Assembly: GCA_024280295.1 (NCBI GenBank)
Contig: JAJRQK010000021.1
Coordinates: 1-64,000, forward strand
Source of the DNA: Bacteroidota bacterium
GTDB lineage: Bacteria > Bacteroidota > Bacteroidia > Flavobacteriales_D > Crocinitomicaceae
DNA: 64,000 bases
Reading direction: 5' to 3'
Part shown: in pieces, positions 1 through 64,000 of the stretch
Layout of the letters: each line of letters begins with the position of its first letter
Numbering within the stretch: the first letter of the stretch is position 1
Made by a program: the position numbers and the translations under genes
Notes under the pieces: model-generated
The model's database searches: none
Told to the model about the DNA's origin: nothing
What the model saw: only the letters and a program-made list of their open reading frames with translations

Positions 1-1
1 T

Positions 2-646
2 GATTTAACCACCGGATGGCAATATAACTTTAATAATGTCTGCAACTTCTCCACTTCGATTCCATTTTGGTGGGAAAAACTTTTACAAGACCCAGGATAT
101 GCCAACGGATTAAGATGTCGCTGGGATGAATTGAGGCAAGGTCCGCTGAAAACAACTACAATTAACAACTTCATTGACTCAGTTGCAAACTATATTCAAG
201 AAGGCAGAATTAGAAACTTTCAACGTTGGCCAATTATTGGAGTGTATATTAATTGGAATGGATTTGTTGGAAATACCTATCAAGAAGATGTTGATTATCT
301 GAAAAATTATATGGAGCAACGTTCACTTTGGATGGATGCAAATATTCCTGGAAATTGCAATTTAGCTACACCGGAAGTTGAATTTGAAGCAGAATATCAT
401 CGTGCGTGGCCAAATCCATTTACAGATAATGTAAACATAGGGTTTTCGTTGTTTAACTCAGGGGGGGTCGCAGTGCAAATCATTGATTTATCGGGAAGAG
501 TCATCAAGACAATTGATGTTGGCTTTAAAAGTGGTGGAGCGCACGCAATAAATCTCCAAAATTTGAATCTTGGGACAGGGAATTATCTATACAACATAAG
601 TGTTGATTCAGAGGTATTGTATTCTGGCAAATTGGTGAAAATGTAA
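2..646 (+). CDS. CotH-kinase-type T9SS cargo protein, C-terminal part
   Basis: The gene enters from the left edge; the open frame runs from base 2, leaving 214 residues of its end. The first ~130 residues look like the end of a CotH kinase family domain: a PFWWEKLL stretch, RCRWDELR, then NFQRWPIIG and NTYQEDVDYLKNY, a pattern known from large secreted CotH proteins of Bacteroidota. The last ~80 residues, starting AWPNPFTDNV and ending GKLVKM, form a type A T9SS sorting domain, so the protein should cross the outer membrane and be surface-attached or released. CotH domains are atypical protein kinases in Bacillus; activity here is unknown. The TAA stop overlaps the next start codon (TAATG). 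The missing 5' end prevents naming further domains. Confidence 0.8.
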   Translation, partial: DLTTGWQYNFNNVCNFSTSIPFWWEKLLQDPGYANGLRCRWDELRQGPLKTTTINNFIDSVANYIQEGRIRNFQRWPIIGVYINWNGFVGNTYQEDVDYLKNYMEQRSLWMDANIPGNCNLATPEVEFEAEYHRAWPNPFTDNVNIGFSLFNSGGVAVQIIDLSGRVIKTIDVGFKSGGAHAINLQNLNLGTGNYLYNISVDSEVLYSGKLVKM

Positions 647-990
647 TGCTGAAATTACTTCAAGGATTCGTACATGCCTTTCGAGGAATATCGATTGTTA
701 TTCGGTCAGAGCGTAATTTTCAGATTCATCTGATTGCATTTTTAGTTGTAATTTCTACTGGGGTCTACTTTCAAATTTCACGTTTTGAGTGGACTATCTT
801 GATCTTTGTTTCTTCCCTTGTTATGGGGTTGGAATTGGTAAATACCGCTGTGGAAAAACTGTGCAATGAAATTACGGAAGAGCAAAAATCAAGTATTCGA
901 AACATAAAAGATATATCAGCTGGGGCAGTATTAGTTGCGGCAATAGGGGCATTTATAATTGCTGCCATCATTTTTTCAGGGCATATTTAG
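646..990 (+). CDS. dgkA: Diacylglycerol/undecaprenol kinase family protein
   Basis: Small integral membrane lipid kinase of 114 residues, which phosphorylates diacylglycerol or undecaprenol with ATP at the inner membrane. The family signature is clear: E63 followed by NTAVE (66-70) and, after a short amphipathic stretch, KDISAGAVL (88-96). Three hydrophobic segments lie near residues 28-45, 48-66 and 92-112, the usual DgkA topology, and the length is typical. The start codon overlaps the stop of the CotH-type gene by one base, so the two are probably translated together, although their functions seem unrelated. Substrate cannot be told from sequence; in Gram-negatives of this group either lipid is possible. 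Confidence 0.9.
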   Translation: MLKLLQGFVHAFRGISIVIRSERNFQIHLIAFLVVISTGVYFQISRFEWTILIFVSSLVMGLELVNTAVEKLCNEITEEQKSSIRNIKDISAGAVLVAAIGAFIIAAIIFSGHI

Positions 991-1097
991 CACTATTAAT
1001 TTGTATACTTGAATGAAAATTTCTAGCTCGTTAGTTGCTACGAAAAATTTAACAGGAATTCTATCGACTGATTCTTTATCATCTACAAACTACTACT

Positions 1098-1870
1098 ATG
1101 ATTTCAAATTTTAGGCTAACTCTTTTATTGCTATTGCTAAATGGGATGAGCAATGCCCAGACATTAACATTACAACCTGATGCAATTGCAGGTAAAGATG
1201 CTCTACTTGGAAGTTTTGCGAATACAACTAATTATGGTAGCCATCCAGATCAAAATGCCGTTGCTTGGACGAATGGAGGGGCTACTTCAAACCACAGTCA
1301 ATAATTGATTTTGATCTTTCAACAATCCCTCCAGGATCGACAATTACGAGTGCAACATTGACGCTATACCATAATCCGCTTAGTGTAAATGCGAGTGCTA
1401 TCCATCAATCTCTCACTTCATCAAACGCAGCCGTTCTTAGCAGAATAACAACAGATTGGGACGAAAATATCGTTACTTGGGATACACAACCTTCAACGAC
1501 AAACTCTAATGAAATTTTACTTGCAGAAAGTACTTCACCAACAGAAGACTACATGATTGACGTTTCCCAACTGGTTCAAGACATAATTGATAATCCATCT
1601 ACAAGCTTTGGGTTCATGATTCAACTTCAGAACGAAACTAATTATGCGAGCTTAGTTTTTGCCTCTAGTGATAATTCAGATCCATCCAATCACCCAAAAC
1701 TAGAAGTCACCTACACTTCAACGGCTACAATTTCAGAGCTTAATCCAAGTAATAAGGAACTGGTCAAAATTGTTGATTTGCTTGGGCGGAACACATTTTT
1801 CCATTCAAATATTCCCTTGATTTATGTATATTCAGATGGTTCAACTGAGAAGGTTATGAAAATCGAGTAA
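1098..1870 (+). pseudogene. DNRLRE-domain T9SS cargo protein, broken by a one-base frameshift
   Basis: Two overlapping frames together make one protein. The first starts at 1098 with a signal peptide (ends SNAQ) and reads LQPDAIAGKDALLGSF, the usual beginning of a DNRLRE (carbohydrate-module/disaggregatase-related) domain, then stops at 1304. The second frame continues the same domain directly (IIDFDLSTIPPGSTITSATL, WDTQPST, SFGFMIQLQ) to 1870 and ends in a short type A T9SS tail (LVKIVDLLGRN ... STEKVMKIE). Adding one base near 1295-1298 restores one 257-residue protein. The ATG at 1265 in the second frame is only a chance start. It is either a recent null mutation or a sequencing error. Secreted surface protein if intact; function unknown. 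Confidence 0.75.
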
Positions 1871-1880
1871 AGCTCTGAAT

Positions 1881-2336
1881 TCAAAATCCAAATCCAACAT
1901 GCAACCCGGCACTTAGGTGAATATCTTCAGGGTCATAGGCAAATTCTAAAACTGGACCAATATGAAAATTAGTGCCCAATTCAAACTCGTATGAAGTCTC
2001 AAGGTGAAGTGCAAAGACAGGATTAGGATCAGCCGCTTCAATAGTTATTCCAGGAGAGGCATTAAAATTCCACCCACCTAAAATCGTGTAAGCGAATACA
2101 ATTCCATACGTGCTATGTTTATGCTCATCAAAAATCCGCTCATATCCAAGACCTATTCCAAATCTAGACTCTCCAAGTCGTCGCACAAAATGACTATGCA
2201 GTCCATAAGCGAAAGCCTCCTCTTTGGCAAAATAGACAAGAGAGTTTGCGATACCTATCTCGTTTTTATGGTGATCATGTTGAGCCAACAAGGAAAGTGG
2301 CAAACAAAATACACTACACAATAACCTATTCAACAT
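1881..2336 (-). CDS. Small secreted beta-barrel-like protein, function unknown
   Basis: A 151-residue protein with a signal peptide ending LLAQ followed by a His-rich patch (HDHHKN). The rest alternates polar and hydrophobic/aromatic residues in short strands rich in Gly and Tyr and ends in GFGF, with a C-terminal aromatic residue as in outer-membrane barrels. The size suits an eight-stranded barrel. It lies 25 bases after folA on the same strand, so it is probably the last gene of the thyA-capA-folA transcript, and converges with the broken DNRLRE gene 10 bases away. I do not recognise a named family. The His patch could bind metal, which is inference only. Confidence 0.6.
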   Translation of the reverse strand: MLNRLLCSVFCLPLSLLAQHDHHKNEIGIANSLVYFAKEEAFAYGLHSHFVRRLGESRFGIGLGYERIFDEHKHSTYGIVFAYTILGGWNFNASPGITIEAADPNPVFALHLETSYEFELGTNFHIGPVLEFAYDPEDIHLSAGLHVGFGF

Positions 2337-2361
2337 AGACGTTTTTTTATCTTAAATCCAA

Positions 2362-2871
2362 TTAGCGGACTTTTACATATTTCATTGCGGTGAAACTTTC
2401 CGAATGTTTCTCATTAATTTCCTGTTCGAAAAGCGTCTCAACCCTCCACTCCATCAGGTTGAATTTAGGAAAAAATGTATCAGCACCATACGAATGATTG
2501 ATATGCGTGATGTACATTTCGTCAATGATGTCGCCACTCATCGCTTGCTGGTAGATTTGACCGCCACCAATAATAAAAACAGTGCGGTCAGTTTCATTTT
2601 TAAATCTTTCTAGTGCTTCTTCTAATGAATGAAAGATTTCACAGTTTTCAGCAGAAAAGGACTTGTTGCGAGTCAGAATAACATTTAATCTATCTTCTAA
2701 TGGTCGATATTTATCGGGGATTGAGTCGTAATTTTTGCGCCCCATAATCACAATCTGTTCTTTTGTGATATTCTTGAAAAAGCGCATGTCATTTGGCAAG
2801 CGCCACATCAGATCATTATTTTTTCCAATTCCACGATCATGATCCATCGCAACAATAAGAGCTACCTTCAT
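2362..2871 (-). CDS. folA: Dihydrofolate reductase
   Basis: NADPH-dependent reduction of dihydrofolate to tetrahydrofolate in the cytoplasm, regenerating the cofactor spent by ThyA. The 169 residues match the usual size. Motifs in order: AMDHDRGIGKNND (8-20), the substrate-site W23 and D28 in MWRLPNDM, the NADPH motif MGRKNYDSIP (43-52), VILTRN (64-69) and IGGGQIY (101-107). Its ATG overlaps the TGA of the upstream capA-like gene (ATGA, 4 bases), and thyA lies just before that, so dTMP synthesis and folate recycling are on one transcript. Confidence 0.96.
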   Translation of the reverse strand: MKVALIVAMDHDRGIGKNNDLMWRLPNDMRFFKNITKEQIVIMGRKNYDSIPDKYRPLEDRLNVILTRNKSFSAENCEIFHSLEEALERFKNETDRTVFIIGGGQIYQQAMSGDIIDEMYITHINHSYGADTFFPKFNLMEWRVETLFEQEINEKHSESFTAMKYVKVR

Positions 2872-4271
2872 TCAACAGGGGTTATTCCTTTCGGAGTGAC
2901 TTTTACTAGTTTCGGATTCTTCACACCGCAATCTCTAAGAAAATTTAAATGTCCTTGAGCCATCTTAGGATCGTTGTAAAATCCAGATAGATAATGATGC
3001 GCTCCTTTTAGATCAACCGATCTTCTAAAATAGTGTCCCAAAATCTTATTTCTCATCATTTCAGCACCATTTTCTGTTGCATCGATGCTGTAATGCCATG
3101 ATAAATGATGTTTAAACCGCTGTGAAATCATTGGATCATTCTCTACGATTGACTCTTTTACGATTCCTTTGTTTTCGGCTCCGTATAATTTTCGACTGTC
3201 AGCAAAGAATTCCTTCATCTTAGCATATTCACTAGTAGAAATGAAGTCTGATCGATATGCGTTGTAATTGAAATCGGGCAGAATATAGTACTGCTTGATT
3301 TTACCTTCTTGTCGTTTAAGAACATATACGAGATGGTAATCTACCTTGTCCAATTTCACCTCTGATCCTTTCTTTTTAATCTGAGCACCAACCATTACAC
3401 CTCCACGCGTATATCGAATTTGCATATTCGAGACAAAATTACCGAGTGACCAAACAGTCAATTTCTCTTCGCCATTAATTTTCTTTTTCTCAATAGGCTG
3501 TACAACATGTGGATGTCCACCAATTACCATATCAGCTCCAGCACGATAACAAACTTGCTCATACGTTTTTTGATAACGATTAGGCAATGGTTTATACTCT
3601 TTCCCCCAATGCATATTACATATAATATAGTCTGCCTTGAGTTCTTTCGCTCGTGCAATATCTTCTTTAATCACAACACTATCAATGTAATTGATGATTA
3701 AAGGTTTCGCCACTGAAAGACCATTTGTTCCATAGGTGTAATTCAAGATTGCGACATTCATCCCATTTTGTTCAACCATTAACGGATAGTTGGCATCGCG
3801 TTCTGCTTGATTTCTAAAAGTTCCCGTATGCATAACGTCCAATTCATCGAGGACATCAAGGGTTCTGATTACGCCTTTCGCACGACCATCACACGAGTGA
3901 TTGTTAGCTGTTAGAAGCACATTAAATCCTGCATCAACAGCTGCAGAGGGTAATTCATCTGGTGCTGAGAATTGTGGATACCCTTTGTAAGGTTTACCTG
4001 GGTGAGTTACTTCAAGATTAGCAATTCGAATATCATATTCTTCAACAATAGGTTTAATAAACTTCCACCCATCATCATAATCGTAAGTTTTAGTGGTGGG
4101 GTTGTAAGCAGCATTGATTTGACCGTCATGTTGCATAATATCACCCACGAACAGAAAAGACAAGGAATCTACCTGAGCAATTGTATTAAAAGGAAGTGCA
4201 AATAAACTAAACAGCCACAGCAGCCTTAATTCCTGGATGCGGGTCGTAATTGATAAGTTCAAAATCTTCAT
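2868..4271 (-). CDS. CapA-family (PGA_cap) metallophosphatase-like protein
   Basis: A 467-residue protein with a signal peptide ending FNTIAQ and a CapA/PgsA domain (about residues 35-330) of the calcineurin-like fold. Visible motifs are [35 protein letters not shown] and GGHPHVVQP, which supply the D, N and H metal ligands. CapA proteins take part in poly-gamma-glutamate capsule handling, but many homologues in Bacteroidota are uncharacterised periplasmic or lipid-anchored enzymes. A longer frame starts at 4298, but the ATG at 4271 puts a normal signal peptide at the N-terminus. No ATG or GTG lies further in before the signal core, so the gene really overlaps the end of thyA by 65 bases. The stop overlaps folA by 4 bases. 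Confidence 0.85.
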
Positions 4272-5001
4272 AGGTGAATGCAAATAAGTCTTTAACATTA
4301 GGGTTAATCTTCATTGTTGGCAGTGGTCGAATGTCTCGGCTCAACAATAATTCTGTTTGCTCCATGTGATTACTGTACAAGTGAGCATCCCCGAAAGTAT
4401 GAACAAAATCACCGACCTCCAAATCACACACTTGGGCAATCATCATAGTTAATAATGCGTACGAAGCAATATTGAATGGTACACCTAAAAAAGTGTCTGC
4501 ACTACGTTGATATAATTGACAGCTCAATTTACCATCAGCGACATAAAATTGAAATAGCGAATGACAAGGAGGTAACGCCATATTATCAACATCAGCTACG
4601 TTCCAAGCAGAAACAATGTGTCGCCGAGAGTTTGGATTGTTTTTGATTGAATCTATGATTTTCGTAATCTGATCAATCGTTCCACCTTTTCCGTCTGGCC
4701 AACTTCTCCATTGCTGCCCATAAACGGGACCTAAATCACCATTCTCATCAGCCCACTCATTCCAAATTGAAACTTTATTATCTTTCAGGTACTTGATATT
4801 CGTATCTCCTTGAAGAAACCAAAGTAACTCAATAATAATAGAGCGTAAATGCAATTTTTTCGTTGTTACACACGGAAACCCTTCTGATAAATCAAAACGC
4901 ATCTGATATCCAAATACAGAAATCGTTCCAGTTCCAGTTCTATCACCCTTTTGAGTTCCATTTTCCTTAATGTGATGAAGTAATTCATGATACTGTTTCA
5001 T
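4207..5001 (-). CDS. thyA: Thymidylate synthase
   Basis: Makes dTMP from dUMP with methylene-tetrahydrofolate, releasing dihydrofolate. The 264-residue length equals the E. coli enzyme. The catalytic cysteine is C146 in [10 protein letters not shown], followed by the folate/dUMP-binding stretch [20 protein letters not shown], with R21 near the N-terminus and the C-terminal GIKAAVAV. It heads a minus-strand operon; downstream are a capA-like gene (65-base overlap) and folA, so producer and recycler of dihydrofolate are co-transcribed. Confidence 0.98.
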
Positions 5002-5166
5002 GGCCTTTGCCTAATTTTTGTCCTTCAAAAGTAGCTGTTTTACATGGATTGATGGAAGGAATGTTCGTAACTGTTAGTGATGTTGAAAAAATGACTCTGA
5101 AAATAAAGCAGGTTTCTGTTGGTGATCCTCGAATAATGATAGTCCTAAAATTGCTATCTTCGCTCT

Positions 5167-5562
5167 ATGAGGATATTACTTGTCTTATTGATTATGCTCC
5201 CATCCTTGGCTTCTGCTCAAAAAGAGATTGAGTTGAAGCGCAGGTATTTTGGAAGTTATGAGGGGATTGTTCCAGCTTATAAGCTGGGAACTGCTCTTGA
5301 CGTTGTTGATGTTGAGGAATCAGTGATTCAGATTATTCTTAATAAGGGTGAGATTTCTGTGACTGTTGGAAATCGGAAAATTTATGGAACTTATGAAGTG
5401 ATGTTTCAGGCGGATAAGTATTATTTGTTAGATGCAAGCATGAATGGTCAGTTGGTCAATGAGCGAATTCTTGTCTATAAGCGTGGAAAACGAATTGCCA
5501 GAGATGGTCTTTATCCTCAACCTGTTTCAACTATGAAAAAAGTGAAGCGATTTAATAAATAG
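5167..5562 (+). CDS. Small secreted protein, function unknown
   Basis: A 131-residue protein with a typical signal peptide (MRILLVLLIMLPSLASAQ). The mature part has short beta-type segments (SYEGIVPAYKLGTAL, ISVTVGNRKIYGTYEV, YYLLDASM) and a strongly basic C-terminus (KRGKRIARDG and KKVKRFNK). I do not recognise a family. A near-match to the Bacteroidota -7 box (TATCTTCG, 5155-5162) lies four bases before the ATG, so the mRNA may be almost leaderless. The 3' end overlaps the convergent histidine kinase gene by 11 bases. Confidence 0.65.
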   Translation: MRILLVLLIMLPSLASAQKEIELKRRYFGSYEGIVPAYKLGTALDVVDVEESVIQIILNKGEISVTVGNRKIYGTYEVMFQADKYYLLDASMNGQLVNERILVYKRGKRIARDGLYPQPVSTMKKVKRFNK

Positions 5563-6892
5563 GCAATTTGATATAGAAGGTTGAGCCTTTACCTAAGACA
5601 CTTTTAACTTGTATCTCCCCTTCATGCTCCTCTACAATTAGCTTTACGTAATGTAATCCTAGACCGAAGCCTTTAACATCATGTAAATTCCCAGTAGGAA
5701 CACGATAGAATTTATCAAAGATCATTTTAAGGTCGTCTCGTTTCATTCCAATTCCATTATCCTCGATCTCCATATAGAACCAACGATTGTCCGATTTCGT
5801 TCTTATTTTAATGCTAGGTTTCTCTTTACAATACTTTATAGCATTGTCTATTAAGTTGTAAACCACGTTCGAAATATGGACAGGATCTGCATTAATACAC
5901 TCGCTTGAAGCATTCATCTCCAAATCAATTTCTCCTCCACTTTCATTTTGATTAAACAAAAAGTTGTCCTTTACCTCTTCTAACAACTCATGAACTGCAA
6001 ACTTCTCTTTCGAAAGAGTGATTTTATCTTTCTCTAATTTGGCAACGTTCAATACACGTTCCACTTGATGCTCTAGTCGTTTATTTTCTTTAAAAATAAT
6101 ACCTGCATATTGCTGAAGTTTTTCAGAATCGTTTGTGAAATCCGTTCGCATGATCATTTCTGCGGAGAGACCGATGGTGGAAATTGGTGTCTTAAGTTCG
6201 TGAGTCATGTTATTAATGAAGTCTGTTTTAACCTCAGACAGGCGCTTTTGACGAATAATAACACTCACAGCAAACATGAAAAAGATGAGTACAACAACAA
6301 CAATAATAATCAAATAATAATAAGGTGAATACACTTCATCAATTTTACTTTCGAAAGATGCCGTTTCTAAGTTTGGAAAGAAGACGGTGAAATAGTGATC
6401 TTCTTTAGATTTCATCATTTTCTTATGCAACTCAGCAGAGACAGGATCTGGAATGGATTTAAAAATCGTATCGAATTTAATCAGTTCTCCAAATGCGAAT
6501 TCTTCAGAAAAACAATCGTAAATTCCATAGCGAAAATCTTGATGGACTTGCTGTGCATAAAATTGCCGCTTCAGAAGATTTTCCAAATGAAGGGGGATTA
6601 TTTCTTTACTAATTTGGACAGAAAAGTAATTATCCTCAATCTGCTTTATAGAGCCATAAAGGTCAGAACTATCTTTAATGTCTGTTGAAATATCTTCGAG
6701 GACATTGTGAAGTGAAATAGTTGTTTGTTTTATAAAACTGATGAGATTCAAGCTGTCTTCCCGCTCTTGAAGTTCAATATTAGTTGCTTGCATTGCTCCC
6801 GTTTGCTGAATCCAAAGAACCTGAACGATCATAATGCTGATCAAAGAAACTGCCCCCAAGATAATTACGGTGTTGATCGTTCTTCTATTCAC
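5552..6892 (-). CDS. Membrane sensor histidine kinase (orphan)
   Basis: A 446-residue two-component sensor. Transmembrane segments at about 10-30 and 191-213 flank a ~160-residue periplasmic sensor region without a recognisable domain. The cytoplasmic part has the HisKA H-box FINNMTHELKTP with phospho-acceptor H231, the N-box around N346/N350, the G1 motif DNGIGM (378-383), the F-box region FDKFYR and G2 GFGLGL (408-413), so it should be active. No response regulator lies beside it in this window, so its partner is elsewhere. The upstream 500 bases are non-coding. The signal it senses is unknown. Confidence 0.92.
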   Translation of the reverse strand: MNRRTINTVIILGAVSLISIMIVQVLWIQQTGAMQATNIELQEREDSLNLISFIKQTTISLHNVLEDISTDIKDSSDLYGSIKQIEDNYFSVQISKEIIPLHLENLLKRQFYAQQVHQDFRYGIYDCFSEEFAFGELIKFDTIFKSIPDPVSAELHKKMMKSKEDHYFTVFFPNLETASFESKIDEVYSPYYYLIIIVVVVLIFFMFAVSVIIRQKRLSEVKTDFINNMTHELKTPISTIGLSAEMIMRTDFTNDSEKLQQYAGIIFKENKRLEHQVERVLNVAKLEKDKITLSKEKFAVHELLEEVKDNFLFNQNESGGEIDLEMNASSECINADPVHISNVVYNLIDNAIKYCKEKPSIKIRTKSDNRWFYMEIEDNGIGMKRDDLKMIFDKFYRVPTGNLHDVKGFGLGLHYVKLIVEEHEGEIQVKSVLGKGSTFYIKLPIY

Positions 6893-7332
6893 GATCTAAA
6901 AATACGAAAAGAGAATGATCAACTGATAAGATTAAGAGTATGTTAACAACAAAGTGAGTGATTTTACTGCATTCTCACTTGTTCCCCAAAAAAAACTACT
7001 TGTAAATTCTGTTTTATAGCGACTCAGCAAGCGATAGTACAAACTCTCAAACACATGCCAGTCTCTGTTTTGTATGTATTGGTGTAGTTTTCAAGAGGCC
7101 ATTGATGTGCCTAATCCAATATTTGCCTAATAAGTGGTTTGTTGGTGTTTTTGTTTCGTCGGAAGTGTCCTTTATATTTATATAAAAATTTGTCGAACTC
7201 AAAAACAAGAGATTCTGAATACTTTTTAAAATTTCGACTTCCGGATGCTAGTGAACTAAAAATTAGCGTTTTAATTTAAGTGTGTTAAAGATAAGTAATG
7301 ATGATTCCACTTTTTGATAAAATATTTGGAGT
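6893..7332. other. Long intergenic region without a gene
   Basis: About 440 bases between the histidine kinase start and the terminator of the small lipoprotein gene. I find no frame with coding character on either strand and no recognised RNA. The only structure seen is an imperfect hairpin at 6948-6983 (arms AACAAAGTGAG and CTCACTTGTT, one bulged A, ~15-base loop) about 55 bases upstream of the kinase start. It has no T-run, so it is not an obvious terminator and could be part of the kinase leader. Confidence 0.5.
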
Positions 7333-7367
7333 AAAAAAAATAGGGTCTACTATATAATAGTGACCCT
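7333..7367 (-). terminator. Rho-independent terminator of the small lipoprotein gene
   Basis: Read on the minus strand, a hairpin with arms AGGGTC/GACCCT extended by ACTAT/ATAGT (one bulged base, three-base loop) is followed by eight T residues (A-run at 7333-7340 on the plus strand). It starts 24 bases after the stop codon of the 7391-7612 gene. Confidence 0.9.
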
Positions 7368-7390
7368 ACTTTTAATACATCAAAAATCAA

Positions 7391-7612
7391 TTACTTGATC
7401 ACGCAAGTTGTTGATGAAGTTGTACCTCCAACTGAAGCTGACGACTCAAGTCCATCACACGCATCTTTTGCTTTCTTTTTAGTGTTATTGATTGTTAAAG
7501 ACGTTGTTGAAGAAACACCTCCAAAATCCGTAGTACACTCACAAGTGTAATCTTTCTTACATGACATTAAACCAAATGCAGCGAATACCGCTACTGCTAA
7601 TACTTTTTTCAT
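7391..7612 (-). CDS. Small lipoprotein, function unknown
   Basis: A 73-residue protein with a lipoprotein signal (GLMSCKK, lipid-attachment C18) followed by a short mature domain rich in Ser/Thr with further cysteines in YTCEC, DACDG and STTCVIK. The paired cysteines suggest disulphides in the periplasm or outside the outer membrane. It is a stand-alone gene: a promoter-like sequence precedes it and a very strong terminator follows. I do not recognise a named family. Confidence 0.75.
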   Translation of the reverse strand: MKKVLAVAVFAAFGLMSCKKDYTCECTTDFGGVSSTTSLTINNTKKKAKDACDGLESSASVGGTTSSTTCVIK

Positions 7613-7645
7613 AATGGTAAATTATATTAAGTTGAAAATTACAAG

Positions 7646-7676
7646 CGAATATATTACAATAATACCAGTTATACAA
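7646..7676 (-). promoter_or_regulatory. Promoter candidate for the small lipoprotein gene
   Basis: On the minus strand TTG, 20 bases, then TATATTCG, one mismatch from the Bacteroidota -7 box TAnnTTTG. It ends 33 bases before the ATG. Confidence 0.5.
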
Positions 7677-7755
7677 AAAACCAAAGGATTAACAACTACA
7701 TCGGTACATATTGCACTTAATTTACGATCCCCTCACCAAGAATGTAGAATAATAA

Positions 7756-8733
7756 CTATCTATACATCAAAGATTTAACCGCATCAATAACGCGCTTTGA
7801 ATTTGGTAGCGCTTCTTCTATTAATGTTGGCGAAAACGCTAAAGGAGTATCAGTCTGCATAACACGCATTACAGGAGCATCCAAGTAATCAAAAGCATAT
7901 CTTTGTAGATGATAAGCCATTTCGGAAGCTATCGAGGCAAGTGGCCAAGATTCTTCAACGACAACACATCGATTTGTTTTCTTTATTGACTCAACTACCG
8001 TTGGATAATCAATAGGGCGTACTGTTCTTAAATCAATTACCTCACAACTGATTCCTTCTTTCTCTAAAAATTCAACCGCTTCAGCAACTACTTTAAGAAT
8101 TTTTCCGAATGAGACAATAGTAACATCCGTACCCTTTTTCGTTACATTAGCAACTCCAATCGGGATCATAAATTCACCTTCGGGAACCTCCCCTTTATCA
8201 CCATACATTTTTTCAGACTCAAGGAAGACAACGGGATCATTGTCTCTAATGGCAGCCTTCAATAAACCTTTCGCATCTGCAGGGTTAGCTGGTGTAACCA
8301 CCTTTAAACCTGGGACATGAGCGTAGAACGCTTCAAAACTTTGTGAATGAGTCGCTGCCAATTGCCCTGCTGTACCATTTCCTCCGCGAAAAACAATGGG
8401 ACAGTTGTATTGCCCACCTGACATTTGCAACATTTTTGCCGCGCTATTAATAATTTGATCTGCAGCAAGAATCGCAAAATTCCATGTCATAAACTCAACA
8501 ATTGGTCGAAGACCATTCATTGATGCACCAACTGCGATCCCTGTAAAACCAAGTTCTGCAATTGGCGTGTCAATTACACGTTTTGATCCAAATTCATCCA
8601 ACATTCCTTGAGAAACCTTATATGCACCATTATATTCAGCAACTTCTTCTCCTAAAAGGAAAACATTTTCGTCACGACGCATCTCCTCTGACATCGCCTC
8701 ACGTAAAGCTTCTCTAAATTGTAATGTTTTCAT
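7756..8733 (-). CDS. pdhB: Pyruvate dehydrogenase E1 component, beta subunit
   Basis: The 325-residue beta chain of the heterotetrameric (alpha2beta2) E1, which with thiamine diphosphate decarboxylates pyruvate and acetylates E2. Characteristic stretches: LQFREALREAMSEEM at the start, LGEEVAEYNGAYKVSQG, DTPIAELGFTGIAVGA (the ThDP-contacting Glu is in PIAE), MSGGQYNCPIVFRG, and the C-terminal domain with VSFGKILK and VVEESWP. The open frame begins at 8772, but the conserved N-terminus MKTLQFREA fits the ATG at 8733. No pdhA or E2 gene is next to it; these must lie elsewhere. Branched-chain E1 beta is the main alternative, less likely given the overall match. Confidence 0.93.
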   Translation of the reverse strand: MKTLQFREALREAMSEEMRRDENVFLLGEEVAEYNGAYKVSQGMLDEFGSKRVIDTPIAELGFTGIAVGASMNGLRPIVEFMTWNFAILAADQIINSAAKMLQMSGGQYNCPIVFRGGNGTAGQLAATHSQSFEAFYAHVPGLKVVTPANPADAKGLLKAAIRDNDPVVFLESEKMYGDKGEVPEGEFMIPIGVANVTKKGTDVTIVSFGKILKVVAEAVEFLEKEGISCEVIDLRTVRPIDYPTVVESIKKTNRCVVVEESWPLASIASEMAYHLQRYAFDYLDAPVMRVMQTDTPLAFSPTLIEEALPNSKRVIDAVKSLMYR

Positions 8734-8948
8734 GTTCAAATTATTTAAGCTCCCAACATTAAGGGTCGCCAAATGTACTAAAATTCGATATTAAGTAGAA
8801 ACTTTTTCAGAGAGAGACGCATTTTTCTCGGCTGAGGCACAACTACTGTCAATCTGGCCAGAATAGTCGAGCGAATTCAAGAAACGTTTCAGTATTGCTT
8901 AGACCTATTTTATTTTTCTTGGAATTATATTTTTCATACATTTACAAG

Positions 8949-10055
8949 ATGCTAATTAAACAAGGGAATCCTATTAGGTCTTTGCTCCTTTTAAATTGCC
9001 TACTCTTATTTTTCGTCTCAAACGCACAAGAAAAATTTACAGACAATCTTGTTGTTAGTGGTAATTATCAAATTGGCTACATTATCCCTGAATATTCTGT
9101 CGTTGGATATACTGTAGATAGTCATATTCAATCATTTGACCTATCATTTCACAAAGAGAAGACTGGCAAGGATATTTATGAACAGCTTTATCATTATCCT
9201 CAAATGGGGCTAGCGCTGTTTTATACAACGCTTGGAAATAGAGAAATCTATGGACAGGCTTTTGCGGCCAACTACTTTTTCCGAATAACTTTAATTTCAG
9301 GTAAAAAGTTTCGACTATTTAATAGGATGGGGATTGGGTTGGGTTATCTAACAAAAACATTTAATCTAGAAGATAATTATCTTAATGTAGTTATTGGTTC
9401 TCATCTCAACATCCATTACAATCTTCGATTTGGATCTTCTTACCAAATTTCGGATCGGATGAGCATTAATGCGGGCGTATCACTTGACCATTATTCTAAT
9501 GGCAATACTAACGAACCCAATATTGGACTTAACTTACTTGCAGCCTATACAGGGTTGAACTATAGAATGGGCAAGAAACTAGAGCGAATAGAGAATGATA
9601 TCTCTCCATTTGGACATGGTCATACTTTTGAAGTTTTCACTAGCATTGGTGCAAAACGTACACGATCTTTTCTGTCTAATTATTACGTTGCACTTTCAAC
9701 TGCTTTTGAATATAATTATAAACTTTCTAGATCTGTTAACCTTGGAGCAGGTATTGATGTTTTTTATGACTCATCCGTAAAACCTCAACTTGAAGCAGAA
9801 AACGAATCTATCAGTCCAACAGACAACTTTCAAACTGGCGTGCATATTTCTCAGACTTTGGTTTACCGAAATTTTCGATTTACGCTCCAGGAAGGTTTAT
9901 ATGTAGGTCTTACCAATCAACTTCACCACAAACCTATCTATAGTCGAGGAATATTAAAGTACTACATCAATGATAATTTCTCAGTCCGTTTAGCAATGAA
10001 GTCGCACCTTCACATTCTAGATTACCCCGAAATTGGTTTTGGTTACAAATTTTAA
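8949..10055 (+). CDS. Acyloxyacyl hydrolase / PagL-like lipid A 3-O-deacylase family outer-membrane protein
   Basis: A 368-residue protein with a signal peptide ending VSNAQ and a barrel-like body ending in the aromatic FGYKF. The segment GVSLDHYSNGNTNEPN carries the PagL-family His-x-Ser pair (H181, S183 counted from the chosen start), the residues that in PagL remove the 3-O acyl chain of lipid A. It is longer than classical PagL, as usual for the Bacteroidota branch (SFDLSFHKEKTGKDIYEQL region). The frame opens at 8895, but the ATG at 8949 gives a proper signal peptide. The next gene starts one base after its stop, so the two are co-translated. Enzyme activity is inferred. Confidence 0.75.
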   Translation: MLIKQGNPIRSLLLLNCLLLFFVSNAQEKFTDNLVVSGNYQIGYIIPEYSVVGYTVDSHIQSFDLSFHKEKTGKDIYEQLYHYPQMGLALFYTTLGNREIYGQAFAANYFFRITLISGKKFRLFNRMGIGLGYLTKTFNLEDNYLNVVIGSHLNIHYNLRFGSSYQISDRMSINAGVSLDHYSNGNTNEPNIGLNLLAAYTGLNYRMGKKLERIENDISPFGHGHTFEVFTSIGAKRTRSFLSNYYVALSTAFEYNYKLSRSVNLGAGIDVFYDSSVKPQLEAENESISPTDNFQTGVHISQTLVYRNFRFTLQEGLYVGLTNQLHHKPIYSRGILKYYINDNFSVRLAMKSHLHILDYPEIGFGYKF

Positions 10056-10056
10056 A

Positions 10057-10764
10057 ATGCACATATTCAACTACATACTAATAATTCTACTTCTTGCGTC
10101 CTGCGCTAAGGAAAAGAATCAGATTGAAATCACTACAAAACTTGCACCGTTTTCACATGTCTACTTAAACAGTTCATTTGACGTGATTTTAGTTGAGGAC
10201 ACCGTATTTTTTGTAGAGATTCGCGGGAAAGCAAAAATCATTAATGGAATTGATTTAATGATTAAGGAAGGCATACTACATATAGAACGAACCTCAAAAA
10301 ACGACTGGCTCTCGCCAAGAAATAATAAAGTCGAGCTCATCATTCATTCCTTACCACTAGAAGGTGTAAATGCAAATGAAACGTGTAGCATCAAAACAAG
10401 AAATCCAATTACATCTAACGAATTTGGACTCACTCTAAAAGAAAAAGCAAGTGAGGCAGTCTTGGAATTAAATTGTACAACTTTTTTCTTTTGGAACAAT
10501 GCTCCAACTGGTGGTAAAGTCACCTTGACAGGCCAATGCCACGCTATGAAGATTTGGACAACAGCCTTAGTCAGTGTAGATGCTAAAAATGTAACTGCCA
10601 ACTACGGAATTCTTGAGAATGGCTCTAAAGCCGACTGCAGCATTAACGTAACCACACTCTTTGAATACAGCATCTCAAATGACGGAAATGTACACGTTTA
10701 TGGTAATCCTACACAAACTAATTTATTGAATGATACAGGAGCAGGCAAACTCATAATTCACTGA
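10057..10764 (+). CDS. GIN-domain (DUF2807) lipoprotein
   Basis: A 235-residue lipoprotein (lipobox LLASCAK) whose body is the repetitive beta-helix-like GIN/DUF2807 domain, seen from the pattern FSHVYLNSSFDVILVEDT, VEIRGKAKIINGIDLMIKEGILHIE and later NVTANYGILENGSKAD. DUF2807 domains are described as putative adhesin heads; no biochemical role is settled. The ATG at 10057 follows the PagL-like stop after one base, implying a two-gene envelope unit. Confidence 0.75.
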   Translation: MHIFNYILIILLLASCAKEKNQIEITTKLAPFSHVYLNSSFDVILVEDTVFFVEIRGKAKIINGIDLMIKEGILHIERTSKNDWLSPRNNKVELIIHSLPLEGVNANETCSIKTRNPITSNEFGLTLKEKASEAVLELNCTTFFFWNNAPTGGKVTLTGQCHAMKIWTTALVSVDAKNVTANYGILENGSKADCSINVTTLFEYSISNDGNVHVYGNPTQTNLLNDTGAGKLIIH

Positions 10765-10897
10765 CTGAGCACAAACGAGAGTTCCTACTAGAAACTCTAA
10801 AAAAGATTTGATCAAGAATCCAAATAAAGCTCTTCTAATCACGAAAACTCGTCAATAAATTGTTAAATTCGCGAACGATTTAAAGAAATTATTCCTT

Positions 10898-11638
10898 ATG
10901 AAAATATTAGTTTGTATCAGTAAATCTCCGGATACGACTTCGAAAATCGCTTTTATTGATGGCGATTCGAAATTCGATGAAAACGGAGTTCAATATATCG
11001 TAAATCCTTATGATGAGTGGTATGCTTTAGTTAGAGGACTCGAACTTAAAGAAGCGAACGGCGGCACGGTCACAATTTGTACGGTCGGTCAAGCTGCAGA
11101 TGATGCCATAATGCGCAAAGCCTTGGCAATTGGAGCAGATGATGCAGTTAGAATCGATACTGAAGCTACGGATGCCTATTTTGTCGCAATGCAAATTGCA
11201 GCGTATGCAAAAGATGGTGGCTACGATCTAATTCTTACCGGTAAAGAAACGATCAACTATAATGGGTCTCAAGTTGGAGGGATGCTTGCCGAAGCGTTGG
11301 ATCTGCCTTTTGTTTCACTTGCATCAAAGTTAGATATCAACGGATCAACTGCAACGATTGAGCGTGAAGTTCAAGGAGGGGTTCAGACGGCTGAACTTGA
11401 TCTTCCTGCAGTTATTTCTTGCGCAAAAGGAATGGCCGAACAAAGAATTCCAAATATGCGAGGAATTATGGCGGCTCGAACAAAGCCGTTGAATATCATT
11501 CCTGCGGCTGATGTTCTTCATTTGACATCATTTGAAAATTACGATCTCCCAGCAGCGAAATCTGTATGTAAAATGATCGACCCAGAAAATATGGACGAGT
11601 TAGTTGAATTATTACATAACGAGGCGAAAGTCATTTAA
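10898..11638 (+). CDS. etfB: Electron transfer flavoprotein beta subunit
   Basis: The 246-residue small subunit of the cytoplasmic ETF heterodimer, which takes electrons from acyl-CoA dehydrogenases. Features: N-terminal KILVCISKSPDT, VNPYDEWYALVRGLELKEANGG, the AMP/nucleotide region LTGKETINYNGSQVGGMLAE and the late VISCAKGMAEQRIPNMRGIM. etfA follows after 13 bases. A box TAAATTCG (one mismatch to TAnnTTTG) near 10864 may be its promoter. Confidence 0.96.
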   Translation: MKILVCISKSPDTTSKIAFIDGDSKFDENGVQYIVNPYDEWYALVRGLELKEANGGTVTICTVGQAADDAIMRKALAIGADDAVRIDTEATDAYFVAMQIAAYAKDGGYDLILTGKETINYNGSQVGGMLAEALDLPFVSLASKLDINGSTATIEREVQGGVQTAELDLPAVISCAKGMAEQRIPNMRGIMAARTKPLNIIPAADVLHLTSFENYDLPAAKSVCKMIDPENMDELVELLHNEAKVI

Positions 11639-11651
11639 TCCGAAGCAAATT

Positions 11652-12590
11652 ATGTCAACATTAGTATATATAAATAGTACAAACGGAATTTCAAAGAGTG
11701 CTTTGGAAGTTGTGACTTATGCAAAAAAATTAGGCCGTGACGTGATCGCTGTCACTACAGGAAGTGCAGATGATTCTACTTTAAGTGTTCTTGGAGAGTA
11801 TGGCGCGAATAAAGTTTTAATTGATCGATCAGTAACTTCAGACGATGCACAACAATTAACACGTGTGATTGCAACAGCAGTTGAAGCCACTGGATCTGAC
11901 ACCGTTATTTTCTCACATGATTTAGTTGCTAAAACTGTTGCACCTAGATTGTCCGTTAGACTTAAAGCTGGACTTATTTCTGGGGCAATTGATATTCCCT
12001 CAGGAGATACTATTAAAGTAAACGTCTTCTCTGGAAAAGCATTTGGAAATGTTAAGGTTTCGTCTGATAAAAAAATAATATCACTCTTACCTAATAGTCT
12101 TCAACCAGAAACTGGAGGAAGTGCTTGTAGTGTAGAAGACTTCGATGGCGAGGCTGGAAAAGCTACTATCAAGGTATTAGGAACTAAAAAGCCAGATGGA
12201 GACATTCCATTGCCAGAAGCTGAACTCGTAGTATCTGCGGGGAGAGGATTGAAAGGACCTGAGAACTGGGGAATAGTTGAAGATTTAGCGAAATCATTAG
12301 GAGCTGCAACTGCATGTTCTCGTCCAGTAGCAGATATTGGGTGGAGACCTCATCACGAACATGTTGGGCAGACAGGAGTTGCAATTCGACCGAATCTCTA
12401 CATCGCAGCAGGGATTTCTGGAGCGATCCAGCATCTTGCCGGAGTAAATGGTTCTAAAGTCATTGTTGTTATTAATACTGACCCAGAGGCGCCATTCTTT
12501 AAGGCAGCAGATTACGGGATTATTGGGGATGCTTTTGAAGTATTGCCAAGCTTAACAGAGGCTGTTAAGAAATTCAAGGCATCCAATTAA
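11652..12590 (+). CDS. etfA: Electron transfer flavoprotein alpha subunit
   Basis: The 312-residue FAD-binding subunit of ETF. The C-terminal FAD domain is clear: [45 protein letters not shown] and [19 protein letters not shown]. The frame opens at 11604 inside etfB, but the conserved N-terminus [12 protein letters not shown] indicates the ATG at 11652. With etfB it forms a two-gene operon, and a hairpin follows at 12630-12659. The acyl-CoA dehydrogenases it serves and ETF-quinone oxidoreductase are not in the window. Confidence 0.96.
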
Positions 12591-12629
12591 GAAGTAGTAA
12601 AGAAATCGTATTTTTACGAAACAACTAAT

Positions 12630-12659
12630 TCTCGAAGAGGTGAGAAGACTTCTTCGAGA
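12630..12659. promoter_or_regulatory. Hairpin between etfA and the BFN gene
   Basis: Perfect 9-base arms TCTCGAAGA (12630-12638) and TCTTCGAGA (12651-12659) around a 12-base loop, without a clean T-run. It lies 40 bases after etfA and 31 before the next ATG, so it may be an inefficient terminator or a processing/attenuation structure between the two genes. Confidence 0.4.
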
Positions 12660-12689
12660 GTTAATATTTGAGGAAAAGGAACGCGGAAC

Positions 12690-13280
12690 ATGGATAAAAT
12701 CAAACTTGAGATTGTAGGTCTATCATACAGTCAAACTCAATCAGGTGCATACGCATTGGTCTTATCTGAAGTTGATGGGAATCGACGTCTTCCAATTATA
12801 ATTGGTGGCTTCGAAGCACAAGCTATAGCAATAGAACTTGAAAAAATGGTTCCGACACGTCCTCTCACACACGATCTATTCAAAAATTTCGCAACAACAT
12901 TTAACATCACTGTTAAAGAGGTGATCATATACAATTTAGTAGAGGGGATTTTCTATTCAAAACTTATTTGTGAAATGGACGGGAAAGTCACTGAAATTGA
13001 TGCAAGGACTTCTGATGCAATAGCAATTGGAGTTCGCTTTCAATGTCCAGTTTACACCTATGAAAGCATTCTTTCAAGTGCTGGTATTTTATTGGATGAA
13101 TCCACAGATGAGGATGAAAACCTGTTCGCTGAAATGACGCAAAGCGATGATGAGGGAACTAATACATTGGAAGGACAGTCGGTTGAAGAACTCGAATCTC
13201 AGTTAGCTGATGCTCTCACAAATGAAGATTACGAACTTGCATCAAAATTACGAGACGAGATTAATAAACGTAATAGTTAA
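12690..13280 (+). CDS. Bifunctional-nuclease (BFN) domain protein with C-terminal UVR motif
   Basis: A 196-residue cytoplasmic protein. Residues 1-135 are a BFN/DUF151 domain (KLEIVGLSYSQTQSGAYALV, RLPIIIGGFEAQAIAIELE, IDARTSDAIAIGVR). After an acidic linker (~135-162) a UvrB/UvrC-type helical hairpin follows (VEELESQLADALTNEDYELA, ASKLRDEINK). BFN proteins of plants and some bacteria have reported DNase/RNase activity; the role in Bacteroidota is unclear. The UVR motif mediates protein contacts in UvrB-UvrC and in Clp adaptors. The start shows A/G-rich bases (AGGAAAAGGA) upstream, unusual in this window. Confidence 0.88.
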   Translation: MDKIKLEIVGLSYSQTQSGAYALVLSEVDGNRRLPIIIGGFEAQAIAIELEKMVPTRPLTHDLFKNFATTFNITVKEVIIYNLVEGIFYSKLICEMDGKVTEIDARTSDAIAIGVRFQCPVYTYESILSSAGILLDESTDEDENLFAEMTQSDDEGTNTLEGQSVEELESQLADALTNEDYELASKLRDEINKRNS

Positions 13281-13340
13281 CACCACGACTAACGAATTTC
13301 GCTTCATATTGAAGCACCACACTAAATACAACTGCTGACT

Positions 13341-14585
13341 ATGGGAATTAAATCACGATTAACAGTACTTAATTTTCTCGAATTTTTTGCTTGGGGTGCA
13401 TGGCTTTTATCTGCTGGTGCTTATATGTTTGTGACTCTTGAGTTTACAGGACTTCAAATTGCAGCCTGCTATGGAACTATGGGATTTGCTTCCTTATTCA
13501 TGCCTGCAATAATGGGCATTGTTGCTGATAAGTGGATTAGTGCAGAGAAACTTCTAGGAGCATCTCACCTCATTCTTACCGGAATTCTAATTGCACTCGC
13601 AAATGCTACTGAATTCAGTTCGTTTTATGCCCTCATTTTCTTGGTCTCGATGTTCTACATGCCAACCATAGGACTTAATCGATCCATATCTTTTGCTACA
13701 CTAGAGAAAAATGGAATGGATATCGTTAAGGTATTCCCACCAATACGCGTTTGGGGAACTGTTGGGTTCATCCTAGCAGCATGGTCTGTTGATTTTCTTG
13801 AATTTGGGATTACGCCAAATCAGTTTTATATAAGTGCTGCTGCATCTGCAGTTTTAGGTGTTTACTCTTTCACATTACCAAAAGTAGGAACCCAGAAAAC
13901 ATCTGAAAAGAAGACGCTAATTCAAGCAATGGGACTTGATGCATTTTCACTTTTTAAGAATAGAAAAATAGCACTCTTTTTAGTTTTTTCAATGCTCTTA
14001 GGTTGTGTGCTTCAAATCTCGAACATGTGGGGAGATGGTTTCTTACGTGACTTTGGGAACAATTATCCAGGATCTTTTGTTGTAGAACACTCTCTTGTGT
14101 TTTTATCTCTGTCCATGATTTCTGAAGCATTATTCATTCTATCAATCCCATTCTTCCTAAAGAAATTCGGAATTAAGAAAGTCATGTTGATGAGTATGGT
14201 GGCGTGGGTGCTTCGATTTGCATTCTTCGGAATTGGAGATCCTGAAAGCGGGTTTATCTTCTTAACATTGTCTATGATCATATATGGAATGGCCTTTGAC
14301 TTTTTCAATATTTCTGGATCAATGTTCATGGCAAAAGAGTCATCTCCTTCTATTCGATCAAGTGCACAAGGACTCTTCATGTTGATGACAAATGGAATAG
14401 GCGCAATTATTGGTGCTTATGGTAGTGGTTACATCGTGGATTTATATACAAATGCTGAAGGAATGAAAGATTGGCCTACAATCTGGTACATTTTTGCAAT
14501 TTATGCATTAGTTGTGACCGTTGCATTTGCCATAATATTCAAATACAAGCATGATCCAAAGGAGATCGGTGAGGTAGAACATTAA
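13341..14585 (+). CDS. Nucleoside permease, MFS (NupG/XapB-like)
   Basis: A 414-residue inner-membrane transporter with about twelve hydrophobic helices. The first helices (LNFLEFFAWGAWLLSAGAYM) and FPPIRVWGTVGFILAAW match the nucleoside:H+ symporter family, and later helices carry MAFDFFNISGSMFMAKE and GLFMLMTNGIGAIIGAYGSG. It should import nucleosides with protons. Seven bases separate it from the next gene, so it probably starts a plus-strand operon reaching the M20 amidohydrolase. The exact substrate is inferred from the family. Confidence 0.87.
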   Translation: MGIKSRLTVLNFLEFFAWGAWLLSAGAYMFVTLEFTGLQIAACYGTMGFASLFMPAIMGIVADKWISAEKLLGASHLILTGILIALANATEFSSFYALIFLVSMFYMPTIGLNRSISFATLEKNGMDIVKVFPPIRVWGTVGFILAAWSVDFLEFGITPNQFYISAAASAVLGVYSFTLPKVGTQKTSEKKTLIQAMGLDAFSLFKNRKIALFLVFSMLLGCVLQISNMWGDGFLRDFGNNYPGSFVVEHSLVFLSLSMISEALFILSIPFFLKKFGIKKVMLMSMVAWVLRFAFFGIGDPESGFIFLTLSMIIYGMAFDFFNISGSMFMAKESSPSIRSSAQGLFMLMTNGIGAIIGAYGSGYIVDLYTNAEGMKDWPTIWYIFAIYALVVTVAFAIIFKYKHDPKEIGEVEH

Positions 14586-14591
14586 TTATTC

Positions 14592-15557
14592 ATGGGTCTA
14601 ATAGAGCGAATATTTTCAATTAAGTCTAAATCAGATTTCGAGAAGGTAGCTCTAGCTGTTTACGCGTTTCAAGCGGAGAATTGCCCCATCTATCAAGAAT
14701 ACATTACTAATTTAAATTGGAAAACTCCAACTTCTATTGACGAAATTCCATTCCTTCCCGTTTCGTTTTTCAAGACGCATCAAATACAATCTACATTATA
14801 CGAACCTGAAATGATTTTCAAAAGTAGCGGTACTGGAGGTGTTCGCTCGAAACATAGAATCAAAGATCTTTCTGTTTACGAGCGATCATTCTCTACAACC
14901 TACGCCAATTCAATCGGTAAACCAGAGGATCAAGTCATTTTAGCACTTTTGCCAAATTACATCGAACAAGGTGAGTCAAGCTTGATTTATATGGTCGACC
15001 ATTTAATAAAGCAAACAAAAAATGATCTCTCAGGATTCGTTCTTGAAAATTTAACATTACTGATTGAGCGATATGAAGCTGCTCAAGCGAGTGGAAAGCA
15101 GGTAATCATATTTGGAATTTCTTATGCCCTACTCGATCTTTGTGAACTCAATCCTAATTTGTCAAATGCCACAATCATCGAAACTGGTGGTATGAAAGGA
15201 CGTAGAAAAGAACTCACAAAAAAAGAACTACACGCTGCTTTGAGAAAAGGTTTAAATTGCTCAACTATTTCATCAGAATATGGAATGACGGAATTACTTT
15301 CACAAGCCTACAGTCGAGAAGATGGCATCTTTTCCTTCTGCCCTTGGATGCAAATTCAAATACGAGATGTGACGGATCCCTTTAGTCGAGTTCCTTACGA
15401 AAAAACGGGAGGTGTAAATGTTATAGATTTAGCGAACCTTCACAGTTGTTCATTCATAGCAACTGAGGATTTAGGAAGAATTACTGATTCGGGCTTTGAG
15501 TTAATGGGCCGATTTGACAACACCGATGTTCGAGGTTGTAATCAATTAATTCGTTAA
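14592..15557 (+). CDS. LuxE/PaaK-type acyl-adenylating enzyme
   Basis: A 321-residue protein of the acyl-protein synthetase (LuxE) branch of the ANL superfamily. Visible motifs: the phosphate-binding loop FKSSGTGGVRSKHR (SSGTGG at 78-83), ETGGMKGRRKEL (197 onward) and the adenylate motif SSEYGMTELLSQAYS (228-241), then EDLGRITDSGFELMGRFDNT. LuxE activates fatty acids and carries them to a reductase; here no luxC-like reductase or luciferase is nearby, so the acyl substrate and acceptor are unknown. It is shorter than PaaK and lacks most of the C-terminal ANL subdomain. Confidence 0.8.
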   Translation: MGLIERIFSIKSKSDFEKVALAVYAFQAENCPIYQEYITNLNWKTPTSIDEIPFLPVSFFKTHQIQSTLYEPEMIFKSSGTGGVRSKHRIKDLSVYERSFSTTYANSIGKPEDQVILALLPNYIEQGESSLIYMVDHLIKQTKNDLSGFVLENLTLLIERYEAAQASGKQVIIFGISYALLDLCELNPNLSNATIIETGGMKGRRKELTKKELHAALRKGLNCSTISSEYGMTELLSQAYSREDGIFSFCPWMQIQIRDVTDPFSRVPYEKTGGVNVIDLANLHSCSFIATEDLGRITDSGFELMGRFDNTDVRGCNQLIR

Positions 15558-15566
15558 ATTGAACTC

Positions 15567-16052
15567 ATGGAAAAATTTGATTGGACCCAATTCACACAAA
15601 AGATTGCGATAAAAGCATCAATTAAGACTCTCTATTCGGCATGGGCAGTACCGAGAGAAATAGAAAAGTGGTTTTTAAGCGATACAATTTTCAAAAGAGA
15701 TGATGTCGTTCTTGCAAAAGATACAAATGTGGAAGCTGGGGATAGCTATCTATGGAAGTGGCATCTATACGATGGAGGACAAGAAGGTAAAATTACATCT
15801 GCCAACGGAAAAAATCATATTCAATTTACATTTATCAGATCTATCGTCGATATTAAATTAGAAAAAGTAGGTGATCATGTTGTTGTCCATCTTTCTCAAT
15901 CAGAAATACCAACAGACGACTTATCTAAGCAAGATATTCGTTTAGGATGCCATACTGGGTGGTTATTTTTTCTCGTCGGATTAAAGGCATACTACGAAAA
16001 TGGAATTGACTTAAGAAATAAAGATGCACGGTTTGCTGGTTCTGTAAACTAA
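15567..16052 (+). CDS. START-like/SRPBCC (AHSA1-type) protein
   Basis: A 161-residue cytoplasmic protein of the Bet v1-like helix-grip fold. It begins FTQKIAIKASIKTLYSAWA and PREIEKWFLSD, the standard N-terminal strand and helix of AHSA1/SRPBCC proteins, and ends with a long helix (GCHTGWLFFLVGLKAYYEN). Such proteins bind hydrophobic ligands or act as chaperone helpers; no ligand can be named. It follows the LuxE-like gene by nine bases, so a link to acyl metabolism is possible but unproven. Confidence 0.75.
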   Translation: MEKFDWTQFTQKIAIKASIKTLYSAWAVPREIEKWFLSDTIFKRDDVVLAKDTNVEAGDSYLWKWHLYDGGQEGKITSANGKNHIQFTFIRSIVDIKLEKVGDHVVVHLSQSEIPTDDLSKQDIRLGCHTGWLFFLVGLKAYYENGIDLRNKDARFAGSVN

Positions 16053-16064
16053 TCAGCAAATTAG

Positions 16065-16072
16065 TATCTTTG
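16065..16072 (+). promoter_or_regulatory. -7 promoter box before the TauE-like gene
   Basis: TATCTTTG, an exact TAnnTTTG match, ends nine bases before the ATG at 16082. No clear TTG sits at the -33 position. If used, the mRNA would have a leader of only a few bases. Confidence 0.45.
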
Positions 16073-16081
16073 ACAACAATC

Positions 16082-16474
16082 ATGACGACACAAACGATCA
16101 TTATATTAATTATCATTGGCCTAATGGCAGGAGCCTTGAGTGGCTTTGTTGGGGTAGGCGGAGGAGTTGTGATAGTTCCAGCTCTAGTTTATTCACTTGG
16201 GATGTCACAGTTTAATGCACAAGGAACAAGTCTATTCATCTTACTATTGCCTGTTGGGATAATGGCATTTTACAATTACGCTAAACATGACCATGTCAAC
16301 TGGAAGTTTGGTATGATAGTCGCTCTCAGCTTTGTTATTGGAGGCTTTTTTGGGTCCAAAATCGCCTTAAAAATATCACCTTCGGTTATTAAAATCATTT
16401 TTGGAGTAGTCATGGGATATGTATCCATCCGAATGATTATGTCTGGACTAACATCTCTGCCTAATGACTCCTGA
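16082..16474 (+). CDS. TauE/SafE-family membrane permease, half length
   Basis: A 130-residue membrane protein with four hydrophobic segments. It has the family's glycine-rich opening (LMAGALSGFVGVGGGVVIVP) and GTSLFILLLPVGIMAFYNYA, then GGFFGSKIALKISPSVIKII. Full TauE/SafE proteins are ~250 residues made of two such halves, so this is one repeat, expected to work as a dimer; family members export sulfite, sulfoacetate or organosulfonates. A TTG start at 16070 is possible, but the ATG at 16082 fits better. The 3' end overlaps the next gene by 11 bases. Substrate unknown. Confidence 0.8.
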   Translation: MTTQTIIILIIIGLMAGALSGFVGVGGGVVIVPALVYSLGMSQFNAQGTSLFILLLPVGIMAFYNYAKHDHVNWKFGMIVALSFVIGGFFGSKIALKISPSVIKIIFGVVMGYVSIRMIMSGLTSLPNDS

Positions 16475-17654
16475 CTTAAAGCAACATATCCTAGATCACT
16501 CTAATGAACTTTATGAAAAAATAAAAGCGCATCGAGAACATATTCATGCACACCCTGAATTATCCTATCAAGAACATGATACGATGAAGTATGTCTCAAA
16601 TGCACTTTTTGAGTTAGGAATTGAACACACATCGGGTGTAGGTGACACTGGTGTAGTAGCAATAATTCGTGGTCCTCATCACGGAGAACAAGATTCATGC
16701 GTTTGTCTTCGTGCAGATTTAGATGCTTTGCCAATTGAAGAAGAAAACGAGGTGCCTTATAAATCAATTGTTTCAGGCGTAATGCATGCCTGTGGCCATG
16801 ATGTTCATACCTCTATCCTCTTAGGGGCAGCAGAAGTTTTACAAGGATTGAAAGACACACTTCCGCAACCCGTTAAATTGATTTTCCAACCTGGTGAAGA
16901 GAAGAATCCGGGCGGTGCTACCTTAATGCTTCGCGATGGAGTTTTAGACAACCCCAAGGTTGACCGTATGATGGCTTTACATGTCTTTCCAGATATGAAA
17001 GTTGGAAACGTTGGCTTCAAGGAAGGGATTTATATGGCATCTTGTGATGAAATTTATATTACCATTCACGGAAAAGGCGGACATGCAGCAACCCCACATA
17101 ATTGCATCGACCCGATTATGATTGGAGCTAATATGCTTCAGCAAATGCAACAAATAATTAGTCGGCAGTGCGACCCAAAAACACCTTGCGTACTTTCGTT
17201 CGGTCATTTTGAAGCAATCGGAGCAACCAATATAATTCCATCTAAAGCAGATCTCAAGGGAACATTCAGAACAATGAATGAAAAATGGAGGGCTGAAGCA
17301 TTGCTACTAATTAAAAAAACGGCAGAACAAATTGCTGAAGCATCTGGAGGAAGGGCAGAAGTAGAAATTAGTAAAGGTTATCCATACCTAGAGAATGACC
17401 CAGCAACGACACAATCTATGCGTACTATTGCACAAAAATTTTTAGGCGAAGAATGTGTGGAAGAACTGCCCATCCGATTAACAGCAGAGGATTTCTCTTA
17501 TTATTCGCAAGAAGTGCCGGTCTGTTTTTTTCGATTAGGAGTTAGAAATGAGTCCAAAGGAATTACCTACGGTGTTCATCATCCCAAATTTGATATTGAT
17601 TCAGAGGCATTAAAGATTGGGGTTCAGATGATGTCACTCGCTCCTTTTTCATAA
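16464..17654 (+). CDS. M20D-family amidohydrolase (N-acyl-amino-acid or amino-acid-conjugate hydrolase)
   Basis: A 396-residue cytoplasmic metallohydrolase. M20D metal and catalytic motifs are intact: LRADLDALPI (82-91), MHACGHDVHTS with C110 and H112, the general-base pair E145/E146 in FQPGEEKNPGG, H173 in ALHVFP, the lid-domain GKGGHAATPH, and the C-terminal TAEDFSYY. The family removes acyl groups from N-acyl amino acids or splits auxin-type conjugates. It overlaps the TauE-like gene by 11 bases, so the two are probably translated together. The true substrate is unknown. Confidence 0.9.
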   Translation: MTPDLKQHILDHSNELYEKIKAHREHIHAHPELSYQEHDTMKYVSNALFELGIEHTSGVGDTGVVAIIRGPHHGEQDSCVCLRADLDALPIEEENEVPYKSIVSGVMHACGHDVHTSILLGAAEVLQGLKDTLPQPVKLIFQPGEEKNPGGATLMLRDGVLDNPKVDRMMALHVFPDMKVGNVGFKEGIYMASCDEIYITIHGKGGHAATPHNCIDPIMIGANMLQQMQQIISRQCDPKTPCVLSFGHFEAIGATNIIPSKADLKGTFRTMNEKWRAEALLLIKKTAEQIAEASGGRAEVEISKGYPYLENDPATTQSMRTIAQKFLGEECVEELPIRLTAEDFSYYSQEVPVCFFRLGVRNESKGITYGVHHPKFDIDSEALKIGVQMMSLAPFS

Positions 17655-17673
17655 AGATTCCAGAATTAATCAG

Positions 17674-18102
17674 ATGAAACTAACGCTCAACTTAGCATTT
17701 ATTTTACTAATGGTAACTTTAGTTAGTTGTTCTAAACAAAAACGAGCGCACACTAAATTATCTGGCACATTTCAAATCACTCAATATCAATACCAAACGT
17801 CTGAAGGTTTTAGTTACTACCCGTCTGTTTCTGGATCAATCTTCTTTCAAATGCATGATGGTACACCGAACACTTATTCTATTGCAATTTCGTACTCACA
17901 TATTCAAATTAATGGCGATAGAATTGAAGCGGGAACTTATTCTTTAAATAACGATGCAGATGAAATGATTCTAACTCCAATTATCAATGGAGTATCACAA
18001 GAAGGAATGAAGCACAGAATTCTTATACTTACAAAGCACGACCTAAAGCTTGAATATTCGGATTTACTCGGCGTTAGACATTTTTTTATCTTTGAGAAAT
18101 AA
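17674..18102 (+). CDS. Lipoprotein, function unknown
   Basis: A 142-residue protein with lipobox VTLVSCSK. The mature chain reads as a row of beta strands (LSGTFQITQYQYQ, GSIFFQMHDGT, YSIAISYSHIQINGD, KHRILILTKHDLKLEYSD), reminiscent of small lipocalin-like lipoproteins that start with a G-x-W/F-type strand, but I cannot assign a family. It follows the amidohydrolase by 19 bases and may be the last gene of that transcript. Confidence 0.65.
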   Translation: MKLTLNLAFILLMVTLVSCSKQKRAHTKLSGTFQITQYQYQTSEGFSYYPSVSGSIFFQMHDGTPNTYSIAISYSHIQINGDRIEAGTYSLNNDADEMILTPIINGVSQEGMKHRILILTKHDLKLEYSDLLGVRHFFIFEK

Positions 18103-18171
18103 CCCTATTCAGAATTGAACTTTTATCAATTGTATTTGTATTAAGAATTAAATCTCAATCATTGGAGTTAT

Positions 18172-18642
18172 ATGAAAACAAAAGCAAGACACATTTTGAC
18201 AAGCATCATACTACTCGCAAGTACCACACCAGTTATTTCTCAAGATACGTTGATGACACAGCAATTTGAAATGAATAATTGCATCCAAATTTATCACATT
18301 GAAGGCAAACGTATCGTTCGCACAAAATCCGACTTAGATTCATTAGTGCGACAAGACATGTCAAAAAACAAATGCAACAAGCAACTACAGCAAATAGACC
18401 TAGTACACTATTCAATATTGGGCATTAACCTAAATAGTGGCTGGTGTAAGACTCCGCTCGGGTTGGAATTTATCACTACCAAAAACGACATGGACAAAAA
18501 ATATACGCTCACAGTCAGCTATCAAGCCCCAATTGGAACATGCAGAGCAAGGAGTTCATATAATTTGTGGGTGAAGGTGCCAGCAATACCTAATGGATAC
18601 AAGGTAGAATTCATTGTAAATCCTAAAGAGCCTACGCAGTAA
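18172..18642 (+). CDS. Small secreted cysteine-containing protein, VPAIP family
   Basis: A 156-residue protein with a signal peptide ending TPVISQ. The mature part has cysteines near 41, 71, 95 and 126 (likely disulphides) and the stretches IDLVHYSILGINLNSGWC and CRARSSYNLWVKVPAIPNGY. The same spaced pattern (ID..xYSIL...C...C...VPAIPxxY) recurs in the lipoprotein encoded at 28987-29481, so the two are distant paralogues of a family I cannot name. It converges with the PKD-repeat gene 8 bases away. Function unknown. Confidence 0.7.
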   Translation: MKTKARHILTSIILLASTTPVISQDTLMTQQFEMNNCIQIYHIEGKRIVRTKSDLDSLVRQDMSKNKCNKQLQQIDLVHYSILGINLNSGWCKTPLGLEFITTKNDMDKKYTLTVSYQAPIGTCRARSSYNLWVKVPAIPNGYKVEFIVNPKEPTQ

Positions 18643-18650
18643 TAATTCAC

Positions 18651-21600
18651 CTATTCCGGCCCATGAAGCACTGTTACATTACCATGCTTTGTTGCAGTTG
18701 TTCCATCTACTAGAAGTCCAGATAATTTATAGAAATATACCCCATCTTGAACAGGTAATCCACCTTGAGTTAAACCATCCCACAATTCAACACCTGTTGC
18801 ACCTTGACGCTCATGGACTACATTTCCCCATCTATTGAGAATAACAATATCAAAAGACTCAAATATTGAGAATTCCAAAGAAAAATATTCGTTTGTACCG
18901 TCACCGTTGGGAGTAAAGACATTTGGTGGATGGAAATCATTTGTGACAATAACAGAAGATGAGTATGTATCAAAACATCCATTTACATCTGTAATCACAA
19001 GAGTAATTGGATAAGTACCTGGAAGGCCGAAAGCAGTATTAACGTCAATACCTGTAAAGTTAGTCAGTGTATCTCCTAAGAAGTACCAATCCCACGTAAT
19101 AATTGGTGCAGCCGTAGAGGTTGAACTTTCAATCAGATTGAAAACCGTTCCGATTGAACCTTCTATTGGGGAAGGGATAAAAAATGCATCTAGTCCATTG
19201 TTAATTATTGTAATTGGAGGAAGAGGTATAGTTATTTCACAGCCTAGTGAGTCACTTATTATTGCAACTGGATTATAGGTATTATCTGGCAAATAAGTGT
19301 ATGAGAACTGATTGATGTCGTTTATGGTAACACCATCTCCCAACAACCATTCAACATTATTTATGTTCACTTGATTATCTGTCTGGAAAATAACTGTTTG
19401 ACCACAAATATCACCTTGAGATGTCCAAATTGGATCTCCACTTGGTCCAAATATTGTCAGATAATCTATTAGCGATGTATCAGCAGTGCATCCAAATTCA
19501 TCAGTTATTGTTAGCATTGCAGAATAAGTGCCTGAAAACACATAGGTATTATCAGGATCTTGAAGTGTTGAGAACTTCCCATCTCCAAAGTCCCAAGCCC
19601 AATTTACGATCGACCCATAAGAGCCACTATTATCTGTAAAACCTGCAAATACTGGAGGGCAAGTAAAGTCACCTGCTCCATTCACACTTGCTCCTGTCAA
19701 TGTATAAGTAAGATCGGCATAGGGCATTGAAACTATTATATCACGGTCAACTGTATCCATACATCCATTTACATCTGTAGCGATCAGTTCGAAATTATGA
19801 GAGACAAATGTTGATGGTGGGTTAGTCGTTTCATTAAATGAAGTTGTGAAATCTAGTGCATTTGAAACTGAAACCCCATCAATAAACCACTCGTAATTAG
19901 TTGCACCAATTGTTCCATTAACAGCAGTGAATAACTCTAAATCACAAACTACTGAATCAAGAGTGAAACTTACCGTTGGCTTGGTTATTGTCATATTGAC
20001 AGAAAATGGCGGAGATACACAACCAAATTGATCAGTCGTAGTTAATGTTGTGGTGAAATTACCTTCCGTAGTATAATTGTAATTCGTAGTAGTCCCGATG
20101 TTTACAGTTGTTTGGGTTGATCCATCTTCAAACACCCAATCGAAATTTGTCAAAGGCACACCATTTCCAATTACCACCGAACTATTGGTGTAGGTCACAG
20201 TGATTGGAGCACAACCAACAACATCAGAAGGAGTAATTAACGCGGAAGGTAAGGCTAAAGCATCCATCCCGATGAATGTTGAATTATCAGCACAACCAAC
20301 ACTGTTCGTTGCAACTAAATCAATATCGAAAGAACCAAAACCATTATACGTATAGGTCGTAGGTAATCCTGAAGTCGATCCGCCATCTCCCATGTTATAA
20401 ACATAAGTCCCAAATGGATGAGATGATGTCGATGTACTTGTTAATGTAATTGGGTTTCCAACACAAGTTGAGTCATTGGAAAGTGTAAAACTAGCAATCG
20501 TTTGAGAGACATGAATCGTTTGAGTTGTGCTATCCGAACATCCAGTGGTTGAATTGTAAACAGCTTGCTGAATCGTATAACTCCCATAGGCATTATAATT
20601 GTGTGAAGTGTTTCCTTGTCCAATTCCGTCCAAAACAGGATCATCGAAGTTTGTAAAAGTTCCATCCCCCCATGTATATGTCATAAAGACATCATCTGGA
20701 ATAATACCTAAAATTGCTTGATCTGCAATATTTACCGTTACCGGTAATGAACCAGGATTGCAAAACAATAATTGATCTGGAGTAAATATTGAAATCGGTG
20801 CTAAAATATATACAGCTTGATTCATTATGAAAGTATCAATACAACCGCGCCACTCAACTATTAATTGAACATCAAAGAAACCAGTATCCGATGGATACAT
20901 ATAAGTTGGACTCTGCTGCGAACTCATTCCACCGTCTCCAAAATCCCAACTATAAATTACTTCACCAGGGTTTGGTGTACCATTGAAAGTTGTTAAGTCA
21001 ATAAAATCAATTGGAGTTTTGGCACATTCTATAGTAGGTGAAACAGAAAAGTTTACATTAATAATTGAACCCACTTGAATGGTATCGTTCATCGTTAGCG
21101 AAGCTTGACATCCATTAGCTGTGATCACGGTAAGCATTACAGAATAAAGTCCAACATTGTAACTATGTGCAGGTGGAAATTCACCCGAAAAAATTGGACT
21201 TCCATCTCCAAAATCCCAAAGCCAAGTAACAATTGGATCACCAATTGGATCAGGTTCGATTGAAGCATCGGTAAAAGTTACGACTACAGGTTCGCATCCA
21301 TTAGTTTGATCCATTGTAAATGAAACGACTGGGGCACTCACCACAATCATATTTGTATTTGTAATTGTTCCTACACATCCATTCGCATCTGTCATTGTTA
21401 GAGTAACAGTATAGGAACCATCAGCAGTGTACGATTGAGTGCCGGGAGAAGTCCCGCTAAATGTTGATCCATTTCCAAAATTCCAGTTAAACGTTCCGGC
21501 TCCAGACGTATTCGTAAAATTAACTGCCAATGGTGCGCATCCTGTTGTAACATCAGCAGTAAACGAAGGAACTGGCAAAGGATTAATTGTGATCGATTGT

Positions 21601-22388
21601 GTGATCACGTCAGAGCATCCAGATCCTGTATTTTGTGAAGTTAGTGTGATGGTGTAGGTACCAGGAGAAGTGTATGCATAAGAAGGATTTTGTTGAGCAG
21701 ATGAGCCGATACCATCACCAAAGTTCCAATTCCAACTATTAACACCAACAGTTGAATTATCTTGAAATGAAATTAAAGTTCCCACACAACCTGAAGTTGG
21801 AGCAACCATATCCGCAGTGTAATCAGAAACTACTAAATTTTGCGTTGTTGTATTAACACATCCTGTCGTTGTATTAGTCACAACAAGAGTCACAACAAAA
21901 GTACCAGCAGAAGCATAAGTCACTGGCGCAGGATTTTCAAGCATTGAATTTTGGCCATTCCCGAAATCCCACGCATAGGTAATATTAGCACCTGTATCTG
22001 ATGAATTCGTAAATGCCACTGCGAAAGGAACAGTACAACCATTACCAGAAGTGGTAAACGCTGCAATAGGAAGTGGATTCACGGTTACATAGAGAACTTT
22101 TACTTCCGCATCAGCTTGCCCATTTTGAGCAGTAACAACAAGCGTAATAGTATAAGATCCTACAGCGCTATATACATGTGAAGTATTTTGAGAGGTAGAT
22201 GAATTACCATCTCCAAAATCCCAAGTCCAGGCATTAATAGGTGACCCACCTACAACAGATAAATCCGTGAAATTGATTTGGTCACCAATACAAACCTCTA
22301 TTGGGTTTGCAGAAAACTCAGCTGTGGGAGCTTGAGAAAATGAGTATAGTGCATACAGCACAAATAGAAATGTAGTAATAATTTTCAT
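18651..22388 (-). CDS. Giant PKD-repeat protein with type B T9SS sorting domain
   Basis: A 1245-residue secreted protein. After a signal peptide ending LYSFSQ come about thirteen PKD-type beta-sandwich repeats, recognisable by W-x-W-D-F-G-D-G variants (for example WTWDFGDGNSS, WLWDFGDGSP, WAWDFGDGKFS) and paired cysteines. The last ~90 residues (PNVFTPNGDGTNEYFS, VILNRWGNVVHER, DGVYFYKLSG) are a type B T9SS sorting domain, the class also found on SprB-type adhesins of gliding bacteria. It should be a long stalk or adhesin on the cell surface. The frame opens at 22493, but the ATG at 22388 gives the signal peptide. Ligand unknown. Confidence 0.93.
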   Translation of the reverse strand: MKIITTFLFVLYALYSFSQAPTAEFSANPIEVCIGDQINFTDLSVVGGSPINAWTWDFGDGNSSTSQNTSHVYSAVGSYTITLVVTAQNGQADAEVKVLYVTVNPLPIAAFTTSGNGCTVPFAVAFTNSSDTGANITYAWDFGNGQNSMLENPAPVTYASAGTFVVTLVVTNTTTGCVNTTTQNLVVSDYTADMVAPTSGCVGTLISFQDNSTVGVNSWNWNFGDGIGSSAQQNPSYAYTSPGTYTITLTSQNTGSGCSDVITQSITINPLPVPSFTADVTTGCAPLAVNFTNTSGAGTFNWNFGNGSTFSGTSPGTQSYTADGSYTVTLTMTDANGCVGTITNTNMIVVSAPVVSFTMDQTNGCEPVVVTFTDASIEPDPIGDPIVTWLWDFGDGSPIFSGEFPPAHSYNVGLYSVMLTVITANGCQASLTMNDTIQVGSIINVNFSVSPTIECAKTPIDFIDLTTFNGTPNPGEVIYSWDFGDGGMSSQQSPTYMYPSDTGFFDVQLIVEWRGCIDTFIMNQAVYILAPISIFTPDQLLFCNPGSLPVTVNIADQAILGIIPDDVFMTYTWGDGTFTNFDDPVLDGIGQGNTSHNYNAYGSYTIQQAVYNSTTGCSDSTTQTIHVSQTIASFTLSNDSTCVGNPITLTSTSTSSHPFGTYVYNMGDGGSTSGLPTTYTYNGFGSFDIDLVATNSVGCADNSTFIGMDALALPSALITPSDVVGCAPITVTYTNSSVVIGNGVPLTNFDWVFEDGSTQTTVNIGTTTNYNYTTEGNFTTTLTTTDQFGCVSPPFSVNMTITKPTVSFTLDSVVCDLELFTAVNGTIGATNYEWFIDGVSVSNALDFTTSFNETTNPPSTFVSHNFELIATDVNGCMDTVDRDIIVSMPYADLTYTLTGASVNGAGDFTCPPVFAGFTDNSGSYGSIVNWAWDFGDGKFSTLQDPDNTYVFSGTYSAMLTITDEFGCTADTSLIDYLTIFGPSGDPIWTSQGDICGQTVIFQTDNQVNINNVEWLLGDGVTINDINQFSYTYLPDNTYNPVAIISDSLGCEITIPLPPITIINNGLDAFFIPSPIEGSIGTVFNLIESSTSTAAPIITWDWYFLGDTLTNFTGIDVNTAFGLPGTYPITLVITDVNGCFDTYSSSVIVTNDFHPPNVFTPNGDGTNEYFSLEFSIFESFDIVILNRWGNVVHERQGATGVELWDGLTQGGLPVQDGVYFYKLSGLLVDGTTATKHGNVTVLHGPE

Positions 22389-22609
22389 AAGAGATCTTTG
22401 AATTATGAAGGTAGTACTATTAAGACGAATAAAATAGCTATTTAGTACCGTATAAATCAATTTTATTTGCGATCCAGCGAGGATTTTGACCAATTCGTCG
22501 AATAATTAAGAATGAAGAACTTAAACCCTAATCGATTTGGCGAAAAAACTATGCAGACATAAGATGAGGTAAGCTGATTTTTCACAAGAACTTGGGTGCA
22601 TTAAAACCA

Positions 22610-24793
22610 CTAATTGGCCATCTCACTCATGAATTTAATTCTCATAAGTCGTAATTCTTCCTCTGAAAATTCACCATCAAATTCATTATACGCTTCTGTA
22701 AGATCATCAGATTCTGCTTCGCCAAAATATTCATAGATTTCTTCCTGAACTTCTTCATCCAAAATATCATCAATGTAGTAGTTGATGTTCACGCGGGTTC
22801 CGGATACTACGATTGATTCAATTTCAGTAATAACTTCATCAACCGATTTACCCTGTGCGCGACCAATGTCTTCAAGTGGCAATTTGCGATCAATATTTTG
22901 AATTAACTGAACTTTTAGACCCGATTTATTCACTATTGACTTTACAACAACATCTTGATGACGCTCAATATCGTTATCATCAACGTATTGTTTTATTAGT
23001 GCAGCAAATGGAGCACCGTAACGAGTAGCCTTTCCATTACCAACACCTTGAATGTTCGTCAACTCATCGATTGAAATCGGGTATTGAAAACACATATCAC
23101 GAAGAGATGGTTCTTGAAATAACACAAATGGAGGAATATTCTTCTCCTGCGAGATTCGTCTTCTCAATTCGAGCAATAGATCGTATAACTCTTGATCCAA
23201 CACAGCATTTCGACCGCTAGATTGTCCATCATCAGTATCAACATCAAGCACCAAATAATCACGTTCCTTAATTAAAAGAAATGATTTTGGCTTTTTAATA
23301 AATGCTCTACCTTCGTCCGTCAACTTTAACACACCATAGGATTCAATATCTTTTGAAATTAATCCAGTAACCGCAGTCTGACGGACAACAGCATTCCAAA
23401 AATGTTCATCTTTTTCTTTTCCAATACCAAACAAAGGGCTTAGATCATGCTTATAAGCTTTAATTTCAGCAGTCAAGTTCCCGTGCAAGAAAGAGCAGTA
23501 ATGCTTAGATCGTTGAGTTTCTTTAAGCTCTTCTATTGCTTGCAGTAAATGAAGTACGTGATCTTTCCCTTCCTGTTTTTCTTTAGGATACCTACAATTA
23601 TCACATAACTCACCACAGTTTTTTTCGTCGTAAACTTCACCAAAATAATGGAGGATCATTTTTCGTCTACATACCGATGTTTCTGAGAAAGAAGCAATCT
23701 CACTCAATAGTTGACGTCCGATTTCTTGTTCTGCCACAGGTTTACCTTGAAGGAATTTCTCCAATTTCTCAACATCCTTATAACGGTAAAAAGCAATACA
23801 CTCGCCTTCTCCTCCATCACGGCCAGCTCGACCCGTTTCTTGGTAGTAACTTTCAAGTGATTTTGGAATGTCATGGTGAATCACAAAACGTACATCAGGC
23901 TTATCAATCCCCATTCCGAAAGCTATAGTTGCCACAATGACATCCACATCTTCCATCAAAAACATATCTTGATGCCTTGCACGTGTCCCAGCGTCAAGCC
24001 CGGCATGATACGGAAGTGCCTTAACACCATTGACTTTTAATACTTCAGCCAATTCTTCCACTTTCTTCCTACTCAAACAATAAATTATGCCACTTTTCCC
24101 TTCTTTGGTACGGACATACTTTATGATTTGCTTCTCGACTTCCTTTTTCGGAAAAATTTGATAGTAAAGATTATCTCTATTAAACGAAGATTTAAACACA
24201 ACTGCATCAAGCATGTTTAGGTTCTTCTGAATATCATTTTGAACTTTTGGTGTAGCGGTAGCTGTAAGTGCAATTATTGGAACGTTAGAAATCTCACCAA
24301 ATATTTCACGCAATCTTCTGTATTCAGGTCGAAAATCATGCCCCCACTCAGAAATACAATGTGCTTCATCAATTGCGAAAAAGGAAATTTTTACCCCAGT
24401 AAGAAATTCAATATTCTCTTTTTTCGTAAGTGACTCTGGAGCAACATAAAGTAATTTTGTTTTACCCGCAACAATATCTTCCTTAACTCTTACAATATCA
24501 GATTTGGATAGTGATGAGTTTAAGAAATGTGCAACAGAATCATCATTTGAAACATTGCGAATTGCATCCACTTGATTTTTCATCAGAGCGATTAGTGGTG
24601 ATACAATAACCGCTGTGCCTTCTGAAATTATTGCAGGCAATTGGTAGCACATTGATTTTCCGCCACCAGTAGGCATAATAACAAATGTGTTTTTACCGTC
24701 TAGAACATTCTGAATGATTTCCTCTTGACTGCCTTTAAAACTATCAAAACCGAAAAACGACTTGAGGGAATCTTTCAAACTCATTACTTCCAT
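22610..24793 (-). CDS. recQ: ATP-dependent DNA helicase RecQ
   Basis: A 727-residue 3'-5' DNA helicase for recombination and replication-fork repair. Domains in order: DEAD-type helicase core with Walker A MPTGGGKSMCYQLP (40-53) and DEAH box in FAIDEAHCISEWGHDFRPEY; helicase C-terminal core ending QETGRAGRDGGEGECIAFYR; RQC zinc site (CRRKMILHYF...CGELCDNC); winged helix; HRDC domain with LFQEPSLRDMCFQYP and IQGVGNGKATRYGAPF. An acidic ~110-residue C-terminal extension follows, as usual in Bacteroidota. Two starts (24793 or the ATG three codons later) are possible. It diverges from tatC with 86 bases between. Confidence 0.96.
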   Translation of the reverse strand: MEVMSLKDSLKSFFGFDSFKGSQEEIIQNVLDGKNTFVIMPTGGGKSMCYQLPAIISEGTAVIVSPLIALMKNQVDAIRNVSNDDSVAHFLNSSLSKSDIVRVKEDIVAGKTKLLYVAPESLTKKENIEFLTGVKISFFAIDEAHCISEWGHDFRPEYRRLREIFGEISNVPIIALTATATPKVQNDIQKNLNMLDAVVFKSSFNRDNLYYQIFPKKEVEKQIIKYVRTKEGKSGIIYCLSRKKVEELAEVLKVNGVKALPYHAGLDAGTRARHQDMFLMEDVDVIVATIAFGMGIDKPDVRFVIHHDIPKSLESYYQETGRAGRDGGEGECIAFYRYKDVEKLEKFLQGKPVAEQEIGRQLLSEIASFSETSVCRRKMILHYFGEVYDEKNCGELCDNCRYPKEKQEGKDHVLHLLQAIEELKETQRSKHYCSFLHGNLTAEIKAYKHDLSPLFGIGKEKDEHFWNAVVRQTAVTGLISKDIESYGVLKLTDEGRAFIKKPKSFLLIKERDYLVLDVDTDDGQSSGRNAVLDQELYDLLLELRRRISQEKNIPPFVLFQEPSLRDMCFQYPISIDELTNIQGVGNGKATRYGAPFAALIKQYVDDNDIERHQDVVVKSIVNKSGLKVQLIQNIDRKLPLEDIGRAQGKSVDEVITEIESIVVSGTRVNINYYIDDILDEEVQEEIYEYFGEAESDDLTEAYNEFDGEFSEEELRLMRIKFMSEMAN

Positions 24794-24863
24794 GTGTGAT
24801 CAATTATTGAAATCCATACCTAAAATACAAAAAAATCCATGAAACTAGATCGTATAGGTTTGC

Positions 24864-24871
24864 TATTTTTG
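24864..24871 (+). promoter_or_regulatory. -7 promoter box before tatC
   Basis: TATTTTTG, an exact TAnnTTTG match, ends eight bases before the ATG at 24880. The -33 TTG is not evident. Confidence 0.4.
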
Positions 24872-24879
24872 TGCAATAT

Positions 24880-25677
24880 ATGGAATCAAGTAAGAACATG
24901 TCATTTTTAGATCATTTAGAAGAGCTTCGATGGAGGCTCGTTCGATCTGCAATTGTCATTGTTATTGCTGCCGTGGTCATTTGGATATTTCAAGAATGGA
25001 TTTTGAACAATCTTTTCTTTTCGATGAAAGAGCCTGGTTTCTTTACCTTTAGAATACTCTGCCAATTACTTGGTGTTTGTGTTGAAGAAATTCCAATTAA
25101 TTTTCAGTCTACTACTGTTACAGGTCAGTTTTCTTATGCGATTATGATGAGTATACTTGGAGGAATTGTTATTTCTTTTCCTTATTTATTTTATCAAATT
25201 TGGTCGTTTATTAAACCGGGACTTAGGCAAAATGAACGTGGGATAGCTAAAGGGATTGTGTTTTATGTGAGTATGCTTTTCTTTTTAGGGATTGGATTTG
25301 GTTACTTTGTTGTTGCCCCACTTTGCGTTCAGTTCTTCGGGAATTATAAAATGAGTGAAAACATTGAGAACATTTTCACAATTGGTTCCTATATGAGCTT
25401 GGTTTTATCCACCATTTTTTATTCTGGATTATTATTTCTACTTCCTGTTATAACCTACTTATTTACAAAACTCGGTATTATCACTCCAGAATTTCTCAAA
25501 AAGTACAGAAAACACGCAATTGTTGGAATATTAATTCTCTCTGCATTTATTACACCTCCAGATTTAATAAGTCAAGTAATTGTTGGTGTTCCTATCTTAA
25601 TATTATATGAAGTTGGAATAATGATTTCTAAACGCGTGGTGAGAAAAAGAAAAAAAGAGGAAGAATCCTTACCTTGA
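24880..25677 (+). CDS. tatC: Sec-independent protein translocase TatC
   Basis: A 265-residue inner-membrane core of the Tat pathway, which exports folded twin-arginine proteins. The N-terminal motif MSFLDHLEELRWRLVRS and the first periplasmic/TM2 region (FSYAIMMSILGGIVISFPYL, YQIWSFIKPGL, NERG) are diagnostic, followed by six transmembrane segments and a basic tail. A GTG at 24871 would overlap the promoter box, so the ATG at 24880 is chosen; the ATG at 24898 (MSFLDH) is a real alternative. Within the window no tatA is seen. In many relatives kdsD lies between recQ and tatC; here it is absent. Confidence 0.96.
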   Translation: MESSKNMSFLDHLEELRWRLVRSAIVIVIAAVVIWIFQEWILNNLFFSMKEPGFFTFRILCQLLGVCVEEIPINFQSTTVTGQFSYAIMMSILGGIVISFPYLFYQIWSFIKPGLRQNERGIAKGIVFYVSMLFFLGIGFGYFVVAPLCVQFFGNYKMSENIENIFTIGSYMSLVLSTIFYSGLLFLLPVITYLFTKLGIITPEFLKKYRKHAIVGILILSAFITPPDLISQVIVGVPILILYEVGIMISKRVVRKRKKEEESLP

Positions 25678-25715
25678 TCCTTATTTCTTCGTTAATTTAG
25701 TACTAGCTAATATCC

Positions 25716-28190
25716 ATGAAAATTCTATTTCTTTTATTCATTCTATGCACCCCAATGTTATCATCTGCACAAAAAACGCAGGTGGAAGGGATTGTTATCG
25801 ATGAATTAACGGGTGATGCCATGCCTTTTGTTACGGTACGATTCCAGAATTCAAAAATTGGAACCTTTACAGATTCAGTGGGGTACTATACTTTTGAGAC
25901 CTATTATGCTACCGACTCACTCGTTTTTTCTTACTCTGGCTATTTAAGAGTGATAATACCTATCGATCTTGATGAAGTTCAAGAAATCAATATCTCCATG
26001 CCAGTTCTAACATCTGAATATGACGAAGTGACTATTACAGCACCAGATGAATTCCCATCAACTACGCTTCATAAAAAAGTAATTGCAAACAAACGGATCA
26101 ACAATAAGGAGAAATTAGATTCCTATGAATATGAAGTCTATAATAAGATACAGTTAGACCTCAATAATATAGGAGAAAAATTCACAGAAAGAGGAATTGT
26201 TCAGCGGCTTGATGTCGTTATGGCCTATCTAGACTCCTCTGATAATGGAAAAAGTTTTTTACCTGTTATATTAAGTGAGAATGTCTCCAACTTCTATTTC
26301 AAAAATAAGCCGAAGAAGAAAAAAGAGACTGTTGTTGCCACAAGGATAAGTGGAGTCGAAAATCTTCAACTCAATCAATTTTTGGGGGACATGTACTTAG
26401 ACATTAATATCTATGATAACTATATTAACATCTTCAACAAGAGTTTTATTAGTCCAGTAGCTAACTCAGCAAGGGCATTCTATCGATTTTACTTAGAAGA
26501 TTCTACGTTCATTGGTGATCAATGGTGTTATAAACTCCGATTTGAGCCTAAACGTTCAGGGGACATGACATTTGTAGGTGAAATGTGGATTCACGATACT
26601 ACTTATGCCGTAAAGAGATTTAAAGCTGATATTGCGCCAAATGTAAACATTAACTATGTTCAAGGCTTATACATCGAACATGAATTCAATTTAGTTGCCC
26701 CTGAAGTGTGGATGTTGACTGAAGAGAAAATGATTGCCGATTTAAAAATAACAAAGAAGACAGATATTTACGGTTTTTATGGTAGACGACATTCATTGCG
26801 GAAGAATTACGTAATTAACGAGCCAAGAACACCCGAATTTTACAAATCAAATAGTACGGTAGAGATGCTCGAAGGGGCAGATCATAGGAGTGATGAATAC
26901 TGGGCACAAATTCGACACGAACCATTATCAATGCAAGAAGAAGGAATTGACAACATGATAGATTCGCTAGAAGATATGGCATTTTTCAAGTTCCTCAAGA
27001 AAGCCATTTACATGGCTTCCACTGGATATTATCAAGCTGGAAAAATTGAAATTGGCAGCGTATTTTCACTAGTGAGTATTAATCCTGTAGAAAATATAAG
27101 GGTCGCATTATCACTTAGAACAGCAAATGCTTTCAGTCGTAAAATCGAATTAGGAGGGAAAGTTGCGTATGGGTTTGGGGATGAACGCTTCAAATACGGA
27201 GCTACCGTTCGCCTCAACACTTCAAAGAAAAAAAGAGGCCTATTAAGTGCATACTATAACTACGATATTGAACAAATCGGGCAATCACCAACCGCTGCGA
27301 GTGTAGGATCAACTTTTGGTGCGTTATTGAGGACTGGTCCATTAGATAAACTAACTTTTGTCCAGAAAGCAGGTCTTACTTTTGAAAAAGATGTCAGAAA
27401 AGATATCATCTTATTTGGCGGTTACTCCTTGAAGGAATACACTGCCTTAGGAACTGCAAACTACTTGCGACCAAACCCTATAACTAGTTTGAATGATACA
27501 ATAAATACAATTCGAACAGGGGAATTTATTTTCCGTTTTCGATGGGCAAAGGATGAGGAGTTTATCTCTGGTGCTTTTAATCGTACTTCCGTTCGTTCGA
27601 AGTATCCAATAATTGCTATTCAAGGAATTTTGGGGGTGAAAGATTTTCTCGGTGCGGATTACAATTATCAAAAAATTGATCTGTTCGTGGAACATACAAG
27701 GCAAATTGGATTCCTCGGTCGAATTCGATACGGGTTTAATGCAGGTTATATTTTCGGAACTACTGCCTACCCATTTTTAAAAATTCATGAAGGAAATCAA
27801 TCATACTGGTTATTTACGAATGCATTTAATAAGATGGACTTTTTCGAATTTATTTCGGATAAATACATAACTGGCTTACTTGAAAATCATTGGGATGGAT
27901 TGTTTTTCGATCGTATTCCACTGGTTAAAAAATTAAAATTTAGACTTGTCACAACCGCTAAAATTGCCTTCGGAAGTATTGATACAAAGCATAATGCCGA
28001 AATGTTGCTTCCTTCATTCACAAAACAATTTGGTAACACTCCCTACGTTGAGGTAGCAATGGGAATAGAGAATATACTCAAAGTTGGTCGCGTGGATGTG
28101 TTCTGGAGATTAACACACAATGAACCTGGTGTGGACGTGACTGATATTACAAATTTCGGGATACGCGCACGCTATTCAATCAATTTCTAG
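25716..28190 (+). CDS. DUF5686 outer-membrane protein with carboxypeptidase-regulatory-like domain
   Basis: An 824-residue protein. Signal peptide (ends SSAQ), then a CarboxypepD_reg-like beta-sandwich (about 22-105: VEGIVIDELTGDAMPFVTV, GTFTDSVGYYTF), then the DUF5686 region beginning near ASPDEFPST/LHKKVIANK and ending in a barrel whose last residues are RARYSINF. It is common in Bacteroidota outer membranes, but its role is not established. It sits between tatC and lptB, and lptB starts six bases after its stop, which links it by position to LPS export. A second member of the family lies at 53156-55663. Confidence 0.85.
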   Translation: MKILFLLFILCTPMLSSAQKTQVEGIVIDELTGDAMPFVTVRFQNSKIGTFTDSVGYYTFETYYATDSLVFSYSGYLRVIIPIDLDEVQEINISMPVLTSEYDEVTITAPDEFPSTTLHKKVIANKRINNKEKLDSYEYEVYNKIQLDLNNIGEKFTERGIVQRLDVVMAYLDSSDNGKSFLPVILSENVSNFYFKNKPKKKKETVVATRISGVENLQLNQFLGDMYLDINIYDNYINIFNKSFISPVANSARAFYRFYLEDSTFIGDQWCYKLRFEPKRSGDMTFVGEMWIHDTTYAVKRFKADIAPNVNINYVQGLYIEHEFNLVAPEVWMLTEEKMIADLKITKKTDIYGFYGRRHSLRKNYVINEPRTPEFYKSNSTVEMLEGADHRSDEYWAQIRHEPLSMQEEGIDNMIDSLEDMAFFKFLKKAIYMASTGYYQAGKIEIGSVFSLVSINPVENIRVALSLRTANAFSRKIELGGKVAYGFGDERFKYGATVRLNTSKKKRGLLSAYYNYDIEQIGQSPTAASVGSTFGALLRTGPLDKLTFVQKAGLTFEKDVRKDIILFGGYSLKEYTALGTANYLRPNPITSLNDTINTIRTGEFIFRFRWAKDEEFISGAFNRTSVRSKYPIIAIQGILGVKDFLGADYNYQKIDLFVEHTRQIGFLGRIRYGFNAGYIFGTTAYPFLKIHEGNQSYWLFTNAFNKMDFFEFISDKYITGLLENHWDGLFFDRIPLVKKLKFRLVTTAKIAFGSIDTKHNAEMLLPSFTKQFGNTPYVEVAMGIENILKVGRVDVFWRLTHNEPGVDVTDITNFGIRARYSINF

Positions 28191-28196
28191 TTAGAC

Positions 28197-28925
28197 ATGA
28201 AATTACATACAGACGGTATTCGCAAGGCGTATAAAGGACGTGAAGTTGTTAAAGGAATTAGCGTAGAAGTAAATCAAGGTGAAATAGTTGGTTTACTAGG
28301 ACCTAATGGGGCAGGAAAAACAACTTCCTTTTACATAATCGTTGGACTCGTAACACCAGATGGTGGGAAAGTTTACCTTGATGATACAGATATTACTAAT
28401 CTCCCAATGTATAAAAGATCTCAGATGGGAATTGGATATTTGCCCCAAGAAGTCTCCGTTTTTAGAAAATTGAGTGTTGAAGACAACATTTTAGCAATTC
28501 TAGAAATGACTGATTTAAAAAAACCAGAACGGCTAGCTCGATTAGAGCAATTACTCGATGAATTCAGCTTGAAGCACATTCGAAAAACACGCGGAAATAG
28601 ACTTTCTGGAGGCGAAAAGCGAAGGACTGAAATTGCTCGTGCATTGGCAACTAAGCCTAAATTTGTTCTATTAGACGAGCCCTTCGCAGGTGTTGATCCA
28701 ATTGCAGTTGAAGACATTCAGGGCATTGTTTCCGAACTTAAAGAAAGAAATATTGGAATTCTAATCACTGATCACAATGTACAGGAAACATTATCGATAA
28801 CAGATCGTGCTTATTTGCTCTTTGAAGGAAAGATTCTAAAGTCAGGAACCGCTGCTGAATTAGCGGCAGACGAACAAGTTCGAAGAGTTTATTTAGGGAA
28901 AAATTTCGAGTTAAGGCAAAAATAA
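28197..28925 (+). CDS. lptB: LPS export ABC transporter ATP-binding protein LptB
   Basis: A 242-residue cytoplasmic ATPase that powers LptFG to extract LPS and push it along LptC-LptA-LptD. ABC motifs: Walker [13 protein letters not shown]-loop [12 protein letters not shown], signature [15 protein letters not shown], Walker [15 protein letters not shown]-loop ITDHNV. The LPQE...SVFRKL wording and DPIAVEDIQ are specific to LptB among ABC proteins. It follows the DUF5686 gene by six bases; lptC of the same machine is at 52120 in this window. Confidence 0.95.
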
Positions 28926-28986
28926 TTTTTTACGTCGGTAAATTTCTCTAAATTTGGCTATTACTATATAATCTAATTGATTGACT

Positions 28987-29481
28987 ATGTACAAAAAAGC
29001 ACTCTATACAACTACAACGTTATTCTTCGCTTTCTTGGTTTTAAGCCTCACCTATTCATGTAAGAAGTCGTGTGTAATCGAAACTATAGATATTTCATCA
29101 GGAACAATAAATGAAAGTATCTCTTTATTTCCTTCTTCAGGAGGAATGACAGGATCAATGCAAGGGGTTTACCATATTACATCAGTGCATAATTTCGCGA
29201 CAAACTTTGAAATGAGCCTTGATAATGGGGTTACTAAAATTCCTATAGACTATTCATCTTACAGTATTCTTTGTTTCCCAATGATTGTGAATTGTGAAGT
29301 TTCATTTGATCGTGAAGTTTCTGTGAACGACATACTAGGCACAGCAACTTATAGAATTCGTGCATTCCAGTGTAAAAATGCAAAATGTGATGAAAAACGA
29401 TCTGTTGAGAATTATGTAATTGTTCCTGCTATTCCTGCATCTTATGCTATCATATACGATGTAGATATTATTGAAAGCTAG
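28987..29481 (+). CDS. Lipoprotein of the VPAIP family, function unknown
   Basis: A 164-residue lipoprotein (lipobox LTYSCKK). The mature part contains IDYSSYSILCFPMIVNCEV, cysteines in FQCKNAKCDEK and then YVIVPAIPASYAIIYDVD near the end. This shares the order YSIL, C, C, VPAIPxxY with the secreted protein at 18172-18642. A TTG two codons earlier (28981) is a less likely start. It stands alone between lptB and a clear terminator at 29503-29532. No named family recognised. Confidence 0.7.
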   Translation: MYKKALYTTTTLFFAFLVLSLTYSCKKSCVIETIDISSGTINESISLFPSSGGMTGSMQGVYHITSVHNFATNFEMSLDNGVTKIPIDYSSYSILCFPMIVNCEVSFDREVSVNDILGTATYRIRAFQCKNAKCDEKRSVENYVIVPAIPASYAIIYDVDIIES

Positions 29482-29502
29482 AAAGTAAATAACTTAATTG
29501 TA

Positions 29503-29532
29503 AAACCGTCATTAAGTAATGGCGGTTTTTTT
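29503..29532 (+). terminator. Rho-independent terminator after the VPAIP lipoprotein gene
   Basis: Arms AAACCGTCATT and AATGGCGGTTT (one G-T pair) around AAGT, running into a seven-T tract, 21 bases after the stop codon. Confidence 0.9.
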
Positions 29533-29576
29533 ATGCTCTATTATTTCATTGTCTCTCAATCAAAAAGTTTAAGCAT

Positions 29577-29605
29577 AAAAAAAGACCACCCTTAAAGGTG
29601 ATCTT
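29577..29605 (-). terminator. Rho-independent terminator of the 49-residue lipoprotein gene
   Basis: On the minus strand AAGATCACC / GGTGGTCTT arms with one wobble pair, followed by seven T residues. It begins 22 bases after the stop at 29628. It faces the plus-strand terminator at 29503-29532 between the convergent genes. Confidence 0.85.
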
Positions 29606-29627
29606 GTAAAATAGTTGGAGATGCTAT

Positions 29628-29777
29628 TTACGAAGGAATGTTCATGTTATCTACTTGGTTAGAAGTAGCGTTTGAGTTTCCGTACGCATCACAATGTCCT
29701 CCTTTTGATGATCCACATGCAGCCAATAGTGCTGTGAACATCAAACCTGTTAGTGCTAAAGCCAATACTCTTTTCAT
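29628..29777 (-). CDS. 49-residue lipoprotein
   Basis: A short gene: ATG at 29777, TAA at 29628. The product starts MKRVLALALTGLMFTALLAA and has lipid-attachment C21 in LAACGSSKGG, then HCDAYGNSNATSNQ and a short tail to NIPS. Tiny lipoproteins with the GSSKGG.CDAYG pattern occur widely in flavobacteria, from memory, without a known role. The mature peptide is only ~29 residues. A dedicated terminator directly after it supports a real, separately transcribed gene. Confidence 0.8.
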   Translation of the reverse strand: MKRVLALALTGLMFTALLAACGSSKGGHCDAYGNSNATSNQVDNMNIPS

Positions 29778-29905
29778 GGTTGTCTGATTTTAATTAATAT
29801 AAGGTTCTACTTTGTTGTTGCTTATTCAATATAACGACAAAATTACGATAAATTACACGATAACAGAAAATTTATTTTTCCACAATGACATGGTTATTCT
29901 ATGAA

Positions 29906-29929
29906 ATAACGTAATTTTCACTACGTTAT
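29906..29929. repeat. Perfect inverted repeat before the Omp85-like gene
   Basis: ATAACGTA (29906-29913), eight bases, TACGTTAT (29922-29929), ending eight bases before the ATG at 29938. It could be an operator for a dimeric regulator or a hairpin covering the start region. Confidence 0.5.
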
Positions 29930-29937
29930 AAACACTG

Positions 29938-31632
29938 ATGCGCTCACTCTGTTTGATTTTCATAGTATTATTCGCCCTCTCATCGAAGGCGCAAAAAAAA
30001 ATTCATCTTAACTATCAAGAAGGAGGTTACGAACACTATATCAAGCATCCAAAGACAGATTTCAAGGATAGTGTTGCACTAATTAGCTATGTCAGAGCAC
30101 TTCAAATCGATGCTGTTTCAAATGGTTTCCTCCTCGCTTCAATTGATGAATTAATCGTTGAATTCAATACAGCTACTTTAAATTTTCAAGCTGGTCCAAA
30201 ATTTGAATCTGCATTGCTCAACATTAAATTCGAGGATTTACGTTTTTTACGCAAAAACTCCTCGGTAAACGAACGCTTACTGGCAAATTTACCCTTCACT
30301 CCAAAGGCATTAGCTCAAACATTAAACAAAATTCAATCTACTTTTTTAAATAACGGGTATCCATTCGTCTCGTTACAATTAAAAGAGGTCACCTTTGTGA
30401 ATGATAATCTTGAGGCCGAACTTATAATTAACCGTGGTCCACAGTATTATTGGTCGAAACTGCATGTTAAAGGAGATTCTTCAATCGCACTAAACTATGT
30501 GTCAAGTTTGATCGATGTTAAAGTTGGTGATTATTACAAAGAAGACTTCCTCGCTAAAATATCAGGTAGAATACAACAGGTTCCATTCATTCAAGAAATC
30601 AAGCCACACGAAATTCTATTTACTAAAGAAGGCGTAGAACTCTTCCTTTACCTAAAAAGCAATCCGATTAGTTCAGTGAATGGTGTTATTGGTCTCCAGC
30701 CAAATCCTTTGACAACTAAACTTTCCGTTACTGGAGAAATCAACTTAAAGCTACTAAACTTACTCAAAAAGGGGGAATTACTCGATTTACGATGGCAGAG
30801 TATTCGCGATCAGACACAATCACTAAAAGCACGACTCAATTATCCATTCTTGTTCAAATCAGATTTTGGAATAGATGCAAGTTTTAATCTATACAAGCGT
30901 GATACATCATTCCTTGAGCTGAAATCAACAGTTGGAATTCAATATTTTATGAACCATGGAAGTTACTTAAAAGCATTTTATCAGAACATAGCATCAAGTG
31001 TTCTTTCTGGCGGACAAAACAATCCTCTATTTAACAAATTAGGTAGTACCGCTTCAAATAATTATGGGTTATCCTACGTTCGTAGAAGAGTTGATTATTT
31101 GCCAAACCCATCAAAAGGATCAATCATCTCTATTACAGGCAGTGCTGGATCACGTAAATCGACACTAAGTGATACCTCTCAAACAATAATTTCCATTGTT
31201 TACCGTGGTGAAGTAACCTTAGAATATTTCATTCCAATTGCAAAACGACATGTGATCCGTCTGTCAAATCACGCAGAATTCTACTCAGCTGATGAAATTT
31301 TCGAAAACGAACTTTACCGATTTGGAGGGTTGATCAATCAACGTGGCTTTAATGAAGATGAACTCCTAGCAACGACATTAAATACGAGCACCATTGAATA
31401 TCGTTATCTACTCGATAGGAACTCCCATGTTTTCGCCTTTTATGATCAAACATGGTATGAAAATAACACTCTAAAATATTTCAACGATCAACCTTTTGGT
31501 TTTGGGCTTGGATTCGCGTTTAGTACAAATCTCGGAGTTTTTTCTATCTCTTATGCACTGGGAAAACAACTCGATAACACTATTCAGCTGAATAATAGCA
31601 AAGTTCATTTTGGATATATTGCTTACTTTTAA
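29938..31632 (+). CDS. Omp85/BamA-superfamily outer-membrane protein
   Basis: A 564-residue protein with a signal peptide ending SSKAQ. Residues ~20-240 hold POTRA-like modules (for example QTLNKIQSTFLNNGYPFVSL, ISGRIQQVPFIQEI) and the rest is a barrel ending HFGYIAYF. The barrel contains RGFNEDELLATT (near 480), equivalent to the conserved loop-6 (V)RG[FY] motif of BamA/TamA/FhaC. It is shorter than BamA, so a TamA- or D15-like transport or assembly role is more likely than the essential assembly factor. rmuC follows after three bases. Substrate unknown. Confidence 0.82.
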   Translation: MRSLCLIFIVLFALSSKAQKKIHLNYQEGGYEHYIKHPKTDFKDSVALISYVRALQIDAVSNGFLLASIDELIVEFNTATLNFQAGPKFESALLNIKFEDLRFLRKNSSVNERLLANLPFTPKALAQTLNKIQSTFLNNGYPFVSLQLKEVTFVNDNLEAELIINRGPQYYWSKLHVKGDSSIALNYVSSLIDVKVGDYYKEDFLAKISGRIQQVPFIQEIKPHEILFTKEGVELFLYLKSNPISSVNGVIGLQPNPLTTKLSVTGEINLKLLNLLKKGELLDLRWQSIRDQTQSLKARLNYPFLFKSDFGIDASFNLYKRDTSFLELKSTVGIQYFMNHGSYLKAFYQNIASSVLSGGQNNPLFNKLGSTASNNYGLSYVRRRVDYLPNPSKGSIISITGSAGSRKSTLSDTSQTIISIVYRGEVTLEYFIPIAKRHVIRLSNHAEFYSADEIFENELYRFGGLINQRGFNEDELLATTLNTSTIEYRYLLDRNSHVFAFYDQTWYENNTLKYFNDQPFGFGLGFAFSTNLGVFSISYALGKQLDNTIQLNNSKVHFGYIAYF

Positions 31633-31635
31633 GCT

Positions 31636-32967
31636 ATGTCGTACATCTTACTTCTTATTGGCTTAATTTCGGGTGGAATTATTGGTTTTTTCCTTAACCA
31701 GCGATCTCAATTTCAAAAAATTAAAGGAATAGAAAAAATTTCTGATGAAATGCGCATTGAAGTAGCAACCTTAACTAATTCAGTAGTGCGTTCTAACGAA
31801 GATTTGACAACAACAAAAGTCGAATTGAATACCAGCAGAGATAGACATCAAGAGCAACTGAAACAGGCAATAGAGTGGAAAAGTAAATACGATGCGCTTG
31901 AATCGAAAATTGAAACGCAAGAAAAAGAATTATCATCGTTACAAGAAAAATTCACAAAAGAGTTTGAACTCGTTGCCGCCAAAATTCTCGATGAGAAAAG
32001 TACCAAATTTACAGAGCAGAACAAAAAGAATATTGATGCAATTTTAAGCCCGCTGAAAGAAAAAATTGGTGAATTTCAGAAAAAAGTAGAAGATAACAAC
32101 GAGAAAAGTATAGAACGTGCAGCAACAATGGATAAGCACCTCACAATGCTTCGTGAATTGAATCAAGAGATTACCCAAGAAACGAAAAGCCTAACTTCAG
32201 CATTGCGAGGAGATTCAAAAACTCAAGGAAATTGGGGAGAAATGCAATTGGAACTCATCCTTGAGAAAGCCGGCTTAACTAAAGAGATTCATTATTCGAA
32301 AGAGACTAATCTAAAAACTGAAGATGGATCCAATCAACGACTTGATTATATCATCAATCTACCTGATGGGAAAAATTTAATTATCGACTCCAAAGTTTCA
32401 CTGACGGCTTACAGTTATTACAGTGATAGCGAAGATCTAGATCAGCGCGAATCTTATTTGAATCAGCATATTACAAGTGTCAATGGACATATCAAGCTAC
32501 TCAGTGGTAAAGACTATCAAAAGCTTTACGGCATCAATTCACCAGATTATGTGATCATGTTTGTTGCCAATGAACCGGCACTTACACTAGCATTGAAAGA
32601 AGATCAAGGACTATTTGAAAAAGCACTAGACAAAAATGTAGTTCTTGTATCAACATCAACATTATTGGCAACTTTAAGGACAATCTCTTACATTTGGAAG
32701 CAAGATCTTCAGAATAAGAATGCAGAGGAAATAGCACGCCAGGCAGCATCTTTATATTCTAAATTCGTCAGTTTTTCGGAAGATTTAATCAAACTGGGAA
32801 GTCAGTTAAAAACAGTAACTGGGACGTATGAAGAATCTATGAAGAAATTATCATCTGGAAAAGATAACCTCGTCAGGAAAACCGAAAGATTGAAAGAGTT
32901 GGGTGTGAATCCATCCAAGACAATCAACCAAAAATTAATTGATCGATCTGATTCGGAATTAGAATAA
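31636..32967 (+). CDS. rmuC: DNA recombination protein RmuC
   Basis: A 443-residue protein with an N-terminal membrane segment (YILLLIGLISGGIIGFFL), a long coiled coil (~35-190, rich in E, K and Q) and the RmuC nuclease-like core: LRGDSKTQGNWGEMQLELIL, LDYIINLPDGKNLIIDSKVS (D and K of the PD-D/ExK-type fold), YVIMFVANEPALTLA and LLATLRTISYIWKQ. RmuC limits inversions at short repeats in E. coli. It follows the Omp85-like gene by three bases, an odd pairing that may be only co-transcription. Confidence 0.93.
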   Translation: MSYILLLIGLISGGIIGFFLNQRSQFQKIKGIEKISDEMRIEVATLTNSVVRSNEDLTTTKVELNTSRDRHQEQLKQAIEWKSKYDALESKIETQEKELSSLQEKFTKEFELVAAKILDEKSTKFTEQNKKNIDAILSPLKEKIGEFQKKVEDNNEKSIERAATMDKHLTMLRELNQEITQETKSLTSALRGDSKTQGNWGEMQLELILEKAGLTKEIHYSKETNLKTEDGSNQRLDYIINLPDGKNLIIDSKVSLTAYSYYSDSEDLDQRESYLNQHITSVNGHIKLLSGKDYQKLYGINSPDYVIMFVANEPALTLALKEDQGLFEKALDKNVVLVSTSTLLATLRTISYIWKQDLQNKNAEEIARQAASLYSKFVSFSEDLIKLGSQLKTVTGTYEESMKKLSSGKDNLVRKTERLKELGVNPSKTINQKLIDRSDSELE

Positions 32968-33012
32968 TAGATCAAAGCTAATTGACAAAAACAAAAAATC
33001 ACTTAACTACAA

Positions 33013-33780
33013 CTACTTGCGCTTTTCTTGGATTACTCCTCGAATCTCTTTCATAAAATCAGAAGCATATACAAAATTTAGAATTTCTTTATTGTCAGTA
33101 GTGATAATTGATTTACGATCACCTTTCCACCAACCTTTCCCTTCGTGAATAAATAAAATAGTATCACCAATCTCAATTACAGAATTCATGTCGTGGGTAA
33201 TCACAACAGTTGTCATATCATATTCGTACGTGATTTCTCTAATCAAATTATCGATAACGATGGCTGTTTTCGGATCTAGTCCAGAATTCGGTTCATCACA
33301 GAACAGATACTTAGGATTCATAGAAATTGCACGGGCAATTGCAACACGTTTTTGCATTCCCCCAGAACATTCGGCAGGAAAGAGATTGTTATTTCCATTA
33401 AGATTAACTCGATCCAAACAAAAATTCACACGGTCAAGTTTCTCGTTCTTTGTCATTTTAGTGAACATCGTTAATGGGAACATCACGTTTTCTTCAACAG
33501 TTAACGAATCAAATAGTGCCGAACCTTGAAAAAGCATTCCTAATTCCGTTCTGACTTCTTTTCGATCTTTTCGATCCATTTTGGTGAAATCCCTTCCATC
33601 ATAATCAATTGATCCAGTATCTGGTTCATGTAAGCCGACGATACATTTTGCAAGTACGGATTTACCTTGGCCAGATTGACCAATGATTAAGTTCACCTTT
33701 CCGGTTTCAAAGCGTACATCGATGTCGTGCAAAATTTTCGCTTCACCGAATGACTTATTCAGCCCCTTTACCTCAATCAT
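33013..33780 (-). CDS. mlaF: MlaF-like ABC transporter ATP-binding protein
   Basis: A 255-residue ATPase: Walker A GQSGQGKSVLAKCI, signature ECSGGMQKRVAIARA, Walker B YLFCDEPNSGLDP and H-loop VITHDMNSV. The GQSGxGKSV wording and GGMxKRV signature are typical of MlaF/Ttg2A, which moves phospholipids to keep outer-membrane asymmetry. It overlaps the MlaE-like permease gene by four bases. The MCE-domain partner (MlaD) is not adjacent. Confidence 0.92.
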   Translation of the reverse strand: MIEVKGLNKSFGEAKILHDIDVRFETGKVNLIIGQSGQGKSVLAKCIVGLHEPDTGSIDYDGRDFTKMDRKDRKEVRTELGMLFQGSALFDSLTVEENVMFPLTMFTKMTKNEKLDRVNFCLDRVNLNGNNNLFPAECSGGMQKRVAIARAISMNPKYLFCDEPNSGLDPKTAIVIDNLIREITYEYDMTTVVITHDMNSVIEIGDTILFIHEGKGWWKGDRKSIITTDNKEILNFVYASDFMKEIRGVIQEKRK

Positions 33781-34520
33781 AACAAGATCATTTGAGTGAG
33801 TAAGAAGTTAGCAATAAGAATTCCAACAGATGCCATTACCACTGATCGAGTTGCAGATTTACCAACATCCAACGATCCCCCTTTAGTGTAATAACCATAA
33901 TAAGATGAAATTGAGACAATTAGAAAGGCAAAGACAATTGTTTTTGCAAGTGCATACCAGATATTCCCAATGACAAAGAAAGAACGTAATCCAACGAGAT
34001 AGGTTTCTGTTGAACTCAATCCTGAGAGAACAAGTGACAGCCATCCACCAACAAGACTTAGTCCCATTGAGAAAATTATAAGAACTGGAAAGAAGATAAT
34101 TGCCCCCAATATTTTCGGTAAAATTAAGTGAGTTAAGCTATTGATTCCCATAACCTCAAGTGCATCAATCTGTTCGGTGGTCTTCATTGTTCCAATTTCA
34201 GAAGCAATATTTGACCCCACTTTACCAGCGAGGATTAATGAGATAATTGTTGGCGAAAATTCAAGAATGGTACTTGATCGAGTGATGTAACCAATAGTAT
34301 ATTCAGGAAGTAACGGCGATGTCATATTTGCAGCAGTTTGAAGGGCAATAACTCCTCCCATGAAGACAGACATCAATGCCACAATAGGAATTGAGCTAAT
34401 CCCTATTGAATTAATTTCATCAAAAAGTCGTTTACGAAAAACGCCCCATTTCTCAGGACGAGAGAAAACCATCCAAAGCATGGCCATGTACTTTCCAATA
34501 TTTCGTAGGATGCTTAACAC
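33777..34520 (-). CDS. mlaE: MlaE-like ABC transporter permease
   Basis: A 247-residue inner-membrane permease of the MlaE/TGD1 family, with about five to six helices. Diagnostic stretches: ISSIPIVALMSVFMGGVIALQ, SPTIISLILAGKVGSNIASE and IGTMKTTEQIDALEVMGINS, the cytoplasmic loop that meets the ATPase. It is translated just ahead of mlaF (ATGA-type overlap). A promoter candidate lies at 34528-34557, seven bases before the start. Confidence 0.93.
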   Translation of the reverse strand: MLSILRNIGKYMAMLWMVFSRPEKWGVFRKRLFDEINSIGISSIPIVALMSVFMGGVIALQTAANMTSPLLPEYTIGYITRSSTILEFSPTIISLILAGKVGSNIASEIGTMKTTEQIDALEVMGINSLTHLILPKILGAIIFFPVLIIFSMGLSLVGGWLSLVLSGLSSTETYLVGLRSFFVIGNIWYALAKTIVFAFLIVSISSYYGYYTKGGSLDVGKSATRSVVMASVGILIANFLLTQMILL

Positions 34521-34527
34521 TTGAGTG

Positions 34528-34557
34528 CTAAAATAGCGGTAATTTTTGTCTCAGCAA
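34528..34557 (-). promoter_or_regulatory. Promoter candidate for mlaEF
   Basis: On the minus strand TTG, 19 bases, TATTTTAG (one mismatch to TAnnTTTG), ending seven bases before the mlaE ATG, so the transcript would be nearly leaderless. Confidence 0.5.
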
Positions 34558-34615
34558 TTTATTCGATTCGATTTCATGCTTCCGCATTAATTATTCGTTA
34601 ATTTTAACCCGATAT

Positions 34616-35245
34616 ATGCTCTCAAAAAAGGAACAATACCGTAAAATTATAGAACGCTATCTTCCCTCGGAGTTCATCGATATGATTCTTGATCTTCTCG
34701 ACAATCATGCTGTTGTTTTTCGAGTAGTTAAACCAAGAAAAACCAAATTAGGGGACTTTCGTTGGAAGAATAATGATAGTAAACAGCAAATAACAATTAA
34801 TGGAGATCTGAATCCTTATTCTTTTTTAGTGACGACTCTACATGAATTTGCACATCTCATCACCTTCAATAAATTCGGGCATAGAGTCTCAGCTCATGGT
34901 GCAGAGTGGAAATCTGAGTTCACTAAATTGCTCTTGCCAGCTATTGATAGCAATTGGTTGCCCATTGAACTGTCCGATGCACTCACCACATCTATCGTGC
35001 GAATGAAAGCATCATCTTGCACTGATATTCAATTGCAACGTGTCCTGCTTTCGTACAATTCCCAGGATGAAGAATTGATCACTCTCGAATCTTTAGAGAA
35101 AAACAGTATTTTTGCGCTCAATGGGCGAATCTTCCAAAAAGGTTTATTGAGAAGGACACGGTTTTTATGTACTGAAGTTAAGTCGAAGAAACAATTCCTT
35201 GTCAATGCACTTGCCCATGTAGAACTGATAGACAATGAAAAATAA
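34616..35245 (+). CDS. SprT-like zinc metalloprotease-fold protein
   Basis: A 209-residue protein with the zinc site H76-E77-F-A-H80 (LVTTLHEFAHLITF) and a third ligand near H95 in SAHGAEWKSEF, matching the SprT/SPRTN fold. The C-terminal part (ALNGRIFQKGLLRRTRFLC, KQFLVNALAHVELI) resembles the SprT zinc-ribbon region, although only one cysteine of the expected set is seen there. Eukaryotic SPRTN cleaves DNA-protein crosslinks; bacterial function is unproven. manC overlaps its end by 11 bases. Confidence 0.83.
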   Translation: MLSKKEQYRKIIERYLPSEFIDMILDLLDNHAVVFRVVKPRKTKLGDFRWKNNDSKQQITINGDLNPYSFLVTTLHEFAHLITFNKFGHRVSAHGAEWKSEFTKLLLPAIDSNWLPIELSDALTTSIVRMKASSCTDIQLQRVLLSYNSQDEELITLESLEKNSIFALNGRIFQKGLLRRTRFLCTEVKSKKQFLVNALAHVELIDNEK

Positions 35246-36305
35246 TTATAGCATGATAATGGCAGGTGGAATCGGAAGTAGATTCTGGCCAATGTCAACC
35301 CCACAAAGACCCAAACAATTCTTAGACGTACTTGGAATAGGGAAATCACTTTTACAGATGACATTTGAGCGTCTACAAAACATCTCCCCAACAGAAAACA
35401 TCTATATTTTAACGAATATGGATTACAAAGAAATGGTTCTTGAACAATTACCAGAATTAACACCTGATCAAGTTCTCACAGAACCAGAAAGAAAGAATAC
35501 TGCTCCATGTATCGCTTACGCAGCAGCTAAGATACATGCATTAAATCCAGATGCGAACCTGATTATTTCTCCAGCAGATCATTTAATCATACAACAAGAC
35601 AATTTCAAAGCAAGTATCGATGCAGCAATAAGGTCAGCAGAGAAAGGTAGAATTGCAACAATTGGAATTCAGCCAACGCGACCCGACACAGGTTATGGAT
35701 ATATTGAGTTTGATAAATCACAAGACCTCGCTCCAAATGCAGTTTTTCCTGTTCAGCAATTTCGGGAAAAACCAGATTTAGAAACAGCAAAAGAATTTGT
35801 TGCGGCTGGAAATTTCTATTGGAACTCTGGAATTTTCATCTGGAAATCCAAGACTGTAATTGCAGCACTCAAAGAATTTCAAAAAGAATTGTATGGACTT
35901 TTCTGCCAAGATTTATCGGCTTACAATACTGATAATGAGCAAGCTTTTGTAAATCATTGCTTCGCGAAATGTGAAGATATTTCGATTGATTTTGCGGTAA
36001 TGGAACATGCAACCAACATTGATCTCGTTCTCTCTAATTTTGATTGGTCAGATCTAGGAACTTGGGGAAGTTTGGATACTCACCTAGATAAAGATGCTAA
36101 TAACAATGCTAGAATTGGGAACAATACTCACTTGTTCAACACTAAAAACTGCATCGTGAATATTGATGGAAACAAAACTGCATTGATTGACGGTCTTGAG
36201 GACTATATTGTAATTCAATCTGATGATAAGTTGATGATTCTTCGAAAAGAAAACGAGCAGGAACTCAAGAAATACTTGCAAGAACTTAATTCAATTAAAG
36301 CCTGA
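35235..36305 (+). CDS. manC: Mannose-1-phosphate guanylyltransferase
   Basis: A 356-residue cytoplasmic nucleotidyltransferase making GDP-mannose for polysaccharide or glycoprotein synthesis. The GTP-binding opening MIMAGGIGSRFWPMSTPQRP and KQFLDVLG, the stretch TEPERKNTAPCIAYAAAKI, SPADHLI, FREKPDLETAKEF, NSGIFIWKS and FDWSDLGTWGSL are all present. The C-terminal cupin isomerase half found in bifunctional enzymes is missing, so it is the single-function form. It overlaps the SprT-like gene by 11 bases. Confidence 0.95.
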   Translation: MKNNYSMIMAGGIGSRFWPMSTPQRPKQFLDVLGIGKSLLQMTFERLQNISPTENIYILTNMDYKEMVLEQLPELTPDQVLTEPERKNTAPCIAYAAAKIHALNPDANLIISPADHLIIQQDNFKASIDAAIRSAEKGRIATIGIQPTRPDTGYGYIEFDKSQDLAPNAVFPVQQFREKPDLETAKEFVAAGNFYWNSGIFIWKSKTVIAALKEFQKELYGLFCQDLSAYNTDNEQAFVNHCFAKCEDISIDFAVMEHATNIDLVLSNFDWSDLGTWGSLDTHLDKDANNNARIGNNTHLFNTKNCIVNIDGNKTALIDGLEDYIVIQSDDKLMILRKENEQELKKYLQELNSIKA

Positions 36306-36455
36306 TATTGGGAATTATTTTTTGGCGAGACGAATCAGAATAGAGCATCATTGCCTAAAAAAAAGCAAGTCCCCACGAGTTGACCAAGAATATTAGCACT
36401 TCTAGGAGGAAGAGTAATTTTCTTTATGTACGATCAATCCATGGAGATTAAGCTC

Positions 36456-36486
36456 AAAAAATATAGAAGTGTCTAATGAAAGACAC
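36456..36486 (-). terminator. Possible terminator of the plug-only gene
   Basis: Minus-strand hairpin with arms GTGTCT/AGACAC and a six-base loop, then a mixed A/T stretch with a six-T run. It lies about 20 bases after the stop. Weak but well placed. Confidence 0.4.
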
Positions 36487-36506
36487 CTCTATGTAAGAGA
36501 CGATAA

Positions 36507-37244
36507 CTATCTCAAACCTTTTCTTATCTGATCCGCTTCCCATGATCGGTATAGATCGAAGTAACTTTTTGATTCCATTACAACCACACCGCCAAGAGTA
36601 TCGCCATATTTAGCAGGTAAACCTCCAGCGTAAACCATCATTCTTCCAATAGATGCCCCAGGAACAGATCCAGCGTTACGTGTTTTCACACCATCGATCA
36701 TGTAAATCATATCTCCTTTTCTTGCACCTCGGAAGACCAAGGACCCATCAGCGGTTTGTTGTACATTTGATGATATTGACGCTATCATTCCTTTAATATC
36801 AAACTTCATAGGCGATTTATCAATCTCTTTTGCTGAAATAGATGCAACAGGAAGATTCCCATCAATTAACTTGATTTCATTTGGGTCATACGCTCTTACT
36901 TCCACTCCACCTATTTCAATATATGATGACGTATAAAAAGCGATGTCCCCCGTGTTATGAAACCCATCCATTGGTACATCCACAATGATATTATTCATTG
37001 TGTCCTGTTGATATCTGATTTCCATGATATACATTCCAGCGGGAATTGCTGTAATTTTAAATCTCCCATCGATATCAACTCGTGCACGATATTTTGTCCC
37101 CATAGATTCAATCGAAACTACCGCATCCACTGCTGGGCTCTTTGTTCCATTTTCATAAACATTCCCTATTACTTCTCCTAAAGATTGCTGTGACATCGCT
37201 TGTCCAGTTAATAGAAGTGCGATCATAACTAGTGCATTTTTCAT
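36507..37244 (-). CDS. TonB-plug-domain protein without a barrel
   Basis: A 245-residue secreted protein. Signal peptide (MKNALVMIALLLTGQAMSQQ), a CarboxypepD_reg-like domain (~25-105: GEVIGNVYENGTKSPAVDAV, RVDIDGRFKITAIPAG), then a TonB-dependent-receptor plug (~135-225: IKGMIASISSNVQQTADGSL, FRGARKGDMIYMIDGVKTR, GLPAKYGDTLGGVVVMESK). This is exactly the N-terminal half of SusC-like receptors, but the gene ends 20 residues after the plug, and no barrel remains in the 200 bases downstream. The frame opens at 37319; the ATG at 37244 fits the signal peptide. A role as a partner of other envelope proteins is inference. Confidence 0.82.
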   Translation of the reverse strand: MKNALVMIALLLTGQAMSQQSLGEVIGNVYENGTKSPAVDAVVSIESMGTKYRARVDIDGRFKITAIPAGMYIMEIRYQQDTMNNIIVDVPMDGFHNTGDIAFYTSSYIEIGGVEVRAYDPNEIKLIDGNLPVASISAKEIDKSPMKFDIKGMIASISSNVQQTADGSLVFRGARKGDMIYMIDGVKTRNAGSVPGASIGRMMVYAGGLPAKYGDTLGGVVVMESKSYFDLYRSWEADQIRKGLR

Positions 37245-37317
37245 CTTCTTAAATTTTAAGTTCTTAATTGTTTCTCTAGTAAGATGCACCGATTGAAATA
37301 ATTCCATAAAATGAAAC

Positions 37318-37350
37318 AAAAAAAGTCCCGACTCATTGAATCGGGACTTT
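37318..37350 (-). terminator. Rho-independent terminator of fabD
   Basis: Perfect ten-base arms (AAAGTCCCGA and TCGGGACTTT) around a nine-base loop, followed on the minus strand by seven T residues; 17 bases after the fabD stop. Confidence 0.92.
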
Positions 37351-37367
37351 GATATAAGTATGATAGA

Positions 37368-38258
37368 TTAACTCAAAACGATTTCTGCACTTGATGTAGG
37401 GAATTTTCGATCAACTTTTTTAAATAACCCTTGGAGGACTTTACCTGGACCAACTTCTATCACTTCAGATGCTCCATCCTCAATCATTTGATGCATGGTT
37501 TGCGTCCATCTAACAGGAGCTGTAAGTTGCGCAACCAAGTTCGTTTTAATTTCTTCTGGTTCAACTACGGCACTTGCCACAACATTTTGATATACAGGAC
37601 AATTCGGTGTAGAGAAAGTAGTTGCTTCAATTGCGGCAGCTAGTTCTTCACGAGCAGGTTCCATAAGTGGAGAATGAAAAGCACCTCCAACTGGTAGCAT
37701 CAACGCTCTTCTTGCTCCAGCTTCAGTTAATACAATACACGCCGCTTCAACAGCTGTTATGGCTCCAGATATCACCAATTGTCCAGGACAGTTATAATTT
37801 GCTGCAACTACTACACCATCAATTTCTGAGCAGATTTGTTCAACTAATTGATCCTCTAATCCAAGAATTGCTGCCATTGTAGAGGGGGTTTTATCACAAG
37901 CTTCCTGCATTGCAAGCGCGCGTTTGGACACTAACCTCAATCCATCTTCGAATGTCAAAGTTTGATTAGCAACCAACGCAGAAATCTCACCGAGTGAATG
38001 ACCAGCGACCATTTCGGGTTTAAAACTATCTCCAAGTGTAGCTGCTAGAATAGTTGAATGTAAAAAGACTGCAGGCTGTGTAACCTTTGTTTGCTTTAAT
38101 TCTTCATCTGTTCCATTAAACATTATTGAAGTAATATCGAATCCAAGTATTTCATTGGCGCTGTCAAACATTGATTTCGCGATACTTGAGTTCTCGTATA
38201 AGTCTTTGCCCATTCCTACGAATTGAGCACCTTGACCAGGGAAAATATATGCTTTCAT
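37368..38258 (-). CDS. fabD: Malonyl-CoA:ACP transacylase
   Basis: The 296-residue cytoplasmic enzyme loading malonate onto acyl carrier protein for fatty-acid synthesis. Motifs: PGQGAQFVGMGKDLY (7-21), the nucleophile S88 in VAGHSLGEISAL, the substrate Arg region GLRLVSKRALAMQ, and the catalytic His in PVGGAFHSPLM. It is a single-gene unit: its own terminator follows and the next gene upstream has another terminator. Other fab genes are not nearby. Confidence 0.96.
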   Translation of the reverse strand: MKAYIFPGQGAQFVGMGKDLYENSSIAKSMFDSANEILGFDITSIMFNGTDEELKQTKVTQPAVFLHSTILAATLGDSFKPEMVAGHSLGEISALVANQTLTFEDGLRLVSKRALAMQEACDKTPSTMAAILGLEDQLVEQICSEIDGVVVAANYNCPGQLVISGAITAVEAACIVLTEAGARRALMLPVGGAFHSPLMEPAREELAAAIEATTFSTPNCPVYQNVVASAVVEPEEIKTNLVAQLTAPVRWTQTMHQMIEDGASEVIEVGPGKVLQGLFKKVDRKFPTSSAEIVLS

Positions 38259-38290
38259 GGGACAATTTTAGGCATAATAAATGAAAGAGA

Positions 38291-38329
38291 AAACAAAAAG
38301 TCGGTTCCAACTAAGTTGAAACCGACTTT
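38291..38329 (-). terminator. Rho-independent terminator of the T9SS protein gene
   Basis: Minus-strand hairpin with arms AAAGTCGGTT / AACCGACTTT, extended by further pairs, then a five-T run; 40 bases after the 38369 stop. Confidence 0.88.
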
Positions 38330-38368
38330 CTAATATTATTGAATCCTCAATAAGAGGTAGAATCAAAC

Positions 38369-40231
38369 TTATTTGATTACTACACGCTCAACAAATGATC
38401 CATTTTCGCTTGATACTTTAACAACGTACACTCCAGCACCGTTTCCGGTAAGATCTAAAGTAGTAACACCATTCAAAGTAGTTGTAGCGATAACTTTTCC
38501 AACCATATCGTAAACTGCAACTTCACCAGCGATGTTGTTGTTATTTCCGATAGTAAAGATTCCATTAGATGGATTCGGGAACAAAGAAACACCTGTTAAA
38601 GTATTCTCATTGATTCCAGCACCCCATTGGTCACCCATTAACATACGGATTCCGATTGCAGTTCCGTTAGCAAATGTAGTAGCATCACCAGGAATATAAA
38701 TACGACTAGCAATTGCAGGTTGAGCAACTGTTTCATCATCTAATAAGATGATGCCACCAGTTCCACTATTCGAAAACAACTCAACTGCTGCATAGTATGT
38801 TCCAACTGGCAATGATTCAACTTGATTAAAAAGAACATCAACATATCCTTGTGCAACGTCTGCTGCAGTAACTGCCCATAGTTGAGACTCAAATAATGAC
38901 GCCATGTTAGCAGCGAAGAAAGTTGAAGTATCTTTAAAGCTTGCTACAATATCTCCACCTGCAACAGTAGAAGCACTAAGCATCACTCTAAGACCAGAAA
39001 CTTGTGCAGCTTGCTTAATTTCATATAAACCAACGACAACAAGACCATCATCTACAGGGTCACCATTGTCAAACTGGAATGATCCAGTACCAAATGCTGC
39101 AAGAACTTCAGTTGAAGCAGGATTGTTTCCAATTCCATCAAGAGCGTAGATATCGTTAGTTACCTCAAAGTTTCTTGGGAAAACATTATCAGCAAATTCA
39201 GGACCACCAGTTTCACCATCAGATACAACTGTGTAAGTACCGTTGTAAACACCAACAGCAAGTGTAGGAGTTTCATTTGCTTGAACTAATGCAGTATCTC
39301 CAGAAAGAATCAGAGGGTTAGTACTAGCAGAAGCCCAAGATACGAAGTCAGCATCCAATGCAACATTTGCAGCATCCAAAGCTCCAAAGTTAAATACTTC
39401 AGCTCCTACATCATAAGAGGCATCTAATTGAGATGTCGGAGTTCTTCCGTACTCAATACCACCGTTTGTTGATCCCGAGATAAACGCAGAAAGAAGAACG
39501 ATATCATTAGCTGGTTGTTCAATGATCTCAACATCATCAACTGCCCAATACCATCCCCAGAAATCATTATCATTGTAGTAGAACTGAATCATTACGTTTG
39601 CTTGTCCACCAGCAACTGCAGTAATATTAATAGACTCAGACTGTGGATTCAATGAATTCTGGCTGTTTGGGTATCCATTTGGAATAACACCACCAGTTTC
39701 AGAAGTTATTGGAAAATCAGTCCAACTCAAACCTCCATCATTTGACACTTTAACACCTCTATCTTCGTGCCACCAACGGTAATTGTGATTGAATCGAAGA
39801 ACAACATTAGGGTTTGCCGACAAATCAATTGAAGGAGAAGTGATTTCTGCAACAATTGCTCCATCACCATCTGCGTTATTTGGCGAACCATCAGAGTTGA
39901 TTAAGGCATAACCATCATTAGTAGAAGAGTTAAATGGAAATAATCCAGTTCCAGCTCCAGTATTTGGCATATCAGCATCAACTGTTGTAATAACCCAATC
40001 CGCAGGAACAGTTTGACCATTTGAATTAGTCATTGCCCATGTGTACGTACCATCAAAGGTAGCGCCCCAAAGGACAGTAGCTTTTTCAATACCAGTAATC
40101 GGCTTTACAGCTTGAGCTACAGAGGCAAAACCTCTCTCTTGCTTGTAAAGCTTTTTACCAGCATTAGTTTGCTGTGCATTTGCCGCAAGGACAACTGCAA
40201 GCGATAGAATACTTAAGTAAATCTTTTTCAT
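38369..40231 (-). CDS. Secreted T9SS cargo protein with choice-of-anchor-J-like domain
   Basis: A 620-residue protein with a signal peptide ending LAANAQ. Residues ~50-230 (LWGATFDGTYTWAMTNSNGQ, SPSIDLSANPNVVLRFNHNY, GWYWAVDDVEI) look like the jelly-roll choice-of-anchor-J/cleaved-adhesin type. A beta-rich middle follows, and the last ~75 residues (GVSLFPNPSNGIFTI ... GSFVERVVIK) are a type A T9SS sorting domain. It has a near-consensus promoter and its own terminator, suggesting strong independent expression. The molecule it binds or degrades is unknown. Confidence 0.88.
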   Translation of the reverse strand: MKKIYLSILSLAVVLAANAQQTNAGKKLYKQERGFASVAQAVKPITGIEKATVLWGATFDGTYTWAMTNSNGQTVPADWVITTVDADMPNTGAGTGLFPFNSSTNDGYALINSDGSPNNADGDGAIVAEITSPSIDLSANPNVVLRFNHNYRWWHEDRGVKVSNDGGLSWTDFPITSETGGVIPNGYPNSQNSLNPQSESINITAVAGGQANVMIQFYYNDNDFWGWYWAVDDVEIIEQPANDIVLLSAFISGSTNGGIEYGRTPTSQLDASYDVGAEVFNFGALDAANVALDADFVSWASASTNPLILSGDTALVQANETPTLAVGVYNGTYTVVSDGETGGPEFADNVFPRNFEVTNDIYALDGIGNNPASTEVLAAFGTGSFQFDNGDPVDDGLVVVGLYEIKQAAQVSGLRVMLSASTVAGGDIVASFKDTSTFFAANMASLFESQLWAVTAADVAQGYVDVLFNQVESLPVGTYYAAVELFSNSGTGGIILLDDETVAQPAIASRIYIPGDATTFANGTAIGIRMLMGDQWGAGINENTLTGVSLFPNPSNGIFTIGNNNNIAGEVAVYDMVGKVIATTTLNGVTTLDLTGNGAGVYVVKVSSENGSFVERVVIK

Positions 40232-40251
40232 AGCTTAATTTTAATTTATTA

Positions 40252-40282
40252 CAAATCTACGTAATCCTTCCTATAGATACAA
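40252..40282 (-). promoter_or_regulatory. Promoter of the 38369-40231 gene
   Basis: On the minus strand TTG, 20 bases, TAGATTTG, an exact match to the Bacteroidota consensus TTG-N19/20-TAnnTTTG, ending 20 bases before the ATG. Confidence 0.75.
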
Positions 40283-40468
40283 CTTTTTCTATTTGACTGT
40301 TGCATAGAAGTATGCACTATGACAACGAACCCAAATTAAAATATGGGTGAGAATAATTTGATTTTTTTCAACCTAGTTACTATTTTATAGTTAAAGAAGG
40401 TCAAAAACCCCGTTACAATTATTGGTTGTTTTTAGGGTTGATTTGGTTTTATCCTTATGGGAAGATTC

Positions 40469-40990
40469 CTAGAGGTGTTGGTCAAGAAAAATGGTATTCC
40501 CATCAGGATCAGAAATGATAAAACTCGCAGGCCCAGATGTGTTCTTATCAATTTCAATACCGACATCAACACCTCTCTCCTTCAGTATAGATTGCACTTC
40601 ACGTACATCTTTGTATGATTCTAATTCTTGTGCGCTCTGATTCCATCCAGGATTAAACGTTAAAATATTCCCTTCAAACATTCCTTGAAAGAGACCAATC
40701 ACGGTTGTTCCATTCTTCAGAATGACATAATTCATAGCGACATCTCCAGCAAACTGACTGAATCCAAGGTTTTCATAAAAGAGTATAGATTTAGATAAAT
40801 CCTTTACATTTAAACTCACAGAGAATGCCCCAAGTTTCAATTCTTCATTAGTACTAATTTCATCTTTTTTAACTGTGTCATTGACTCTACTTATCTTATT
40901 CTTTTGTGATGCAGAATGATTGGCACTCACATAGAATCCAATTAGAAAAACACCAATGAATGTGATCGCGATTATACTTTTACCTTTCAT
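40469..40990 (-). CDS. Membrane-anchored VOC (glyoxalase-fold) protein
   Basis: A 173-residue protein. An N-terminal hydrophobic segment (IIAITFIGVFLIGFYVSA) should act as an uncleaved anchor or signal, followed by a charged linker, then a VOC/glyoxalase-bleomycin-resistance domain (~50-173): LGAFSVSLNVKDLSKSILFY, ENLGFSQFAGD, PGWNQSAQELESYKDV, SFIISDPDGNTIFLDQHL. Most VOC proteins are cytoplasmic; this one seems to face the periplasm. The usual metal ligands cannot be assigned with certainty. Stand-alone gene; substrate unknown. Confidence 0.78.
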   Translation of the reverse strand: MKGKSIIAITFIGVFLIGFYVSANHSASQKNKISRVNDTVKKDEISTNEELKLGAFSVSLNVKDLSKSILFYENLGFSQFAGDVAMNYVILKNGTTVIGLFQGMFEGNILTFNPGWNQSAQELESYKDVREVQSILKERGVDVGIEIDKNTSGPASFIISDPDGNTIFLDQHL

Positions 40991-41202
40991 TACTTTAGTT
41001 TTTATGATGTTACAATGTACTACATTAATAGTAAACTGTTCCCAATAGCATCTTAGTCTGCACCAATATAGTTAATCTACAAAAACGATAGGAAGACTCG
41101 ATGTATCACATACTTAACACAATTTACGTTAGTACAACCCGCTATTTGTTCAATTTTGTAGGGTATAATTTGTAATTTGCAGTTCAAACTAAAACTTTAG
41201 AC

Positions 41203-43572
41203 GTGCTAAAAAACTCTCTCCTCCTTTGCGCATTGCTTTTATATGCTTTGTCGGCAAACTCTCAAATTAATATTAATCTTCTCTCAAATTATACTTACCC
41301 ACCCTCTCGTGGTGAATGCAGTGACATTTGGGGCTATGTGGACCAATCTGGAAATGAATATGCAATCGTTGGAAACAATAATGGAACATCTATTATGGAT
41401 TTATCCGACCCAACAAATCCTACAGAAGTATTTTTCACCTTGGGTCCATCCAGTATATGGCGCGATATTAAAGTTTGGCAAGATGCTGCTTACATTACGA
41501 ATGAAACTACAGGTGGATTAAAAATTATTGACATGAGTAGTTTGCCCAGTACGATAACAGCTGCAGATGTCTACTCATACGGAGGATCGACTTATCCATT
41601 CAGTTCGGCGCATGATTTTTATGTCGATGAAAATGGAAAAGGATATGTTTTGGGCGCGGACAATGGTGTAGGCGGTGCAATCATTCTTGATTTAGCAACA
41701 AATCCATTAGCACCAACTGAACTTGGTCGTTACAATGACTTCTATCTTCATGATGCTTTTGTTCGTGGGGACACGCTGTGGGGAGGAGCAATAAATGATG
41801 GCTTTTTTGTGGTTGTTGATGTTTCAAATCCAGCAGCGACTAGCACCATGGCAACTCAATTTACACCAACAACATTCACTCATAATTGTTGGCTTTCTGA
41901 TGATGGGAATACCGTTTATACCACAGATGAAATTTCGGGTGCATACATTGGGTCCTATGATGTAAGTGACATTTCGAACATAATTCAATTGGATCAAATT
42001 CAATCGAGTCCCGGAAATGGTGTTATACCTCATAACACTTTTGTTCGAGGGGATTATGTTATTACATCTTATTACCGCGATGGAATTACTATTCACGATG
42101 CTACTAACCCAGGGAATTTGATTGAGGTAGGGAATTACGACACCTCTCCTTTATCTGGAGATGGCTTTAATGGTTTATGGGGCGTTTATCCTTATTTGCC
42201 CTCTGGAATCATTATCGGGAGTGATATTGAGAATGGCTTATTCGTTTGGGGAGCAACCTACACTCAAGGAGCTTACCTAGAAGGAAATATAACGGATTTG
42301 GTGACGACTAACGCGCTCAGTGGTACGCAAATTGATATCGTTTCATCGAGTAATTCTGACCTCTCGGATTTTTCTGGAAATTATGCAACTGGAGTGACAG
42401 CTGGCGGTACTTTCACTGTGATAGTTTCAAAATTAGGGTATGTTCCAGACACTATAACTGGAGTTATTTTAACGAATGGAAATACAACAATTCTGGATGT
42501 CGCATTACAACCTTTAGCAACTTTTACCTTAATGGGTACTGTGCTCGATGCTAATTTTAATCCCATTGTCAATGCACAAGTGAAGATTACAAATGGGGCA
42601 TTTATAACAACGGTTCTTACCAATGGGTTGGGTGATTTTGACGTGCCTGGTTTCTTGGAAGGTACTTATGATATATATATTGGTAAATGGAGTTATCACT
42701 CATTTTGCGCACTAAATGAGAGCTTGTTGATTGCGAATAACCCATATCTCTATCAACTCTCCGATGGGTATTCCGATGATTTCTCACTCGATTTGGGTTG
42801 GTCAGTTACAAGTACTGCATCCACTGGTGATTGGGAGCGGGATATTCCTGTTGGAACAACATTTGGTGGAAATTGGTCGAATCCTAATCTGGATGCTCCA
42901 GGAGATTGTGGCAATGCGGCATACATTACAGGAAATGGTGGTGGCGGAGGTGGAAATGATGACATTGATGACGGGGAAGTTGTTCTTTATTCACCACTAT
43001 TTGATTTGTCAACCTACACTGATCCTTACATTGAATTTGAACGTTGGTTCTTTAACGATGGCGGATTTGGAACCCCGAATGATTCATTGGTTGTTGAATT
43101 ATCGAATGGAACAACAACTGTAACCATTGATTTCGCTGTGGAAAATGATCCTGATGTTAGTTCTTGGGCTGCGAAGAATATTCGAGTAACTGATTATATT
43201 GCACCAACTGCATTTATGCAGTTGCAAATTCGTGCTATGGACCTGCCTTCTGGACATATTTCAGAAGCTGGATTTGATAAATTTATGGTTGTAGATTCTT
43301 CGTCCGTTGGATTAAGTCCATTGGTTAATGCGAGTGAAATAATCATCTATCCTTCACCATTCAGTAATAAGCTCAGTATAAACTCGAAAAGTTCAGTCGA
43401 TTTTATTTCGATCGAAGTATTTGAGATGACCTCTGGACGTAAAATTGATCAAAGAACTTTTGAAAATCAAGCAACTCTAAGCTTTGATAATAATTATGCA
43501 AAAGGAATCTATTTGATTCATGTTTACGGTGATGGGGATCTTCTAAAAATGGAAAAGGTAATCAAACTATGA
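41203..43572 (+). CDS. Choice-of-anchor B (LVIVD-repeat) T9SS cargo protein
   Basis: A 789-residue secreted protein starting at a GTG, with a signal peptide ending ALSANSQ. Residues ~20-360 form a beta-propeller-like choice-of-anchor B domain with repeated phrases such as IMDLSDPTNPTEV, IIDMSSLP, ILDLATNPLAPTEL and VVDVSNPAATST. Two carboxypeptidase-regulatory-like domains follow (~365-445, ~445-525), then a beta-sandwich and a type A T9SS sorting tail (IIYPSPFSNKLSINS ... LLKMEKVIKL). No ATG gives a signal peptide, which supports the GTG start. Likely surface protein; ligand unknown. Confidence 0.86.
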   Translation: MLKNSLLLCALLLYALSANSQININLLSNYTYPPSRGECSDIWGYVDQSGNEYAIVGNNNGTSIMDLSDPTNPTEVFFTLGPSSIWRDIKVWQDAAYITNETTGGLKIIDMSSLPSTITAADVYSYGGSTYPFSSAHDFYVDENGKGYVLGADNGVGGAIILDLATNPLAPTELGRYNDFYLHDAFVRGDTLWGGAINDGFFVVVDVSNPAATSTMATQFTPTTFTHNCWLSDDGNTVYTTDEISGAYIGSYDVSDISNIIQLDQIQSSPGNGVIPHNTFVRGDYVITSYYRDGITIHDATNPGNLIEVGNYDTSPLSGDGFNGLWGVYPYLPSGIIIGSDIENGLFVWGATYTQGAYLEGNITDLVTTNALSGTQIDIVSSSNSDLSDFSGNYATGVTAGGTFTVIVSKLGYVPDTITGVILTNGNTTILDVALQPLATFTLMGTVLDANFNPIVNAQVKITNGAFITTVLTNGLGDFDVPGFLEGTYDIYIGKWSYHSFCALNESLLIANNPYLYQLSDGYSDDFSLDLGWSVTSTASTGDWERDIPVGTTFGGNWSNPNLDAPGDCGNAAYITGNGGGGGGNDDIDDGEVVLYSPLFDLSTYTDPYIEFERWFFNDGGFGTPNDSLVVELSNGTTTVTIDFAVENDPDVSSWAAKNIRVTDYIAPTAFMQLQIRAMDLPSGHISEAGFDKFMVVDSSSVGLSPLVNASEIIIYPSPFSNKLSINSKSSVDFISIEVFEMTSGRKIDQRTFENQATLSFDNNYAKGIYLIHVYGDGDLLKMEKVIKL

Positions 43573-43668
43573 AGCAGAATTTACATACCTGATTATTACA
43601 GTAGTTAATTTTCTATCCCGACAGACCTGTGAATCCATTTTGTGAGTTTTTTGCGTAACTTGTTGGCT

Positions 43669-45876
43669 ATGAAACAATCAATCTTTATAATATTTGTTTT
43701 GCTTTTAGCCTACACTTCAACATCGCAGACTTGGAACCAAATTGGTCCAGAAGGAGGTTACTTTAAGGAATTCACAATTCACCCAAACAACCCGAACATC
43801 ATATTTGCAGGTAGCGATGACGGTGGGGGTATCTGGAAAAGTTCGGATACTGGATCGACATGGGTATTAACAACTTCGAATTTCCCCAACATGACGGGTT
43901 GGAAGATTGTCTTCGATCTCAACTCTCCAAATGTGATTTATGGTTGTGATCTCTATGGAAGATATGGCGCTCTTAAATCAATTGATGGCGGATCATCGTG
44001 GACACTCATCAATTCTGGATTGAATTCAACTTATGACAGAATGGTTTCTGGAATTGCTGTCAAAACATCAGATACGCTCTTCATTTCAACCGGTGAAAGT
44101 GACTCATCGATACCCGTGAGAGCAGGAAATGGAGTTTATAGGAGCTATGACTCAGGGTTGACTTGGATTCCAGCGGGACTTCAAGGAGAGACAATTCCTT
44201 CAATCGGAATGAACGATTTTGGAACCATATTCGCTGGCTCAGAAAACAATGGTTTATACTATTCCAATGATAATGGAGCAACCTGGTTGACACATCCTCA
44301 AATACCAGTCATCGGAACAATATTTGAAATTCAATCGGATTCAAATGTATTACTCGTTGCTTCTTCTGAAGGTGTTTTCTTGAGTACAAATTGGGGAATT
44401 AACTTCTCGAATACTGGGCTCGTTGGGGAATTTAATTTTGATGCCTGTATTCATAAGACTAGTCCAAATATTGAACTGTTTTCGTCAACGCTCACTGGCT
44501 TGAAACGCTATTCTAGTGCAACTTTAAGTTGGACCCCAGTTCTTGGAAGTTTTTTTACAGATCAAGTAGTAATTGGAATTACATCAGATGGCACAAATGT
44601 CTATTGCGGTGGATTTTCGAATAGTCCGATTGTGAAATCTACAGATGGTGGTATCACATGGAATGATTTACCAACCTCACCAACTGCAACAGAGATTAAT
44701 GACATCTATATTGACCCAAGTAATAGCAGCAGAATGATTGCATGTTTAATGGGTACATACAATTATAACGGTGATTATGATCGGGAATCAATCTATGAAA
44801 CAATTGACGCAGGACTCAACTGGACAAGAAAAGGCCCTGACGCTCATGCGCTAAACATTACAGTAAACCCCTTGAATTCGCAAGAATTTTACCTAGGATC
44901 ATTCGCTCAAGGTGTCTATAAAACAACTGATAATTTCAATTCATTTACGCAGCTTTCTCCAAATGGAGTAGCAGTGGTTGATGTGATTGTTTCATCTGAA
45001 GATACAAATGTGGTTATCATCTCTGAAATTGATCTGATTGGATTTACGGTGACAATTAAACGAAGCTCAGATGGTGGAGCAATTTTTTCGAATGTTGCAT
45101 CTATTATCGCTAATCGATTAGCATTTAATCCAAATAACAACGATACGGTTTATGTTGCAACGAATAATGGATTACAGATTTCGGTTGATAATGGCTTGAC
45201 ATTTGTTCCTTGGTTATTAACTGGGGAAGATTGCTTATCATTGATAATCGATGATAATGACGTTTATACAGGAACAGCAGATGGTAAGTTGTTTAAAGTC
45301 TCTAATGCCGTTGCAATTGATATTTCTGGTGGATGGTCAACTCCAGTTGAAGTCAAGTCAATTTTTACACTTGGAAATGATTTATATATAGGACTAAATG
45401 GTGCTGAGAAGGACACTTTTATGGTACTCCAAGGTAGTATTTGGCACTCTCTTGATGATGGTGGTTCATGGACGGATGTAACTACCAATATGACTTCAAC
45501 CAACATCTATGGGAATAATATCATTGAAACAGACGGGAGTGAAATTTACATAGGCACCTATGGAGGTGGTATTTTTAAGTCGCTTGGGCTAAATTTAGAT
45601 GCTACATTGGCAGAAGAGTACTTGCAAGAAGTGATAAATATCTCACCAAATCCTGCTGATTTAACCATTGAAATCACTACTGAAAATGAAGGAATCTCAG
45701 TAGAGTCAATCAATTTCCGGAATCTTATGGGGCAAGATGTTTCGAGTCAAATTCGATTAATTAGCAACAATTCTAAGCTAGAATATGATATATCGACTTT
45801 GACTAAAGGAACCTATTTCTTTGAAGGATATACATCCAAAGGCAAAAAATTAACCAGAAAATTTATCAAAAACTAG
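43669..45876 (+). CDS. Sortilin/BNR-repeat T9SS cargo protein
   Basis: A 735-residue secreted protein with a signal peptide ending TSTSQ. The body is a beta-propeller of BNR/Vps10-type repeats, visible as recurring S-x-D-x-G-x-T-W motifs: SSDTGSTWVL, SIDGGSSWTL, SYDSGLTWIP, SNDNGATWLT, STDGGITWND, TIDAGLNWTR, SLDDGGSWTD. The last ~80 residues (VINISPNPADLTIEI ... KGKKLTRKFIKN) are a type A sorting domain. The ATG at 43669 is chosen over an upstream GTG because it begins the signal peptide. Similar proteins are called sialidase-like, but no catalytic residues can be confirmed. Confidence 0.87.
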   Translation: MKQSIFIIFVLLLAYTSTSQTWNQIGPEGGYFKEFTIHPNNPNIIFAGSDDGGGIWKSSDTGSTWVLTTSNFPNMTGWKIVFDLNSPNVIYGCDLYGRYGALKSIDGGSSWTLINSGLNSTYDRMVSGIAVKTSDTLFISTGESDSSIPVRAGNGVYRSYDSGLTWIPAGLQGETIPSIGMNDFGTIFAGSENNGLYYSNDNGATWLTHPQIPVIGTIFEIQSDSNVLLVASSEGVFLSTNWGINFSNTGLVGEFNFDACIHKTSPNIELFSSTLTGLKRYSSATLSWTPVLGSFFTDQVVIGITSDGTNVYCGGFSNSPIVKSTDGGITWNDLPTSPTATEINDIYIDPSNSSRMIACLMGTYNYNGDYDRESIYETIDAGLNWTRKGPDAHALNITVNPLNSQEFYLGSFAQGVYKTTDNFNSFTQLSPNGVAVVDVIVSSEDTNVVIISEIDLIGFTVTIKRSSDGGAIFSNVASIIANRLAFNPNNNDTVYVATNNGLQISVDNGLTFVPWLLTGEDCLSLIIDDNDVYTGTADGKLFKVSNAVAIDISGGWSTPVEVKSIFTLGNDLYIGLNGAEKDTFMVLQGSIWHSLDDGGSWTDVTTNMTSTNIYGNNIIETDGSEIYIGTYGGGIFKSLGLNLDATLAEEYLQEVINISPNPADLTIEITTENEGISVESINFRNLMGQDVSSQIRLISNNSKLEYDISTLTKGTYFFEGYTSKGKKLTRKFIKN

Positions 45877-45880
45877 TGAT

Positions 45881-46699
45881 TTACCATTCCCCCATTTTTC
45901 GAGTAATGTAATTTGCCCATCCTCCTTTTTCGGCCTTCTCAGCATACTCAACAGCTTCCTTTGCTAATTTTTTAGCTGATTCTGGATCTTCGGTTGACAT
46001 CAGTTGTGCTTCCATGAATACATTGTAATAAGTTCGCTCTATTTTTAACGATTGATCAAGGTACTCATGAGCTCTTTCGAGGTCACCAGCATCATAAAAG
46101 TAATCTGCTGCGTTTGAATACACTCGTGTTAAATCCTCGCCCTTAGTGATCGCAGCTTGAATGTTAACCATTACAGCCCTTTTGGTATCCGTAGTAAATG
46201 GAATTGAAACCATCACATTATCCCAGCGAATCACAATGTTTGCGCTTGATTCCATTACCTGCTCAATACCCATCGAAAATGTTTCTGTATAGCCACCGAT
46301 TAAAACTGGCGCTGAATACTCAAGAACATTCTTGGATGCATCATAACTATTTGCCCCCCATTGTTCAGCATCAGTATTAAAGACAATCGTCCATTGATTC
46401 TTTTCTAACAATGCATACATCGAATAAGTTCCTGCTTCTAATTTGTTGCTGCCAATCAGTATTGGGTATTCTACTGAAATCTTCGTGCATTCATTCGCTC
46501 CCAACCGCCATACTTCTCCATACTTTTGAAGTTCACCAAAGATGATTCTTCCATTTACATTGGGTCGAGAATAGTTGAGTGTGATTGTGTTCAACCCAAC
46601 TTCTTGCGCAATATTTGTAGCAGTACTTGTCCGTGGAAGTTCTTGACTAAAAGTAATAATTGTCAATAATAGTGTACATAAAGTAAAAACGTATCTCAT
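45881..46699 (-). CDS. DUF2911 secreted protein
   Basis: A 272-residue protein with a signal peptide ending ITFSQ. The DUF2911 domain (~20-165) shows ITLNYSRPNVNGRIIFGEL, GEVWRLGANECTKISVEYPI, SMYALLEKNQWTIVFNTDAE and QWGANSYD, as common in Bacteroidota. The remaining ~100 residues are helical and TPR-like (YSNAADYFYDAGDLERAHEY, SAKKLAKEAVEYAEKAEKGG). Function unknown. Its ATG overlaps the TGA of the GNAT gene (ATGA), so it is the last gene of a kbl-GNAT-DUF2911 transcript. Confidence 0.85.
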   Translation of the reverse strand: MRYVFTLCTLLLTIITFSQELPRTSTATNIAQEVGLNTITLNYSRPNVNGRIIFGELQKYGEVWRLGANECTKISVEYPILIGSNKLEAGTYSMYALLEKNQWTIVFNTDAEQWGANSYDASKNVLEYSAPVLIGGYTETFSMGIEQVMESSANIVIRWDNVMVSIPFTTDTKRAVMVNIQAAITKGEDLTRVYSNAADYFYDAGDLERAHEYLDQSLKIERTYYNVFMEAQLMSTEDPESAKKLAKEAVEYAEKAEKGGWANYITRKMGEW

Positions 46700-47205
46700 A
46701 GCTTCAATAATAACTCGTAACAAAAATAGGGATGCTCTTTCTTATATTTTAAGTAAATAGAACCGAGATCAGTGTATCCACGTTTAGTATAGAATCGCTG
46801 ATTTCTTGGGTTTTGACTAAAAGTATCTAAACGAATCGAATCGTAGTTGTTTTTTTGAGCAAAATTTTCAGCAAAGGTCATTAATTGTTGTGCAATTCCT
46901 TGACCTTGAGATTCTGGATAAACTGCCAATCGATGTACAACTAAATTTCGGGAATTCTCATCTGTCAACCAATCAATTTCTGTATATTCTTCATCCTGCA
47001 ATTCATTCAAAACAACAATTCCGACGATTTTCGCATTTTCTCTATAGCAATAGATCGTTTTTGTTGCGACATCATTCTCGATACTAATTCGATCAGGATA
47101 ATGCTCATCCCATTGATCAATTCCATTCTCTCGCATGTGTTTGCCACACGCTTTTGTCAACGTGATAATTTGGTCAATTTCCTCTTTTTTGCCAAGAGAA
47201 ATCAT
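46696..47205 (-). CDS. GNAT-family N-acetyltransferase
   Basis: A 169-residue cytoplasmic acetyltransferase. The acetyl-CoA motif VHRLAVYPESQGQGIAQQLM (92-111) contains the Q-x-x-G-x-A/G loop, preceded by a strand with IVGIVVLNEL and followed by IRLDTFSQNPRNQRFYTKRG. The substrate is unknown. The start overlaps the kbl stop by one base (TAATG) and its stop overlaps the DUF2911 start, giving tight coupling. Confidence 0.87.
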   Translation of the reverse strand: MISLGKKEEIDQIITLTKACGKHMRENGIDQWDEHYPDRISIENDVATKTIYCYRENAKIVGIVVLNELQDEEYTEIDWLTDENSRNLVVHRLAVYPESQGQGIAQQLMTFAENFAQKNNYDSIRLDTFSQNPRNQRFYTKRGYTDLGSIYLKYKKEHPYFCYELLLKL

Positions 47206-48395
47206 TACTCGATAACGCTAAGTGCTTTTCCAACTTTAATGAAAGCAGCAATTGCTTTATCTAAGTCAGTCTTCGAGTGAGCAGCTGAAATTTGGGTGCG
47301 AATTCGCGCTTTACCTTTCGGGACAACTGGGAAGAAGAAGCCAATTGCATAAACACCTTCATCCAATAGAGCATCGGCGAACTTTTGAGAAAGTGCTGCA
47401 TCGTAAAGCATAATTGGTACAATTGGGGAATCCCCAGGTGTGATATCAAATCCTGCAGCAATTATATGCTCTTTGAAATAGTTGGTATTTGATTCTAGTG
47501 TATCGCGAAGCTCGGTTGACGAACTTAAAATATCAAAAACCTTATTTGCTGCTCCAACAATTGAAGGTGCTAATGAATTGGAAAATAAGTAAGGACGAGA
47601 TTTCTGACGCAACATGTCAATAACTTCCTTCTTTCCGGTTGTGTAACCACCCATTGCTCCCCCAAGAGCCTTTCCGAGTGTTCCTGTGATAATGTCTACG
47701 CGATCCATAACATTGCAGTATTCAGGTACTCCTCGACCCGTTTTACCAATAAAACCTGCTGAATGGCATTCATCTGTCATAACGAGTGCATCATATTTAT
47801 CTGCTAGATCGCAAATTTCATCCATCTTAGCAATGTCTCCATCCATTGAAAAAACACCGTCAGTAACGATAATTCTAAATCGTTGATCTTGTGCTTTTTT
47901 CAATTGCTCTTCGAGGTCTGCCATATCCGAATGTTGATAGCGATAACGTTGTGCTTTACACAAGCGAATCCCATCAATAATCGAAGCGTGGTTTAATGCA
48001 TCAGAAATAATTGCATCTTCAGCAGTGAAGAGTGGCTCAAAAACACCTCCATTCGCATCGAAGGCAGCAGCGTATAATATTGTGTCTTCTGTACCGTAAA
48101 ACGCTGCAATTTTCGCTTCTAACTCCTTATGGATATCTTGAGTTCCACAGATAAATCGTACAGACGACATACCAAATCCGTGAGAATCCAACGTGTCTTT
48201 AGCTGCTTGAATAACATCTGGGTGTGATGATAACCCAAGGTAATTGTTGGCACACATAATTACTACGTCTTCACCTGTACTTACGCGTACATTTGCACCT
48301 TGCGGAGAGGTGATGATACGCTCTTTTTTGTAAATCCCAGCTTCTTCAATAGCATTCAGTTCTGCTGCTAAATAACCTTTTAAATCCCCATACAT
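47205..48395 (-). CDS. kbl: Glycine C-acetyltransferase (2-amino-3-ketobutyrate CoA ligase)
   Basis: A 396-residue PLP enzyme of the alpha-oxoamine synthase family that cleaves 2-amino-3-ketobutyrate with CoA to glycine and acetyl-CoA (threonine breakdown). PLP lysine K242 lies in [18 protein letters not shown], with [15 protein letters not shown] (208-222) for the cofactor Asp and His, and [13 protein letters not shown] at the N-terminal substrate loop. Length equals E. coli Kbl. No tdh lies beside it. A TAGCTTTG box at 48418-48425 may be its -7 element. Related enzymes (serine palmitoyltransferase, BioF) are less likely given the close match along the whole length. Confidence 0.9.
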
Positions 48396-48417
48396 AGATC
48401 AATAATTTTAAGATGGG

Positions 48418-48425
48418 CAAAGCTA
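48418..48425 (-). promoter_or_regulatory. -7 promoter box before kbl
   Basis: TAGCTTTG on the minus strand, an exact TAnnTTTG match 22 bases before the kbl ATG; no convincing -33 TTG. Confidence 0.4.
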
Positions 48426-48528
48426 ATAAAATTTTGGGTTAGCTTTTCAGTCCTTTCTACAAGGCTATTCCCTCATCTTGACTCGCTCATAATTAACCGT
48501 CAGAAATATAGGATCATTACTAAAAATG

Positions 48529-48555
48529 AAAAAGACTCTCATTTCTGAGAGTCTT
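48529..48555 (-). terminator. Rho-independent terminator of the tRNA gene
   Basis: Minus-strand arms AAGACTCTCA / TGAGAGTCTT with a four-base loop, followed by T residues; it begins 10 bases after the mature tRNA end. Confidence 0.9.
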
Positions 48556-48565
48556 CCGTTTTTTG

Positions 48566-48638
48566 TGGTGATACCTGGAATCGAACCAGGGACACATGGA
48601 TTTTCAGTCCATTGCTCTACCAACTGAGCTATATCACC
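48566..48638 (-). tRNA. tRNA-Phe (anticodon GAA)
   Basis: A 73-base cloverleaf on the minus strand. Acceptor arms GGTGATA and TATCACC pair fully, with discriminator A. The D-arm is GCTCAGTTGGTAGAGC, the anticodon stem ATGGA/TCCAT encloses the loop CTGAAAA giving anticodon GAA, and the T-arm is CCTGGTTCGATTCCAGG. The 3' CCA is not encoded (the next bases are CAA). A consensus promoter precedes it and a terminator follows, so it is a single-gene transcript. Confidence 0.97.
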
Positions 48639-48655
48639 GACTTAAATTGTGCGGG

Positions 48656-48685
48656 CAAAGGTAACAACATCTTATTTAATTGCAA
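48656..48685 (-). promoter_or_regulatory. Promoter of tRNA-Phe
   Basis: On the minus strand TTG, exactly 19 bases, TACCTTTG, a full match to the Bacteroidota consensus, ending 17 bases before the tRNA 5' end. Confidence 0.8.
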
Positions 48686-48712
48686 TACTGAACGCTATTT
48701 TTTTTCACTTGT

Positions 48713-48720
48713 TATCTTTG
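48713..48720 (+). promoter_or_regulatory. -7 promoter box before coaX
   Basis: TATCTTTG, an exact TAnnTTTG match, ends only five bases before the coaX ATG, which predicts a leaderless message. Confidence 0.5.
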
Positions 48721-48725
48721 CACTC

Positions 48726-49454
48726 ATGCAAAACACAGATACTGTATATATTATCGATATTGGAAACTCCTCCGTGAAGGTCGCTCGCTATCAAAACAAT
48801 GCACTATTTCACGTTCAAAGGTTCAATGATGACCAATTTGAACATCTAAAGGCATTCCTTCACAATCCCACTGGAAGAATAGCTGTATCTTCAGTACGTG
48901 CGGAAGATGAAACTATCAAAATTCTCGAATTATTCAAAGAGTCAATTTTGATTTCATCTAATACACCATTTCCAATCAAAATAAATTATACCAGTAAATC
49001 TACTTTAGGGATTGATCGTGTTTGCAATGCTGTTTACCTTAACTCACGGATGAAAACAGAACACGCAGTTTCAATTGATATCGGTACTTGCATTAAATTT
49101 GATTTAGTAAATCGAGAAAAAGGGTATTTAGGTGGTTCAATCTCGCCTGGGATTAGACTTCGCTATAAATCACTCAACGATTACACGGGTAAATTACCAT
49201 TACTCTCCAATAAATCATCATTAGACATCGTTGGCACAGATACAAATTCAAGTATTCAATCTGGTGTAATCAATGGTATTACTGCCGAAATTAGCGGACT
49301 TATGGATGAATATAGATCACGATATTCGAGCTTAACGTTTTTTATGACGGGTGGAGATGCAAAGTACTTTGATTTACTTGCAAAAAATGACATCTTTGCA
49401 GACGAAAATCTCACATTGAGTGGGCTTTATGAAATATATAAATACAATGCGTAA
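48726..49454 (+). CDS. coaX: Type III pantothenate kinase
   Basis: A 242-residue ASKHA-fold kinase making 4'-phosphopantothenate, the first step of CoA synthesis. Motifs: YIIDIGNSSVKVARYQ (phosphate loop 1), LGIDRVCNAVYL (GxDR), VSIDIGTCIKFDLV (second Asp and phosphate loop), GGSISPGIRLRYKSL. The frame continues upstream to 48612 through the tRNA, but the ATG at 48726 gives the standard N-terminus and follows a promoter box. It starts the operon coaX, barrel protein, TPR-like protein, lptC, a synteny I recall from other Flavobacteriia. Confidence 0.95.
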   Translation: MQNTDTVYIIDIGNSSVKVARYQNNALFHVQRFNDDQFEHLKAFLHNPTGRIAVSSVRAEDETIKILELFKESILISSNTPFPIKINYTSKSTLGIDRVCNAVYLNSRMKTEHAVSIDIGTCIKFDLVNREKGYLGGSISPGIRLRYKSLNDYTGKLPLLSNKSSLDIVGTDTNSSIQSGVINGITAEISGLMDEYRSRYSSLTFFMTGGDAKYFDLLAKNDIFADENLTLSGLYEIYKYNA

Positions 49455-50820
49455 ACTTCTTTTCACGTTTAGCTTTATCTTACTGGGAAGCAGTTCTATA
49501 GCGCAACCGACGATCAATTCACCTTACAGTTCTTTTGGAATTGGTGAGGTTGGAGGACTTGATCATGCTACGATGCTTGGAATCGGTAATTCAACAATTA
49601 CTGCAATAGATTCGTTCACAGTAAACTACTTCAACCCCGCATCTTACAATCAGTTAGCAAAAGGACAGCCACTTTTTTCAGTTGGGATTTCTTCACGACT
49701 CTCTAACTTTTCAAGCGGATCAAATACTAACTTTTCGAACGTAACGGCAATTCAACACTTTGCAATAGCATTTCCTGTAAAAAAATATTTTGGGCTTGCA
49801 TTTGGACTAAAACCATACAGCCGAAAAGGATATGAAATTACCTCTAGGTCCTTAATTGGAACTGATTCTTTAAAGTACACCTATACAGGTAAAGGTGGAT
49901 TTAACGATGCATTTATTGGAGTTTCTGCAGATTTATTGACACCCTTTAAATTGGATTCAACTAAATTTACAATTGGGGCAAATTTTGGTTATTTGTTCGG
50001 TCAAGCAACAGATCAACGTTCTAGCACACTAACAGTTCAAGAATCTGAAAGCACAGGAGGTGTGGACTTGAAAACTATTCAAGCGAACTCATTCCATTAT
50101 AATATTGGGATGTATCTTTCCCATGATTTCAAGCAAGGTGATTCAAGTAAACTACAACATGGATTATTGTTAAGTGCTGTTATTGAACCAAGCCAAAATC
50201 TGAATGCCACATCTGAATACGGAAGATTCTACTCTATCAATGTAAACGATCCAGCATTCTATGATACACTCTTCTATCAAAAATTTAACGCTGATCGAAT
50301 TGTAACGGCTCCAGATTTTACAGTTGGAATGCGCTATACAATGAATCGTCCTTCTAAAAAAAGTGACAATCACCGCCTTAACTCGCAATTGGCAGTACAT
50401 GCTACTTATCGATCTACAAATTGGTCGAACTTTAGTATTCCATTCGATGGTGATACAACGACCTACCTAAACACAACAGCGTACACATTTGGATTGCAAT
50501 ACATTCCTGAGGTTGGATTTTTAGCGAATAGAACACTTACGAAGTTTTACGAACGGATACGTTATCGCGTTGGTGCTTACTACAATACCCTCCCTTATGC
50601 TGCCGGAGGCGAGCAGGTAACTGACTTTGGCACAACATTTGGACTTGGTTTACCGATTGCAGTAAGAAACTCAGTATCATCCATAAACTTTGGGTTTTCA
50701 TTCGGACAACGAGGAGTTTCAGATGCAACACAGCTTAAAGAACAATATTATGGTATCAATTTCGGGATTACAATTTCCCCCGTTGGTGACAGATGGTTCC
50801 AAAAGCGTAAACTAGATTAG
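49447..50820 (+). CDS. Outer-membrane barrel protein of the coaX-lptC operon
   Basis: A 457-residue protein with a signal peptide ending SSSIAQ. The beginning of the mature part (INSPYSSFGIGEVGG, NPASYNQLAKGQPLFSVGIS) resembles FadL/PorV-type transport barrels, where an early NPAS/NPA motif follows a short plug-like region. Many beta strands follow, the last being YYGINFGITIS. A C-terminal WFQKRKLD extends past the barrel. It overlaps coaX by eight bases, so it is translationally coupled. Function is not established; a lipid or hydrophobe transport role is inference. Confidence 0.75.
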   Translation: MRKLLFTFSFILLGSSSIAQPTINSPYSSFGIGEVGGLDHATMLGIGNSTITAIDSFTVNYFNPASYNQLAKGQPLFSVGISSRLSNFSSGSNTNFSNVTAIQHFAIAFPVKKYFGLAFGLKPYSRKGYEITSRSLIGTDSLKYTYTGKGGFNDAFIGVSADLLTPFKLDSTKFTIGANFGYLFGQATDQRSSTLTVQESESTGGVDLKTIQANSFHYNIGMYLSHDFKQGDSSKLQHGLLLSAVIEPSQNLNATSEYGRFYSINVNDPAFYDTLFYQKFNADRIVTAPDFTVGMRYTMNRPSKKSDNHRLNSQLAVHATYRSTNWSNFSIPFDGDTTTYLNTTAYTFGLQYIPEVGFLANRTLTKFYERIRYRVGAYYNTLPYAAGGEQVTDFGTTFGLGLPIAVRNSVSSINFGFSFGQRGVSDATQLKEQYYGINFGITISPVGDRWFQKRKLD

Positions 50821-50834
50821 AATAATTAATAATA

Positions 50835-52115
50835 ATGAAAATGAAATTTAGAAACTTACTTATTGCAGGTGCAACTATACTACTAGGGTTTACTTCAAGT
50901 GCACAAGACGAGCCAGATCGTGAGTGTAAACGAATGAAGTTTCTTGCAGGTGAAGCTGTAGATAGAGGCGACTTTGCAGAAGCTGCAGAGTATTACTACA
51001 AGGGAGAAATTGAATGTGGGAATTATGTCGCTGCAGATTACGAAAGATTAATCGGATCTTTAGTAAACGCAATGAATACTGCCGGAGAAACTGATGAAGC
51101 TATTGCTGGACTGTATAGAGATTCACTTCTTTTAGCTTGGGAACGCCAAGAAGCAGCTGGTTTCTACAAAGAAGACAGTGATTTTGATAGAGGAATTAAT
51201 ATGCTTCAAGTCGAAAAGCCTAACAGAAAAGATGCAGATGTATTTTTGAGAAGAGCAATCACAACGAATCAGGAAAAATCTTTTGAAGGCTATATCTCGT
51301 ATGCTTACTATAACCAATACATGATCTATTATGATGCTACACCTGAAGAAAGTCCAGCATTGAAACAGCAATTGATCTCCGATTATTTCATGCTATCAAA
51401 CCTTGTCACAAAAGGCGGCATGTCCGTTCAAACACAAGAAGAATTGACTGGAACTTTGAATTATGTAGTGCAATCTGCTGAAGATTTGGCGCCACAAATA
51501 CCAAGATATATTGAAGGCTTACCAACAGAGGTTGAAGCAGCCAAATCTGCGTTAAAATCAATGCTGAAATTGATGGAGGATAAAGGTGGTATGAAAACTT
51601 CTGAATTTGAAATGCTTGTAGATAAAATGATCGACCTAGATCCTACGTCATTGGATGCGCTTGAAGCGAAAGCTCTCCTACTTGAATCTAAAGGTAAATA
51701 TGGCGAAGCGATCGGAGTTTACAAAAAAATCAAATCATTAACCGAAGATGATGAGAAGAAACAAGATATGAGCTATAAAATGGTGTATGCTCAATACAAA
51801 CTTGGATCTTACGCTGCAGCTTATTCTTCTGCGATGGCAATCGGTGGTAAACACAAAGGTGATGCCTTGGTTATCGCTGCGGATTGTGTTGCGAAAAGAG
51901 CAAACAACTGTGGAGCGAGTACGTTTGATCGTAAATGTAACTACCTCTACGCTTCTCAACTAGCATCTCAAGCTGCTGCTAATGGAGCAAGTGTTGGGAA
52001 CAGAGTTGCAAATTACAAGAAAAGTGGACCGTCAAAAGACGATTGCTTTAACGAAGGAAACCCAGGGTCAGTGACACTAGAGTGTTACGGTGTATCTGTT
52101 AATCCTTGCAACTAG
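50835..52115 (+). CDS. Secreted TPR-like protein with cysteine-rich end
   Basis: A 426-residue protein with a signal peptide ending GFTSSAQ. The mature part is almost all alpha-helical, with TPR-like pairs (RGDFAEAAEYYYKGEIECGN, LDALEAKALLLESKGKYGEA, YKMVYAQYKLGSYAAAYSSA). It ends with a cysteine-rich stretch (about six Cys in the last ~70 residues, CVAKRANNCGAS, DRKCNYL, DDCFNEG, LECYGVSVNPCN), probably disulphide-linked. Probably periplasmic, scaffolding an envelope complex. It sits 14 bases after the barrel gene and four before lptC. Confidence 0.75.
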   Translation: MKMKFRNLLIAGATILLGFTSSAQDEPDRECKRMKFLAGEAVDRGDFAEAAEYYYKGEIECGNYVAADYERLIGSLVNAMNTAGETDEAIAGLYRDSLLLAWERQEAAGFYKEDSDFDRGINMLQVEKPNRKDADVFLRRAITTNQEKSFEGYISYAYYNQYMIYYDATPEESPALKQQLISDYFMLSNLVTKGGMSVQTQEELTGTLNYVVQSAEDLAPQIPRYIEGLPTEVEAAKSALKSMLKLMEDKGGMKTSEFEMLVDKMIDLDPTSLDALEAKALLLESKGKYGEAIGVYKKIKSLTEDDEKKQDMSYKMVYAQYKLGSYAAAYSSAMAIGGKHKGDALVIAADCVAKRANNCGASTFDRKCNYLYASQLASQAAANGASVGNRVANYKKSGPSKDDCFNEGNPGSVTLECYGVSVNPCN

Positions 52116-52119
52116 TGAA

Positions 52120-52698
52120 ATGAATAAGAAATTACACATTATTATACTTTGGATACCTGTCATTGTATTGACAGGTATTCTTTTTTCCTGTGTAAATGAT
52201 TTGGATACGATTCAACGCGTAACCTACGACCCAAATGCTCCTGATGAAGTCACAGAAAACCTTGAAATCTACTACTCCGACTCTGGTTATGCACGCGTTA
52301 AAATATTCGCGAAAATCGCTGAGACCTATAATTCACCTGTACATATTACCAAATTTAAAGATTACCTCAAAGTACAATTCTATTCTGATGATGGTGAGGT
52401 TACATCAGAATTAGAAGCGAAATACGGTGAATTTAATTTTGAAACTAAATTAATGGTCGTTCGAGATTCGGTAATCCTTCGGAATCTGAAAAAACGCCGT
52501 TATCTGGAAACCGAAGAACTCTTCTATAATCAAACCGATAGTACCGTCTATACAGATAAATTCGTGATTATTAAACGAGAAGACAACAGTGTAATTGGGC
52601 GTGGGAACGGAATCAGAACTTCACATTTTTTCAATGCTGGCCAAGTTGCAGGACACATTCTTAAACCAGTTGGAAAGTTAGACTTCTCAGAAGATTGA
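52120..52698 (+). CDS. lptC: LPS export protein LptC
   Basis: A 192-residue bitopic periplasmic protein of the LPS bridge. It has an N-terminal membrane segment (IIILWIPVIVLTGILFSCV) and an OstA/LptC-type beta-jellyroll: NLEIYYSDSGYARVKIFAKI, KVQFYSDDGEVTSELEAKYG, GEFNFETKLMVVRDSVILRN, RYLETEELFYNQTDSTVYTD, FVIIKREDNSVIGRGNGI. It passes LPS from LptB2FG (lptB at 28197) to LptA/LptD. The residue SC near the membrane segment could allow lipidation. The ATG at 52120 follows the TPR-like stop by four bases. Confidence 0.9.
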   Translation: MNKKLHIIILWIPVIVLTGILFSCVNDLDTIQRVTYDPNAPDEVTENLEIYYSDSGYARVKIFAKIAETYNSPVHITKFKDYLKVQFYSDDGEVTSELEAKYGEFNFETKLMVVRDSVILRNLKKRRYLETEELFYNQTDSTVYTDKFVIIKREDNSVIGRGNGIRTSHFFNAGQVAGHILKPVGKLDFSED

Positions 52699-52699
52699 G

Positions 52700-52707
52700 T
52701 ACTTTTG
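52700..52707 (+). promoter_or_regulatory. -7 promoter box before the 78-residue membrane protein gene
   Basis: TACTTTTG, an exact TAnnTTTG match, ends 24 bases before the ATG at 52732 and overlaps the lptC stop region. Confidence 0.4.
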
Positions 52708-52731
52708 TGCCAACATTAATCAATCATTGAT

Positions 52732-52968
52732 ATGCAGTCGTACAATAAAATCATGCTTTACTTTTGGCTTTTCGCTGGGTTTTTCATCCTTATCGGAGTT
52801 TCGTACATGGGAATCACCGAAGGTTTTAGCAAATGGATGACATCTTATATCTTCTCTGCACTTTGTTTTATTATGTATTTCATGCGCCGTTATATGATGC
52901 GCAGAATGGAGAAACATGTTGCTTACTTAAACGAACAGAAAAAGAAGGAAGAGGATTCAAGCATCTAA
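52732..52968 (+). CDS. Small two-helix membrane protein
   Basis: A 78-residue protein with two hydrophobic helices (about 7-29 and 37-51) and a cytoplasmic tail with many basic residues (FMRRYMMRRMEK) ending in charged KKKEEDSS. No family recognised. It follows lptC by 33 bases on the same strand with its own promoter-like box, a position where related genomes also carry small membrane proteins, from memory. It might assist the LPS bridge, but this is only guilt by association. Confidence 0.7.
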   Translation: MQSYNKIMLYFWLFAGFFILIGVSYMGITEGFSKWMTSYIFSALCFIMYFMRRYMMRRMEKHVAYLNEQKKKEEDSSI

Positions 52969-53048
52969 GAAGGATTGTCCCACTTATTCTCACTAATGTT
53001 AATTCATCCTAATTTGTTCTACGTTCCTGTTTTTCAAGCTACTTACAC

Positions 53049-53064
53049 CTAACAAATTTGTTAG
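53049..53064. repeat. Perfect 16-base palindrome before the second DUF5686 gene
   Basis: CTAACAAATTTGTTAG reads the same on both strands and lies about 90 bases before the ATG at 53156. It fits a binding site for a dimeric regulator. Confidence 0.45.
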
Positions 53065-53155
53065 ATTTGAAATTGATCGAATTATCAGTGTTACTTAATC
53101 AAAAAACAATCGTTTCACTTGTAACATTTTGATCACTTTAATAGTCTTACCAAAT

Positions 53156-55663
53156 ATGAACGCAAAAATAGTACTCACTTCACTCGTAATAATTTTTCTT
53201 GCATCGAATGCTTGGAGTCAGCGTCTGTTGAGTGGAGTAATCTCTGATGAAGATGGGCAACCTATTCCTTCGGCGAAAATATTTGCAAAGAATGAATCTG
53301 ATTTGCGAACCATTGCCAATGATAATGGGCGTTATGAAATGCGATTACTCGAAGGTGAATATTTTCTAATTGTTACCGCACTTGGCTATGACGATCGTGA
53401 AGTTTACATAGCGATGGCGGAAGAAGAATTAATCAAGAACATTACTCTCTTTACTACAAGCATCAAGGATTTCGAAGACATTGACGTAAAGGCAAAACGG
53501 ACCAATCCTGGACGTGAAATCATGCTCAAAGTAGTTGAACAGCGCGATGCGATGAATCAATGGAATCGACCACATACCATGGAAGGTTATATTCGCGCAA
53601 CAGAAATGATAGAACGCAAAGGCGGGAAGGAAAACAAGAAGAAAAAGAATGACGAAGTTACTTCTGATCCCGACGGAATTATAGATCCCTTCGAAGCTGA
53701 AAAAAAAAGAGCGGAAGAGGCAGCAAAGGAAGTAGTGAACAATATGAACCTCGTGGAATCACAATTTACACGTCACTATGGTTCAAAAAATAAGGTCAAA
53801 GAAATTAGAAATGCTTTCGAGTTGAGAGGCGATAAATGGAATCAACTCTATTATACAACAACAGTTAAATCCAATTTTAACTTCTTTCAGAATTTAATGC
53901 ATTTAGATGACCTTCACCAGACACCCGTTAGTTCACCTATATCTGTACCAGGTATTTTATCCTACAAGTACCGGCTCGATGATCAGTACATGGAAGACGG
54001 AAAAAAGATTCACAAGATAAAGATCACAGCTAGAAATATTGCTACAACAACACTATCAGGATACATTTATGTGATCGATTCTACTTGGCTGATTCAAAAA
54101 TTAGACCTCACCATGGAAAAGGGAAATTTACTCGTTTACGATTATTTCAATATTAAACAGGAGTTCGATCATCCGGGTGATTCAATGTGTCTATTGGTGA
54201 AACAAGTACTTGATTACGGTGTGAAATACAAAAATCAAACTTCCACATGTACAACTGTGGCGACATTCACAGAGTACAACTTCAACCCGAACTTTCCACC
54301 TAAATTTTTCGGAAATGAAGTTGCAGTGACAGCACAAGAAGCTTATGATAAAGATTCAACCTATTGGGAAGAGAACCGAACCGGAAGCTTAACTGTTGAA
54401 GAACAACGATATATTATAGTTCAAGATAGTATTTACGACGCTCATCATCGCGTGGAATACCTAGATTCAATCGATGCCGAATTCAACAAGATCACAGCCT
54501 TAAAGATTCTGTGGTTCGGAGTTGATCATCGAAATCGTGAGAAGAAAACTCAATGGGGGTTTAGCTCATTAGCAGGTTTAATTCAGCCTATCTACATTGC
54601 TGGACCACGTATCGAACCTAACTTTAGCTATTTCAAAAAGTGGAAAACTGAAAGGACATTCGACCATTATACAGATGTTTCTATCGGTGTTTTGAATGGC
54701 GATCTTAAAGGTATTACATGGGGAGCATATCGATACGATCCTTTCCATTTCGGAACAATCAGTGGAAGTTTTTCACATGAATTTGACGTTATTCGGGGAT
54801 ATGATGCGATTACACAAATCTACAAGAGAGATAATTTTATTGAATCCACAGAAGCTCAAATCAATCACTTTTACGAAATTTTCAATGGGTTTTACCTGAA
54901 TGCAAACTTCAGTATGTCTGAAAGGAGAAGTCTGAAAGGATATAAATTCTTAGAACTCGATGAAATCCTTCCTAATAATGATCCTCAAGAATTTCAGACG
55001 TATCAAGCAGTAATTGCAAATGTAGAAATGAGATACACTCCATTTCAAAAATACATGCGTGAACCCAATCGAAAAGTAGTTCTAGGTTCAAAATGGCCAA
55101 CTATTTATGCTTATTACGAAAAGGGTATTCCTAAGCTTTTTGGTAGTGATGTTAACCATGACTATGTTGCCGCTGGAATTATACAAACATTCAAAATTGG
55201 AACGATTGGAACATCTTCATATCATCTAAAAACTGGATTATTCCTAAGTACAAAATCACTAAAAGACGCAGATCAAAAATTTCATCGTCGTAGTGATCCT
55301 ATTTTCTTCTCGAATCCACTTCATTCATTCCAAGCACTAGACACCTTATTGCCAACTCAAAAAACATACCTCGAAGCTCATTTCGTACACCATGATAACG
55401 GATCGATCATCAACAAGATTCCATTTATGAAAAAGACACGAATAGGATTGGTCTTTGGAATTGGAGCACTTTACGTTCCTGAACACAACTGGCAACATTA
55501 TGAAGTTTTCGCTGGGTTAGAACGCACATTTAAGCTTTCAAAACGTCGGTTAAGAATTGGTGTTTATGGTGTCCTATCAGACGGAAATCAAATTGCACCG
55601 CGGCCAGGACTAAAGATATCCTTCGACATTATGAGTCGCAGAAATATGAAGTGGAATTTTTAA
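53156..55663 (+). CDS. DUF5686 outer-membrane protein with carboxypeptidase-regulatory-like domain (second copy)
   Basis: An 835-residue protein built like the one at 25716: signal peptide (ends NAWSQ), a CarboxypepD_reg-like domain (~20-105: RLLSGVISDEDGQPIPSAKI, RTIANDNGRYEMRL), then the DUF5686 region (REIMLKVVEQRDAMNQW) and a barrel ending SRRNMKWNF. It differs from the first copy in a charged insertion (~155-200, rich in K and E). The frame opens at 53129; the ATG at 53156 fits the signal peptide. Function not known. Confidence 0.83.
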   Translation: MNAKIVLTSLVIIFLASNAWSQRLLSGVISDEDGQPIPSAKIFAKNESDLRTIANDNGRYEMRLLEGEYFLIVTALGYDDREVYIAMAEEELIKNITLFTTSIKDFEDIDVKAKRTNPGREIMLKVVEQRDAMNQWNRPHTMEGYIRATEMIERKGGKENKKKKNDEVTSDPDGIIDPFEAEKKRAEEAAKEVVNNMNLVESQFTRHYGSKNKVKEIRNAFELRGDKWNQLYYTTTVKSNFNFFQNLMHLDDLHQTPVSSPISVPGILSYKYRLDDQYMEDGKKIHKIKITARNIATTTLSGYIYVIDSTWLIQKLDLTMEKGNLLVYDYFNIKQEFDHPGDSMCLLVKQVLDYGVKYKNQTSTCTTVATFTEYNFNPNFPPKFFGNEVAVTAQEAYDKDSTYWEENRTGSLTVEEQRYIIVQDSIYDAHHRVEYLDSIDAEFNKITALKILWFGVDHRNREKKTQWGFSSLAGLIQPIYIAGPRIEPNFSYFKKWKTERTFDHYTDVSIGVLNGDLKGITWGAYRYDPFHFGTISGSFSHEFDVIRGYDAITQIYKRDNFIESTEAQINHFYEIFNGFYLNANFSMSERRSLKGYKFLELDEILPNNDPQEFQTYQAVIANVEMRYTPFQKYMREPNRKVVLGSKWPTIYAYYEKGIPKLFGSDVNHDYVAAGIIQTFKIGTIGTSSYHLKTGLFLSTKSLKDADQKFHRRSDPIFFSNPLHSFQALDTLLPTQKTYLEAHFVHHDNGSIINKIPFMKKTRIGLVFGIGALYVPEHNWQHYEVFAGLERTFKLSKRRLRIGVYGVLSDGNQIAPRPGLKISFDIMSRRNMKWNF

Positions 55664-55807
55664 GTAGAACTCGAACATTCAAAATTCATACTTCAACTGG
55701 ATTCAATTTCCACTTTCTATCGTAGAATTTTGTGGATATCTATTTATCAGTCTACTTTCAAACAAGCCTTCCTTTCGTTAATTTTATCCTTCAACCTTGA
55801 AGAATAA

Positions 55808-57910
55808 ATGAAAGTCTGTATAGCCGAGAAACCTAGTGTAGCAAAGGATATCGCAGAAGTCCTAGGAGCGAAACAACGCAACGATGGCTACTGGGAAGGA
55901 AATGGCTATCAAGTAACTTGGACATTCGGTCATTTATGTACACTCAAAGAGCCACACGACTATAACGAAAACTGGAAATATTGGAAATTAGAAGATTTAC
56001 CGATTCTTCCACAGAATTTCGGAATCAAGTTAATTCAAAATCAAGGAGTTGAGAAGCAATTCAATACCATTGCGAGGTTAGTTCAAAGTTGTGATGAAGT
56101 TATCAACTGTGGGGATGCTGGGCAAGAGGGAGAGCTCATCCAACGATGGGTATTATTGAAAGCAAAATGCAAAGCTCCAATGCGACGTCTTTGGATTTCA
56201 TCTTTGACAGAAGAAGCAATTCGTGAAGGTTTTGAGAACCTCAAAGACGCAGCTAAATACGATAATCTCTATGCTGCGGGTAGTGCTCGCGCAATGGGCG
56301 ACTGGATTCTTGGAATCAATGGAACTCGTCTGTTCACAAAGAAATTTGGTCGAGGAAAAACGACGTTATCTATTGGACGAGTTCAGACTCCTACATTAGC
56401 AATGATTGTTGCGCGCCATAAAGAAGTTGATGGATTTAAATCTTTTGAATACTGGGAACTAAAAACAACCTTCAAAGGACAAGAATTCAACTGTCAAATT
56501 GATCGATTGACTTCTGAAAAACGTGCTATTGGAGGGCTCGAATACTTAAAAGAACGTGAATTTGAAATCACTTCATTCGAGCAAAAAGAAGGTAAAGAAG
56601 GCAATCCGAGGTTGTATGACCTCACCTCTATTCAGGTGGATGCAAACAAGAAATTTGGATTCTCTGCCGATGAAACATTAAAGCATGTACAAAGTCTTTA
56701 TGAAAAAAAATTGGTTACTTATCCAAGGGTGGATACGACCTACTTAACGAATGATTTACACCCAAAAATACCGCAAATACTTCGTGGGATGACTTATTAT
56801 TCACGTTTTACAGAGAGTGTGCTTCAAAATTCAATCCCCAAATCAAAAACAGTTTTTGACGATAAAAAAGTAACGGATCACCATGCTATCATTCCAACTG
56901 GAGTTGCTGTTTCTGGAATCACACCAAATGAACAGCAGATTTATGAACTCATCGCGAAACGATTCATTGCAGTGTTCTATCCACCATGTATCGTTTCAAA
57001 CACCACCGTCTTGGGCAAAGTTGGAGATCTTAAATTTAAAGCAACTGGGAAACAGATTCTGAAACCAGGCTGGAGAGTGGTTTATGAAAGTGATAAAAAA
57101 AATGCAAAGTCGAAGAATGAAGAGTCCATAATGCCTCACTTTGAAAAAGGAGAAAAAGGACCACATGAACCCGTTATTCACAAAGGAAAAACATCCCCGC
57201 CTAAAGCTTATACTGAAGCCACACTTCTTCGAGCAATGGAATCAGCTGGTCGACAAGTCGATGACGAAGAAATGCGGGAATTGATGAAGGACAATGGAAT
57301 TGGTCGGCCATCAACAAGAGCGAACATCATCGAAACCCTTTTCAGAAGAAAATACATAGAGAAGAAGAGAAAAAACATCAATGCCACAACAACTGGAATC
57401 GCATTAATTGATACCATTCAAAATGACTTACTTAAAAGCGCGGAATTAACTGGTCAATGGGAACAGAAATTGCGTTTAATCGAAAAAGGTGAGTATAAAC
57501 TGGATGTCTTTAAGCAAGAACTTTATGTGATGATGCGAGAACTTACAGATGAAGTCATTTTTAATACACCCAGCAACGTACAATTCTTCGATGCATCAGA
57601 AGAAAAACCTACACCTGTAAAACGAGAAAAAAAGGTCATTGATTTTACTGAAATAGATTGCCCAAAATGTAAATCATCTAAATTAATGAAGGGTAAAACT
57701 GCAATTGGATGCACTAATTTTAAAGAATGTGGATTTAAAGTTCCTTTCGAGTTAATGGGTAAGAAGTTGACAGAAACGCAACTCAGCATGCTGATCCAAA
57801 AAGGAAAAACGAATTCTATTAAAGGAATAATTCACCCTGGAAATACAGAGAAAGTTTCAGGGAAATTTAGACTTGATGCTACTTTTAACATTCAATTTGA
57901 ACAAGAATAA
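55808..57910 (+). CDS. topB: DNA topoisomerase III (type IA)
   Basis: A 700-residue single-strand-passing topoisomerase. The TOPRIM domain begins KVCIAEKPSVAKDIAEVLG and contains NCGDAGQEGELIQRW in place of the classical D-x-D-R-E-G-E. The active-site region reads LYEKKLVTYPRVDTTYL (catalytic Tyr in TYPR), then KVTDHHAIIPTG and DNGIGRPSTRANIIETL. The C-terminus carries a zinc ribbon with CPKCKSSKLMKGKTAIGC and a later KECGF, and a second topo C-repeat-like end. TopB separates linked replicated DNA. Single gene, 144 bases after the DUF5686 gene. Confidence 0.95.
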   Translation: MKVCIAEKPSVAKDIAEVLGAKQRNDGYWEGNGYQVTWTFGHLCTLKEPHDYNENWKYWKLEDLPILPQNFGIKLIQNQGVEKQFNTIARLVQSCDEVINCGDAGQEGELIQRWVLLKAKCKAPMRRLWISSLTEEAIREGFENLKDAAKYDNLYAAGSARAMGDWILGINGTRLFTKKFGRGKTTLSIGRVQTPTLAMIVARHKEVDGFKSFEYWELKTTFKGQEFNCQIDRLTSEKRAIGGLEYLKEREFEITSFEQKEGKEGNPRLYDLTSIQVDANKKFGFSADETLKHVQSLYEKKLVTYPRVDTTYLTNDLHPKIPQILRGMTYYSRFTESVLQNSIPKSKTVFDDKKVTDHHAIIPTGVAVSGITPNEQQIYELIAKRFIAVFYPPCIVSNTTVLGKVGDLKFKATGKQILKPGWRVVYESDKKNAKSKNEESIMPHFEKGEKGPHEPVIHKGKTSPPKAYTEATLLRAMESAGRQVDDEEMRELMKDNGIGRPSTRANIIETLFRRKYIEKKRKNINATTTGIALIDTIQNDLLKSAELTGQWEQKLRLIEKGEYKLDVFKQELYVMMRELTDEVIFNTPSNVQFFDASEEKPTPVKREKKVIDFTEIDCPKCKSSKLMKGKTAIGCTNFKECGFKVPFELMGKKLTETQLSMLIQKGKTNSIKGIIHPGNTEKVSGKFRLDATFNIQFEQE

Positions 57911-58013
57911 TTTACCGCAGCTATTCTCCCTCTCAATTATTGAAAAAGTTTAATTTGTTACTATACTGTTATTGTTTGAATATCAGCCTTCTATTTCAGT
58001 ACTTTAGTATTCC

Positions 58014-59180
58014 ATGAGAATTTTACTTGGTCTATTTCTTCTGATTGCTCAACTGAGCGGGGCACAAATGTCGCCAAGTTGGTTTCATCATTACCGACCA
58101 TTAGATTCAAATAATGTAGTCTTATTCGAGTTAAAAACGATTAACGATACGATCTTGCTTTCTCGCAGTGATTCACTGACATTTCAATCTGGCTATAAAC
58201 GATATCAATTTAATTTTACAATCGATACTGGAGAAAATGTGCAATTTCTGATTTCTCAAAGTCTGAATAACGATGGTTTAAATTACAACTGCTCACATCC
58301 ACTAGACATCCTACATTTAGGAGATACTGGGCATGTTACAATCTGTTTCCCCGGAGCGCAATTCTCGCCACCATACGACCTCACTACAAAGTACATTGTT
58401 AATTCAAACACCTCCAAGAGAGATACATTAATTATAAATAGACACTTCGAATGGCGGGATCAAGATACCATTCATACAAGTCTAAGCCTTGGGGATTCGA
58501 GTTTAGTTATTGTCGAGCATACAGCAACTATCAAGCCTCAAATGATGTTTCTTAACCTACACGAAAATGAATCAACAAGTATTGAGGCATTGAAAATTGT
58601 AGCTGACACAATTCCGATCGACTATATTTATCTAAAACATGGGGGAGAACGAAGAGTTGAGTTTTCCAATAACGACCAACAATACTCAATCGATCCAAAC
58701 AGAATTTACACTAAAGTTGGAACAGAAGCAACACTCAACGAAAATGATCAATTAGATGAATTTGGTCTAGTGACTAGCGAATTTTTGGCTCATAGAATTT
58801 TTCAAAAACTGCAAAAAGGAAAATCCGTAATCTCGGTTCACAACAACACTCCTGATGAATACTCTATTTTTAGTTATCTTCCTGACAGTAGTGAAGCAGG
58901 AAACACGAGACAATTATTCATCAATGAAGCTGCCGATCCAGATGATTTTATCTACACAACAAACCTTTTGGTTTACCAAGCAGCCAAGAGAGATAGCATC
59001 AATGTGATTCTTCAAAGTGACGATAATTTGATTGACGATGGGTCATTATCCGTTTACTGTGGCATTCAAGGTATCCTCTATGTGAATATTGAAACCGAAC
59101 ACGGTCACTTGAAAGAACAAATTCGACTTATTTTTTGGACCCGAAATATCGTTCAAGAGATTCTAAACACTAAGGAATAA
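58014..59180 (+). CDS. Secreted M14-like metallohydrolase, divergent family
   Basis: A 388-residue protein with a signal peptide ending LSGAQ. The N-terminal ~170 residues are beta-rich with no recognised domain. The C-terminal ~210 residues show, in order and at plausible spacing, the catalytic residues of M14/aspartoacylase-type zinc hydrolases: H183-x-x-E186 in FLNLHENESTS, N229-R230 in SIDPNRIYT (compare D-x-N-R-N of carboxypeptidases), H276 in ISVHNNTPDEYSI, and E360 in YVNIETEHGH. Zinc carboxypeptidases use H69/E72, N144-R145, H196 and E270. I recall similar LHxNE/DPNRIxT proteins only as hypothetical. Substrate unknown. A TACTTTAG box 14 bases upstream of the ATG may be its promoter. 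Confidence 0.65.
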   Translation: MRILLGLFLLIAQLSGAQMSPSWFHHYRPLDSNNVVLFELKTINDTILLSRSDSLTFQSGYKRYQFNFTIDTGENVQFLISQSLNNDGLNYNCSHPLDILHLGDTGHVTICFPGAQFSPPYDLTTKYIVNSNTSKRDTLIINRHFEWRDQDTIHTSLSLGDSSLVIVEHTATIKPQMMFLNLHENESTSIEALKIVADTIPIDYIYLKHGGERRVEFSNNDQQYSIDPNRIYTKVGTEATLNENDQLDEFGLVTSEFLAHRIFQKLQKGKSVISVHNNTPDEYSIFSYLPDSSEAGNTRQLFINEAADPDDFIYTTNLLVYQAAKRDSINVILQSDDNLIDDGSLSVYCGIQGILYVNIETEHGHLKEQIRLIFWTRNIVQEILNTKE

Positions 59181-59282
59181 GCAATCCAAAGCTCATTAAC
59201 CTAAATACGTTCTGAAATTTACGCAGCCCTAGCAATTTCAGCTTTTTTTAGGAGAAGCAACTCATTGATTTTAGAGAATTGC

Positions 59283-59290
59283 TACCTTTG
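59283..59290 (+). promoter_or_regulatory. -7 promoter box before purM
   Basis: TACCTTTG, exact TAnnTTTG, ends five bases before the purM ATG; the nearest TTG is 15 bases upstream, shorter than the usual spacing. Confidence 0.45.
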
Positions 59291-59295
59291 CCGCT

Positions 59296-60462
59296 ATGGC
59301 AGATACTCGATATAATTTGCGCGGCGTTTCCGCTGGAAAAGAGGATGTTCACAATGCAATCAAAAATGTAGATAAGGGACTTTTTCCGCAAGCATTTTGC
59401 AAAGTTGTTCCCGATCACTTGAGTGGTGACGAGAATTATTGTGTCGTGATGCACGCTGATGGTGCAGGAACAAAATCATCTTTAGCTTACATGTATTGGA
59501 AGGAAACTGGTGATCTTTCTGTTTGGAAAGGAATTGCTCAAGATGCACTCATAATGAACATTGATGACTTACTTTGCGTTGGAGCAACAGATAACATTCT
59601 GTTATCATCCACAATCGGAAGAAACAAAAATCTAGTCACCGGAGAAGTGATTTCTGCCATTATCAATGGAACAGAAGAATTACTTGCCGATCTTCGTAGT
59701 CAAGGAATTGGAATTCATTCAACTGGAGGCGAAACTGCTGATGTTGGGGATTTAGTCCGGACAATTATCGTTGATTCAACAGTTGTTTGTCGCATGAAGC
59801 GAAAAGATGTCATCTCAAATCGTACAATTCAAGACGGAGATGTTATCGTAGGACTTTCATCCTCTGGTCAAGCAACTTACGAGACAGAGTATAATGGAGG
59901 TATGGGAAGCAACGGATTAACTTCTGCTCGGCATGATGTCTTCAACAAAGATCTTGCGTCGAAATACCCAGAAAGCTTCGACCCATCAGTACCAGAAGAG
60001 TTGGTTTATTCAGGGTCAAAGTCATTAACAGACGCTACAGATTCCCCGATTAACGCAGGAAAATTAGTGCTGTCACCGACTCGCACCTACGCCCCAATCA
60101 TCAAAAAGATATTAGATGAGTGTCGAAATAGTATTCACGGAATGGTACACTGTTCTGGTGGCGCTCAAACAAAAGTATTGCACTTTGTTAGTAATGTGCA
60201 TATAATTAAAGACAACCTCTTCCATATTCCACCGCTTTTTGAATTAATTCAGAAAGAATCCGGAACAGATTGGAAAGAAATGTACAAGGTTTTTAACATG
60301 GGACATCGAATGGAACTTTATGTTCCTGCCAGTGTTGCCGAAGAGATTATTGCGATCTCAAAATCGTTTAATGTTGATGCCCAAATCATCGGGCGTGTAG
60401 AAGCATATAACGGAAATAAATTAACGATTACTTCGCCTCAAGGTGAGTTTATATATTCATAA
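59296..60462 (+). CDS. purM: Phosphoribosylformylglycinamidine cyclo-ligase (AIR synthetase)
   Basis: A 388-residue cytoplasmic ATP enzyme closing the imidazole ring in purine synthesis (step 5). Conserved stretches: MHADGAGTKSSLAYMY, IAQDALIMNIDDLLCVGATD, GIHSTGGETADVGDLVRT, VDSTVVCRMKRKDVI, PINAGKLVLSPTRTYAPII and the C-terminal FNMGHRMELYVP. It is somewhat longer than E. coli PurM, as in the eukaryote/Bacteroidota-like branch. prfA follows after three bases. No other pur genes are in the window. Confidence 0.95.
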   Translation: MADTRYNLRGVSAGKEDVHNAIKNVDKGLFPQAFCKVVPDHLSGDENYCVVMHADGAGTKSSLAYMYWKETGDLSVWKGIAQDALIMNIDDLLCVGATDNILLSSTIGRNKNLVTGEVISAIINGTEELLADLRSQGIGIHSTGGETADVGDLVRTIIVDSTVVCRMKRKDVISNRTIQDGDVIVGLSSSGQATYETEYNGGMGSNGLTSARHDVFNKDLASKYPESFDPSVPEELVYSGSKSLTDATDSPINAGKLVLSPTRTYAPIIKKILDECRNSIHGMVHCSGGAQTKVLHFVSNVHIIKDNLFHIPPLFELIQKESGTDWKEMYKVFNMGHRMELYVPASVAEEIIAISKSFNVDAQIIGRVEAYNGNKLTITSPQGEFIYS

Positions 60463-60465
60463 GTC

Positions 60466-61545
60466 ATGAACGATTTATTAGAGAAACTAGAAGCAATTCA
60501 TATCCGTTTTATCGAGGTTGGAACCTTGATTGTCGATCCTGATATTATCAGTGACATGAAACGCTATGTTAAACTGACCAAGGAATATAAAGATCTTGAA
60601 GAACTTGATATCGTTTATAAAAACTACAAGCAACTTATTGATAATCTTGCAAGTTCTAAAGAATTATTGAGTACTGAGGATGATCCCGAAATGCGCGAAA
60701 TGGCGAAAATGGAGATCGATGAACTTGAGAAAGCTCGACCAGAAATGGAAGAAGACATCAAATTTATGCTGATTCCGAAAGATCCAGAAGATGAGAAGCC
60801 AGCCATCATGGAACTTAGAGCTGGAACTGGAGGAGATGAAGCATGTATCTTTGTTGAGGATTGCTTTAGAATGTACACAATGTATTTTAAGACAAAGGGG
60901 TGGACGTACGAAGTAATCAATTCAAACGAAGGCGGAACGAAAGGCTACAAAGAAATTCAAATGAGCATTGAAGGTGCATCTGTTTATGGTGTTCTCAAGT
61001 TTGAATCTGGTGTTCATCGTGTTCAGCGAGTACCTGAAACTGAATCACAAGGAAGGGTACATACTTCGGCAATTACAATTGCTGTACTTCCAGAAGCAGA
61101 GGAAGTTGATTTTGAATTAAACATGACCGATGTCAGAAGAGATACTTATAGAGCATCTGGAGCAGGAGGTCAACACGTAAATAAAACTGAATCTGCTATT
61201 CGTTTGACTCACATCCCAACAGGAGTGGTTGCAGAATGCCAAGATGGGCGGTCTCAGCATAAGAATTTAGAGAAAGCAATTTCAATTTTGCGCTCTAGAC
61301 TTTATCAAATTGAATTAGAGAAACTGCAAAATGAACGAGCAGAGCATCGTAAATCTTTAGTATCTACTGGAGATCGGTCAGCCAAGATTCGCACATACAA
61401 CTATCCACAAGGAAGAATAACAGATCATCGAATAAATAAAACGATGTATAATTTGAGTGCCTTTATGAATGGTGACCTACAAGATATGATTGATGCTCTT
61501 AAAATGGCAGAAAATGCCGAAAAACTTAAGGGAGAAGAAGCGTAG
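60466..61545 (+). CDS. prfA: Peptide chain release factor 1
   Basis: A 359-residue translation terminator for UAA/UAG. The GGQ motif (234-236 in RASGAGGQHVNKTESA) is the site of glutamine methylation and peptidyl-tRNA hydrolysis; the codon-reading tripeptide PxT is P190-E-T192 in RVPETESQGR, which marks RF1 rather than RF2 (SPF). The length is standard. It lies three bases after purM. Its own TAG stop codon is part of the first copy of a tandem hairpin repeat (61542 on). Confidence 0.97.
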   Translation: MNDLLEKLEAIHIRFIEVGTLIVDPDIISDMKRYVKLTKEYKDLEELDIVYKNYKQLIDNLASSKELLSTEDDPEMREMAKMEIDELEKARPEMEEDIKFMLIPKDPEDEKPAIMELRAGTGGDEACIFVEDCFRMYTMYFKTKGWTYEVINSNEGGTKGYKEIQMSIEGASVYGVLKFESGVHRVQRVPETESQGRVHTSAITIAVLPEAEEVDFELNMTDVRRDTYRASGAGGQHVNKTESAIRLTHIPTGVVAECQDGRSQHKNLEKAISILRSRLYQIELEKLQNERAEHRKSLVSTGDRSAKIRTYNYPQGRITDHRINKTMYNLSAFMNGDLQDMIDALKMAENAEKLKGEEA

Positions 61546-61646
61546 CTTCTGATGATGCTTCAGGAAGAAGCATGTGTAAAAAGTAATAGTAGCTTCTGAT
61601 GATGCTTCAGGAAGAAGCATGTGTAAAGGTGATAGTAGCTTCTGAT
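61542..61646 (+). repeat. Tandem 47/46-base repeat with hairpins, starting in the prfA stop codon
   Basis: Two near-identical units (61542-61588 and 61589-61634) and 12 bases of a third (61635-61646). Each full unit has a perfect seven-base stem ATGCTTC / GAAGCAT with a five-base loop (61555-61573 and 61602-61620). The leading GCTTCT of each unit can pair instead with AGAAGC, so alternative folds exist. Unit 2 differs only near its end. No T-run follows, so it is not a plain terminator. No coding sense is seen. Confidence 0.85.
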
Positions 61647-61724
61647 TGAACTTTGGTTAAAAATCATAAACTGAAAATAATTGAACCATAATTAAACTGC
61701 CATTCCTAAGGGAACAAGAATAAC

Positions 61725-62543
61725 ATGACAAAAAAAGAAATCATAGCTCAAATTCGATCAAAACGCTCATTTTTATGTGTTGGGTTGGATACAGATTTGA
61801 CAAAAATTCCACCACATCTACTCGACTCTGAAGACCCTCTTTTTGAGTTTAACAAGGCGATTATTGACGCAACCAAGGATTACTGCGTGGCCTACAAACC
61901 AAACGTGGCTTTTTACGAATGCCACGGTCCAAAAGGCTGGGATTCACTCAAGAAAACACTTGATTATATTCCAAAAAATATTTTTACCATTGCGGATGCC
62001 AAGCGAGGTGATATTGGAAACACATCACGCTACTACGCAGACACTTTTTTCAAATACCTTAATGCTGATTCTGTTACGATCACACCATATATGGGCCAGG
62101 ACAGTGTTACTCCCTTCTTCGAACATCCAGGTAAATGGGCAATATTATTAGCACTCACATCAAACAAAGGTGCACTTGACTTTCAATTTATCGTTGATAG
62201 CAAAAACGAAGAACTCTATAAGAAAGTATTACGGAAATCTCAAGAATGGGGAACCGATGAAAACTTAATGTATGTCGTTGGAGCAACACGCGCTGAAGGC
62301 ATTGGTGAAGTCCGTAAACTCGTTCCAAAAAATTTCTTTTTAGTCCCCGGAGTTGGTGCTCAAGGTGGATCATTGGAAGATGTAGCCAATTATGGATGGA
62401 ATGATGATTGTGGATTATTAGTCAATTCATCACGTAAAATTATCTACGCATCCAACGGTAAGGATTTTGCCAAAGCAGCAGCTAGAGCGGCTAATGAACT
62501 TCAACAAAAAATGAGCATCATTCTCGATCAGAAAAACTTCTAG
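61725..62543 (+). CDS. pyrF: Orotidine 5'-phosphate decarboxylase
   Basis: A 272-residue enzyme making UMP from OMP, the last step of pyrimidine synthesis. It is the longer type 2 (core) form, marked by [38 protein letters not shown] and the catalytic [20 protein letters not shown] with D91, K93 and D96, then [29 protein letters not shown] and [12 protein letters not shown]. Between prfA and this gene lie the tandem repeats and a short spacer. Confidence 0.95.
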
Positions 62544-62645
62544 TTTTCTAACCCACTAGTCAGCTCTATTTCAAGGGCTCTCATCTACAATTATTTAGCA
62601 TGAAATTAGACATCGTTTCCGCATAGGGATTGCTATCTCAAATGC

Positions 62646-62675
62646 TTTGACTGCTCAACTATTATAGTACCTTTG
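62646..62675 (+). promoter_or_regulatory. Promoter of the MMPL-family exporter gene
   Basis: TTTG, 18 bases, TACCTTTG, close to the Bacteroidota consensus; the box ends 32 bases before the ATG at 62708. Confidence 0.7.
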
Positions 62676-62707
62676 TGACTTCAAAATTTAAGGAAAACGT
62701 CCCGCCT

Positions 62708-64000
62708 ATGTGGCAATTTATTGCTAATGTTATCTTGAGAAATAGGTTTGTAATCATCGGATTACTTACCCTTCTCACTGTTTTCTTCGGATATCAAGCT
62801 GCAAAAGGGATAAAGATGGACAACCGCTATGGGGTTCTTCTTCCAAAAAATGCTCAAGCCAGTATTGATTACGAAAGATTTAAAGACCTATTCGGTGAAG
62901 ACGGCGGAGTTCTTGTTGTTGCAATTCAAACTGATTCACTCTACACAGAAACAGGGTTCCAAAAATGGAAAGAATTAGGTGACTCTATCTTGAAATTAGA
63001 TGGAATTGAATCAGTCGTTTCTGAGGCCAATTTGTTTACCGTTTTCAACGATGAGGAAAATCAACGTTTTGATGTTCATCGTGTGTTTTCAGATACTTCC
63101 TACAAAGAGAAATCAATTGATTCGATCAAGCATGAGATTAAAAATAATCCAATGTATGATGGGTTGCTCTACAATGATGAGAATGTTTCCTTGATGCTAA
63201 TCAGTGTCGATGATCGGTTTTTACTTGACAGAAAAAAGGCCACAGTGGTCTTGAAAGTAGAAGCACTTGCTGACTCGTACAAGAAACACTTCGGGCAACC
63301 TAGGTATGCAGGATTACCTCACTTACGTGTAATAATTGGAACGCGAGTAATGAGTGAAATGTACATTTTCGTTGGGTTACTGCTCTTCGTTACCTCACTG
63401 CTGCTCTACCTATTTTTCAGATCACTAAAAGTTGTTTTTATCTGTAATCTTGTTGTCGCAATTGCTGTTCTTTGGTCGGTCGGTATGATTGGATTCCTCA
63501 ACTTCGACCTTACAATTATCATGGCGTTAATCCCTCCTCTGATGATTGTTATTGGGATTCCGAATTGCATCTTCCTAATGACCAAATATCATCAGGAGGT
63601 CAAAGATCATGGCAATAAAGTGAAAGCCCTAACACGTGTTATTCGTAAAATTGGAACTGCAACATTCTTAACGAATTTAACAACATCACTTGGGTTTTTA
63701 ACATTCGTCACGACCAATTCGCCAAAATTAATGGAGTTCGGAATTACTGCATCAATCAATATAATACTGGTATTTATCCTATCAATTACGATACTTCCAA
63801 TTATCAACTCTTTATCAAAAACACCGAAACAAAGTCACCTCAAGCACCTTGAACGCAAACTAGCTGTTGGATTGCTTAATAAGCTTGTTCATATTGCTGG
63901 AAATCACAGAAAATGGGTTTATCTGACGACAATTATTGTTGTTTCCCTAAGTATTATGGGGCTTCTTCGAGTTGAAACAACAGGTAACTTGACTGGCGAT
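62708..64000 (+). CDS. MMPL/RND-superfamily exporter, N-terminal part
   Basis: The gene starts at the ATG at 62708 and stays open to the window edge (431 codons seen). The first transmembrane helix (FVIIGLLTLLTVFFGYQAAK) is followed by a ~190-residue periplasmic domain (MDNRYGVLLPKNAQASIDYE, LFGEDGGVLVVAIQT, GLPHLRVIIGTRV) and then a block of helices of the sterol-sensing/MMPL type (MYIFVGLLLFVTSLLLYLFF, IIMALIPPLMIVIGIPNCIF, TFLTNLTTSLGFLTFVTT). The TNLTTSLGF segment is a typical RND/MMPL helix. A second half should follow outside. Such predicted exporters move lipids or hydrophobic compounds; substrate unknown. A good promoter lies upstream. Confidence 0.9.
   Translation, partial: MWQFIANVILRNRFVIIGLLTLLTVFFGYQAAKGIKMDNRYGVLLPKNAQASIDYERFKDLFGEDGGVLVVAIQTDSLYTETGFQKWKELGDSILKLDGIESVVSEANLFTVFNDEENQRFDVHRVFSDTSYKEKSIDSIKHEIKNNPMYDGLLYNDENVSLMLISVDDRFLLDRKKATVVLKVEALADSYKKHFGQPRYAGLPHLRVIIGTRVMSEMYIFVGLLLFVTSLLLYLFFRSLKVVFICNLVVAIAVLWSVGMIGFLNFDLTIIMALIPPLMIVIGIPNCIFLMTKYHQEVKDHGNKVKALTRVIRKIGTATFLTNLTTSLGFLTFVTTNSPKLMEFGITASINIILVFILSITILPIINSLSKTPKQSHLKHLERKLAVGLLNKLVHIAGNHRKWVYLTTIIVVSLSIMGLLRVETTGNLTGD

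Follow-up and report, generated by a model that had tools for sequence, protein, structure and literature searches.

In the present study, we analysed a window of 64,000 nucleotides from a Crocinitomicaceae bacterium, in which the gene at 58014..59180 (plus strand, as are all features of this gene given below) very probably encodes an exported zinc hydrolase with the fold of the M14 carboxypeptidases and aspartoacylases, representing a family that has not been catalogued. The reading frame, the conservation, and the predicted fold were established directly, and from these we infer the zinc ion, the catalysis, the roles of single residues, and the substrate. The frame comprises 388 residues with zero internal stops, the opposite-strand frame over the same interval contains many stops, and a full-length homologue in another genome (L002/L007, genome G016) is 59-60% identical to the window protein. 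In the window's own genome (G000), the gene had one match at E<=0.001.

AlphaFold2, supplied with a 14-row alignment, modelled the full protein with a mean pLDDT of 74.9, and the block means were 81-98 from residue 151 onward and 33-66 before it. The catalytic domain (residues 150-388, 58461..59177), with a pLDDT of about 90, is predicted to adopt an M14-like alpha/beta core, in which a strand at 177-181 leads into the HENE motif and is followed by a helix at 187-199, strands at 215-219 and 222-226 precede DPNR, a strand at 271-278 carries H276, and a strand at 356-362 carries E360 ahead of a final helix at 366-387. When the whole 388-residue model was compared with the PDB by Foldseek, all 22 matches at E<=0.001 (E down to 1.3e-05) were M14 or AstE/AspA-type structures, including 4oko, 8eip, 5hvg, and 1cps, which we take to be of this kind although their titles do not name a family; the TM-scores were low (0.28-0.48) and the rmsd values high (7-12). 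Ranks 1 and 2 were AstE/AspA structures. In VIA-align, in which Z values of 7-8 are typical for models without a clear match, the best 50 of the 195 chains that reached Z 8 all fell in the M14/AspA superfamily at Z 12.9-14.0, some of them by name and others by our own placement. The best match among those listed was Csd4 (Z 14.0, rmsd 3.7, 182 residues), together with a carboxypeptidase from B. cenocepacia (Z 13.7), MpaA (Z 13.7, rmsd 3.0, 181 residues), the succinylglutamate desuccinylase 3na6 (Z 13.5, rmsd 3.2, 182 residues), and human carboxypeptidase A1 (Z 13.4, rmsd 3.5, 204 residues). Since these best 50 of 195 chains lie within about one Z unit, no subgroup is singled out.

Regarding the conserved residues, 58 loci from the genome searches and the contig scan described below were reduced by the removal of 16 identical copies to an alignment of 42 distinct domain sequences, in which some near-copies remain and from which the plasmid proteins described below were excluded. 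Eighteen positions are invariant in all 42 sequences (H183, E186, R213, D227, P228, N229, G236, H276, N277, N278, Y288, Q334, D342, G343, S344, S346, N358, and E360), a count that has to be read with the tendency of profile or pattern searching to favour sequences that keep their motifs; the peptide-pattern scan included the E360 motif, and three of the 42 (L017, L018, and L019) came from that scan only. H183 and E186 of the HxxE motif (58560..58571) are predicted to be zinc ligands, and H276, near the end of strand 271-278 in the H276-N277-N278 motif (58839..58847), is the predicted third. N229-R230 within DPNR (58698..58703) is a candidate pair for binding the carboxylate of the substrate, and E360 (59091..59093), on the last strand, is the predicted general base. 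D342-G-S-x-S346 (59037..59051), which precedes the last strand, is a signature of the family and may form a specificity loop. R213 (58650..58652), which is absent from the list made in the sequence-only reading, is a newly spotted candidate for the counterpart of Arg127 in carboxypeptidase A or Arg63 in aspartoacylase (ASPA), as judged by order and spacing: its distance to N229 is 16, against 17 from position 127 to 144 in carboxypeptidase A.

For the comparison of spacings, we took His69 and Glu72 to be the corresponding positions of carboxypeptidase A. The spacing in the window protein is H-3-E, E-43-N, N-47-H, and H-84-E, compared with 3/72/52/74 in carboxypeptidase A, for which Asn144, His196, and Glu270 are given in PMC7706225, and 3/46/46/62 in aspartoacylase, according to PMC5412892. 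PMC7706225 also describes His196 as binding zinc and Asn144 and Glu270 as conserved in active enzymes, and PMC3940198 assigns the general base to Glu270, the oxyanion to Arg127, and carboxylate binding to Asn144 and Arg145. In aspartoacylase, zinc is bound by His21, Glu24, and His116, and the catalytic site contains Arg63, Asn70, Arg71, and Glu178, as described in PMC5412892. Every one of these known roles has a candidate in the window protein (H183, E186, and H276; R213, N229, and R230; E360), the mapping being based on order, spacing, conservation, and the place of the residues on predicted strands. In the proposed mechanism, a zinc ion would be held by H183, E186, and H276, and the water bound to it would be activated by E360; R213 would steady the oxyanion, N229 and R230 would hold the carboxylate of the substrate, and one amide bond would be cut in a small substrate, either peptide-like or an N-acyl amino acid.

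The sequence-only reading had named all of these residues except R213 and had noted that they follow the order, and roughly the spacing, of the M14 enzymes. The translation places each of them at the position given, the comparison with carboxypeptidase A and aspartoacylase bears out the order and the rough spacing, and in the 42 sequences all are invariant except R230. The alpha/beta core that had been expected was the one returned by AlphaFold2, Foldseek, and VIA-align, and a fold of another kind was not seen among the matches listed. R230, the seventh of the seven canonical M14 positions, the other six of which are invariant, is kept in 38 of the 42 sequences and is replaced by alanine in L055 and L056, by glycine in L045, and by asparagine in L057, and these exceptions belong to two separate branches of the tree. 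Their loss of this arginine, taken with the existence of M14 pseudopeptidases (described in PMC7706225), would suit a dead relative that only binds peptides; we nevertheless hold this to be highly unlikely, since a dead enzyme would not be expected to keep E360 and all three of the predicted zinc ligands in 42/42.

Motif order by itself is weak evidence, and it is the conservation that carries weight. A four-site pattern with loose spacing was found in 8 of 424 ORFs from outside the family, of which five came from loci fetched as M14 or AspA, a choice that enriches the background for such proteins; a looser five-site pattern matched 20 of the 424 and was discarded as useless for filtering. The three remaining ORFs, for which no M14 or AspA identity is known here, together with the failure of the profiles to connect (see below), might be taken to mean that the protein is not M14-like at all and that a chance order of motifs has met a generic alpha/beta resemblance. 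The invariance of the motif residues themselves and the M14/AspA identity of the best 50 of 195 VIA-align chains, at Z values above the 7-8 of unmatched models, make this explanation extremely improbable. The M14-like reading is supported by the predicted fold and the conserved residues in combination; having a fold in common is no demonstration of function.

On sequence profiles alone, the family is not tied to M14 or AspA. We aligned the 42-member alignment locally by hhalign with AspA sequences (20 loci fetched, from which 15 were chosen by their motif) and M14 sequences (13 of 15, with L072 and L073 dropped). The comparison with AspA scored 17.8, below the reversed control of 19.1, with 4 of 60 column shuffles scoring as high, and that with M14 scored 17.5 over 14 columns containing no catalytic residue, with a reversed control of 14.0 and 8 of 60 shuffles as high. 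The AspA and M14 alignments, when set against each other, reached a probability of 0.8%; since they also miss one another, these results indicate low power of the test rather than a lack of kinship. Along the non-significant path to AspA, HENE pairs with HGDE, DPNR with DLNR, and H276 with the AspA histidine. The M14 profile PF00246 was unmatched by the window protein (P0001) and by the members of A2, A4, and A8 that were scanned (6, 14, and 16, respectively), and the same proteins left the AstE/AspA profiles PF24827 and PF04952 unmatched; elsewhere in the window's genome, there were three matches to PF00246. Because the family is M14-like by fold and residues, yet without profile membership in Pfam M14 or AstE/AspA, we file it as a separate, uncatalogued family within the M14 fold. 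The distinct M14-like clade proposed in the sequence-only reading is upheld by the fold and the conserved residues and receives no link from sequence profiles.

In Pfam, the window protein had a single weak match, to DUF6452 at E 0.1, and in NCBIfam zero matches; for the scanned members of A2, A4, and A8, matches were scattered over one or two members each and formed no pattern, the best of which in Pfam were CagA_N (E 0.0012) and DM13 (E 0.0029) and in NCBIfam reached E 0.033. We took these to be chance matches, none of those listed being to M14 or AspA. PADLOC gave no match for P0001 and P0004, PHROGs gave E 0.15 at best for P0001, P0003, and P0004, and a sequence search of the PDB returned nothing up to E 10 for P0001 and A2; for A8, it returned designed TPR proteins only (E 0.25-0.3), which were not considered relevant. 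Among the papers listed by the literature searches, none dealt with the family, as judged by titles and the starts of abstracts.

The family is patchy across Bacteroidota and extends into Gammaproteobacteria, in which two species carry it on plasmids, as judged from matches in genome searches, a contig scan, and a plasmid search. A protein search matched 6 of 60 genomes, a profile search of the order 23 of 399, every one of them in the window's own family (Crocinitomicaceae), and a profile search of the phylum 15 of 395, in nine families as the tool numbers them; each of these counts includes the window's own genome. The peptide-pattern scan of named genome contigs gave 13 loci, including Crocinitomix algicola, a Segetibacter MAG, a Chitinophagales MAG, and another Bacteroidetes MAG. 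Among plasmids, tblastn found five records, one from Legionella adelaidensis and four from Piscirickettsia salmonis, all labelled 'hypothetical protein', whereas viral contigs and phage records yielded no confirmed relative. The two plasmid proteins that were read by eye (L134:4944-5588 from L. adelaidensis and L135:4878-5660 from P. salmonis) keep H-x-x-E, the arginine, DPNR, H-N-N, D-G-S-x-S, and the glutamate, and in a tree of 44 rows both formed long branches of unsure placement. Each of these two relatives adjoins a divergent gene that encodes the substrate-binding protein of a transporter.

Gene neighbours, which were compared across 34 sources, many with short flanks, give nothing on function or substrate. 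On the same strand of the window, the order is a DUF5686 protein, a DNA topoisomerase, the M14-like gene, an AIR-synthase-like protein, a peptide chain release factor, and a protein of the OMP-decarboxylase family. A topoisomerase gene lies upstream of the family gene in the window, L008, L010, and L015, and an AIR-synthase-like gene lies downstream of it in the window, L007, and L015. The gene for a transporter, of the MFS type as judged by eye, directly follows the family gene or is near it in L009, L012, L014, L016, L026, and L030, among which L009 and L026 carry an identical protein. The DUF5686 gene (window:53129-55663), two genes upstream of the M14-like gene, encodes a CarboxypepD_reg-like N-terminal domain. 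Further away, a gene for an LptC-related lipoprotein (window:52090-52698) follows that for a TPR-like protein, and the overlap listed for these two frames is probably an artefact of the mechanical choice of start codon.

The first 18 residues of the window protein (MRILLGLFLLIAQLSGAQ, 58014..58067; hydropathy peak 2.71) form a probable signal peptide with a putative cleavage site after them. Export had already been proposed from the sequence, and by a crude hydropathy cut a hydrophobic N-terminal stretch is present in 41 of the 42 members. The beta-rich N-terminal domain described in the same reading was found only in the window protein and its G016 homologue (L002/L007) and is not a feature of the family, its strands being seen in low-confidence models. 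A lipobox was found in 6 of 42 members by a crude test, and inspection by eye of the annotated proteins of Legionella and Piscirickettsia showed no obvious signal. The probable export signal of almost all members, along with the lipobox of some, makes a location in the periplasm or envelope probable, where the enzyme would act on, for instance, peptides of the cell wall or scavenged ones.

The accessory beta-rich domain comprises residues of about 34-149 (58113..58460). When a two-row profile was searched against 150 family genomes, only the window's genome and G016 matched strongly (E about 3e-85), the next match being at E 0.0057, and the sequences of these two form one clade with a support of 100/100. 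Predicted alone, the domain had a mean pLDDT of 46. In hhalign, its second half scored 24.1 (probability 14%) against DUF1573 (PF07610), with a reversed control of 10.7 and 1 of 200 shuffles as high, using an alignment of 20 sequences that was obtained from 25 fetched loci after removing three without the CGC motif and two in the wrong frame (L099 and L117); the window protein was not listed for the Pfam profile of DUF1573 up to E 10. The domain may be DUF1573-like, and, the fold of DUF1573 being Ig-like, we regard this as a weak lead to an Ig-like domain and not as an assignment. DUF6452 (PF20050) was also considered for residues 41-95 and was dropped (13.2 bits where the cut-off is 27.1, and no match in 40 relatives). 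The extra domain perhaps serves binding in the lineage of the window protein.

With respect to the substrate, we lean towards periplasmic or cell-wall peptides and place an AspA-like deacylase second; we take the protein to be a secreted zinc peptidase or amidase, with peptides of the cell wall or others in the periplasm as its possible substrates. As a special case of this explanation, it may be a murein peptide amidase or DL-carboxypeptidase that is exported and cuts the gamma-D-Glu-diaminopimelate bond of stem peptides. The presence of Csd4 and MpaA among the top structures listed, a domain of approximately 230 residues that equals MpaA in size (chains of 234-241), and the probable export signal of most members make this a serious possibility, which we nevertheless rate as short of probable: digestive carboxypeptidases and enzymes of the AspA type score within about one Z unit of Csd4 and MpaA, so that the fold cannot choose the substrate, the patchy occurrence within the phylum is unlike that of a core cell-wall enzyme, and the seven neighbours scanned include no cell-wall gene. 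A deacylase of the AspA/AstE kind, which would strip the acyl group from an N-acyl amino acid and cut no peptide, appears unlikely, though worth keeping in mind. The top Foldseek ranks, VIA-align values of Z 13.1-13.5, the resemblance of the E186-N229 and N229-H276 spacings (43 and 47) to those of ASPA (46 and 46), and the sequence HGTE in the distant member L054, near the HGDE of AspA proteins, are consistent with it. However, the C-terminal beta domain of AspA is missing, since the window protein stops after its last helix and has no PF04952 match, and a search of the window's genome for PF24827 gave nothing at E<=0.001.

Returning to the exported zinc hydrolase of M14 fold, we tentatively raise the less than even prospect that H-N-N and D-G-S-x-S replace the usual specificity elements of M14 in this mostly exported family and that its substrates form a class new to M14, with two branches lacking the carboxylate-binding arginine; if so, some members would not be carboxypeptidases. 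The present analysis assigns a probable fold to a family whose annotated copies are labelled 'hypothetical' and which the profile libraries tried had missed, and it offers a candidate active site with residues that can be tested. If active, the family would be a branch of divergent sequence within a large enzyme class and a candidate for the turnover of envelope peptides in Bacteroidota.

Among known systems, Csd4 of Helicobacter pylori (PDB 4wcn), an M14 DL-carboxypeptidase, shares the M14 core over 182 residues, but is only 12% identical and longer, with chains of 414-420 residues. Its first zinc ligand is Gln46, versus a histidine in the window protein; the title of PDB 4wcm names a Gln46His variant. 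The murein tripeptide amidase MpaA (PDB 5hxd and 4axv) is similar in its compact M14 domain of approximately 235 residues (Z 13.7 and 13.3), with an identity of only 16% and 14%, respectively, and is cytoplasmic, whereas most members of the present family have a probable export signal. AstE/AspA proteins (PF24827 catalytic, PF04952 hybrid) have the same order of H-x-x-E, R, N-R, H, and E and a matching fold (Z 13.1-13.5); in contrast to them, the present family lacks the C-terminal hybrid domain, with the window protein ending at residue 388 after helix 366-387, its profile score lies within the controls, and most of its members have HENE, HEDE, or HDNE in place of HGDE. From Peptidase_M14 (PF00246), the family is set apart by the lack of a profile match in any member scanned, while it shares the fold and six to seven of the canonical residues with that family.
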